A program made the position numbers and the translations under genes. The notes beneath the pieces were generated by a model, which worked only from the letters and a program-made list of their open reading frames with translations, was not told where the DNA came from and did not search any database. Of a DNA stretch of 45,698 nt, positions 1 through 45,698 are shown piece after piece (positions within the stretch are counted from its first letter, which is position 1; each line of letters starts with the position of its first letter). Origin of the DNA: Gammaproteobacteria bacterium (GTDB lineage: Bacteria > Pseudomonadota > Gammaproteobacteria > UBA6429 > Thiohalophilaceae); the NCBI GenBank assembly GCA_026197095.1, contig JAPHTF010000026.1:1-45698 (forward strand). Reading direction: 5' to 3'.

Positions 1-1
1 C

Positions 2-265
2 CAATGGGGATGGACCAATGAGTTTTTCTGGATAATCGGTTTCTTTGGTATATCTCAGGCACTCGATGGTACCGTACTTGTTCCCTGGTTATTTTCTGGT
101 TTGGTAAACTTACACCCAATAGCCATTATTATCAGTGTGCTGGTCTTTGGTGGCCTATGGGGTTTCTGGGGGGTGTTTTTTGCTATCCCACTGGCAACAC
201 TTGTTAGTGCAGTCATTCATGCCTGGCCGCGAATTGATGTGGCAGCAGAAAAAGTTAACGTTTAA
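2..265 (+). CDS. PerM/AI-2E family transporter, C-terminal fragment
   Basis: This is the last 87 codons of a gene whose start lies before the window. The translation contains [43 protein letters not shown] and ends at TAA 263-265. This hydrophobic tail with a Gly-Leu-Trp-Gly-Phe-Trp-Gly loop and an Ile-Pro-Leu-Ala helix is what I recognise from the C-terminus of PerM-like proteins of the AI-2E exporter family, which are inner-membrane proteins with about eight helices. The substrate is not predictable from this piece; family members have been linked to AI-2 export and to ion/proton exchange. It converges on the minus-strand phoH-like gene 21 bp downstream. Confidence 0.75.
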
Positions 266-286
266 ATAAGTACAAAGTTTTAAACG

Positions 287-1711
287 TTATAACACTTCAG
301 AAGCAAAATCAGCCAAACGTGAACGTTCACCACGAACAAGAGTAATGTGTCCGCTGTGTTCCCATGGTTTAAATCGATCAATGACGTAAGTTAAGCCCGA
401 TGTTGTTTCAGTTAAATACGGCGTGTCAATTTGGGCAATGTTACCTAAACAAACAATTTTGGTACCAGGGCCACTTCGTGTAATGAGTGTTTTCATTTGG
501 TGTGAGGTGAGATTTTGTGCTTCATCAATAATGATATAGCGGTTTAAAAATGTACGGCCACGCATAAAGTTAATTGAACGTATTTTTATCCGGTTGGCAA
601 CTAAATCATTGGTAACAGCCTGACCCCACTCACTGGAAAAGCTTGAATCAGATGAATCATTATCTGATTTATTTAACACTTCAAGATTATCCATTAATGC
701 GCCCATCCATGGTGTCATTTTTTCTTCTTCAGTACCGGGAAGAAAACCGATATCTTCACCAACAGGAATGGTTACCCGGGTCATAATAATTTCTGAGTAA
801 AGTTTTCGTTCTAATGTTTGTTCTAGCCCTGCGGCCAGTGTTAATAATGTTTTCCCTGTACCCGCCATACCAATCAGGCTAACAAAGTCTACCTCGGGAT
901 CCATGAGTAAATTTAGAGCATAACTTTGTTCCTGATTTCGAGCCGTAATCCCCCATACTGAATGTGAACCACTTTGGTAGTCGGTTGTTGTTTCAATAAC
1001 CGCGGTGTCACCGTCAATGCTTCTCACTAATGCTTCAAAAGGCTGCTCTTCGTCCTGACTACTAATTAACGCATTTGGGTGCCAGTTTTTGACTTCGGGT
1101 CCATGTAATTTATAGAAAGTACGACCTTCCTCAAGCCATGAATCCATTTCTCTGGCATGTTGCTCCCAAAAGTCATCATTGAGTTTTATTGTGCCGGTAT
1201 ATAAAAGATCAACATCCTCTAATACACGATCGTTATGATAGTCCTCTACTTTAATACCAAGCGCAGATGCTTTTATTCTGAGGTTAATATCTTTAGTGAC
1301 TAATGTAATATCATGGTGGATAAATTTTTCATGTAACGCAATAGTAGTACCAAGAATATTATTGTCAGGTAAGCTACCCGGAAGATAATCAGGTAGTGTT
1401 GCTTTGTAGGAACGCGTCTGGAAAAAGAGTTTTCCACTTGAAATATTATCTTCTTCGTTAGCATTTAATATTGAGTTAAGCGTGATACCGTTTTCAATTT
1501 CTTCTTGTGATGCATCAGTGACAAGCTCTTCAATAAAGCGACTGGTTTGTCTGGCATTACGCGCAACTTCTGAACGGCCTTTCTTATTATTATCCAGCTC
1601 TTCCAATACCATCATGGGCAGAAAGAGGTCATGCTCCTGAAAACGAAACAATGCGGTGGGATCATGCATTAAAACATTAGTATCTAAAACAAATAAGCGT
1701 TGATTCATCAT
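287..1711 (-). CDS. PhoH-family ATPase with N-terminal PIN domain
   Basis: The 474-residue protein has two parts. Residues about 5-150 form a PIN nuclease-type domain with acidic residues in VLDTNVLMHD (Asp10), VLEELD and VTKDINLRIKA. Residues about 255-470 form a PhoH P-loop ATPase with Walker A GMAGTGKT (281-288) and Walker B IIIDEAQN. PIN-PhoH proteins are thought to be RNA-directed ATPase/nucleases; the PhoB/phosphate-starvation link of the name does not apply by default. The start ATG overlaps the stop of the upstream bcp gene by one base (TAATG), so the two are probably translationally coupled. A second ATG follows immediately. Confidence 0.9.
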   Translation of the reverse strand: MMNQRLFVLDTNVLMHDPTALFRFQEHDLFLPMMVLEELDNNKKGRSEVARNARQTSRFIEELVTDASQEEIENGITLNSILNANEEDNISSGKLFFQTRSYKATLPDYLPGSLPDNNILGTTIALHEKFIHHDITLVTKDINLRIKASALGIKVEDYHNDRVLEDVDLLYTGTIKLNDDFWEQHAREMDSWLEEGRTFYKLHGPEVKNWHPNALISSQDEEQPFEALVRSIDGDTAVIETTTDYQSGSHSVWGITARNQEQSYALNLLMDPEVDFVSLIGMAGTGKTLLTLAAGLEQTLERKLYSEIIMTRVTIPVGEDIGFLPGTEEEKMTPWMGALMDNLEVLNKSDNDSSDSSFSSEWGQAVTNDLVANRIKIRSINFMRGRTFLNRYIIIDEAQNLTSHQMKTLITRSGPGTKIVCLGNIAQIDTPYLTETTSGLTYVIDRFKPWEHSGHITLVRGERSRLADFASEVL

Positions 1712-2193
1712 TATTTCTGATTTTCCTTGTTAAGCATTTTTACCGCAGTTAATACCTCATCAACATGGCCTTTCACTTTAACTTTACGCCATTCTTGTTT
1801 CAGTACACCTTTATCATTAATAAGAAAGGTGCTTCGTTCTATGCCCAGATGTTTTTTACCATACATATTCTTCAACTTAATGACATCAAATAAAGTGCAC
1901 AATTCTTCTTCAGTATCTGCAAGCAAATCAAAAGGGAACTTATGTTTTGTTTTAAAGTTTTCGTGGCTGCGTACCGTGTCCCGGGATACGCCGAGTATAA
2001 TGCAATTTTGTCTTTTGAATTTTGCAATGCTGTCACGAAAGTCTTGCCCCTCCTGAGTACAGCCTGGCGTATTATCTTTAGGATAAAAATATAAAATAAT
2101 ATTTTTCCCTTTTAAGCTGGAAAGACTGATTGTTTGTTCTCCCGTTGCCGGGAGCTTAAAAGCAGAGACCTTTTTATTGACTTCAACAGTCAT
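1711..2193 (-). CDS. bcp: Peroxiredoxin of the BCP/PrxQ family
   Basis: This 160-residue thiol peroxidase should reduce hydrogen peroxide and organic hydroperoxides in the cytoplasm using thioredoxin-type electrons. The peroxidatic cysteine is Cys45 in YPKDNTPGCTQEG. Many BCPs carry the resolving cysteine five residues later; here that position is Gln50, so this is a one-Cys arrangement or uses a distant cysteine (Cys64, or the Cys in EEELCTLF). Length and order (TxxC helix, GVSRD strand, LLAD, ERSTFLI) are normal for the family. It is the first gene of a two-gene minus-strand unit with the PIN-PhoH gene. Confidence 0.92.
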   Translation of the reverse strand: MTVEVNKKVSAFKLPATGEQTISLSSLKGKNIILYFYPKDNTPGCTQEGQDFRDSIAKFKRQNCIILGVSRDTVRSHENFKTKHKFPFDLLADTEEELCTLFDVIKLKNMYGKKHLGIERSTFLINDKGVLKQEWRKVKVKGHVDEVLTAVKMLNKENQK

Positions 2194-2254
2194 GTTTTTA
2201 CCTTATATTTATTTTTGTAATGTAAGACCTAACTTATCTTACAATATAGCTGAG

Positions 2255-3364
2255 TTAGGAATATTCCTCGAGCACTACCTCACTTAATTGAACCGCAGCT
2301 TCTTCAGGGCTCACTGTATTAACAAATAAGCCGGAACCAAGTTCAAAACCGGATGGGATACTGGTGCGAGGACAGATTTCGAGATGCCAGTGATAACTGT
2401 TTTCACAAGCATCATATTGTTTATCTAACGGAACCGTATGTAAGAAATAATTATATTGAGCGCCGCCAATAACTGCATCGAGGCGTTGCATGCTGCGCTT
2501 TAATACCCGTGCAAAATCATCTAATTCTTCCTGGGTGGCTTTAAGGAAATCACTTTTATGTACTAAAGGTAAAATGTGTACTTCCCACTCATAACGACTG
2601 GCAAACGGTTTAATTGCAATAAAGTGTTCACCACGTTCTACAACATATTGGCCAACATCAATTTTTCGGACAATTTTTCCGGAGTTACGATCATAGATGG
2701 TAGCTTCATAAGTGAGTGCTTCATCGATTAGGGTGCAGAAAATACAGTTATGATGTTTTTCATAATATTGTTTGCTGTGCGAGACTTCATCTTGTACGTT
2801 TTGAGGAATAACCGGGGTTGCAATAATCTGGCTATGGGTATGTGCCATGCTGGCACCCGCAGCGGGACCAAAGTTCTTAAAGACCAGTACATATTTTAAG
2901 CGCTGATCAGACTCATAAAGTTGTTTCATCCGACTCTGGTAGGTTTGAAATAACATTGATAGATGTGACTGACTCATTTCATTAATCGCAATGCCATGTT
3001 GTGAATGATCAACAATCACTTCATGTCGGCCGTAACCATTAATGGCCTGCTGTAAACCAAATACCATATCCGGGTTGTGTCGATCATCGCCTAAAACAGG
3101 GTAGAGGTTTTCAACTATTCGAATTGCCCATTCGCCTTCTTCAGGCACGCGCGTAATCTCAGGTGGGGTCTTATCTTCGTTGCCAAGGCAAAAAGGGCAG
3201 CGGTCAACATGGTGTCGGGTATCGCGTGGCGCAGCTTCTTCTGCTTTCTGAGGCCGCATTGAACGGGCTGTGGCAATAAGTACTGATTCAGTGGGGACAA
3301 TCGGGTTGATACGTAATTCTCTAGTTCCCAAGCCTTCTTGCTTGCCATTATCCTGGTTGCTCAT
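2255..3364 (-). CDS. GalT-like nucleotidylyltransferase (HIT superfamily)
   Basis: The 369-residue protein has galactose-1-phosphate uridylyltransferase architecture: a zinc-type Cys pair CPFC (56-59), a second CIFC pair, and the active-site AHTHSQ (His175/His177/Gln179), in which the second histidine would carry the nucleotidyl group. It is probably transferase or phosphorylase in function. No galK, galE or galM lies nearby, and the HTHSQ form instead of HPHGQ is shared, as I recall, with the plant-type ADP-glucose phosphorylase branch, so use of UDP-galactose should not be assumed. The gene is monocistronic and diverges from dapA. Confidence 0.8.
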   Translation of the reverse strand: MSNQDNGKQEGLGTRELRINPIVPTESVLIATARSMRPQKAEEAAPRDTRHHVDRCPFCLGNEDKTPPEITRVPEEGEWAIRIVENLYPVLGDDRHNPDMVFGLQQAINGYGRHEVIVDHSQHGIAINEMSQSHLSMLFQTYQSRMKQLYESDQRLKYVLVFKNFGPAAGASMAHTHSQIIATPVIPQNVQDEVSHSKQYYEKHHNCIFCTLIDEALTYEATIYDRNSGKIVRKIDVGQYVVERGEHFIAIKPFASRYEWEVHILPLVHKSDFLKATQEELDDFARVLKRSMQRLDAVIGGAQYNYFLHTVPLDKQYDACENSYHWHLEICPRTSIPSGFELGSGLFVNTVSPEEAAVQLSEVVLEEYS

Positions 3365-3469
3365 AATTTAATTTTCCGTGTGAAATAGTGGTGAATTAAG
3401 TCATTCTAGGGCTGCTAACATACTCCGAACATCTTTAACTGTCGAAGCGGCGTTATTTATACCCTTCTA

Positions 3470-3493
3470 AGTGAAATTATTAGTGAAATTATT
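3470..3493. repeat. 12-bp perfect tandem duplication upstream of dapA
   Basis: AGTGAAATTATT occurs twice head to tail in the galT-dapA divergent spacer, about 100 bp before the dapA start. It is either a slippage duplication or a paired binding site; nothing else in the sequence decides between these. Confidence 0.6.
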
Positions 3494-3591
3494 AACCGAA
3501 AAGCATCTATTTTAGTCAGGAAACTTGTCTACCTAGCTTGCGACAAGTACCATTTGCGTTTCTTTTTTCCGACATTTTACGGGGAACGACA

Positions 3592-4470
3592 ATGTTTCAA
3601 GGAAGTATGGTTGCTTTAGTTACACCAATGCAATCGGATGGCAGTGTAGATGATGATGCTTTGGTGCAACTCATTGAATTTCATGTGAAAAATGGCACTG
3701 ATGCCATCATAGCCGTGGGAACAACGGGTGAATCTGCCACATTAGATGAGCACGAGCACTGTGCCCTGGTAAAACGTATCGTTGAACTCGCGGCAGGACG
3801 TGTCCCTATTATTGCCGGAACGGGTGCAAATTCGACCACAGAAGCTATTACTTTAACAGCTTGTGCAAAAGAGGCGGGTGCTGACGCCTGCTTGTTGGTG
3901 ACACCGTATTACAATAAACCAACGCAAGAAGGGCTTTATTTACATCACAAAGCCATTGCTGAGGCGGTAAACATTCCCCAGATCCTCTATAACGTACCGG
4001 GTCGTACTGCTGTGGACATGCTGCCTGCTACAATCGAACGCCTGGCTAAAATTCCGAACATTGTGGGAGTGAAAGAAGCGACAGGCGATATTTCACGTAT
4101 AACAGATATCATTGCACGCTGTGGTAAAGATTTTGATGTTTACAGCGGTGATGATGCCACTGCAATGGAAGCGATCTTGTCAGGTGCAAAAGGTGATATT
4201 TCTGTTACCGCAAATATCGCACCAGCTGAAATGCATGAAATGTGTACCGCTGCATTAAAGGGTGATCGTGAAAAAGCAGCATCAATCAATGAAAATTTAA
4301 TGGGGTTACATGAGAACCTTTTTCTTGAAGCGAACCCAATACCTGTGAAATGGGCATTATTTGAAATGGGACTAATTCCTGCGGGAATTCGTTTACCGTT
4401 GACTGTATTTTCTGAGCAATATCATGAAACACTTCGTCAGGCTATGCGTCAGGCGAAGGTTTTATCTTAA
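3592..4470 (+). CDS. dapA: 4-hydroxy-tetrahydrodipicolinate synthase
   Basis: The enzyme condenses pyruvate with aspartate semialdehyde, the first committed step of lysine and diaminopimelate synthesis. It is a TIM-barrel lyase of 292 residues. The Schiff-base lysine is Lys161 in GVKEATGD, the proton-relay tyrosine Tyr133 in LYNVPGR, Thr44/Thr45 lie in VGTTGES, and Arg138 follows the tyrosine; numbering equals the Escherichia coli enzyme. An in-frame TTG exists at 3538, but ATG 3592 follows a GGGGA ribosome site at suitable distance and gives the family N-terminus MFQGSMVALVTP, so I chose it. It heads a dapA-bamC-MBL-purC cluster. Confidence 0.95.
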   Translation: MFQGSMVALVTPMQSDGSVDDDALVQLIEFHVKNGTDAIIAVGTTGESATLDEHEHCALVKRIVELAAGRVPIIAGTGANSTTEAITLTACAKEAGADACLLVTPYYNKPTQEGLYLHHKAIAEAVNIPQILYNVPGRTAVDMLPATIERLAKIPNIVGVKEATGDISRITDIIARCGKDFDVYSGDDATAMEAILSGAKGDISVTANIAPAEMHEMCTAALKGDREKAASINENLMGLHENLFLEANPIPVKWALFEMGLIPAGIRLPLTVFSEQYHETLRQAMRQAKVLS

Positions 4471-4489
4471 ATTCTTAAGTGAGATAGTT

Positions 4490-5575
4490 ATGTTACGTGT
4501 TGTTTTAATAGTTGCGCTGTTAATGAATTTAATGGCGTGTTCAAGTACACCCTCCTGGAAAGGCGTTTATGGCTCTGAAAGTGACAAAATAGACAGTTCA
4601 AAGCTTGAAGTTCCACCAGAGCTTTCCGAGCCAAATATTAGTGACAGCCTGGCTTTGCCTAATATTGCTGCAAGTGGTTCAAGTTATTCAGATTATACAA
4701 ATATAGATTACAAAGGGGACAAGGTTTCAGCAACCATTCCACGAGGCGTTAAAGTTATTCGTGAAGGCGTGAATCAATGGTTAGAAATTAATACAACTGC
4801 AGAAAAGTTATGGCCAGAACTTAAACAGTTTTTTGCCAAGGTCGGTTTTGAAATTAAACGTGAAGATAAGCAATTAGGTGTGATGGAAACTAACTGGTTA
4901 GAAAGCAGAGCTAGCCTTCCAACAGGCTGGTTTGCAAAGTTATTAAATCGCATTTCTTCAACAGGGCTAAGAGATAAATATCGTGCCCGATTAGAGAAAA
5001 CCAATAACCCTAATGTGACACGCTTATTTATTACTCATCAGGGTTTAAAAGAACATGGAGTAGAAGAAGTCAGCTCTATTAAAATATGGTGGGAATCAAG
5101 ACCATCGGATCCTGAACTTGAAGCAGAAATGTACCAGCGTTTTTTAATTTACCGTGGCGCGGGTAAAGATGCTGCAATCAATTTTGTCAAAAAAGATCAA
5201 GCTAAAGAACGTACCCATATTATTGAAAAAGATGGCACTAAAATATTACAAGTGGGTGAAGGTTTCGCGCGTACCTGGCGTCGGGTGGGTATTGCCTTAG
5301 ATCGCATTGGTTTACTGGTTGATGATCGCAATCGTTCGGGTGGTTTATATTATTTACGCATTAGTGATGATTTCCGTGACAAAATAAAAGAAGAAAAAAG
5401 TTGGCTCGCGAATCTATTTTCCAGTGAGCAGGTTAAGTTAAAAGATCGTTACTTGCTGAATGTGAAAGATGAAAATGATCAGACCGTCATCAGCATTTAT
5501 GAAACTACAGGGGCGAAAGCTGATATTCGTTTTGTTAATCAATTATTAGCTGATTTAAAATCTTATCTCGATTAA
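4490..5575 (+). CDS. bamC: Outer membrane assembly lipoprotein BamC
   Basis: BamC (NlpB) is a lipoprotein of the BAM complex that inserts beta-barrel proteins into the outer membrane. With ATG 4490 the protein has 361 residues and a lipoprotein signal of hydrophobic residues ending in LMAC, Cys17 being the lipidated residue. The long unstructured segment after the cysteine (residues 18-75) and two helix-grip repeats fit BamC. The reading frame continues upstream to 4424 inside dapA, but only the 4490 start gives a signal peptide. It follows dapA by 19 bp, the same order as in enterobacteria. Confidence 0.88.
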   Translation: MLRVVLIVALLMNLMACSSTPSWKGVYGSESDKIDSSKLEVPPELSEPNISDSLALPNIAASGSSYSDYTNIDYKGDKVSATIPRGVKVIREGVNQWLEINTTAEKLWPELKQFFAKVGFEIKREDKQLGVMETNWLESRASLPTGWFAKLLNRISSTGLRDKYRARLEKTNNPNVTRLFITHQGLKEHGVEEVSSIKIWWESRPSDPELEAEMYQRFLIYRGAGKDAAINFVKKDQAKERTHIIEKDGTKILQVGEGFARTWRRVGIALDRIGLLVDDRNRSGGLYYLRISDDFRDKIKEEKSWLANLFSSEQVKLKDRYLLNVKDENDQTVISIYETTGAKADIRFVNQLLADLKSYLD

Positions 5576-5602
5576 ATGATTATCAGGTGAGGTATTGAAC
5601 AG

Positions 5603-6373
5603 TTGCAATTTTCATCGCTCGGAAGTGGCAGTCGTGGAAACAGTACATTAATCGAAGCGGATGGAACGACGATTTTAGTGGATTGTGGATTTTCTATGCG
5701 AGAAACTGAAAAGCGCTTGCAAAGACTTTCGCGTGAAATAGAACAGGTTACTGCAATATTGGTAACACACGAACATGGGGACCATGTTCGTGGCGTGGCA
5801 AGTTTAGCTAAAAAATATAACATCCCTGTTTGGTCAAGCCGTGGCACAGCAAAAGCGGCAAAGCTGGAAAAATTATTACAGTGGAATGCTATTGATATTC
5901 ATCAGCAGTTTGAAATTAACTCAATACATGTTCAACCTGTTCCAGTACCCCATGATGCACGCGAACCTTGCCAGTTTATATTTAGCAATGGGGACTGGCG
6001 TATCGGTGTATTAACCGATACAGGTTCGATTACGCCATATATTGAAGAGCAGTATTCAGGATGTGATGCTTTTATTCTTGAAGCAAATCATGATGAAGAA
6101 ATGCTGGCGAATGGTACTTATCCGCCTTCTTTAAAGCATCGAGTGGGTGGAGACTACGGACATTTAAATAACAGTCAGGCAAGAGATTTATTAAGCCGTA
6201 TTGATATTTCAAGGCTACAATATTTAGTCGCTTCACATATTAGTGATAAAAATAACACAGTCGCTCTGGCGCGAGATAAAATGAGCGAAGCACTTGATGA
6301 GGATGCTTCCTGGATTGATGTCGCTTCACAGGATGAAGGTTTAGATTGGCGTGTTTTAAAACATACACTTTAA
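5603..6373 (+). CDS. Metallo-beta-lactamase fold hydrolase, YycJ/WalJ-like
   Basis: The 256-residue protein begins MQFSSLGSGSRGNSTLIEAD and carries the metal-binding HEHGDH signature (within ILVTHEHGDHVRGV) plus later Asp in VLTDTGS and His in VASHISDKN. These features match the YycJ/WalJ group of MBL-fold proteins, whose members are predicted exonuclease-like or phosphodiesterase-like hydrolases; the substrate is unknown. The start is TTG 5603, ten bases after an AGGTGAGG ribosome site at 5585-5592; no in-frame ATG is available. It sits between bamC and purC, a position that is empty in the enterobacterial cluster. Confidence 0.85.
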   Translation: MQFSSLGSGSRGNSTLIEADGTTILVDCGFSMRETEKRLQRLSREIEQVTAILVTHEHGDHVRGVASLAKKYNIPVWSSRGTAKAAKLEKLLQWNAIDIHQQFEINSIHVQPVPVPHDAREPCQFIFSNGDWRIGVLTDTGSITPYIEEQYSGCDAFILEANHDEEMLANGTYPPSLKHRVGGDYGHLNNSQARDLLSRIDISRLQYLVASHISDKNNTVALARDKMSEALDEDASWIDVASQDEGLDWRVLKHTL

Positions 6374-6406
6374 ATTAAATTTAGATAAAGGTAATAAAGG
6401 TTCATC

Positions 6407-7120
6407 ATGAAAAAAAAAGCAGAGCTCTATGCAGGTAAAGCAAAGTCCGTTTATACCACGGATGATGATGACTATTTAATTATTCATTTTAGAAATGATA
6501 CCTCTGCATTTGATGGCGAAAAAATTGAGCAGCTTGATCGCAAAGGGATGGTAAATAATAAGTTCACTGCTTTTATAATGGAAAAACTTGAGCAGGCAGG
6601 TGTTAAAACACATCATGTAAAACTGCTTTCTGATGATGAAGCTGTTGTTAAAAAGCTCGATATGCTCCCTATTGAATGTGTTGTCCGAAATATCAGTGCA
6701 GGTAGTATATGCAGGCGCCTGGGTGTTGAAGAAGGGATGGACTTAAATCCTCCAACGTTTGAGTTTTTCCTGAAAAATGATGCACTGCATGATCCCATGC
6801 TAAACGACTATCATATTCGTTCATTTGGCTGGGCGACAGATGAAGAAGTTGAACAAATGAAAACGCTGACTTTTCAGGTGAATGATATACTGAAAAAAAT
6901 GTTTGCTGATGCAGGTATGTTACTGGTGGATTACAAGCTGGAGTTTGGCCGCTTTAAAGGTGAACTATTGCTCGGTGATGAGTTTAGTCCAGATGGCTGT
7001 CGTTTATGGGATGCTGAAACACGTAAAAAGCTGGATAAAGATCGATTTAGACAAGGTTTGGGTGGTGTCATCGAGGCATATGAAGAAGTTGGGCAGCGTT
7101 TAGGAATCTGTTTCGACTAA
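6407..7120 (+). CDS. purC: SAICAR synthetase (phosphoribosylaminoimidazole-succinocarboxamide synthase)
   Basis: PurC ligates aspartate to CAIR with ATP in de novo purine synthesis. The 237-residue length is that of the short bacterial form. Diagnostic segments are [18 protein letters not shown] (nucleotide-binding start), [24 protein letters not shown], and [20 protein letters not shown] followed by SPDGCRLWD. An AAAGG ribosome site precedes the ATG. It is the last gene of the dapA cluster and is followed by a strong terminator. Confidence 0.97.
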
Positions 7121-7152
7121 TTTTACCTGTTAACAGTTTAATGCGTCTATTG

Positions 7153-7190
7153 AGGGCCTTATTCATATAAATGACTAAGGCCTTTTTTTA
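7153..7190 (+). terminator. Rho-independent terminator after purC
   Basis: GGCCTTA (7155-7161) pairs with TAAGGCC (7176-7182), extended by a G-U and an A-U pair, followed by seven T residues. It ends the dapA-bamC-MBL-purC unit. Confidence 0.9.
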
Positions 7191-7334
7191 TTAAAATTCA
7201 AATACTTGTATAGATTGTTTCATTTTGCACCCATGTTAAAAGTGTAAGTAATTCCTTACATTTATGTTAATGATTTGTCATTTCAAGCCGCTAAATCAAT
7301 TAGTGATCCATTTTTTAGCTATTTCTCAGGAATA

Positions 7335-9398
7335 ATGATGATGATTAGCCCGCAAAAGCTCCTCACAATTTTAAAAATAAATAACTTGTCTATTCGAAAT
7401 AAAATATGGGCAGGATTTGGTTTTGTACTTGTTATATTAGCTACCGTTGCCCTGACGGCGGCCACCAGTTTGTCTAAAACTGAAAATAGTGTTGATAATG
7501 TTGTCAATCAAATTCAGCCAATGGTGTTAGCGTCTAATGAGTTGACCAGTTCATTAAATGAAACATCTGGAGCTTTAGGTTATTACCTGTTAAGCCAGGA
7601 AGAAAGTTTTAAGCGAGGCTACTTACAAGGCCTTGAGAAGGCTAAACAAAACCTGGCAAAACTCTCATCGCTTACTCAAACAGAAAAAACAGAACCTGAA
7701 ATTAAAGAACTGTTAATTACTATTGAAAAAGATGTTAATCAATTTGCAAGTTATAAAGAGAGAATGTTTGAGCTGGTGGACAATGAGTTATTAAATAAAC
7801 CAGGTTTAAAAATATCTGGAGAAGAAGTTAATCCAATCTCACAACAAATATTACAATTACTGACCCAAAGTGTTTTATCCGAAATGGATGAAGCCGTTTC
7901 ATTTAAACGCAGAAAAGTACTCGCTGATTTTAGTGATATGCGTTATGCATGGGCTAATGTCATGAATGGTGCGCGTGCTTTCATGGCTTTTAGAAGTAAG
8001 GCATCAATTGATGAATATGATTTGTATTATGAACAAAGTGGAACGATTTTAAATAAATTGAAAAAACATGGCGAACAAGAGCTACTTAATTTTGATCAAG
8101 TTGATGCAGTAGAACAAATAACTGGACTTAGGGAAAACTTTAATACCAATTTTCAAAAAACAAAAGCCATACATGGCAGTGATAAATGGCGAACAGATAT
8201 TTACTTAGTCCGTACAGAATTAGGGCTGTTATTAGCCAAAATAAAACGTAATTTAAATATCCTGGTTGAGAAACAAAGTAGCTTAATTAAAACTGAAAGT
8301 CAGGATTTACTTAATTTTGTCAGTGGGACAAAAGTATTTGTTTACAGTATGTTGTTTGCAGGTTTGTTATTAGGCTTGTTATTAGCGTGGGCAGTGAGTT
8401 TTATGATTACTTGTCCACTTTCTGCGGCAGTGGAAGCCATGAAGGATATTTCGGAAGGAGACGGCGATCTTACATCACGTTTAAAAGTCAGTGGTACAGA
8501 TGAGATTGGTCAGCTTGCCTTATCGTTTAATGGTTTTATTTCAAAAATCCAAAATATTATTCAGGAAGTGAAAGCATCAACCTCGCAATTGTCTGCCGCG
8601 GCTGAGGAAATGTCGATGATAACCAGTGAAACAAGACAAGGTGTTCAGCGGCAACAGACCGAAACAAGTTTAGTTGCAACGGCAATGAATGAGATGAGCA
8701 GCACTGTGCATGAAGTTGCGAATAGTGCTGAGTCAGCTGCATCGGCAGCAAGTCAGGCAGACAATCAGACCGAGCAGGGTAAGCAGATTGTGAGTTCGAC
8801 TATGTCATCAATTTCATCACTTGCTGCTGAAGTGGATAAAGCTTCAGCTGTCATTAATCAACTTGAAAAAGATAGTGAAAGCATCGGATCTATTTTAGAG
8901 GTTATTCGTGGTATTGCTGAACAAACAAATCTCCTTGCGTTGAATGCGGCGATTGAAGCGGCACGTGCGGGTGAGCAAGGACGTGGTTTTGCTGTGGTCG
9001 CAGATGAAGTGCGTAGCCTGGCAAGCAGGACGCAGGAATCGACTCAGGAAATACAGGATATGATTGAACGCTTGCAAAAAGGTTCGCGTGATGCCGTGAC
9101 TGCGATGGTAGCAGGAAAGGAACAGGCTCAGCAGACAGTTGAACAAGCTTCTCAAGCTGAAGTTTCTCTTTCTGAAATTTCAGCCGCTGTTGCACAAATA
9201 AGTGAAATGAATGCGCATATTGCTCAAGCGGCCCGGCAACAAGGGGAAGTTGCTGAGGAGACAAATAAGAATATTGTTAACATTACCCAGGTGGCAGAAG
9301 GGACAGCAAATGGTGCTGAACAGTTAGCGACTGCGAGTCAGGAGATGGCTAATTTAGCGGTTAATTTAGAAAGCCAGGTGTCACATTTTAAAATTTAG
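7335..9398 (+). CDS. Methyl-accepting chemotaxis protein
   Basis: A 687-residue membrane chemoreceptor. A first transmembrane helix ([19 protein letters not shown]) is followed by a periplasmic helical sensor of about 300 residues, a second helix ([19 protein letters not shown]), a HAMP linker ([25 protein letters not shown]), methylation helices rich in Glu/Gln/Ala, and the universal hairpin tip ([20 protein letters not shown]). No C-terminal CheR-docking pentapeptide is present; the end is QVSHFKI. An in-frame TTG at 7275 would add 20 residues, but three consecutive ATGs from 7335 stand behind an AGGA site, so I start there. No che genes or other receptors are in the window. The ligand is unknown. 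Confidence 0.9.
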
Positions 9399-9475
9399 AC
9401 TCTCGTCATAAGTATGCTGATGTTCGCATTGTGAGCAGCAGTTGTTCATTATAATGGCTTCATACGTATTTAAAC

Positions 9476-9506
9476 TTGACTGTGCCCGATATATTTCGGG
9501 TACAAT
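9476..9506 (+). promoter_or_regulatory. Candidate parE promoter with palindrome in a 19-bp spacer
   Basis: TTGACT (9476-9481) and TACAAT (9501-9506) are good -35 and -10 hexamers but are 19 bp apart. The spacer holds the inverted repeat CCCGA-TATATT-TCGGG (9485-9500), flanked further by GT (9482-9483) and AC (9502-9503). Promoters with 19-20 bp spacers and a centred dyad are typical targets of MerR-family activators. No MerR-type gene is in the window. The start codon of parE is 52 bp downstream. Confidence 0.5.
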
Positions 9507-9555
9507 CAGCCATAAATTTCATTCTGCCACCATTACAAACGAAAAAACTGATTAA

Positions 9556-11451
<1,896 letters not shown>

Positions 11452-11517
11452 CCTGCAGACTTTAGTCGTTTTTATTTACTTATTTGAAATTAATTATACT
11501 TATTTTGGAAATACATC

Positions 11518-13770
11518 ATGTCTGACAATACCTCTGCAAACTTTGATGGCATAGAGAATATTGAATTAAAAGATTTTACTGAAAAAGCCTATCTCGATTA
11601 TTCGATGTACGTTATTTTGGATCGTGCTTTACCTCATATCGGTGACGGGCTTAAACCGGTACAACGCCGTATTATTTATGCGATGTCTGAACTGGGTCTG
11701 AAAGCAGGAACAAAATTTAAAAAATCTGCACGTACCGTTGGTGATGTATTAGGTAAATACCACCCACATGGTGACTCAGCCTGTTATGAAGCCATGGTAT
11801 TAATGGCTCAGCCTTTCTCTTACCGTTATCCGTTATTACAAGGTCAGGGCAACTGGGGTTCACCTGATGATCCTAAATCATTTGCGGCGATGCGTTATAC
11901 CGAATCACGTTTGTCGACGAGTGCAGACTTATTGTTATCTGAAATTGGTTTGGGTACGGTTGAATGGTCTCCAAATTTTGATGGATCATTACAAGAACCC
12001 GAGATTTTACCTGCGCGTGTGCCACATATACTGCTAAATGGTACAATGGGTATTGCTGTGGGCATGACCACTGATATCCCACCGCATAATATGCGTGAAG
12101 TCTTGCATGCTTGCATCCATTTATTAAAAAGTCCAAAAGCAACATTAGCCGAACTTTTAAAATTTGTTAAAGGTCCGGATTACCCGACTGATGCTGAAAT
12201 TATTTCGCCGCGTGCAGATATCAAGGCTATCTATAAAACGGGTAAAGGGACTATCCGTATGCGTGCAAAATACGAAAAAGAAGGTACGGATATTATTGTT
12301 ACTGCTTTACCGCATCAAACCTCGCCTGCAAAAATACTTGAGCAAATTGCAAGCCAGATGAATGCAAAGAAATTACCAATGGTCGTTGACTTACGTGATG
12401 AATCTGACCATGAAAACCCTACACGCTTAGTTATCGTTCCTAAATCTAAAGAAATAAATGTTGATGAAGTCATGACTCATTTGTTTGCTACTACCGATCT
12501 TGAACGCACTTATCGTGTGAACATGAATATGATTGGTCTGAACGAACGGCCTGGGGTAAAAGATCTTCATACAATCTTAACTGAGTGGTTAACGTTTAGA
12601 ACGACAACGGTAACAAAGAGACTTAATTACCGTTTAGAAAAAATATTAAGCCGTTTACATATCTTAGATGGTTTAATTAAAGCCTTTTTAAATATTGATG
12701 AAGTTATAAAGATTATTCGTGAAAATGATAAACCTAAACCGATCTTAATTAAGGCATTTAAACTTTCCGACATTCAGGCTGAAGCTATACTTGAATTAAA
12801 ACTTCGTCATTTAGCTAAGCTAGAAGAAATGACGATGAAGAAAGAGAAGAAAGAATTAGCAAAAGAGCGTGATGAAATTGAAGCGATCCTGGGCTCGAAA
12901 ACACGAATGAACACATTGATTCGTAAAGAGTTAGAAGAAATAGCGGTTGAGCATGGTGATGTACGTCGATCACCAATCAAAGAACGTGAAGTTGCTCAAG
13001 CAATGGATGAAACCGATCTTATCAGCTCTGATCCGGTTACGATTATTTTGTCTGAGAATGGCTGGATCAGGGCAGCGAAAGGCCATGACGTTGATCCTGA
13101 AACGATGAACTTTAAAGCCGGTGACAAATTACTTGATTCTGCAAAAGCAAAATCGAATGAATTAGTTATCGCGATAGACTCTACAGGCAGAACTTATGCA
13201 CTGCCGATACATACACTACCTTCTGCTCGTGGCTTAGGTGAACCGTTATCTGGTCGATTGAATGCACCTCCAGGGGCGACATTCTGTGGTGTTATGACAG
13301 GTAAGAATGATCAATTATTCTTGTTAGCAACAACGCATGGTTACGGTTTCATCGGAAAACTTGAAGACTTCGTAACCCGAAATAAAAAAGGTAAAGGTAT
13401 TGTTAAAGTGCCACTGGGGGCAAAAATATTGCCACCGGTTGAAGTTAATGACATGGAAACTGACTGGGTTGCAGCCGCGTCCAGTGATGGCCACTTATTA
13501 TTCCACCACATTTCAGAACTGCCACAAATGCCTAAAGGCAAAGGTATTAAGATTATTAATATTGCTGCGGCTAAACTGAAGTCGGGTGAAGAATTTGTTT
13601 CTGCGGTAACGGTTATTAATGAAAAAGATAATTTATATATTCGTTCTGCTGATGCGACTAAAGTGCTTAAAGCAGAAGAGATGGAGCCTTTTGAAGGTGA
13701 ACGTGGCCAGCGTGGTAAAAAGCTTCCACCACGCTTACGAAAAGTGAAAGTTTTACGAAAAGAAGAATAG
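11518..13770 (+). CDS. parC: DNA topoisomerase IV subunit A
   Basis: ParC is the DNA-cleaving subunit of topoisomerase IV. Its 750 residues contain the active-site tyrosine Tyr127 in [11 protein letters not shown] and the quinolone-resistance region [16 protein letters not shown] with Ser87 and Glu91, the residues found in drug-sensitive ParC. The C-terminal beta-pinwheel is of the short ParC type, with no GyrA box QRRGGKG. It is directly after parE on the same strand and most likely co-transcribed. Confidence 0.96.
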
Positions 13771-13774
13771 AATA

Positions 13775-13807
13775 TTTTTAATATCCGCTTAAAGTGGATA
13801 TTAAAAA
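13775..13807. terminator. Bidirectional terminator between parC and the lipoprotein gene
   Basis: TTTTTAATATCC (13775-13786) pairs perfectly with GGATATTAAAAA (13796-13807). The A/T-rich outer ends give a U-run in both directions, suiting two convergent genes. The minus-strand gene's stop codon abuts it. Confidence 0.75.
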
Positions 13808-14863
13808 TTATTCCTGTTTTTTGGACGCAGGCTTATTACTTAGCTCTTCGAGCTTAATTAATATTTTTTCTGCACGGCTAATGTGTGCCTGTAACTTGGG
13901 ATGCTGAGGATCCAGATCTTTTAAATCCAGCCATATACTGAGAGCTTCCTGAGTTTTACCTTTGCTATAGAGCTTTCTGCCGGCTTCAAAGTGTTGTTTT
14001 ATACCTTGCTTGAGATGTTTTCTTAACTGAGCAATAAGTTTCGAGTAAGTCTTATCATCATCTTTTATCTTGTCGAGCCATGCAATTTTCTCTTTTGTTT
14101 CTTTTAGAATCTCGTGACTATAGCCTTGAGATAGTTTGCTTAATAACGTTTTTGCCTCTGAAATATAAAGTGTTTTTTTAAGCTTGGTTACTTCATTAAT
14201 ACGTTTCTTTATATCGGTTAATCTTAACGTAATATCATCATCAGGATTAAGTTTTAGAGCAAGTTCAATATTTGAGAGGGCTTTATCATATTGCTTGTTG
14301 TGAAATTGATGTTCACTCAGGTTTGCCAGTTTAATGCCTGTTTCTTTAATGAGTTCATCAAAATCAGAGATGCCGAGATTATTGCTATCATTCCTGGAGA
14401 CTGTTTTTTTGATCCTGTTATAGAGTTCTATTTTATTTATTAAGTTAATTGCCTGTTTATTTAAAATGTCTTTTTCATAATTTGTTATTACTTTTTCACG
14501 TTGTTTAAGAATTTTAGCCTTATGGCTGTCAATTTTTTTTGTGTCTAAAATATTTTCTGCCACTTCATCAAGTAATTCTAAGGCAAGTAGCCAGTTACCT
14601 TGTTTAGCAAGTTGAGTCGATTTCTCTATGGCTGTATCTTCATAGGAATCCATTTTCTTTATAATAATTAATTTTTTGCTTTGAATAAGGCGATAATCTT
14701 TATGCGTTGGCTTAATGTGACTTATTGTGTTTAGAGCAATATTATATTTTTTTTCAGCCATCCATTGATCTAATCGCTGTGGCAGATTGTCACTGTATGA
14801 ATATATAAGCGAGCAAGCGCTTAATGAAAGGGAAATAGCAATTAAAAGTAACCGATTTTTCAT
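13808..14863 (-). CDS. TPR-like lipoprotein, partner of the adenylate cyclase gene
   Basis: A 351-residue predicted lipoprotein: a hydrophobic signal ends in LSAC with Cys17 as the lipidation site. The rest is charged and helical, with TPR-like segments around residues 195-220 (FHNKQYDKALSNIELALKLN) and 295-330 (GRKLYSKGKTQEALSIWLDL), typical of protein-protein scaffolds. I do not recognise a named family. It starts 5 bp after the stop of the cyclase gene, so the two form an operon. A role in presenting a periplasmic signal to, or working with, the membrane cyclase is inference only. Confidence 0.75.
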   Translation of the reverse strand: MKNRLLLIAISLSLSACSLIYSYSDNLPQRLDQWMAEKKYNIALNTISHIKPTHKDYRLIQSKKLIIIKKMDSYEDTAIEKSTQLAKQGNWLLALELLDEVAENILDTKKIDSHKAKILKQREKVITNYEKDILNKQAINLINKIELYNRIKKTVSRNDSNNLGISDFDELIKETGIKLANLSEHQFHNKQYDKALSNIELALKLNPDDDITLRLTDIKKRINEVTKLKKTLYISEAKTLLSKLSQGYSHEILKETKEKIAWLDKIKDDDKTYSKLIAQLRKHLKQGIKQHFEAGRKLYSKGKTQEALSIWLDLKDLDPQHPKLQAHISRAEKILIKLEELSNKPASKKQE

Positions 14864-14868
14864 TTATA

Positions 14869-16404
14869 TCAGGCGGCTGGTTTTATACGTAAAATTTCAT
14901 CAATTTGTTCATTCATTTTATCCTGGTAGAGAGCAATAACATCCGTCACGATGTAAGTTGAAACTTCTTCTTGAATCCCTCTGAGATGAATAGATTTATG
15001 TTCTTTTGCGGTCAAGCGCCATTGAATATCTGGATCATCGTAAAATTCACGGCTGACTATAATCTGATTTTCTTTTGCAATGCTTTGAAGCCGTGAAGCG
15101 AGGTTGACTGATTCGCCAACCACGGTATATTGCATCCTTTCAGTTGAGCCTAAATTACCCGCAAGCATCATGCCGCTGTTAATTCCAATTCGGAAGGTTA
15201 CAGCAAGCTGGTTGCTGTTTCTTCGTATGTTATTGATACGCTCAACTAACTTCTGGATCATTACTGCACAATATACGGCATGTAGTTTATGTAATTTATC
15301 TTGCTCTGGAACACCAAAAACGATCATGGCGCAGTCACCCATGTATTTATCAATGGTGCCTTGATACATTTTGCTGGCAAGTGAAATATATGAAAAATAA
15401 TCATTTAAGATGCTTGTGATTTTTTCAGCCGGATGCTTTTCAGATAATTCAGTGAAGCCGACTATGTCTGCAAAAATAACACTACCTTCAACATGGTGCC
15501 CCCCTAACTGAATGTGTTCCAGATTACCCATGATTTCTTTTGCGATATTTTTTGAGACATATCTTGAAAAGGCATTTTCAACTTGCGTTTTTTCTAGCAA
15601 GCCATCTGCCATGCGATTAAGTGCTTCGGTTAAATTACCCAATTCATCATTACGGCGTTCTTTTATTTGATATTGGTAATTTCCATTTGAAATCTCACGA
15701 CTGGCATCCATTAATGAATGAAGTGGCTTGGATATTCTTCTACCCATATGTAATGAAACAAATACACCCAATATAATCATGATGATTGTTGCAGCAATGA
15801 TGGCCTGAATCATTTCTAAAACAGTTTGTTCTATTTCAGCTGTGCTAAAAGTAATTAATGCATGTCCAGCAACAATATTTTGAAATTTTATGGGCGTTAT
15901 ATAAGAGGTTGCACCCAGAGTGTGGCCCTCGATAGATTGTGTTTTCCATTGCAGTTGAAAATGATCTTTTTTATTTTTATCTTCACTGGAGCGATTATAT
16001 AAACGATAAATTTCATCACTCGGGATGATACCAGACGATGCAAGAATTTTTCCGTCATCAGAATAAATGACGGCGCCTAAAATATTGTCCTGCGCACCAA
16101 GATTGCTGATAACAACCATTAAGCTAAGTATGTCATCAGACATAACCAGTTCTTTTGAATTATCGGCAAGTTGTTCAACTACAGTATCTGCAAAATGATT
16201 CATTTGTTTTTGCAAAAGAGACGTTTGATTACTTACAATGACCATTCCCAATAAAATCATACCGCTGCTAATAAGTAAGGTCATAATGACGGCAAGTTTA
16301 TAGGCGATAGGGAAATGCTTGGGTATTAAGCGAGCATAAAGATAGGCTTTCAGCCTTGCTTGACGAGCCAAATAGAATGTGAAGAATCTTCGTAAGTTAA
16401 CCAT
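14869..16404 (-). CDS. Membrane-bound class III adenylate cyclase with HAMP domain
   Basis: The 511-residue protein has a first transmembrane helix (about 34-58), a periplasmic sensor (59-198, CHASE/dCache-like in size), a second helix (199-219), a HAMP linker (220-275) and a class III cyclase domain (about 300-470). Catalytic residues can be placed: metal ligands Asp313 (FADIVGF) and Asp357 (YMGD), purine-selecting Lys353 and Thr427 (MQYTVVGE), and transition-state Asn434 and Arg438 (VNLASR). The Lys/Thr pair argues for ATP rather than GTP, hence cAMP. It should act as a homodimer. It is the first gene of a two-gene operon. Confidence 0.9.
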   Translation of the reverse strand: MVNLRRFFTFYLARQARLKAYLYARLIPKHFPIAYKLAVIMTLLISSGMILLGMVIVSNQTSLLQKQMNHFADTVVEQLADNSKELVMSDDILSLMVVISNLGAQDNILGAVIYSDDGKILASSGIIPSDEIYRLYNRSSEDKNKKDHFQLQWKTQSIEGHTLGATSYITPIKFQNIVAGHALITFSTAEIEQTVLEMIQAIIAATIIMIILGVFVSLHMGRRISKPLHSLMDASREISNGNYQYQIKERRNDELGNLTEALNRMADGLLEKTQVENAFSRYVSKNIAKEIMGNLEHIQLGGHHVEGSVIFADIVGFTELSEKHPAEKITSILNDYFSYISLASKMYQGTIDKYMGDCAMIVFGVPEQDKLHKLHAVYCAVMIQKLVERINNIRRNSNQLAVTFRIGINSGMMLAGNLGSTERMQYTVVGESVNLASRLQSIAKENQIIVSREFYDDPDIQWRLTAKEHKSIHLRGIQEEVSTYIVTDVIALYQDKMNEQIDEILRIKPAA

Positions 16405-16594
16405 TAAAGGTTTTCCAGTAGTGTATTAATTGCCGCTAGCTATTTTTTATTTTATGGAGCGAATATTATCATGTTTAATAGAAATTTTAGCCTTGGCTTT
16501 GTCTGCGTCTTAATAAGTTTTATACCCATAAAAGAAATTAAGCAGGACACTTTTGCCATACATGTATGATTTTAAAGAAAAAACAGGGTATTCT

Positions 16595-16623
16595 TTGAAA
16601 TATGCATTAATGGCTATTATATG
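16595..16623 (+). promoter_or_regulatory. Candidate promoter of htpX
   Basis: TTGAAA (16595-16600) and TATATG (16618-16623) are separated by 17 bp and lie 33 bp before the htpX start. This is a sigma-70-type match by eye; the rest of the 252-bp divergent spacer shows no other structure I can support. Confidence 0.4.
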
Positions 16624-16656
16624 TGATTTGTAAAAAATATATTTAGGTACAGCGAA

Positions 16657-17598
16657 ATGATGAATGAAAAGTCGACATTTTTTCTAGTTTTCGTGACCTT
16701 GTTGGCATTGTTGCTCAACTTGGGATTTTCCTTGTATATTATTGAAATATGGTCAATTTTAAAGATATTTAATATTCAGTTTGCCTGGCTTATTGGGCTT
16801 ATCTTTTTTGTTGCTATTTTAGGTGCTTCTGCTTCATTTGTTTTTTCAGAAATGATTGCCCGTTTAATGCTTGGCGTTACCTTAATAAAGCAACCCTCTA
16901 CTTATTTAGAAAAATGGCTATTTAGTTCTGTTGAGCGTCAATCACGTCAATTAGGTATTGTTATGCCACAGATAGGCGTGTTTTATGCTTCTGATTTAAA
17001 TGCTTTTACGACTGGCAGGGGACAAAGGCATGCAATGTTTGCTGTCAGTAGTGGGCTGTTAGAAAGTTTAAATCAAGACGAACTTGAAGCGATTATTGGG
17101 CATGAACTCGCGCATATAGAAAATGGAGACATGGTGTCACTTGCCATTGCGAGAGGTATCGTTGTTAGTTTGACTGAGTTGCCTGCACGTATATTTGGTT
17201 TATTCATTGATGCTTTTCTATTTCGTGGTCGTAGTCAGGGTGGGGTGGCTTATACCAGTGTCTTCTGGTTCTGTATGTTATTTATGGGATTATTTCCACA
17301 TTTCATCGTTATGTGGTTTAGCCGTCAACGAGAATTTTCTGCGGATAAAATAAGTGCATTATTAAATGGTGAAGACAAAATGGTGGCTGCTTTACAGCGC
17401 CTGTCCGGTGATTCCCAACATCCGTTATTTCGAAAACAGGTTACCGCTTTTGGTTTTGCATCAACTGTCCTGGAAGGATTGGTAGGTGATATCGGGAGTA
17501 TTAAAAATATTTTTAGTAGCCATCCTCCCTTGAGTAAAAGAATTCATGTCATGCAAAATGAACTTAAGTTAAATAATAGTCATAAAAAATTCATATAA
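16657..17598 (+). CDS. htpX: HtpX-like membrane zinc metalloprotease
   Basis: HtpX is an M48 protease of the inner membrane that helps remove misfolded membrane proteins. The 313-residue sequence has two N-terminal transmembrane helices (about 8-30, 42-65), the zinc site GHELAH (His149, Glu150, His153), two further helices around 165-215, the downstream Glu in QREFSADK as third zinc ligand, and the family tail SHPPLSKRI. The N-terminus MMNEKSTFFLVF matches the usual short cytoplasmic start. The DUF1015 gene follows after 23 bp on the same strand. Confidence 0.93.
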   Translation: MMNEKSTFFLVFVTLLALLLNLGFSLYIIEIWSILKIFNIQFAWLIGLIFFVAILGASASFVFSEMIARLMLGVTLIKQPSTYLEKWLFSSVERQSRQLGIVMPQIGVFYASDLNAFTTGRGQRHAMFAVSSGLLESLNQDELEAIIGHELAHIENGDMVSLAIARGIVVSLTELPARIFGLFIDAFLFRGRSQGGVAYTSVFWFCMLFMGLFPHFIVMWFSRQREFSADKISALLNGEDKMVAALQRLSGDSQHPLFRKQVTAFGFASTVLEGLVGDIGSIKNIFSSHPPLSKRIHVMQNELKLNNSHKKFI

Positions 17599-17621
17599 AA
17601 AATTTAAAAGGATTAACACTT

Positions 17622-18860
17622 ATGCCATTAATTCAACCCTTTCGTGGTTTACGTCCCGTTGCAGAAAAGGCGAGTGATGTTGTTGCGCCACCTTATGATG
17701 TATTAAACACAGCTGAAGCTCGTGAGCGAGCTAAAGGTCATCCTTTAAGTTTTTTACATATTTCAAAACCTGAGATAGACCTTCCTGAAGGTACTGACCC
17801 TTATGCCGCTGAAGTATATAAAAAAGGTGCGGAAAACTTACAAAAATTAATAAGTGATAAAATATTAGTACGTGATGAAAAACCATACTACTATGTTTAT
17901 CGATTGATTATGGGTGAACATCAGCAAACAGGTTTGGTAGTGTCGGCATCAGTTGCTGATTATGATACTAATCGTATCCGTAAACATGAATATACACGAC
18001 CAGATAAAGAAGATGATCGTGTCCGCCAAATCGATGCACTAAATGCTCAGACTGGCCCTGTATTTTTAACTTATCGAAATAATAATGTTGTTGAAGCAAT
18101 AACAGATAAGGTCTCTAAAACAGAACCACTTTATGATTTAACCGCTGATGACGGAGTAAAACATACTATATGGCTAGTGGCTGATGACGAGGATATCAAT
18201 ACCTTAACCTCTACCTTTGATGCAATGGAGTGTTTGTATATTGCTGATGGTCATCACCGCTCTGCATCAGCTTCACGAATAGCTGCAGAACGTAATAAAG
18301 GCAAAAATAATTTGGGTGATGCTGCACATGATTATTTTTTGTCTGTTATCTTTCCCGATAGCGAAATGCAAATCCTGGACTACAACCGAGTCATTACTGA
18401 TCTTAATGGCTTATCAGAAGATGAATTGATTGATAAAATTCAAGACAGTTTTAAACTCGAAGCAGTTAGTGGGCTTTATAAACCACAGAAAAGTACTGAA
18501 TTTTCAATGTATTTAAAAGGGCAGTGGTACAAGTTAGATATTAAACCGGAATTGATTCCTGAAGATGATCCTGTCGCATCTTTGGATATCAGCTTGCTGC
18601 AAAATAATTTAATTGAACCATTATTAGGTGTTAGTGATCCAAGACGAGATAAAAGAATCGATTTTGTTGGTGGAATTCGCGGCTTATCAGAACTGGAAAA
18701 GCGAGTTGATTCAGGTGAAATGCAGGTTGCCTTTGCCTTATACCCTACAAGTCTTTCTCAGTTAATGGATGTCGCGGATGCTAATGAAGTGATGCCACCA
18801 AAATCAACCTGGTTTGAGCCTAAGTTAGCAGATGGCCTGGTGTCACATGTTTTAGATTAA
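17622..18860 (+). CDS. DUF1015 family protein
   Basis: This 412-residue protein belongs to the conserved DUF1015 family. It starts with the typical LIQPFRGLRPV and VVAPPYDVLN, has KHEYTRPDKEDDR (121-133), and the signature YIADGHHR (Gly210, His211, His212, Arg213). Function is not established. The DGHHR element resembles the phosphate-binding motif of ParB/sulfiredoxin-fold enzymes such as the ADP-dependent free serine kinase SerK, so a small-molecule kinase or phosphate-handling role is an inference. An AAAGG ribosome site precedes the ATG. It follows htpX closely and may be co-transcribed. Confidence 0.88.
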   Translation: MPLIQPFRGLRPVAEKASDVVAPPYDVLNTAEARERAKGHPLSFLHISKPEIDLPEGTDPYAAEVYKKGAENLQKLISDKILVRDEKPYYYVYRLIMGEHQQTGLVVSASVADYDTNRIRKHEYTRPDKEDDRVRQIDALNAQTGPVFLTYRNNNVVEAITDKVSKTEPLYDLTADDGVKHTIWLVADDEDINTLTSTFDAMECLYIADGHHRSASASRIAAERNKGKNNLGDAAHDYFLSVIFPDSEMQILDYNRVITDLNGLSEDELIDKIQDSFKLEAVSGLYKPQKSTEFSMYLKGQWYKLDIKPELIPEDDPVASLDISLLQNNLIEPLLGVSDPRRDKRIDFVGGIRGLSELEKRVDSGEMQVAFALYPTSLSQLMDVADANEVMPPKSTWFEPKLADGLVSHVLD

Positions 18861-18864
18861 GTGC

Positions 18865-19013
18865 AGGTCAGACTTCAGTCTGACGTGGTGGTAATAATAC
18901 TGACACAATTAAATGAAGCTACAGTAGCTTTATCAAAGGCTAAGTTATTATTTTGATACCACGTTGGACTGATTCCCGATTATGATTGATGTCGGGTACT
19001 ATGAGTCTGACCT
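18865..19013. repeat. Structured inverted-repeat element between convergent genes (REP/BIME-like)
   Basis: The outer arms AGGTCAGACT (18865-18874) and AGTCTGACCT (19004-19013) are exact complements. Inside are ACGTGGT (18883-18889) against ACCACGT (18958-18964), a perfect hairpin AAGCTAC-A-GTAGCTT (18916-18930) and CCCGA/TCGGG (18975-18979/18992-18996). The left arm can alternatively fold as GTCAGACT-TC-AGTCTGAC (18867-18884). It fills the gap between DUF1015 and the FimX-like gene and could act as a bidirectional transcription or mRNA-processing end. Its left hairpin resembles the hairpin at 29630-29657. Confidence 0.7.
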
Positions 19014-19018
19014 ATAAT

Positions 19019-21094
19019 TTATTCATCAAATTCGTACTTGAGTTCACTATCAGGCTGCTGTAAAAAATTGCCTTGAATAAAGGCAACACTACTTTGCCAT
19101 AACAACGCCATACTATTGGCATCTTCAACGAAAGCCGCAATCGCCAAAATGCTTTTAGCATTCGCTTCTTCAGCAATGGCCTTTAATTTTTCCTGGTTCT
19201 CAATACTATCTTTTAAATTTAACGCAAGTGATGAATCGATTTTGAGGTAATTAACATCAAGGTGTTTTAGTGACTGGAACATATTTTGTTCAGTACCAAA
19301 GTTTTCTAAACCAACGCGACAATTAATCGAGCGCAATCCCTGTAAGGTGACTTTTGCCTGCTTAAGGTAGTTCAGTGCTGTTGATTCATTGAGTGTAAAT
19401 ACCAGGCTGTCGGCATCAAGACGTAATGATTTGATTCGTTCAGTAATCCAGGGTAAAAATTCAAGGTCGGTGAGCGAACCCGATGAAAGTTTAATGAAAA
19501 AGCGTGTGCTTGCGCCGTTCTTGATTCGTTCAGTGAGCAGCATAAAGGTGTGTGCGATAACCCAGCGATCAACGTAATTGATAAGTCCCATTTCTTCAGC
19601 AGCAGGCAAAAATTCAGCGGGTAATATTTCACTGCCATCTTCATCTTTCATCCTGACCAGAACTTCATAATGAGCGCCAGGCTCACCACGTAAACTCACA
19701 ATGGGTTGATACACTAATTGGAATTTATTTTCCTTAAGTGCAACCTTAATTTTGTTTGCCCAAACACTATATTGTTCTTTCTCAGCAAGCTCTTCAATTG
19801 CAGGATTAAAGATACTAAATTGATTACCACCTGATTTTTCAGCGGCCAAAGCACCTTTTTCAGCTCGGGAAAGGACATCCTGCAGGTTAGTTGTCGTTTC
19901 ATTGATCGTGGTAAGGCCAATACTACTCGTTGTGGTGACTGACTTTTGATTAACTTCAGAAATATGATTGTGGATGAGTTTACAGATGCCATCTGCTATT
20001 TTTTCAGCTTGTGCCTGATCAGCATTCGTTAATAACAAGGTAAACACAGCGCCTTCAAAACGGGCAAGTAAGCCCAGGTTTGAGATTTTTTCTTTAAGTA
20101 ATGTTGCAATATCAGTAAGTACATGATCGCGACCGGATATACCAACAGCATTTTTTATATCATCATACTTGTCGAGCATAATATACAGTAATGATCCTTT
20201 TACCTGGCCATCCACTGCACGCGAAATCATTTTGTCAGCTTGTTCGATAAAGTAGGTGTGGTTAAACAGGCCGGTTAAGAGATCCTGTTTACTCAGAACA
20301 TTAAGCTGTTTTTCGAGCTCTTTACTTTGAGCTTGATCACGAATAATGATTTGGCTACATGATTCACCTTCCATACTGGCACTTGAGAATTCCATAGTGA
20401 TATTGAATGTTTTGCCTTCTGTGTGCTGACCAACAACATCAAGGCTATCATCAGAAATTTGCCCCTTGGCGTAGCCGCGCAAAAATTCTTTTAATTTTGC
20501 ATGTTGATCACTGCTGACCATGTCCAGTATAGGCATACCTTCTATGTCTTCGAGTTCGGCGTAACCAAACATTTTTAAATAAGCGCTATTGGCATAAATA
20601 TGCGCACCATCATGTACATAAGCAATAGCATCGCGTGAACTATCAATTAAGTTTCGAGTCCGTTTTTCTGTTTCGTGCAGTAGTTTTTCATTTTGTCTTA
20701 AGGCGCGGCGGTTTTGTAAATCAGATAATTCACGTTGTACGACAAATTTAAGGCGATCGGCCTGATCACTGGCAACCGCATCACGTGCCCCCATATTCAA
20801 TACCCCAATGGCAGTGGTTTCCTGATTTTTAGGCGTAATGACAACAAGAGGGATATCTCGTCCAGATTTAATCATGAGTCTCATGGCATCTTTGGCATTA
20901 AAGATAGGCAAGGTTTGCTTGGCCAGAATGATATCAAGAGGATTTTCTTCAATTGCCGTTTCCATATCCTCATCGTCTTCAACGCGAATATCGCGAACAA
21001 TGTAGCCTGCTTTGCGCAAGACGTTAATCAGGACTTCTGCTTCTTCGGAAGAATCAAATATCGTTAATACACGTAACAGCTTTTCGTTACTCAC
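19019..21094 (-). CDS. fimX: FimX-like REC-PAS-GGDEF-EAL protein with degenerate catalytic sites
   Basis: The 691-residue domain order is receiver-like (about 5-125), PAS (145-255), GGDEF-like (265-430) and EAL-like (445-685). Key residues are altered: the GGDEF position reads EGAVF (347-351), the EAL motif reads EVL (477-479), and the receiver lacks the acceptor Asp (IILAKQTLP). As I recall, Pseudomonas FimX has the same length, domains and EVL variant and acts as a c-di-GMP-binding effector for type IV pilus assembly through a PilZ protein and PilB. An effector role is therefore more likely than synthesis or breakdown. It follows the PilZ-like gene on the same strand after 111 bp. Confidence 0.85.
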   Translation of the reverse strand: MSNEKLLRVLTIFDSSEEAEVLINVLRKAGYIVRDIRVEDDEDMETAIEENPLDIILAKQTLPIFNAKDAMRLMIKSGRDIPLVVITPKNQETTAIGVLNMGARDAVASDQADRLKFVVQRELSDLQNRRALRQNEKLLHETEKRTRNLIDSSRDAIAYVHDGAHIYANSAYLKMFGYAELEDIEGMPILDMVSSDQHAKLKEFLRGYAKGQISDDSLDVVGQHTEGKTFNITMEFSSASMEGESCSQIIIRDQAQSKELEKQLNVLSKQDLLTGLFNHTYFIEQADKMISRAVDGQVKGSLLYIMLDKYDDIKNAVGISGRDHVLTDIATLLKEKISNLGLLARFEGAVFTLLLTNADQAQAEKIADGICKLIHNHISEVNQKSVTTTSSIGLTTINETTTNLQDVLSRAEKGALAAEKSGGNQFSIFNPAIEELAEKEQYSVWANKIKVALKENKFQLVYQPIVSLRGEPGAHYEVLVRMKDEDGSEILPAEFLPAAEEMGLINYVDRWVIAHTFMLLTERIKNGASTRFFIKLSSGSLTDLEFLPWITERIKSLRLDADSLVFTLNESTALNYLKQAKVTLQGLRSINCRVGLENFGTEQNMFQSLKHLDVNYLKIDSSLALNLKDSIENQEKLKAIAEEANAKSILAIAAFVEDANSMALLWQSSVAFIQGNFLQQPDSELKYEFDE

Positions 21095-21205
21095 GCTTAT
21101 TCCTTGTTTTTATGGCGTATGCTATGACTTAAGCGACTATTATGCTTATAAAACATATCGGCATGCAAATAATCGACTTAAATGATTTGTTAATTATTAT
21201 TAGTA

Positions 21206-23044
21206 TTATATTGAAGACCAGATATTACTGTAGTCCTGTTCCTTTTCTACTATTTTAACCTTTTCTTGCGGAGTATTGTGCGGGTTAATTTCAAATTGGA
21301 ATTGAGCAAATAAACCGGTATTTTGCATAGATTTGGTTAATGTTGCCGCAACTTCCTTTCCCAGCATATTTATTGTGATTTTATGGCCTTCTCGCCACAT
21401 TACCGGGCTGGTAATCAAACAAGCAGGCTGTTTCAGGTTTTTCAATTCAGGTAGCATCAAACTGCGTTGCAGAGGAGCATTAGGGGTACTGGCTGCTCGA
21501 ATACCGACTGCCGCCCCATTTGGGTTAAGTATCTCAATGCCCATTTGCAAACTTTTGTCCTGATTAAATTTTAACCAACGAATAACACCAATACTCCATA
21601 TATTTGACTGCCCATTTGTATGACGCCGAATACTCACAAGTTCACCAACCTGTGCTTTATTATGAAATTCATCTTTATTATTAACCATTAATCCCTTAAT
21701 GCTTTCGTTAACGATGAGCCAGTTATCTGTCTGGTATTGTTTGCTGGTGGCGTCTTCGGGTGCTAAATTAACCTTGTTGTTATCCTGTAAGCTCAGTTCA
21801 TGTTCGACTAAAGGTTTGAGGCCATGATTTTTTCCAGTGGGATAAATTAAGCCCCAAACATCGTCTGAACTTGCGCCAGGATCCTTTAAGTTAAGCTTAA
21901 TCTCGGTACTTTCAAACTGTGCACGGTGGTTATATTTAGTGGTGTATTGGCTGTCTTCAGCGGCTTGAGCCTTTTTAGTAATGAATTGATGAGCAGCACT
22001 TAAGCCGACAGTAATTTTAATTTCTTCATTTTTATCTGTTCGAGGGAAGTGCCGTTTACTCGCTACTCCCCATGCGATAAGTAAACGTCGCATCAAGTCA
22101 TGAGATAATTCAGGGTGAGCAATATCAATCGTGGTGATAGTTGAAGCACCGACGTCGACACTGTTTTTCAGTTCATATTCTAATTTTTCAGCAATTTTGT
22201 GTGTTTCGATGATTCTTAAGCGGCTTGCATCAAGCTCACCTTTTGTTAACGCGAGGTACAATGCCGAGGGGGCATGAGCTTGCGCGAGATTGTCGACAAA
22301 CTGTCCTGTTTCTTTATCTGCTGTGTTAAATGGACGAATGATTGGATTTGTTAACCAGCGTTCTAATGCATCATAGACCTTGCCGGCTTCGCCATGGCGT
22401 AAGTGGTAGGGTGAAGCAAGAGCAAGTAATAATATTCGTGCATATTCAGTGGAGATAGACGTTTTATCAACAAAGGGGTGATGTTCGTCTTTAATTTTAG
22501 TTTTTAATAATTTTCGTTTTTCAGCAAAGTCATAGAGTTTATGTAGCTCATCCCAGTGTTTATCTGCAAAAGGGGAATATGATTGGTACGAGGTAAGAAA
22601 GTTTTCACCTATGTAATTAATGCTGCGATGAATAAGTATTGCCAGGTGTTTTTTATCAAAGATCATTAAGTTATTAGCAAGAGTATCTTCGAGTGCAATT
22701 TTGTATCCCGTCGCCATACAGGAATGTAACTCTTTTGTTATTGACGCAATCTTATGGCTTTTGTCGGGCAGGGGTAAACTGACACCAATGAAATGCTTTT
22801 TCATTGAGCGGGTTACATATTCAAGCGGGTCACGTAACATTTCAAGAAAACGAACACGATCCTGGTAAGGGTAAGCCAGTTGGTTAGTATGCTGGAGTGC
22901 AGTATAAATTTGCTTGGCTGTTTCGCCTAAATTTGCACGAGGTAGAGCATTTATCCAGGCAGAGAGCTTACGTGGACGGATATTAAAGGCCGTCTTATCT
23001 GGTAGAATTCGGTTTGGCACATCAAGGCCAATATTTTTACCCAC
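21206..23044 (-). CDS. Large conserved protein with PilZ-like C-terminal region
   Basis: The 612-residue protein has no signal peptide or membrane helix. The first 350 residues are mostly helical (for example GETAKQIYTALQHTNQ, MRRLLIAWGVASKR) and I do not recognise the fold. Residues about 435-515 resemble a PilZ barrel: WLIVNESIKGLMV supplies an N-x-S-x-x-G element (446-451) and WSIGVIRWLKF...MGIEIL the later strands. The arginine motif RxxxR expected just before is absent, so canonical c-di-GMP binding is doubtful. From memory, Pseudomonas has a hypothetical gene (PA4958) in the same place beside fimX. Partnership with the FimX-like protein is inferred from position and domain type. Confidence 0.7.
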   Translation of the reverse strand: MGKNIGLDVPNRILPDKTAFNIRPRKLSAWINALPRANLGETAKQIYTALQHTNQLAYPYQDRVRFLEMLRDPLEYVTRSMKKHFIGVSLPLPDKSHKIASITKELHSCMATGYKIALEDTLANNLMIFDKKHLAILIHRSINYIGENFLTSYQSYSPFADKHWDELHKLYDFAEKRKLLKTKIKDEHHPFVDKTSISTEYARILLLALASPYHLRHGEAGKVYDALERWLTNPIIRPFNTADKETGQFVDNLAQAHAPSALYLALTKGELDASRLRIIETHKIAEKLEYELKNSVDVGASTITTIDIAHPELSHDLMRRLLIAWGVASKRHFPRTDKNEEIKITVGLSAAHQFITKKAQAAEDSQYTTKYNHRAQFESTEIKLNLKDPGASSDDVWGLIYPTGKNHGLKPLVEHELSLQDNNKVNLAPEDATSKQYQTDNWLIVNESIKGLMVNNKDEFHNKAQVGELVSIRRHTNGQSNIWSIGVIRWLKFNQDKSLQMGIEILNPNGAAVGIRAASTPNAPLQRSLMLPELKNLKQPACLITSPVMWREGHKITINMLGKEVAATLTKSMQNTGLFAQFQFEINPHNTPQEKVKIVEKEQDYSNIWSSI

Positions 23045-23292
23045 AGTTTTCTAACTCCCAGTTTTCGCTTTAGTTTACTTGTTTGCCCATATTCTAAAGT
23101 GGGGGGTCACCTTCTTAGGGAAATATATTTAACTTAGGGATAATTATGGCATAAAGTAGTTGTTTATGACTATTTTCATCGCTTTTAGGTACTTTTCCGT
23201 GGTGTTTTTATGGATAAATGGTGCATAAATCAATAATCACAGGGTTAACCATTGAGAATGATTAAACGCTGCTACAGCTGTGCTCTTGTTGC

Positions 23293-24333
23293 TCAGGTAA
23301 TGGCTGTTTTTGATTTTTCTCCTGCATTTTCCTGCACCAGTTTAGGTACAAGATAGCCAGGTAAATTCTGGCGAACTTCATTAAGTAAATGAATCGCTTT
23401 ATTACGATCAACGTAAAAGTGCCTTGCACCCTGTACTTTATCCAGCATGTGTAAGTAATAGGGTAAGACATGATGCTTAAATAATTTATGACTAAGATTG
23501 ATCAGTGCTTCAGCATTATCATTTACACCTGCAAGTAACACCGATTGATTGAGTAATGTCACCTGATGGTGCTGTAATTTGTTTAAAGCCATCGCAACGG
23601 ATGAATCAATTTCATTCGCATGGTTGCAATGCAATACCATTACCACTTTCCATGGTAGTGAGTCGAGCCAGCTTAAAAACTCATTATTTATGCGCTCTGG
23701 TAAAACAATGGGCTGACGTGTGTGTATACGTAATGTTACAACATGTGGAATGTCCATGAGCTTGTCGCTTAAATTTTTCAGCCGGGCTTCCGTTAAACTC
23801 AATGGATCGCCTCCACTTAAAATAACTTCATGAATTTCTGAGTTATCCCGAATATAGTCGATGGCCTCTTGCCAGTTCTGTTCTGAACGTTTTTCCTGGT
23901 AAGGATAATGACGCCGAAAACAGTAACGACAGTGTACGCCACATGCAGGCGTAGTAATTAGTAATACACGGCCTGAGTATTTGTGTAATAAACCAGGTAC
24001 TTGCATAGCCGCTAAATCCGCAACCGGATCGAATACAAAGTCTTCCGAAGTTTGTAATTCTTCATTAACAGGTAATATCTGTCTTAATAATGGATCATCA
24101 GGATTACCCTTTTCTATGCGTTGGCAATACCCTAATGGCGCGCGTAAAGCGAATGAATGATTTGCTGCGATGGCTCCGTCTAACAATGATTCGGGCAAGT
24201 TTAAATATTTGAGCAACGCAACAGGTTCTCGAATTGCATTGGCAATAGCCGTTTGCCAGTGAGTTTCTGGGCGGCTACTTTGTGCTAATGGCTTATCATC
24301 TGACTGACAAATAGGGCTGGTTCGCGGTATCAT
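23293..24333 (-). CDS. epmB: EF-P-(R)-beta-lysylation aminomutase EpmB
   Basis: EpmB is a radical SAM, PLP-dependent lysine 2,3-aminomutase that makes (R)-beta-lysine for modification of elongation factor P. The 346 residues carry the cluster motif CGVHCRYC (Cys131, Cys135, Cys138), the glycine-rich SAM element LSGGDPLSL, and the C-terminal GYLVPKL, whose lysine is in the position of the PLP-binding lysine. It is shorter than clostridial aminomutases, as usual for EpmB. It diverges from efp with a 62-bp shared control region, and epmA is just beyond, which supports the assignment. Confidence 0.95.
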   Translation of the reverse strand: MIPRTSPICQSDDKPLAQSSRPETHWQTAIANAIREPVALLKYLNLPESLLDGAIAANHSFALRAPLGYCQRIEKGNPDDPLLRQILPVNEELQTSEDFVFDPVADLAAMQVPGLLHKYSGRVLLITTPACGVHCRYCFRRHYPYQEKRSEQNWQEAIDYIRDNSEIHEVILSGGDPLSLTEARLKNLSDKLMDIPHVVTLRIHTRQPIVLPERINNEFLSWLDSLPWKVVMVLHCNHANEIDSSVAMALNKLQHHQVTLLNQSVLLAGVNDNAEALINLSHKLFKHHVLPYYLHMLDKVQGARHFYVDRNKAIHLLNEVRQNLPGYLVPKLVQENAGEKSKTAIT

Positions 24334-24395
24334 GGACTTATATTATTCATTTTATATATTAGCAGCAATTTTACTTCCCGGAGAGTTTAACGAGT

Positions 24396-24965
24396 ATGGC
24401 AACCTATAGCACTAGTGAATTTAAGAATGGCCTAAAATTAATGATTGATGGCCACCCATGCAGCATAACTGAAAATGAGCTGGTAAAACCGGGTAAAGGC
24501 CAGGCATTTAACCGGGTAAAATTGCGTAACCTTAAAACTGGACGGGTAGTAGAAAAAACCTTTAAGTCCGGAGAGTCAGTTGAAGCCGCTGATGTAATGG
24601 AAACGGATATGCAATATTTGTATACCGATGGAGAAGCCTGGTATTTCATGGATACAAATACCTTTGAACAGGTTGGAGCAGATGAAACTGCGGTTGGTGA
24701 AAATATAAAATGGCTTGTAGAACAGGACATGTGTGCCGTGACATTGTGGAATGGTGTGCCGATCGCTATTACGCCCCCAAATTTTGTTGTTCTGGAAATA
24801 ACAGAAACTGATCCGGGGTTACGTGGTGATACCAGTGGTGGTGGTGGTAAACCCGCAACCTGTAATACCGGTGCTGTTGTTCGTGTGCCTTTGTTTATTG
24901 ATCAAGGTGAGACGATTAAAGTGGATACGCGCACCGGCGAATATGTAGGACGCGAAAAAAAATAA
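24396..24965 (+). CDS. efp: Elongation factor P
   Basis: EF-P binds between the ribosomal P and E sites and rescues stalling at polyproline stretches. The 189-residue protein has three beta-barrel domains; the loop KPGKGQAF places Lys34 for beta-lysylation exactly as in Escherichia coli. The C-terminal domain shows [14 protein letters not shown] and [16 protein letters not shown] ribosome site precedes the ATG. The modification enzymes EpmA (downstream) and EpmB (divergent upstream) flank it. Confidence 0.97.
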
Positions 24966-24966
24966 A

Positions 24967-25093
24967 TTCACGATTCATATTTTCCGCTCTAGCGGCGTTG
25001 AAAATGATATTCAAAAATACTCATTGGCTTGTTGCCAACTCCGTTTTTTTCAATCATTTTCGCCTTGCTAGAACGAAAACTATTTCTCGTGAA
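24967..25093. repeat. Long imperfect palindrome (MITE-like) between efp and epmA
   Basis: The ends TTCACGA (24967-24973) and TCGTGAA (25087-25093) are exact inverted repeats. Further matched arms are TCTAGC/GCTAGA (24988-24993/25067-25072) and GAAAATGAT/ATCATTTTC (25000-25008/25053-25061). The whole 127 bp would fold into one long hairpin in RNA. A segment of it (24997-25028) recurs in altered form at 28674-28705, which suggests a dispersed repeat family rather than a local terminator. Confidence 0.75.
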
Positions 25094-25128
25094 TGGATGT
25101 ATGTATAGATCTTTATAGCTGAAATATT

Positions 25129-26151
25129 ATGACCACATGGCAACCTACAGCCAGTTTAGAGATGTTACAGACAAGAGCCCGTTTGCTTTCCAAGCTGCGG
25201 GCTTTTTTTGCAGATAAAGATATTTATGAAGTTCAAACACCGGTGTTATCGCACGCAGGAAATACCGAACCTTCGATAGAAACATTTGTTACCCAGCAAA
25301 GTGAGCATTCAAAATACCCGCTTCAACCTTCTTTTTTGAATACATCACCTGAATTCGCTATGAAGCGGTTATTAGCGGCAGGCAGCGGTTCGATATATCA
25401 AATAACGCCCGTATTTCGTCAGGGCGAACAAAGTAAAAAACATAATCCGGAATTTACCTTATTAGAATGGTACCGACTTAACTTTGATCATCATGCCTTA
25501 ATGGGTGAAGTGAATTTACTCATCCGTTTTATTGCGAAAGATTTTTTAGCAATGGGACGTAGTCATTTTTATAGCTATCAGGATGCAATGATAAAGTTTG
25601 CAGATGTTGATCCCTTTACTGCAAGCATTGAAGAATTAAAAGCGGCAACAGTAAAAGCCGGGATTGATGTTGTCGGAATGGAAGAGAATACATCTGAAAC
25701 ATTCAGTCTTGAAACATCGCATCAGGAATCATGCCGAAATGGTTGGTTAGATTTATTAATGTGCCAGGTTGTTGAAAAAAATCTGCCTTTAAACTGTCCT
25801 GTTTTTATTTATGATTATCCCGCCAGTCAGGCGGCACTCGCAAAAATAAGAAAAGGTTCGCCAGATGTGGCTGAACGTTTTGAGTTATATATTAATGGTG
25901 TGGAACTGGCGAATGGATTTCATGAATTAAGCGATGCAGCTGAGCAAGCTGAACGTTTTAAGAAAGAGCAACAAATAAGAAAGGAACGTGGATTACCCGG
26001 TATTCCTGCAGATACACACTTAATCGCTGCCTTAAAACACGGTTTACCTGATTGCGCAGGTGTTGCAATCGGCTTCGATCGTTTGCTCATGGTATTAACC
26101 GGGGCACAACATATTAATGATGTATTAACCTTCCCTTTTGATCGTGCTTAA
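25129..26151 (+). CDS. epmA: EF-P-lysine lysyltransferase EpmA
   Basis: EpmA (GenX, PoxA, YjeA) is a truncated class II lysyl-tRNA synthetase paralogue that attaches (R)-beta-lysine to Lys34 of EF-P. The 340 residues contain only the catalytic core without the anticodon-binding domain: motif 1 around YEVQTPVLSHAGNTEPSIE, motif 2 FRQGEQSKKHNPEFTLLEWY, and motif 3 GVAIGFDRLLMVL near the C-terminus; LYINGVELANGFHEL is also diagnostic. It lies 163 bp after efp, behind the palindrome at 24967-25093. No epmC hydroxylase gene is seen. Confidence 0.96.
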   Translation: MTTWQPTASLEMLQTRARLLSKLRAFFADKDIYEVQTPVLSHAGNTEPSIETFVTQQSEHSKYPLQPSFLNTSPEFAMKRLLAAGSGSIYQITPVFRQGEQSKKHNPEFTLLEWYRLNFDHHALMGEVNLLIRFIAKDFLAMGRSHFYSYQDAMIKFADVDPFTASIEELKAATVKAGIDVVGMEENTSETFSLETSHQESCRNGWLDLLMCQVVEKNLPLNCPVFIYDYPASQAALAKIRKGSPDVAERFELYINGVELANGFHELSDAAEQAERFKKEQQIRKERGLPGIPADTHLIAALKHGLPDCAGVAIGFDRLLMVLTGAQHINDVLTFPFDRA

Positions 26152-26176
26152 GCTGATATTTTATTTTCAGGGAATT

Positions 26177-26254
26177 AACGCAAGGCTCGCAAAGACACCA
26201 AGGATACAAAGAAAATATAATACTTTACGCACTCTGCGTTATCTACGTTGTATC
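26177..26254. repeat. Degenerate inverted repeat between epmA and psd
   Basis: The spacer contains AACGCA (26177-26182) against TGCGTT (26235-26240), and GATACAA (26203-26209) against TTGTATC (26248-26254). These pairs overlap in order and cannot all form at once. The text CGCAAAGACACCAAGGATACAAAG resembles, in decayed form, the CGCAAAG-type palindromic repeat common between genes of several proteobacteria. It separates two convergent genes. Confidence 0.45.
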
Positions 26255-26263
26255 GTTAGGAGG

Positions 26264-27121
26264 TTATTTTATTGTACCGATTGATTCCCCCAGTCGTACT
26301 TCACTTTCACCCTTGAGCTCGGTTTTCCAGTTCATTTTATCTTTTGCATAGAGCAGGATAACGGTTGAACCCATGTTAAAGCGTCCCATCTCCTCGCCCT
26401 TAACATAACTTAACTTTTCTTCTTCATATATCCAGTTACGAATATCTTTTCTTGTTGGTGGAGTGACTTCGCCATGCCAGACAGTTTCAATACTGGATAC
26501 AAAGATCGCACCAACCAGGATCATCGCCATCGGGCCTGCGGGGGTATCAAATAAACAAATGACTCGTTCATTACGCGCAAATAACGCGGGGACATTCTCT
26601 ACCGTAGTCGGATTTACACTGTATAACTGACCGGGAACATGTATCATTTCTTTTAGGGTACCCTCCACTGGCATATGAATACGATGATAATCTTTAGGTG
26701 AAAGATAAATGGTATTAAATTGACCATTCTTAAATGTTTTACTGAGATCTTCTCTATCACCCAGAAGTTGGGTCAATGAATAGGCATGTCCTTTTGCCTG
26801 GAATATAAGATCACTATTTATCTTTCCTAGCTGACTGATTGCGCCGTCAACAGGAGAGGTGATAGCCCTGTCATCCGCCGAAATTTCACGTGCTTCTTCT
26901 TTTAATTCACGAGTGAAAAAATTATTAAAACTTGAATAATTTTTCCAGTCAGAATTTTTTGCTTCTTCCATGTTCACTTTAAATATACGAATAAATAATG
27001 GCAGGGTGAGTTTTAATAACCACTTATACTCACAACGGGTTATTTTCCACATTATTCGCGATAAAAAATGTTGTGGCAGAAGGTGCTGTAAAGCTATAAA
27101 AAGGCGTGCACGTAGATTCAA
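26264..27121 (-). CDS. psd: Phosphatidylserine decarboxylase
   Basis: Psd makes phosphatidylethanolamine from phosphatidylserine at the inner membrane. The 285-residue proenzyme has the processing motif FNMGSTVILL near the C-terminus; cleavage between Gly and Ser would give the pyruvoyl alpha chain. Other family marks are FFTRELKEEAR, SPVDGAISQLG, YLSPKDYHRIHMPVEG and AIFVSSIETVWHGEV. It has MGST where LGST is common, a conservative change. Confidence 0.95.
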   Translation of the reverse strand: MNLRARLFIALQHLLPQHFLSRIMWKITRCEYKWLLKLTLPLFIRIFKVNMEEAKNSDWKNYSSFNNFFTRELKEEAREISADDRAITSPVDGAISQLGKINSDLIFQAKGHAYSLTQLLGDREDLSKTFKNGQFNTIYLSPKDYHRIHMPVEGTLKEMIHVPGQLYSVNPTTVENVPALFARNERVICLFDTPAGPMAMILVGAIFVSSIETVWHGEVTPPTRKDIRNWIYEEEKLSYVKGEEMGRFNMGSTVILLYAKDKMNWKTELKGESEVRLGESIGTIK

Positions 27122-27169
27122 CTTAACTTACTCCAGAAAAATTATAATTTAATGTGATCACTTTAATTT

Positions 27170-27667
27170 TTAATTGGAACCACATTTAGAGCCGCATTTG
27201 GATCCACATTTCATTTGAGGTTCGTCACTACTCTTAACCTTAAGATGAATATCAACAGTTTCACCGTTATCAAATGACAACGTTAAGGGAATAACAGAAC
27301 CTGCTTTAACGGGTTTTAATTTCTCAATCAGCATCATATGCAGGCCACCGGGTTCTAATACAATGTGGCCTTTAGCTTTAATATTCAAGTTTTCCTGCTT
27401 AACCATTTTCATCATGCCATTTTTCATCTGAGTAATATGAATTTCAATACGTTCAAATAATTCACTTTTAACAGCTTTTATTTTTATATCCTTATTACTT
27501 AAGTTAGATATTTTCATATAACCCGCTAATACTTTTGCAACAGGCGGTGCTTCAGGACTCCATGCGTTTTCTATTTTGAGCGCGCTAGCCGCATGGACAG
27601 CACTTAATGATAGTGTTGACAGTGAAAAAATAAAAAATACCCGTGTTAATAATTTATCTAAACTCAT
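27170..27667 (-). CDS. Periplasmic copper chaperone PCu(A)C
   Basis: PCu(A)C proteins carry Cu(I) in the periplasm and help load the CuA site of cytochrome oxidase. The 165-residue protein has a signal peptide (hydrophobic segment ending SAVHA) and the family's copper ligands in EIHITQMKNGMMKMVKQ and EPGGLHMMLIEKL (H-x-M-type His/Met spacing). Its last residues, MKCGSKCGSKCGSN, are three near-repeats of CGSK/N, adding three cysteines to the usual His/Met site. The ATG lies 2 bp after the stop of the SCO gene. Confidence 0.9.
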   Translation of the reverse strand: MSLDKLLTRVFFIFSLSTLSLSAVHAASALKIENAWSPEAPPVAKVLAGYMKISNLSNKDIKIKAVKSELFERIEIHITQMKNGMMKMVKQENLNIKAKGHIVLEPGGLHMMLIEKLKPVKAGSVIPLTLSFDNGETVDIHLKVKSSDEPQMKCGSKCGSKCGSN

Positions 27668-27669
27668 TA

Positions 27670-28350
27670 TTAGTCTCCATAAAAAGTTCGAATTGTTTGA
27701 AAGTTGGATGAAATCATTTTAGTGTCATGTGGTGGAGATATTACTGCGCGCATACGTCCTTTGGGATCAATCAGGATAATTTGGGCGCTGTGGTTTACCG
27801 TGTACTCCTGATCATTGCTACCTTCTTTTTCATCATAACCGTAAAGAATGCCAATTTGATTGGTGAGTTTATCTATTTCATCAAGTGTCCCCGTCACTCC
27901 ATTAAATTCAGGATGAAAAAATTCTACATATTGTTTTAATATTTCAGGCTTATCCCGATCAGGATCAACTGAAATAAAATAAAGTTTAGGATGGCCTGCG
28001 TCTCCCATTTTAGTGGGCAATGTTTTCCATACCGATTGCATTACTTTTAATGCCGTCGGACAAACATCTGGGCAATGAGTAAAACCGAAGAATAAAAAAC
28101 TCCATTGCCCTTTGAGTTGCACGGGGCTAAAGATTTCCTCATTTTTATCTGATAAATTAAAGTCAACCAGTGTGCGCGCATTGGGGAGAACGGTGGCATC
28201 AAGATTTGGAGGGATACTGGAATCATTATTGTTACTCAGCATCTGCTGACTTAACCATAAGCCAACGACTAAACTGAGAATACCAACACTGATGAGTAAT
28301 ATAATCTGGCTAGTTGAATTCTTCTTTTTCGGCTGTGTATCAGACTGCAT
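27670..28350 (-). CDS. SCO1/SenC family copper-binding thioredoxin-fold protein
   Basis: SCO proteins deliver copper to, or reduce, the CuA site of cytochrome c oxidase. The 226 residues have one N-terminal membrane anchor (about 16-34), then a thioredoxin-like domain with the Cu-binding CPDVC (Cys93, Cys97) and the distal His187 in VNHSAQIILID. It is the first gene of a two-gene operon with the PCu(A)C chaperone, a common pairing. No oxidase subunit genes are in the window. Confidence 0.93.
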   Translation of the reverse strand: MQSDTQPKKKNSTSQIILLISVGILSLVVGLWLSQQMLSNNNDSSIPPNLDATVLPNARTLVDFNLSDKNEEIFSPVQLKGQWSFLFFGFTHCPDVCPTALKVMQSVWKTLPTKMGDAGHPKLYFISVDPDRDKPEILKQYVEFFHPEFNGVTGTLDEIDKLTNQIGILYGYDEKEGSNDQEYTVNHSAQIILIDPKGRMRAVISPPHDTKMISSNFQTIRTFYGD

Positions 28351-28673
28351 ATTGTTATCCGTTATATCTGTACGAGTTGGGCGAGTATTTTAGCGGATTT
28401 TTACGCATTGTACTGACTTATTACCAAGATATAGTTTCGTTTTAGATTAAGACAGATAGATGCATGTTTTAAATACACGATTTTGGTTTTAAGAGGCTTA
28501 AGTTTGAGCAACTAGCAGTATATTTACTCTTACATCTTAAGTGTTTTGAAACAGGGGTCTACGGCTGAGGCATCCCCCACGAATTTTATAATAAAATGGA
28601 TCAAAAACAACAACTTAGTAAAAACCCTGTTAATACAAGATTAAAAACCTCGTCATTGCGCGCCCTGAATAGT

Positions 28674-28705
28674 GTTGAAAACAATATGAAAAAGTACTCC
28701 TTGGG
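28674..28705 (+). repeat. Diverged copy of the efp-epmA repeat segment
   Basis: By eye 25 of 32 positions match 24997-25028: both read GTTGAAAA, then ATAT, then a run of A, then TACTC and TTGG. The inverted right half present at the efp-epmA copy is not recognisable here, so this would be a partial or decayed copy. Confidence 0.5.
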
Positions 28706-28769
28706 TGAAAGAATAAAGTGACTGAAGCCATCTCATGACATATAGGATTAACCGTGAGATTACCGCGTC

Positions 28770-28798
28770 AGTACTGAAAACACGTGTTTTTCAGTACT
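28770..28798. repeat. 29-bp palindrome centred on CACGTG
   Basis: AGTACTGAAAACAC (28770-28783) is followed at once by GTGTTTTTCAGTACT (28784-28798), an inverted repeat with one extra T. It has no U-run after it, so it is not a standard terminator; it may be a protein-binding dyad or part of a repeat. Confidence 0.65.
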
Positions 28799-29070
28799 TC
28801 CTCGAGGCCGTAGCGCAGCGATACCTCAGGGTCTGTGGTGAGAGTGATTTTATGATAACAACGCAAGTACGTTAGCTCTCATTTTAGTGATTCTGATAAC
28901 GCTAATCAGTGTTGAAAAAATAATTTTAATGAAGTGATGTTTAATTTAGCAATCATGTATCAGATATGGATATTTCCAGGTTTCAGAAAAATCTACAGTT
29001 CGTTTGTTGCCTAATGATCTGATGTAAGTTTCAACGCTAAGGCACAAAATGCATACTAGAGAACTTTTAG

Positions 29071-29109
29071 CGAACAATAGTTGAACTTTTCCAAAAATAT
29101 GAGTATGGT
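29071..29109 (+). promoter_or_regulatory. Promoter of the LexA-like gene with overlapping operator-like palindrome
   Basis: TTGAAC (29081-29086) and TATGGT (29104-29109) are 17 bp apart and 28 bp before the start codon. Overlapping the -35 is CGAACAATAGTTG (29071-29083), one base from the GAAC-N4-GTTC palindrome bound by Bacillus-type LexA/DinR. The proteobacterial CTGT-N8-ACAG box is not seen. Operator function is inference. Confidence 0.45.
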
Positions 29110-29137
29110 TAGCGGGTATCATTAAGAGATTAAGTCA

Positions 29138-29623
29138 ATGAATAACGTTAACTATATGATAAATAACAGAATAAGTAATAAATTTAATAAGAATAATCGC
29201 CAGGTCTGGACGCCTGAGCTGGAAAACCTGGATATCTTAGCCGAAGAAATGTGTGAGCTGCCATTATTAGGATATGTCACGGCAGGAGAACCGGTGCTGT
29301 TATCTGAAGAACAGGAATCGGTCAGTGTACCCGGCAGCATGGTGCGCACAAATAGTTATGCATTGCGTGTACGTGGCCACTCAATGATTGATGACAATAT
29401 TCAGGACGGCGATATTATCGTAATAGAGAAACGTGAGACAGCCTGTAATGGCGAGTCTGTTGTTGCGATGATAAATGGTGAAACGGTAACACTGAAAAAG
29501 TTTTATGTTGAACGTGATGGTATACGCTTACAACCCGCTAATCCTGAAATGGAGCCTATTTATTTGTGTAACGAAGAAGTGCAAATTTTAGGTATCGTTA
29601 CGGGCGTCATTCGACAAGCATAA
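29138..29623 (+). CDS. LexA-like S24 autoprotease without a DNA-binding domain
   Basis: The 161-residue protein aligns with the C-terminal half of LexA: PLLGYVTAGEPVL supplies an Ala49-Gly50 cleavage site, GHSMIDD the catalytic Ser82 and VTLKKFY the catalytic Lys120, then LQPANPEMEPIY and LGIVTGVIRQA at the end. In place of the winged-helix head there are only about 40 residues, Asn-rich and polar. This is the layout of UmuD, but the sequence is closer to LexA and no umuC or other polymerase gene is adjacent. It may be a RecA-responsive accessory or a competitor forming mixed dimers with a full LexA; neither is shown. ATG 29138 is the first start; another Met is seven codons in. Confidence 0.8.
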   Translation: MNNVNYMINNRISNKFNKNNRQVWTPELENLDILAEEMCELPLLGYVTAGEPVLLSEEQESVSVPGSMVRTNSYALRVRGHSMIDDNIQDGDIIVIEKRETACNGESVVAMINGETVTLKKFYVERDGIRLQPANPEMEPIYLCNEEVQILGIVTGVIRQA

Positions 29624-29629
29624 ATTAAA

Positions 29630-29657
29630 TGTCGGTCGAACTGGAGTTCGGCCGACA
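29630..29657. repeat. Perfect 13-bp stem hairpin (REP-like) between convergent genes
   Basis: TGTCGGTCGAACT (29630-29642), loop GG, AGTTCGGCCGACA (29645-29657) pair throughout with a single U-G wobble. It lies between the LexA-like gene and the sulfurtransferase gene. Its plan (GTC...ACT, two-base loop, AGT...GAC) matches the hairpin at 18867-18884, suggesting a REP-like family that may also end transcripts. Confidence 0.65.
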
Positions 29658-29666
29658 GTATGCAGA

Positions 29667-30485
29667 TTAATCTTTTTCTATTGGCGTATTCGGTTCATTT
29701 CCCCAGTCAGACCATGAACCTGGATAACCTTTAATCTTCTCATAACCTAAAGATTTCAACATGATATAGGTATGTGCTGAACGGTGGTGTGTTTGGCAAT
29801 AGACCACAATCGTTTTATCGGGCGTCAAACCTTTATTTTCCAGCATTTGGCGTAACTCAGCTTCCGGCTTGAAACATTTATCTTTTTGCATATCCATGGC
29901 ATCAGTCCACTCAATGTTAATAGCCCCGGGAATATGACCGCCACGTTGAGCAAAGACTTTGGCTGCAGTGTATTCAGCGGCACTACGCGTATCGTACATT
30001 GCAACGTTGTCATCTGATAGATGATCTAAAATAAACTGGCGGGTAGCGACAGGCTCATAGTTCATTTCTGCTTTAAATTTACATGGCGTTGGGAAAACGA
30101 TCTCAGATGAAATTTCATTGCCATGGTTAGACCAGCCTTGCAGGCCGCCATTCAATATAGAGTAATTAGTATGGCCTGCAATCTCCAGAGTCCATAATAA
30201 ACGACAAGCACGTCCACCACCTTCATCATCGTAAACCACGACATGTTTATCTTTAGTCAGTCCCAGGCTACCTAAAACGTTGTTTAATTGCTCCTCAGTC
30301 GGTAATAATCCCATGCGTGGCTGCTCTATTCGTACAATCCACTCATAATTTAAAAATACTGCACCGGGAATATGATACTGGACATAAGTCGCAGGACTTG
30401 AAAGATCAACAATTAAAACATCATCTGAATGCAAATGATCTTTTAATACGGATGGTTCAAGAATTAGAGGAAGAGTAACTGACAT
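29667..30485 (-). CDS. Rhodanese-family sulfurtransferase, RhdA-like
   Basis: The two-domain rhodanese has an inactive N-terminal domain and a catalytic C-terminal domain with the loop CQTHHRSA, whose cysteine would carry the persulfide. That loop is the form I recall from Azotobacter/Pseudomonas RhdA. The reaction would be thiosulfate:cyanide sulfur transfer in vitro; the cellular acceptor is unknown. The frame extends to an ATG at 30530, but a TATAAT on the minus strand at 30519-30524 would start the transcript inside that extension, and an AAAGGCG site precedes ATG 30485, giving 272 residues, the normal length. Confidence 0.88.
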   Translation of the reverse strand: MSVTLPLILEPSVLKDHLHSDDVLIVDLSSPATYVQYHIPGAVFLNYEWIVRIEQPRMGLLPTEEQLNNVLGSLGLTKDKHVVVYDDEGGGRACRLLWTLEIAGHTNYSILNGGLQGWSNHGNEISSEIVFPTPCKFKAEMNYEPVATRQFILDHLSDDNVAMYDTRSAAEYTAAKVFAQRGGHIPGAINIEWTDAMDMQKDKCFKPEAELRQMLENKGLTPDKTIVVYCQTHHRSAHTYIMLKSLGYEKIKGYPGSWSDWGNEPNTPIEKD

Positions 30486-30518
30486 ATAAGCGCCTTTGTA
30501 TAAAGAGTTTAATATGAG

Positions 30519-30524
30519 ATTATA
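30519..30524 (-). promoter_or_regulatory. -10 element of the sulfurtransferase gene
   Basis: On the minus strand this is a consensus TATAAT; the -35 region is poor. Its position fixes the gene start at 30485 rather than 30530. Confidence 0.45.
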
Positions 30525-30663
30525 ACGCAAGAAGATTCACAGTAAAAATGAACTAAAACAACATGTTCTGCGTAGTTGTTTGTGAATTATTCTTACCGAG
30601 CTATTCCTGACTAAAGCAGTCGGTGATAGAATTGATCGTTTAAATTTTGAGTAAGGGTTTACT

Positions 30664-31785
30664 ATGACAATTTCATCATTCCAACCACCTAAACGTACAC
30701 TAATGGGACCAGGTCCCTCAGATGTGAGTGAACGTGTCCTCCAGGCGCTTGCACGTCCTACCATTGGGCACCTTGATCCCACTTTTGTTGGCATGATGGA
30801 TGAGATGAAAACCTTGCTTCAGTATGCATTCATGACAAAAAATGAGCTGACTTTTCCTGTCTCTGCACCCGGTTCAGCAGGTATGGAAACATGTTTTGTG
30901 AATTTGGTTGAACGCGGTGACAAAGTGATCGTTTGCCAAAATGGTGTGTTTGGCGGGCGGATGAAAGAAAATGTTGAGCGTATTGGCGCAACGGCCATTA
31001 TGGTAGAAGATGAGTGGGGCACAGTAGTTGATCCGCAAAAAGTTGAAGATGCTTTAAAAGCGCACCCAGATGCTAAATTTGTTGCCTTTGTTCATGCAGA
31101 AACTTCAACCGGTGCAATGTCAGATGCTGAAACACTGGTAAAACTTGCTCACGAACATGATTGTTTAGCCATTGTTGATGCAGTAACTTCATTAGCGGGT
31201 TCTCCACTAAAGGTTGATGAGTGGAATATCGATGCAATTTATTCTGGTACACAGAAATGTTTATCAGCTCCTCCAGGATTATCTCCAGTTAGTTTTAGTG
31301 AACGAGCAGCAGACGTGATTAAAAACCGTAAATCCAAGTGTCAAAGCTGGTTCCTCGATATGAGCTTAGTGATGGGTTATTGGGGGGCGGGTGCTAAACG
31401 TGCTTATCACCATACTGCGCCAGTTAATAACTTGTATGGCTTACATGAAGCTTTGGTTATTTTACAAGAAGAAGGTTTAGAGAATTCCTGGGCGCGCCAT
31501 GAAAAGATGCATCAGAAATTAAAAGCCGGGCTTGAAGACATGGGCATAGGATTTGTTGTCAAAGAAGGTGATCGTTTACCACAACTGAATGCTGTTTATA
31601 TACCTGATGGTGTTGATGATGCTGAAGTACGTGGCAAATTACTCAATGATTACAATCTTGAAATTGGTGCGGGTTTAGGTGCCTTAGCAGGTAAAGTATG
31701 GCGTATTGGTTTAATGGGCTATGCGGCACGAGAAGAGAATGTTGATTACTGTTTAAACTCTTTAAAAGAAGTACTGGGGAAATAG
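30664..31785 (+). CDS. Serine/alanine-glyoxylate aminotransferase family protein
   Basis: A class V PLP aminotransferase of 373 residues. The PLP lysine is Lys198 in [14 protein letters not shown], the cofactor aspartate lies in [11 protein letters not shown], and the start [16 protein letters not shown] and the end [15 protein letters not shown] are typical of the alanine-glyoxylate/serine-glyoxylate group. Donor choice (serine, alanine) cannot be read from the sequence. It could serve photorespiratory-type glyoxylate disposal or C1 assimilation, but no hydroxypyruvate reductase or glycerate kinase lies nearby. It has its own terminator, so it is probably monocistronic. Confidence 0.9.
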
Positions 31786-31804
31786 TTATTTAACAATTTT
31801 TAAT

Positions 31805-31834
31805 AAAAAGCCAGCTTAAAGCTGGCTTTTTTAT
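31805..31834 (+). terminator. Rho-independent terminator after the aminotransferase gene
   Basis: AAGCCAGCTT (31808-31817) and AAGCTGGCTT (31819-31828) pair, followed by a T-run to 31832; the A-run before it makes it potentially bidirectional. Confidence 0.9.
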
Positions 31835-31931
31835 TTATAATGAAACGAATATGTCATTTAACTTTTTGATAGTTATTCAATTTCTTACAGGTTTTCATCG
31901 ATTAGTGTCTCATCAAGCGGTCAATTTCGAA

Positions 31932-31959
31932 TTGTTTTAAATTTAAGAACAACTATAAT
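31932..31959 (+). promoter_or_regulatory. Promoter of the GGDEF gene
   Basis: TTGTTT (31932-31937), 16 bp, TATAAT (31954-31959); the TTG start is 29 bp downstream. Confidence 0.5.
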
Positions 31960-31988
31960 TAAAATACTGAAATACAATAGGCTGTTAT

Positions 31989-33599
31989 TTGTTGAGTAAG
32001 CTAAATTTCATTAGTATCAAATACATCATAGTGCTCATCATTTTTGCAACTATCTCTGCATTGCTTTCTTATTATATCTACCGCAGTTCTACCTCATTAT
32101 ATTCCGAAGCAGAAAATGCCATCACTCAGCTACAAATGAAAAGAAAAGCTGTTACCGGAATGATGCGCTCAGCCAGAGAACGATCCATTCTCTTATTAAA
32201 TATGTATATTGAGCAAGATGTATTTAATCGTGATGAAATAAAAATGGACATGACTACTGAGGCTCATCACTTTAATCGAAGTAAATCTGAATTTGAGAAT
32301 ACAAAACTGTCAGATGAAGAGAAAGCTGTATTTGTAGAAGTAATGGATATGGTGAAGTCCAATGCACCTGTTCATTTGCAGGCAGCAGATTTAATGGTTA
32401 ACAATGAAATGGAGCGTGCAAATGAGCTACTTTTTAATATTGTTATTCCTAAACAACAGGATGTCTTGCAAAAATTTGATGAAATCCTTGCGCTAATCGA
32501 TGTCAATGTTAGCCAGGAGATTATAAAGTTAAAGACTCTTCAACGAACAACCACTAAATATATTTTACAGCTTATTTTATTGGTTTTAGCGGGCGCATTT
32601 GCTTTCTTCTTTGTTATTCATTCAAGAACAAAAATAAGAGAGTCAGAACTGAAAAAATTAGTTGCTGAGCGAACCCGAAAATTAGAACAAGCTCATGCTC
32701 AGGTTGATTCATTAGTAGCAAACTCTTCAGATGGCATTATTAGTATTGATTCAGAACATAATATTGTGCTTTTTAATCCTGCTGCCGAACAGATATTTCA
32801 AATTAAGCAGAAGGATGCTCTCGGTAAACCATTATCAATACTATTGCCCGACAATGTTCAGCAAAGTCATCATGAGCATGTTGCCATGTTCGGAGAGAGT
32901 GATGATTCACATGCACGTTTAATGAGTTCACGTGCTGAAATCCAGGAAAAAAGACAGGATGGTAGTCTTTTTGATGCTGAAGCAAGTATCTGTAAATCTT
33001 CAATTGACGGTACGACATATTTTACAGCGTTTTTGCGCGATATTACTGAAAGACGCAAGGCTGAAGAAGAAATTCGCCGACTCGCTATGTATGACAGTTT
33101 GACCGGCCTGGCGAACAGACATCATTTTGAAAGTGTTTTAAAAACCGCGATTGCATTTGCCAACCGTTTTCCGGATAACAAAATCAGTTTATTGTTATTA
33201 GATTTGGACTTGTTTAAGCAGGTCAACGATACATATGGTCATGCAGTGGGTGATGCATTACTGATACGTATAGCTGAAATTTTGCAAAAAAATGTGCGAG
33301 ATGCGGATACAGTAGGGCGGTTTGGTGGCGATGAGTTCGCTATACTTTTACAAGGTATTGATACGAGCGAACAAGTTGCAAAAGTGGCAGAGAAACTTAT
33401 TAATGCGCTTTCAAAACCGCATACTATCGAAGGACATGAAATCGATATTGGTGTAAGTATTGGTATTACGTTTTGTCCTGAGTTTGGAACCGGGTCAGAA
33501 CAATTGCTCAAACAAGCAGACAAAATGATGTATAAATCAAAAGATGCAGGGCGCAATACGTATCGTATATATTCTCAAGGCAGCACTGATTCTAACTAA
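31989..33599 (+). CDS. Membrane diguanylate cyclase with PAS domain
   Basis: The 536-residue protein has a transmembrane helix (12-30), a helical periplasmic sensor (31-188, four-helix-bundle type), a second helix (191-211), a short coiled coil, a PAS domain (about 238-355) and a GGDEF domain (363-530). The active site is intact (GGDEF, 446-450), and the inhibitory c-di-GMP site RxxD is present five residues upstream (Arg437, Asp440), so it should make c-di-GMP under product inhibition. The start is TTG at 31989, seven bases after an AGG; the next TTG codon is adjacent and no ATG occurs before the first helix. It converges on the hybrid kinase gene. Confidence 0.9.
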   Translation: MLSKLNFISIKYIIVLIIFATISALLSYYIYRSSTSLYSEAENAITQLQMKRKAVTGMMRSARERSILLLNMYIEQDVFNRDEIKMDMTTEAHHFNRSKSEFENTKLSDEEKAVFVEVMDMVKSNAPVHLQAADLMVNNEMERANELLFNIVIPKQQDVLQKFDEILALIDVNVSQEIIKLKTLQRTTTKYILQLILLVLAGAFAFFFVIHSRTKIRESELKKLVAERTRKLEQAHAQVDSLVANSSDGIISIDSEHNIVLFNPAAEQIFQIKQKDALGKPLSILLPDNVQQSHHEHVAMFGESDDSHARLMSSRAEIQEKRQDGSLFDAEASICKSSIDGTTYFTAFLRDITERRKAEEEIRRLAMYDSLTGLANRHHFESVLKTAIAFANRFPDNKISLLLLDLDLFKQVNDTYGHAVGDALLIRIAEILQKNVRDADTVGRFGGDEFAILLQGIDTSEQVAKVAEKLINALSKPHTIEGHEIDIGVSIGITFCPEFGTGSEQLLKQADKMMYKSKDAGRNTYRIYSQGSTDSN

Positions 33600-33616
33600 C
33601 ACTATTAAGTGAGCGG

Positions 33617-35515
33617 TTATTTTTTATCTAACAATTTCTGTATAGTGAGTATTAATTCTTGCGAACTAAAAGGTTTGTGTATTAAATTTTTCTGTAACGT
33701 ATCTTCAACCATAGTTTCATTAACATCTTTAGTATAACCACTAATGAATTGAATTTTTATTGCTGGATATTTTTCCTGAACAATCGCGGCCAGCTGGTAG
33801 CCATCCATCTCTGGCATGATGATATCGGTAACAAGAGCGTCGATGTTTCTGCTTTCGAGTATATCTAGAGCCTGTTTCGCATTTTCTGCAGCAAAGACAT
33901 TAAAACCATTCTCGCTGAGTATTTCACAGGTTAAGTTAAGCAAAGCTATTTCATCATCAACTACCAAAATATTTTTATCAGTAGGCGAACTAGGTAGCAG
34001 GTTTACTGTTTCAGATGACTTGGTCTTCTCACTGGTATTATAACGAGGAAAATAAAGTGTTAAATGTGTACCTTTATCAGGTTCAGAGTAAACCTTAATA
34101 GCACCTTTGCTACGATTTACAAAACCATAAACCTGGCTTAAACCAAGTCCTGTACCTTCGCTTCCTTTAGTTGTAAAGAAGGGCTCAAATATTTTTGCCT
34201 GGGTGACTTTATCCATACCACAACCTGTGTCAGCAAAACTGAGCAGAACATAATCACCCGGCATAACGCCTAGAGAATAGGCAGCATCTTGATCTACTCT
34301 TTGATTACCTGTTTGTATGGTTAATTGCCCGTTTCCTTTTATGGAGTGCATTGCATTAATGCTGATGTTTAAGATGGCGTCTTCGATGTCACTTTCATCA
34401 AGCCAAACAGGCCATAGATTTTCTTTCAGGTTTAAAATTAATGAAATACGCGGGGTTAAGGTTTTCTTCAGCATATCCTGTTGATGTTGCAACAGAAGAT
34501 TGAGATCTAATTGTTCTTCTTCAGAATAATTCTTTTTTGCAAAGGTAAGTAATTTTTTAGTTAACTTAGTACCTCGTTCACCCGCATGCTGAATTTCATG
34601 AACGTAGTTAGTCAAATTAGGTTGTTGAGTTAACTGATTTTCTAATAATTCGGCATAACCTAAAATAACACCAAGCATATTATTGTAGTCATGAGCTATG
34701 CCACCACTCAATTGCCCTAAAGCATCCATTTTTTGGCTTCTGCTCATAATATCCATAGCCAGCTTATCTTTTTCTACCTGTTTATTTTTAATAATGGAAA
34801 TATAGATAAGTACAATTAATCCCATTAACCATAGACTTACGTGACTAAAAAGTGACTGGGATTGTGATGAGTAATTTTCTTGTTCAAAAGGTTTTAATGG
34901 AACAGATACGCTTACACCTCCGCGAATATCACCAACTTTAAATCCGAGATGGCCATGACAGAGCACACATCCTTCCTTCATTATCATGGGGCGTATCATA
35001 CGCAGATAGGGTTCATGATTAATCTCTGCTATTTGGATAATTTCTTTTTCTCCTCGATCAAATTTTTTTAATGATTCGAGTTCCCATGTATCCGGTTTGT
35101 TAATTTTTCCTTCAGGATCGAGCAGTACTTGTCCGGTTATACGGCCCTTTACACCATAGAGCTCATCAAACTCTTCTGTCATTTGACGCATCATATAGGC
35201 TGGGTTCATCAACGTAAGTTTTATACCCGTTTTGGTTTCAACATCTCGATGAGGAAGATGTGCAAGTGACGGATTTGGCGGAGTGCGTTTATCTGGCTGA
35301 ACATAGAACCCCCCATGTCGGGTTGCCCACGTTCGAAAAGCACTATCTTTATTCCAGTAATCATTAGCCTGTTTTGTCGCAAGTCGTATGGAGTGTTTTT
35401 CAAAACCACGAATGTTTGAATAGAATGACAGGATGAGTAGTAGAGACCATAAAAATGCGATAGCGATTAGAAATTTATAGTTTTCTTTTAACATAGAAAT
35501 GATATCTTTCGCCAA
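33617..35515 (-). CDS. Hybrid histidine kinase with DUF3365 heme-motif sensor
   Basis: The 632-residue protein has a transmembrane helix (14-34), a periplasmic DUF3365/Tll0287-like sensor (35-222) containing the c-type heme motif CVLCH (183-187), a second helix (226-243), a HisKA domain with His275 in GGIAHDYNN, an HATPase domain (FADTGCGMD, GSEGTGLGLSQVYG) and a C-terminal receiver (ILVVDDE, acceptor Asp564 in VTDIIMPEMDG). It probably senses redox state or a gas through a covalently bound heme. The output is unclear: no unpaired response regulator or Hpt gene is next to it. Confidence 0.88.
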   Translation of the reverse strand: MAKDIISMLKENYKFLIAIAFLWSLLLILSFYSNIRGFEKHSIRLATKQANDYWNKDSAFRTWATRHGGFYVQPDKRTPPNPSLAHLPHRDVETKTGIKLTLMNPAYMMRQMTEEFDELYGVKGRITGQVLLDPEGKINKPDTWELESLKKFDRGEKEIIQIAEINHEPYLRMIRPMIMKEGCVLCHGHLGFKVGDIRGGVSVSVPLKPFEQENYSSQSQSLFSHVSLWLMGLIVLIYISIIKNKQVEKDKLAMDIMSRSQKMDALGQLSGGIAHDYNNMLGVILGYAELLENQLTQQPNLTNYVHEIQHAGERGTKLTKKLLTFAKKNYSEEEQLDLNLLLQHQQDMLKKTLTPRISLILNLKENLWPVWLDESDIEDAILNISINAMHSIKGNGQLTIQTGNQRVDQDAAYSLGVMPGDYVLLSFADTGCGMDKVTQAKIFEPFFTTKGSEGTGLGLSQVYGFVNRSKGAIKVYSEPDKGTHLTLYFPRYNTSEKTKSSETVNLLPSSPTDKNILVVDDEIALLNLTCEILSENGFNVFAAENAKQALDILESRNIDALVTDIIMPEMDGYQLAAIVQEKYPAIKIQFISGYTKDVNETMVEDTLQKNLIHKPFSSQELILTIQKLLDKK

Positions 35516-35690
35516 CGTATAAGTCCTTTAGAAAATAGATGTTCTGAAAATATTCCAGTTTATAAGTTAGTATCGGCGATTAATTTAGATAATTTAGTAA
35601 ATCAACTCTATTTTAGAGTATAACAATATGATTATATTTGGGTGTGTATTTTATTGACTATTAATTCTATTCATTTTGCCGTGAAGTCGA

Positions 35691-38099
35691 TCATTGTTGA
35701 TGAGCCGCTAAATATAACCATGTTTCAATAACACTGTCTGGGTTAAGCGAAACACTGTGTATGCCTTGCTCCATTAACCAAAAAGCAAAATCGGGATGAT
35801 CGGAGGGACCCTGGCCACAAATACCAATATATTTATTTTTTATTTTGCATTCCCTTATTGCCATACTGAGCAAGGATTTAACGGCTTCATTACGCTCATC
35901 AAAACGGTCTGCTACAAGTTCGGAATCACGATCTAAGCCAAGTGTTAGTTGAGTCATATCATTCGAGCCTATCGAAAACCCATCAAAATATTTTAAGAAT
36001 TTTTCAGCTAATAATGCATTAGAGGGAATTTCACACATCATCATGATTTTGAGGTCATTTTCATCTCGTGCTAAATCATTTTCTTTTAGTAAATTGGTTA
36101 CCTCATGTGCTTCTTCGGGTGTTCGCACAAATGGAATCATGATAGCTACATTCGTTAAGCCCATCTCTTCACGGACTTTTTTGATGGCAAAACATTCAAG
36201 CTCAAAACAATCCTGGAAACGAGGATCGATATAACGTGAAGCACCACGAAAACCAATCATCGGGTTTTCTTCATGTGGCTCATATTTTTCGCCACCGACA
36301 AGGTTCGCATATTCATTTGATTTAAAATCGGATAAACGCACAATGACAGGTTTAGGATAAAATGCGGCGGCAATGGTGGCTATACCTTCACTCAGCTTCT
36401 CAATATAAAAGCTTACTGGATCGGTATAGCCTGCAATACGTTCATCAATTAATTGTTTAATCTCTTCCGATTGAATATTGTATTGTAATAATGCTTTAGG
36501 GTGGATACCAATCGAACGGTTAATAATAAATTCAAGCCTGGCTAAGCCTACGCCATGATTGGGTAAAAAACTAAAATCAAACGCGCGATCAGGTGTGCCA
36601 ACATTCAGCATGATTTTAAAGGGTAGCTCAGGCATTTCATTAAGATTTATTTCATTAATCTTAAATTCCTGAATGCCTTCATAAATAAATCCTTCTTCAC
36701 CTTCTGCACAGCTTACGGTAACAGCTTGGCCATTATTTAAAACGTCAGAAGCATCACTCGTGCCTACAACTGCGGGTACGCCTAATTCGCGTGCAATAAT
36801 GGCTGCGTGGCATGTCCGCCCACCACGATTAGTGACAATGGCGCTGGCACGTTTCATTACCGGTTCCCAGTCAGGATCTGTCATATCAGTAACAAGAATT
36901 TCGCCATCAACAAGTTGGTCCATTTCACTGGCGTTTAATATGATACGCACATTTCCGTGGCCGATACGCTGGCCAACACTTCTTCCTGAAGATAAAACAA
37001 TTTTTTTATTTTTTGTTTCTTTTAATTCATAACGTTGTAGCACATGACGATTGTCACGACTTTTGACGGTTTCAGGTCTTGCCTGGACGATATATATTTT
37101 ACCGCTTAGTCCGTCTTTAGCCCATTCGATGTCCATGGGTTTGCCATAATGCTTTTCAATTTTATGGCCCATTGTAGCGATGGCTGTGACTTCATCATCG
37201 TTGATACTAAATTTATTTTGTTCATTTTTTTCTACATCAATAGTATTTGTAGATGTTTTATGCTCAGTGGATTCAGTAAAAATCATTTTTCTTTTTTTAC
37301 TGCCAATGTTGCGGCGTAAAATTGCAGATTTGTTTTTTTCTAAAGCTGGCTTGTAAACATAAAATTCATCAGGATTTACGCTACCTTGTACAACGGTTTC
37401 GCCCAGGCCGTAGGCAGATGTTATAAAAATCACATCTTCAAAGCCTGACTCAGTGTCGAGAGTAAACATAACACCACTACTGCCTAAATCACTGCGTATC
37501 ATGAGTTGGATACCCGCAGATAAAGCAACGTTATGATGTTCAAAACCATGATGAACACGATATGCGATTGCACGATCATTATATAAGGAAGCAAATACGG
37601 CCTGGATGGCTTTTAATATGGCATCTTCACCTTGTACATTGAGATAGGTTTCTTGCTGGCCGGCAAATGATGCATCAGCTAGATCTTCTGCTGTTGCTGA
37701 TGAGCGCACTGCATAGCTTGCCTTTTCTCCATAACGCTCAACGAGTTGCTGGTAAGCCTGGCGAAAATCTTTATCAAGTTCTGCGGGTAATTCTGCATCA
37801 TAGATCCATTGACGAATTTGACTACCAGCTTTTTTTAACGCAGCAACGTCATGAACATCCAGGCCTTTAAGAGCATGGTTAATTTTTTCTTCAAGATGGG
37901 TGTGTTTAATAAAAAACCAAAAGGCATCTGAAGTTGTAGCAAAGCCACCAGGAACGCTGATGCCTGATTCGGCTAATGAGCTTATCATTTCACCTAAAGA
38001 AGAATTTTTACCACCAACTTGTGGCAAGTGAGTCAGGTTGATCTCTTCAAACCATAATATATTTTTATTCATTATTTTATTTTTAGTCTTCTTTATCAT
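35691..38099 (-). CDS. ppsA: Phosphoenolpyruvate synthase
   Basis: PpsA converts pyruvate and ATP to PEP, AMP and phosphate in gluconeogenesis. The 802-residue protein has the ATP-grasp domain ([11 protein letters not shown] near the start), the swivelling domain with phospho-histidine in [14 protein letters not shown], and the C-terminal PEP/pyruvate domain with the catalytic Cys in [11 protein letters not shown]. The Thr before that Cys-His is the residue targeted by PpsR-type regulators. Family N-termini correspond to Met10 (38072), so the true start may be there rather than 38099; neither has a strong ribosome site. The regulator gene ppsR diverges upstream with 90 bp between. Confidence 0.95.
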
Positions 38100-38189
38100 G
38101 GAGAAATACCAGATTATTATGCTATGTTATAACTTCATATGATAAATACAATGTAATCGTCGAACCTAAAGAAATCAACATTAAAGACA

Positions 38190-39035
38190 ATGACAGATAA
38201 AATAAATATTGCTCGCCCTGTTTTTTTTGTATCAAATAGTACTGGTATAACAGTAGAAACACTCGGCCGTAGCCTGTTATATCAATTTCCTGACACAAAA
38301 TTTGAATCTCACTCATTACGTTTTGTAGATACAGAAATAAAAGCACACGATGCGGTTGATACAATTAATAAATACGGTGAGAAGACAGGTTTACATCCCA
38401 TTATTTTGTGTACATTAGTCACAAAAGAGTTGCGAGATATCGTCGCCAAAGCAAATGGTTTATATCTTGATGTGTTTGATTGTTTTATTACACCGATAGA
38501 ACAGGAAATAGGCTATAAAGCTAAACTGGGTATAGTTGAATCTCATCATGGCATTGTTGATGATGACTATTACAGCGAACGGATTGATGCAGTTAATTTC
38601 TCTCTTAAAACAGATGATGGTATCGGCGCCCAGCAATATTCACAAGCGGATGTTATTTTAACAGGTGCTTCTCGAACGGGTAAAACACCCACCTGCCTGT
38701 ATTTAGCCATGCATTATGGTTTAAAGGCGGCAAACTATCCGATTGTGGATGAAGAAATTGATTCTTATTCAATACCTGCATCATTACAAGAATATAAGGA
38801 TAAGGTTTTTGGATTATTAGTCACGCCTGAGCGATTACAAAATATTCGAACAAAACGGCGTCCTGATAGTCAATACTCCTCTTTACCCCAGTGTCAGTAT
38901 GAAATAAGGCAGACTGAGGCTCTGTTCCAGCATGAAGATATCCCCTACTTTGATGTCAGTAGCATGTCAATTGAGGAAGTGGCCTCAAGTATCATGAGTA
39001 TGCTGAAAATACGCCCTCGCAGATTTTTGCCTTAA
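38190..39035 (+). CDS. ppsR: PEP synthase regulatory kinase/phosphorylase (PSRP)
   Basis: A DUF299 bifunctional enzyme that inactivates PEP synthase by ADP-dependent threonine phosphorylation and reactivates it by phosphate-dependent dephosphorylation. The 281 residues include the start RPVFFVSNSTGITVETLGRS, the P-loop-like GASRTGKTPTCLYLA and the GLLVTPERLQNIRTKRR segment. Adjacency to ppsA identifies the target. Confidence 0.95.
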   Translation: MTDKINIARPVFFVSNSTGITVETLGRSLLYQFPDTKFESHSLRFVDTEIKAHDAVDTINKYGEKTGLHPIILCTLVTKELRDIVAKANGLYLDVFDCFITPIEQEIGYKAKLGIVESHHGIVDDDYYSERIDAVNFSLKTDDGIGAQQYSQADVILTGASRTGKTPTCLYLAMHYGLKAANYPIVDEEIDSYSIPASLQEYKDKVFGLLVTPERLQNIRTKRRPDSQYSSLPQCQYEIRQTEALFQHEDIPYFDVSSMSIEEVASSIMSMLKIRPRRFLP

Positions 39036-39058
39036 ATAAAGAAATATTCGAAATTTTG

Positions 39059-39090
39059 CCCTTGAAACCTGCTGATATTGCCAATATATA
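39059..39090 (+). promoter_or_regulatory. Overlapping heat-shock (sigma-32) and sigma-70 promoters of htpG
   Basis: CCCTTGAAA (39059-39067) fits the sigma-32 -35 CNCTTGAAA fully; 13 bp on, CCAATATA (39081-39088) is a partial match to CCCCATNT. The same stretch read as sigma-70 gives TTGAAA, 17 bp, TATATA (39085-39090). This suits a chaperone with both basal and heat-induced expression. Confidence 0.6.
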
Positions 39091-39135
39091 AAGTAAGCAT
39101 AAAATTTAACCCAATCTACAAAATGAGAGAGAAAT

Positions 39136-41025
39136 ATGACGGTCGAAGCCAAGAAAGAAACCCTGAGTTTCCAGACCGAGGTCAAGCAACTGCTGAACCT
39201 CATGATTCATTCCTTATATTCGAATAAGGAAATTTTCTTACGCGAGTTGGTATCCAATGCCTCTGATGCTTGCGATAAACTCCGCTTTGAAGCATTAAGT
39301 GATAATGCATTGTATGAAAAAGACAATGACTTAAACATTAAAATTGATTTTGATAAAGAAGCCGGTACGGTCACCATAACTGATAATGGTATTGGTATGA
39401 ACCGCGAAGAAGTGATTGCCAATATTGGCACCATTGCAAATTCAGGTACGCGTAAATTTCTTGATAATCTGACGGGTGAGCAAGCTAAAGACGCACAAAT
39501 GATTGGTCAGTTTGGTGTTGGTTTTTATGCCTCATTTATTGTTGCCGATAATGTTACCGTTGAGACACGTCGTGCCGGTTTAACTGCTGAGCATGGTGTT
39601 CGTTGGCATTCAACTGGCGAAGGTGAATTCGATTTAGAGAATATCAATAAAGAAGAACGTGGTACTAAAATTATTCTTCACCTGAAAAAAGAGGAAGAAG
39701 AATTTGCCGATGACTGGCGTTTACGTTCAATTATTAATAAATATTCTGATCACATTTCTTTGCCAATTTTGATGCGCAAGCGTGATGACAAAGGTCAAAT
39801 AACCGATGAGTTAGAGGCTGCCAATAAAGCATCGGCTTTATGGGTGCGTCCCAAGTCTGAAATTAAAGATGAAGAATATAAAGAATTTTATAAACATGTT
39901 GCCCATGATTTTGATGAGCCCCTCAGCTGGATTCATAACAGAGTAGAAGGCACTCAGGAATATACCACGCTGTTTTATTTACCAAAACGTGCACCGTTTG
40001 ATATGTTTGATCGTGATAATAAGCATGGCATTAAACTTTATGTAAAACGTGTATTTATTATGGATGATGCTGATCAACTGATGCCTAATTATTTACGTTT
40101 TATTAAAGGTGTGGTTGATTCAGATGACTTGCCACTAAATATCTCGCGTGAAATTTTACAACGTAATAAACACATCGATACTATTCGTAGTGCTTCTATT
40201 AAGAAGATATTGGGTCATCTTGAAAAGATGGCTAAAAATGATCCTGAAGATTACGCTTCTTTCTGGAAGGAGTTTGGGCGTGTCTTAAAAGAAGGTCCAG
40301 CAGAAGATTCAGCAAACAAAGAGAAAATTGCTAAGTTGTTCCGTTATGCTTCCACAGCTAATGATTCTGATGTTGAGAATGTGTCGTTAGATGATTACAT
40401 CAGTCGTATGAAACAAGGTCAGGACAAACTGTATTATATTACAGGTGACTCCTATGCCGCTGTTAAAAACAGCCCGCACCTGGAATTGTTCAGGAAAAAA
40501 GGTATTGAAGTTATATTAATGCATGATCGCGTTGATGAATGGATGATGTCTTATTTATCTGAATATGATGGTAAATCTTTCGTCAATATCGCAAAAGGCA
40601 AACTTGATTTAGGTGAGCTGGAAGATAAGGAAGATAAGAAAAAAGCTGAAAAAGCGGCTAAAGATTATGAAAGCTTGCTTAAACATATGGCAGAAAGCTT
40701 AGGTGATAAAGTTAAAGAAGTGCGTGTTTCAACTCGTTTAACCGATTCGCCGTCATGTTTGGTTGTAGAACAACAGGACATGGCTGTTAGTATGCAGAAA
40801 ATTTTGAAACAAGCAGGGCATGAAGTTCCTAATATTGAACCTATTTTGGAAATTAATGTTGAGCATCCTTTAGTGAAACGTCTGAGTGAAGAGCAAGATG
40901 ATGATAAGTTTAAAGACTGGTCACACTTGTTGTTTGACCAGGCAATGTTAAGTGAAGGTGGTCAGTTAGAAGATCCTGTTTCATTTGTAACACGAATTAA
41001 TCAGTTGTTACTTGAAACAATGTAA
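39136..41025 (+). CDS. htpG: Chaperone HtpG (Hsp90)
   Basis: The bacterial Hsp90 is an ATP-dependent cytoplasmic dimer. The 629 residues show the GHKL ATP site ([41 protein letters not shown]), the middle domain ([11 protein letters not shown] with the catalytic Arg region) and the C-terminal dimerisation part. A GAGAGA site precedes the ATG and a strong terminator follows. Confidence 0.98.
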
Positions 41026-41045
41026 TAAGTTATACATTGTTTAAT

Positions 41046-41076
41046 AAAAAAGACGGCTTATGGCCGTCTTTTTTTG
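41046..41076. terminator. Terminator after htpG, probably bidirectional
   Basis: AGACGGC (41051-41057) pairs with GCCGTCT (41063-41069), with an A-run before and a T-run after. It also lies downstream of the convergent unknown gene at 41095. Confidence 0.92.
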
Positions 41077-41094
41077 TTATAGATATAATGAAAT

Positions 41095-41682
41095 TTAGTT
41101 TAGTGTATGTGGCTGGTAGGTATTAATTTTCGCACTGTATTCGAAAGCTTTCACGGGATAATTTCTTGGTAAGGTCGAAACAATCATTTCTAATTCTTTA
41201 CGTTGTTCCGCGGATACTTCCGGTCCCGTAAGTAGTGAGTCTAAATCAGTATTGGTATGGAGTGTATGAGATTCCACTTTGTCACTTAATTTGATCTGCC
41301 CATTACGTCTTTTTACTGCGTATTGCGTCACTTTTTGTAAGCCGTGATGATCGGCATGTAAGAAAACCAGACCATCTTTAGCATCTTTATCTTCATTTGG
41401 ATTTACCCCGGCTTTTGATGGAATAAGCGTCTCACTTGCAAAAATATAACGTTCAACATTATTGAGTAACATAAGTGCACGAACCATATTAATTTTATTC
41501 TCAATCTCTAACTGGTCTGTCATAAAATACAGAATTAAAATCTGTTTGTAGTCATTAGTTTCACAGAGAAAGGTCATAGGCATAACGTTATCATTGAGTA
41601 ACAATGTATGCACAGTATCAATGGCATGCTCTTCAAAGACATCATGATTTTGCAGGTCAACAACAGAATCAGCGTACGACAT
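41095..41682 (-). CDS. Unrecognised 195-residue cytoplasmic protein
   Basis: I do not recognise this protein. It has no signal peptide or membrane helix, is acidic in its N-terminal half (SYADSVVDLQNHDVFEEHAID), and mixes hydrophobic stretches (YKQILILYFMTDQ, INMVRALMLLNNVERYIFASE) with a His-rich turn (FLHADHHGLQK). Reading-frame length, ATG start and position between the htpG terminator and an upstream spacer support a real, probably monocistronic gene. No function is suggested by its neighbours. Confidence 0.7.
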   Translation of the reverse strand: MSYADSVVDLQNHDVFEEHAIDTVHTLLLNDNVMPMTFLCETNDYKQILILYFMTDQLEIENKINMVRALMLLNNVERYIFASETLIPSKAGVNPNEDKDAKDGLVFLHADHHGLQKVTQYAVKRRNGQIKLSDKVESHTLHTNTDLDSLLTGPEVSAEQRKELEMIVSTLPRNYPVKAFEYSAKINTYQPHTLN

Positions 41683-41920
41683 TCAACTATTCCTCATTAG
41701 TCATTAAGTATTATTAGTATGGTCGGACAATTATTGCTTTGCTTGAATTTTAGATAGCTTAATTATTTCATCTAAAAGGGAAAAGCGCGGGTAGAAGAAA
41801 CACTGACAAGGAATTATTCTTCTATCTTATTGATTTTTCAGTGATTAATGCGGTTATAATTTATCGCTTCTAAAATAAATTGCAATGTAATAAATTGTAA
41901 ATATTTTGTTTTTACCCGCT

Positions 41921-41934
41921 GGTATACTCCCTAA
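41921..41934 (+). promoter_or_regulatory. Extended -10 promoter placing transcription start at the glycosyltransferase ATG
   Basis: TGGTATACT includes an extended -10 (TG-N-TATACT, hexamer 41923-41928). The ATG at 41935 is only six bases later, and no ribosome site precedes it, so a leaderless mRNA is plausible. Confidence 0.45.
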
Positions 41935-43182
41935 ATGAAAAAGTTGCTTATCATTGGCTATGTCTGGCCTGAACCAAACTCATCCGCGGCAGGCAGTCGG
42001 ATGATACAGCTAATTCACATCTTTCAAAAACAAGATTATTCCGTTACCTATGCATCACCGGCAGTTATTAGTGAACATATGATTAACCTTGAAGATCTTG
42101 GTATAGATAAAGTCTCGATTGAGCTAAATAACAGTAGTTTTGATGACTATGTTAAAAGGTTAAATCCAGATGTTGTTTTATTTGATCGTTTTATGATGGA
42201 AGAACAGTTTTCATGGCGAGTCGAAAAGCAATGCCCCTCCGCATTACGTTTACTTGAAACAGTCGATCTACATTGTTTAAGATATGCTCGTCAACTGGCG
42301 GTGAAAAATGGCAAAGATGCTTTCAATATCACAAATCTTGATTTTATAAATGATATTGCGCTTCGCGAAGTGGCCAGTATATTACGTTGTGATTTAAGTA
42401 TATTAATCTCTGAGTATGAAGTTGACGTTTTAAAGACTATTTATCATGTAAATGAAGAGATATTACTTTATTTACCATTTATGTATGAGGCTATAGATTA
42501 TGATGAAGCTATTAAAAAACGGCCAGCTTTCCCGGAGAGAGAAAATTTTGTCACTATTGGTAATTTTCGACATGAACCCAATTGGGATTCAGTTTTATAT
42601 TTGAAAAATGTAATTTGGCCACGGGTTAAAGCTAAATTAAAACATTCTGAGTTGCATATTTATGGTTCATATCCACCTAAAAAAGCCCAGGAATTAAATA
42701 ATCCAAAGCAAGGGTTTTATGTTAAAGGCTGGGCGGCTAATGTACTTGATACTTTAAGTCAGTATCGAATATGTTTATCTCCGCTACGCTTTGGTGCAGG
42801 AATGAAAGGTAAGCTGGCCGATGCCATGTTAAGTGGCACACCAAGCGTGACGACATCTATTGGGGCAGAATCCATGTTTGCTGAGTTTAACTGGCCTGGA
42901 ATTATTGCTGATGAGCCCTCCGCAATAGCTGAAGCCGCTGTAGATTTATATAATAATCAAAAAAAATGGCAGCAATGTCAACGAAATGGAATTTCAATTG
43001 TTAATAGTGTTTTTTCGAAAAAGAAAAATGAAGAAAAATTTGTTAAAAAGTTAGAAGCGGTTATCACATCGCTTGAAAAAAATCGGCGCAACAATTTTAC
43101 TGGAATGATGTTAAGACATCATACAATGAAAAGCGCTATGTATATGTCTCAATGGATAGAAGAAAAAAACAAATTTAAATAA
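41935..43182 (+). CDS. GT-B fold glycosyltransferase
   Basis: The 415-residue protein starts MKKLLIIGYVWPEPNSSAAG, like the N-terminal Rossmann domain of GT4-type enzymes. The C-terminal half has the sugar-nucleotide region: FVTIGNFRHEPNWDSV, LHIYGSYPPKK, VKGWAANVLDTL, and SPLRFGAGMKGKLADAMLSG TPSV with the usual acidic/Gly pattern. Donor and acceptor are unknown. No other polysaccharide genes are nearby, so this is an isolated gene. The tail after residue 385 is basic. Confidence 0.82.
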   Translation: MKKLLIIGYVWPEPNSSAAGSRMIQLIHIFQKQDYSVTYASPAVISEHMINLEDLGIDKVSIELNNSSFDDYVKRLNPDVVLFDRFMMEEQFSWRVEKQCPSALRLLETVDLHCLRYARQLAVKNGKDAFNITNLDFINDIALREVASILRCDLSILISEYEVDVLKTIYHVNEEILLYLPFMYEAIDYDEAIKKRPAFPERENFVTIGNFRHEPNWDSVLYLKNVIWPRVKAKLKHSELHIYGSYPPKKAQELNNPKQGFYVKGWAANVLDTLSQYRICLSPLRFGAGMKGKLADAMLSGTPSVTTSIGAESMFAEFNWPGIIADEPSAIAEAAVDLYNNQKKWQQCQRNGISIVNSVFSKKKNEEKFVKKLEAVITSLEKNRRNNFTGMMLRHHTMKSAMYMSQWIEEKNKFK

Positions 43183-43207
43183 TGAGTAAATACTAGACGA
43201 GTAGATA

Positions 43208-43544
43208 ATGGCTGAGTTATTAAAAGATATTCAGAATAAAAGGTTAATTACCAAGTTGTCGTCTGAAATACAAAATACTTAGCATGGCTTTAATGTAAAT
43301 AAATTTATTAACATAACTCTTGATAAAGACTGGAAAATTAAAAATTAAAAATTAAAAATTAAAAATTAAGTATGCCGTTTATTTTTTTCGCAAATATCAT
43401 AAAACGAATCGAAAAGTATTCAAGATTTCAGAAAATGACTACAAAGAAGATAAACTTAAAATAACAAAGCGGCATTCATTTCATAAAATATCAAGCCAGC
43501 AGTGCTATCCGGGAAAGCACAGTATTGCCATTATTAGTGATTAA
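43208..43544 (+). pseudogene. Remnant of an AlkC-like DNA alkylation repair gene
   Basis: One frame from ATG 43208 reads MAELLKDIQNKRLITKLSSE, then a TAG at 43280-43282, then HGFNVNKFINITLDKDWKIK up to the heptamer repeat. A second frame then reads YAVYFFRKYHK, KVFKISENDYKEDKLKITK, and HSFHKISSQQCYPGKHSIAI, ending at TAA 43542-43544. The first part resembles the N-terminus and the second the C-terminus of AlkC-type alkylation repair proteins (COG4335), which are about 360 residues; some 250 central codons are missing. The family call is from memory of the motifs. The two pieces meet at the AAAAATT repeat. Confidence 0.65.
43334..43367 (+). repeat. AAAAATT tandem repeat, five copies
   Basis: The first unit lacks one A (AAAATT), then four perfect AAAAATT units follow, ending before AAG. 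Removing four units (28 bp) gives TGG AAA ATT AAG TAT, which joins the two reading frames of the alkC-like remnant exactly. Confidence 0.95.
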
Positions 43545-43559
43545 AATAGTGCTAAGTAC

Positions 43560-44384
43560 TTAACCTAGATAATAATTGTATGTATCTTTAGTTACCGCGA
43601 TATTTTCTAAAATTATCGTTCTAACTTCCTTGAGAGAATGCCCGGATTCTTTAGCAATTTTTTCTGCTATCGAATCAAAATTAAAATCTTTGTTGATTAT
43701 TTGCTCAGCGATTAAATTTCCATATGAAATGCACTTTATATTGATATCATTAGAAGAGGGTTGAGCTAAAGCTCTTTTGAGTAAACTTGATAATTTCCAT
43801 TCGGAAACTAATCCAAGACTTAACTCGCGAAAGGTAATACCTAATATATCTTTTTCAGACTCTTCATGCTTTACACCACTTTTATTTAAGAGGTCAGAAA
43901 TTAATCTTCCAGACTTTCCACTTAAACTCCAAAAAGCTATTTCTCCAATATTGAAGAGCAATGTTGAGATATAAACCATATCGGGATCAGTAAAGTTATA
44001 TAACTCTGCGATTGTCCGAGCCTGTATGGCTGCATGGTATGATTTTATCGTTATAGTGTAGACATGACTGCGTGTTTTCTTATCAACAATGGAATCAAGA
44101 ATTGATAATGTGAGGCAAATCTCTGTTATTTTTTTAAAACCAATCAGTAATACGATGCGACGGATATTTGTAAATTCAGTATTGAAGCGATTGTAGTATG
44201 GACTGTTCGCTATTCTTATCACGCGAGACGTTAATGCTGCATCCTGAACAATCGTGTCTGCAAGTTGTTTGCTGGATGATTTTTCATCCATTGATAAATT
44301 TAATACAGACTGAATGGTCTCATTGAATACCGGTATTGATTGAGTACCAATGTATTTAACCCAGTTTTTAAGATCCGATGCCAT
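43560..44384 (-). CDS. HDOD domain protein
   Basis: HDOD proteins are catalytically inactive relatives of HD phosphohydrolases and act in signalling or regulation. The sequence WVKYIGTQSIPVFNETIQSVL, IVQDAALTSRVIRIANSPYYN, and IRRIVLLIGFKKITEICL is the classic HDOD start; the metal-binding HD pair is absent. No other domain follows in the 274 residues. The frame extends to 44465, but Met28 (44384) gives the usual N-terminus and has an AGG nine bases upstream; the extra 27 residues look like untranslated sequence. Confidence 0.85.
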   Translation of the reverse strand: MASDLKNWVKYIGTQSIPVFNETIQSVLNLSMDEKSSSKQLADTIVQDAALTSRVIRIANSPYYNRFNTEFTNIRRIVLLIGFKKITEICLTLSILDSIVDKKTRSHVYTITIKSYHAAIQARTIAELYNFTDPDMVYISTLLFNIGEIAFWSLSGKSGRLISDLLNKSGVKHEESEKDILGITFRELSLGLVSEWKLSSLLKRALAQPSSNDINIKCISYGNLIAEQIINKDFNFDSIAEKIAKESGHSLKEVRTIILENIAVTKDTYNYYLG

Positions 44385-44509
44385 GTTTTTGTGCCTGCAA
44401 AATATATACTGAAGTTTATGGCGTAATACTGGGGTTAACCATGAGAAGATTGTGAGTGAGATCACAAAGTTACTCTATTAGTGTGTGATTAAAACCACAT
44501 GAGTAAGGG

Positions 44510-45310
44510 TTATTTCTGAATGATATAGATGTCGTAGCGTGTTTTTTTACTTTCCACTTTGTAAGTAGGCACAAGTTCAGACAGGTTTTCAGTACCTTTA
44601 GGGCGCTTAACTACAACGCGTTTTTTTGCAACTTTTAGTGCAATATCCAGTAGTGTTTGCGTGTCTTCATCTTGGCCTAAAAGTGTTTGTAATAATTGCA
44701 TATTTTTTTTAACAGAAGCAGATTTTTTTCTCTCGGGATACATCGGATCTAGATAGATAACATCAGGATAGATAACATCAGGATTTGTTTCTTGTTGTTT
44801 TAAAAGTGCAGTTAAATAATCAATACTGCTTTGTTCGATTAAATTAAATCCCGTATCTAAAATAGATTGAAAATGATCATCTTCTTTTGCGCGATGTATC
44901 GCATCACGTATTAGCTCAACGATAATCGGAGAACGTTCCAGTAATGTAAGCGGGCAGCCTAAACAAGCAAGTACATAAGCATCTTTTGCCAGTCCTGCCG
45001 TTGCATCCAAAACTGATGGTGGTTCACTACCTTGTTTTAAACCAATGGCCTTGGCAATGCTTTGACCTTTTCCTCCGCCGTATTGTTGACGATGAGCTAA
45101 TTCTCCGGAAATAAAGTCAATATGAATAGCTATATTTTTTTTAACGTCTCTGAGTTCGACGAAATTATCCGAGTAGTTAAGGGTTAAAGTGCTATTCGTT
45201 TCTTTGTAAGGATGGCAGGTAAGATGTTTGTCTGCAGCAAAATTTTCAGCTGCCTCTTTTTGGCTTACTGATGTATATGAGACGGTAATGGGCTTATTTG
45301 ATAAATTCAT
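44510..45310 (-). CDS. rsmJ: 16S rRNA m2G1516 methyltransferase RsmJ
   Basis: RsmJ (YhiQ) methylates N2 of G1516 in 16S rRNA with SAM. The 266 residues have the SAM motif SVLDATAGLAKDAYVLACLG (starting near 99), LLERSPIIVELI, and the catalytic-site motif LDPMYPERKKSA (187-198). Just before that motif PDVIY is repeated (177-181, 182-186) through a 15-bp tandem duplication, adding five residues to strand 4. The frame is intact. Confidence 0.92.
   Translation of the reverse strand: MNLSNKPITVSYTSVSQKEAAENFAADKHLTCHPYKETNSTLTLNYSDNFVELRDVKKNIAIHIDFISGELAHRQQYGGGKGQSIAKAIGLKQGSEPPSVLDATAGLAKDAYVLACLGCPLTLLERSPIIVELIRDAIHRAKEDDHFQSILDTGFNLIEQSSIDYLTALLKQQETNPDVIYPDVIYLDPMYPERKKSASVKKNMQLLQTLLGQDEDTQTLLDIALKVAKKRVVVKRPKGTENLSELVPTYKVESKKTRYDIYIIQK
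44755..44784. repeat. 15-bp in-frame tandem duplication inside rsmJ
   Basis: AGATAACATCAGGAT is present twice without mismatch. Lack of divergence suggests a recent event. Confidence 0.95.
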
Positions 45311-45343
45311 TGCTAAAATAAATGTATAAATATTGTATGGGGT

Positions 45344-45375
45344 AAAAAAAAGAAGGTGTTTTAAACACCTTCTTA
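45344..45375 (-). terminator. Rho-independent terminator of the DEAD-box helicase gene
   Basis: AGAAGGTGTTT (45351-45361) pairs with AAACACCTTCT (45363-45373); on the minus strand it is followed by a run of eight T. It separates the helicase gene from rsmJ. Confidence 0.9.
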
Positions 45376-45407
45376 GCTAATATAAATTTTAAAATTCATA
45401 TTTTAGT

Positions 45408-45698
45408 TTAATCAGTTTTTTTTCGACGCGGTTTATGTGCTGGAGATTTCCTTCTTTTATCCGATGGTTTTTTGCGATCAGAATTTTCGCTGCGAGGTTT
45501 AGCCTTCAGGGTCTCACGTTTTTTAGTAACGGATTCCTCACCGAAAACTGAAATATTCAGTTTTTGCCCGGCAACACGAACACTCTTTAAATCCATGAAA
45601 ATATCTTTTGGCATACCTTCAGGTAAATCGATGGTACTGTAATCATCGTTAATCTGGATACGCCCCATGTGTTTGCTATCAATGCCGGCTTCATTAGC
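45408..45698 (-). CDS. DEAD-box RNA helicase, C-terminal fragment (DbpA/DeaD type)
   Basis: Only the last 96 codons are in the window; the frame continues past the right edge (ANEAGIDSKH precedes the first Met at 45668). The piece is the DbpA-type RNA-binding domain: HMGRIQINDDYSTIDLPEGM, then IFMDLKSVRVAGQKLNIS, followed by a basic tail rich in Lys/Arg/Ser/Pro (KKPSDKRRKSPAHKPRRKK). Such helicases act in ribosome assembly and cold adaptation. The exact paralogue cannot be told from the tail. Confidence 0.88.
   Translation of the reverse strand, partial: ANEAGIDSKHMGRIQINDDYSTIDLPEGMPKDIFMDLKSVRVAGQKLNISVFGEESVTKKRETLKAKPRSENSDRKKPSDKRRKSPAHKPRRKKTD

Follow-up and report, generated by a model that had tools for sequence, protein, structure and literature searches.

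The window, which is the whole stretch of 45,698 nucleotides analyzed here, contains two short coding pieces joined by a run of heptamers between a glycosyltransferase-like gene and an HDOD-domain gene, and the question raised by this locus is whether it represents a working alkylation-repair gene, a gene switched by its repeat, a fault in the assembly, or the residue of a gene that has been lost. We favor the last of these, and assign a probability of about 93% to the interpretation that the locus is a decaying alkC pseudogene. In the course that we propose, an internal deletion would have been followed by growth of a slippage-generated tract at the AT-rich scar. The features that bear on this question are listed in Table 1.

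Table 1. Features of the alkC remnant locus and its surroundings, and the AlkD-type gene found elsewhere in the same genome. Positions are those of the window unless another contig is named.
Feature	Position	Strand	Evidence
Glycosyltransferase-like gene, upstream neighbor	41935..43182	+	TIGR03087, 64.7 bits, below NCBIfam cut-off of 316.65
N-terminal alkC remnant, ~45 codons, TAG at codon 25	43208..43345	+	Protein match to G007 AlkC residues 1-45
Perfect period-7 tract, 36 bases, 5.1 copies of AAAATTA, on the deletion scar	43334..43369	+	Tandem Repeats Finder
C-terminal alkC remnant, 58 codons and TAA, decayed, short of the family C-terminus	43368..43544	+	Protein match to G007 AlkC
HDOD-domain gene, right neighbor	43560..44387	-	Pfam, 113.4 bits; cut-off 22.9
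rsmJ-like gene	44510..45310	-	NF008012, 205.3 bits, below NCBIfam cut-off of 422
AlkD-type gene, open, 240 codons	Contig C114, L134 1459-2181	-	PF08713, 228.1 bits

The two pieces are related to opposite ends of a single protein. The N-terminal piece starts with the ATG at 43208, and the C-terminal piece is coding from 43368 to 43541, with its TAA stop at 43542-43544. When 58 genomes (the present one counted) were searched with each piece at a cut-off of E 0.01, matches to the C-terminal piece were found in seven and to the N-terminal piece in four, and in both cases the best match beyond the present genome is in G007, a member of the same genus. The N-terminal piece aligns with G007 residues 1-45 (E 3.8e-8, 49% identity) and the C-terminal piece matches at E 3.2e-15 with 51% identity, the two hits falling at the opposite ends of one open frame of 364 codons; at the DNA level, none of 300 single-base shuffles of either piece matched G007 alkC as well. 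Neither piece matches any Pfam family. The first-pass annotation had described two ends of an AlkC-like gene with the centre missing, a claim that stood or fell with the similarity of the pieces to opposite ends of one family, and the alignments bear it out. The G007 gene itself is intact, with 358 codons from its ATG, and its product aligns over residues 2-356 (E 6.4e-72) with 5vhv, which like 5vi0 is a solved structure of AlkC, a HEAT-like-repeat alkylpurine DNA glycosylase. Residues 120-210 of the G007 protein match the Pfam DNA_alkylation family (30.5 bits versus a cut-off of 21); an NCBIfam search with the same protein gave no match.

In alignment with this homologue the N-terminal piece stops at residue 45 and the C-terminal piece restarts at residue 288, such that approximately 240 codons are absent, and the HEAT-repeat core of a working AlkC is lacking in that the Pfam-matched region falls within the missing part. 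Since the tract lies over the junction, the deletion endpoints are not defined at single-base resolution. What remains does not form a single open reading frame, as it is interrupted by TAG and TAA and the pieces start one base apart modulo 3; on the forward strand no open reading frame of at least 40 codons with an ATG, GTG or TTG start is listed within 43208-43544. The in-frame TAG had been proposed as a second lesion, and it is indeed present, in a column where five of seven homologues have Tyr and the remaining two His and Trp.

Of seven arrays that Tandem Repeats Finder lists for the window, the tract that joins the pieces scores highest (period 7, 100% matches). Its 36 bases compare with 19 bases for the longest period-7 run obtained when the window was simulated 100 times under a second-order Markov model. 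It had been described as five heptamers; the perfect period-7 repeat stands, and the count is refined to the 5.1 copies of AAAATTA in Table 1 or, read as AAAAATT, to four whole units (43340-43367) with partial units besides. No other site in the assembly has three consecutive whole units; with one mismatch allowed there is one such site each in G002 and G004 and none in five of the eight genomes of the genus. TAA is present in all three frames once there are at least four whole units, and in two frames when there are three, so a tract as long as the present one is incompatible with a working full-length gene. The earlier argument that deletion of four units restores one frame is arithmetically correct given the offset of one base, but it carries little weight because frames agree by chance one time in three and the removal of one unit or of four is equivalent modulo 3.

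The decay of the two pieces is uneven. We scored columns that are invariant in five close homologues, and repeated the comparison with all seven homologues and with leave-one-out runs. The C-terminal piece retains 19 of 29 such columns (8 of 13 with all seven homologues); three of its ten broken columns lie at or beyond its TAA, past which the seven aligned homologues continue for 11 to 16 residues, and four reflect alteration at T, both R residues and the first Y of a STRRYY stretch shared by all five close homologues. In leave-one-out runs the intact homologues hold 29/29 to 29/31 columns, and the C-terminal piece 19 or 20 of those same columns. The N-terminal piece retains 9 of 11 close-homologue columns and all three of those invariant in all seven; when G007 or G037 is omitted it retains 10 and 11 of 14 columns, respectively, and the omitted intact proteins hold 11/14. 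Apart from the TAG, there is thus no clear excess of decay in the N-terminal piece, which counts against a simple picture of decay.

Comparison with the relatives places the remnant in its genomic setting. The gene order in the present genome is glycosyltransferase and alkC remnant on the forward strand, followed by the HDOD and rsmJ-like genes on the reverse strand, and in G007 (locus L038) it is glycosyltransferase, alkC and rsmJ, with four bases between the first two and a 19-base overlap of alkC with the convergent rsmJ. The remnant and the intact G007 gene thus have the same left neighbor; rsmJ adjoins alkC in G007 and stands beyond the HDOD gene in the present genome. It is this combination, of disabling lesions here and an intact copy beside the same neighbor in a relative, that identifies the locus as a pseudogene. 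On this view the glycosyltransferase gene would once have been followed on its right by an intact alkC, which lost its function. An internal deletion of about 240 codons would have removed the core of alkC, and slippage during replication of the AT-rich scar would have built up the heptamer tract, which a gene already dead could carry at no added coding cost. Slippage is the mechanism that we infer for the tract, and the order of deletion first and heptamer expansion later is plausible, if unproven.

The alternative that survives best retains the pseudogene and reverses this order, with the array arising before the deletion, in a gene that the TAG or the array itself had inactivated, and perhaps promoting the deletion. 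The position of the array on the junction speaks for such a course, as does the consideration that the TAG alone would have released the gene from constraint, and four or more units suffice to put a stop in every frame; the tract could have come after other lesions or itself been one that inactivated the gene. A perfect tract beside decayed flanks nonetheless seems younger than those flanks, though this does not date the deletion; we consider the reversed order unlikely. Considerably less probable is an assembly artefact, in which the low-complexity tract led to a misjoin of reads and the organism possesses an intact alkC. In favor of this are the AT-rich, perfect sequence of the tract and the draft state of the assembly (201 contigs, 98.5% complete). 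Against it, a search of the genome with the whole G007 AlkC returned just two partial matches, both at 43208-43544, and no match to the core elsewhere in the assembly; moreover, the TAG, the premature TAA and the changes at conserved residues all lie outside the tract. Bacteria are well known to switch genes by slippage in simple repeats, and the tract does lie inside former coding sequence, but a phase-variable or otherwise working locus in which the heptamers toggle a product is scarcely credible, since the core is gone, TAA is present in every tract frame, the TAG lies upstream, no open reading frame of 40 codons is listed, and there is no otherwise intact frame for repeat number to switch.

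The pseudogene interpretation raises the further matter of how alkC came to this location and how it was lost. AlkC is patchily distributed in the family: the whole G007 protein finds matches in 6 of 40 genomes, near full-length in five (G007, G059, G033, G026 and G022), and in G026 and G033, which belong to another genus, alkC is flanked by other neighbors. Given this patchiness and these different neighbors, acquisition of alkC at this position may have been followed by its loss. Within the genus, no glycosyltransferase of this kind was matched in G001, G003 or G006, leaving five of the eight genomes comparable. In G004 (L040) the order is glycosyltransferase, HDOD and rsmJ, with an 18-base gap between the glycosyltransferase and HDOD genes, and glycosyltransferase and rsmJ are separated by only 145 bases in G002 (L037) and 167 bases in G005 (L039). 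No trace of alkC beyond that of shuffled sequence was found in the glycosyltransferase-rsmJ spacers (199 of 300 shuffles as good in G002, 124 of 300 in G005), and the first 143 bases past the G004 glycosyltransferase align with window positions 43183-43700 no better than shuffles do (185/300). The spacers of G002 and G005, and that of G004, are nonetheless similar to the spacer between HDOD and rsmJ in the window (0/300 shuffles as good), and this similarity suggests that the HDOD gene has been lost from G002 and G005. Thus alkC and the HDOD gene come and go independently in the interval between glycosyltransferase and rsmJ. A search of plasmid records yielded four matches, every one confined to the query's glycosyltransferase portion.

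Single-gene trees offer a hint as to the age of the gene at this site. The first glycosyltransferase and RsmJ trees were built from five rows each with no outgroup, G020, G022 and G006 RsmJ being left out; a second glycosyltransferase tree included five outgroup loci from beyond the genus (L041, L042, L052, L056 and L069, chosen from 76 loci), of which L069 has one internal stop in the stretch used, and a G002 row without its first 22 residues. In the rooted tree G005 branches first, followed by the pairs G000 and G002 (support 81/80) and G004 and G007 (98/97), and G004 also groups with G007 in the outgroup-free tree (96/97 as the opposite split); the inner forks of the five-row RsmJ tree are weak, except for G000 with G002 (89/91). 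This single-gene topology hints at one of two histories for alkC at this site, namely presence already in the ancestor of G000, G002, G004 and G007, with losses in G002 and G004, or repeated gain.

We note two further features of the neighboring genes. Upstream of the HDOD gene, whose open reading frame has a possible earlier start in a GTG at 44465, lies a CRP-like palindrome, TGTGAGTGAGATCACA (44451-44466); the spacer around it is kept in G002 and G005 despite the absence of the HDOD gene, with the palindrome itself altered. The RsmJ-like protein contains an in-frame 15-base repeat encoding PDVIY (44752-44784, reverse strand) just ahead of a LDPMYP stretch, a probable catalytic motif; the repeat seems expandable, with two copies in the present genome and in G007, one in G002, seven in G004 (L040 7210-8109), and one plus a degenerate copy in G005.

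Loss of alkC may have been buffered by other repair genes. Tag, which removes 3-methyladenine, was found with PF03352 in five of the eight genomes of the genus (G000, G002, G003, G004 and G005), the present one included, and not in G007, the sole one with an intact AlkC; G001 and G006 yielded neither AlkC nor Tag, in a pattern drawn from eight genomes of which some are incomplete (G007 93%, G001 83%). AlkB-type PF13532 is present in two of the eight, the present genome not among them, and the methyltransferase PF01035 in all eight. The AlkD-type protein of the present genome covers positions 3-213 of the 213 in the PF08713 profile, and its residues 95-213 are matched by solved AlkD chains (E 7.8e-7); the same search in the seven other genomes of the genus recovered only the AlkC of G007. 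AlkC and AlkD of B. cereus are both given as active on positively charged alkylpurines in one study (PMC4433238). With an AlkD-type gene and Tag both retained, it is possible that the loss of alkC was tolerated through redundancy, as far as gene content can indicate. More tentatively, and with the odds rather against it, the genome may have been caught midway in an exchange of glycosylases, with which this gene content agrees and in which gain of AlkD, together with Tag, made AlkC dispensable, and the glycosyltransferase-rsmJ interval would be a small hotspot from which alkC and HDOD genes have been lost separately in sister species.

A literature search found no paper title bearing on this alkC locus. 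The locus is an ordinary dead gene with no new biology. It is a clear case of gene loss, recognized because an intact counterpart occupies the syntenic position in a relative, and a simple repeat sits where the deletion took place; it adds a single data point on repair-gene turnover for the genus, and it serves as a caution that a working AlkC should not be annotated here. What the locus shares with the AlkC represented by 5vhv and 5vi0 is that its remnants align to either end of the G007 homologue, itself aligned to 5vhv; it differs in having no core and a broken frame. Bacterial pseudogenes with a slippage-grown simple repeat are a known kind, and the locus shares with these a disabled gene, several lesions, and a pure short tandem repeat free of coding constraint; there is no essential difference, except that here the repeat happens to sit on the deletion scar.
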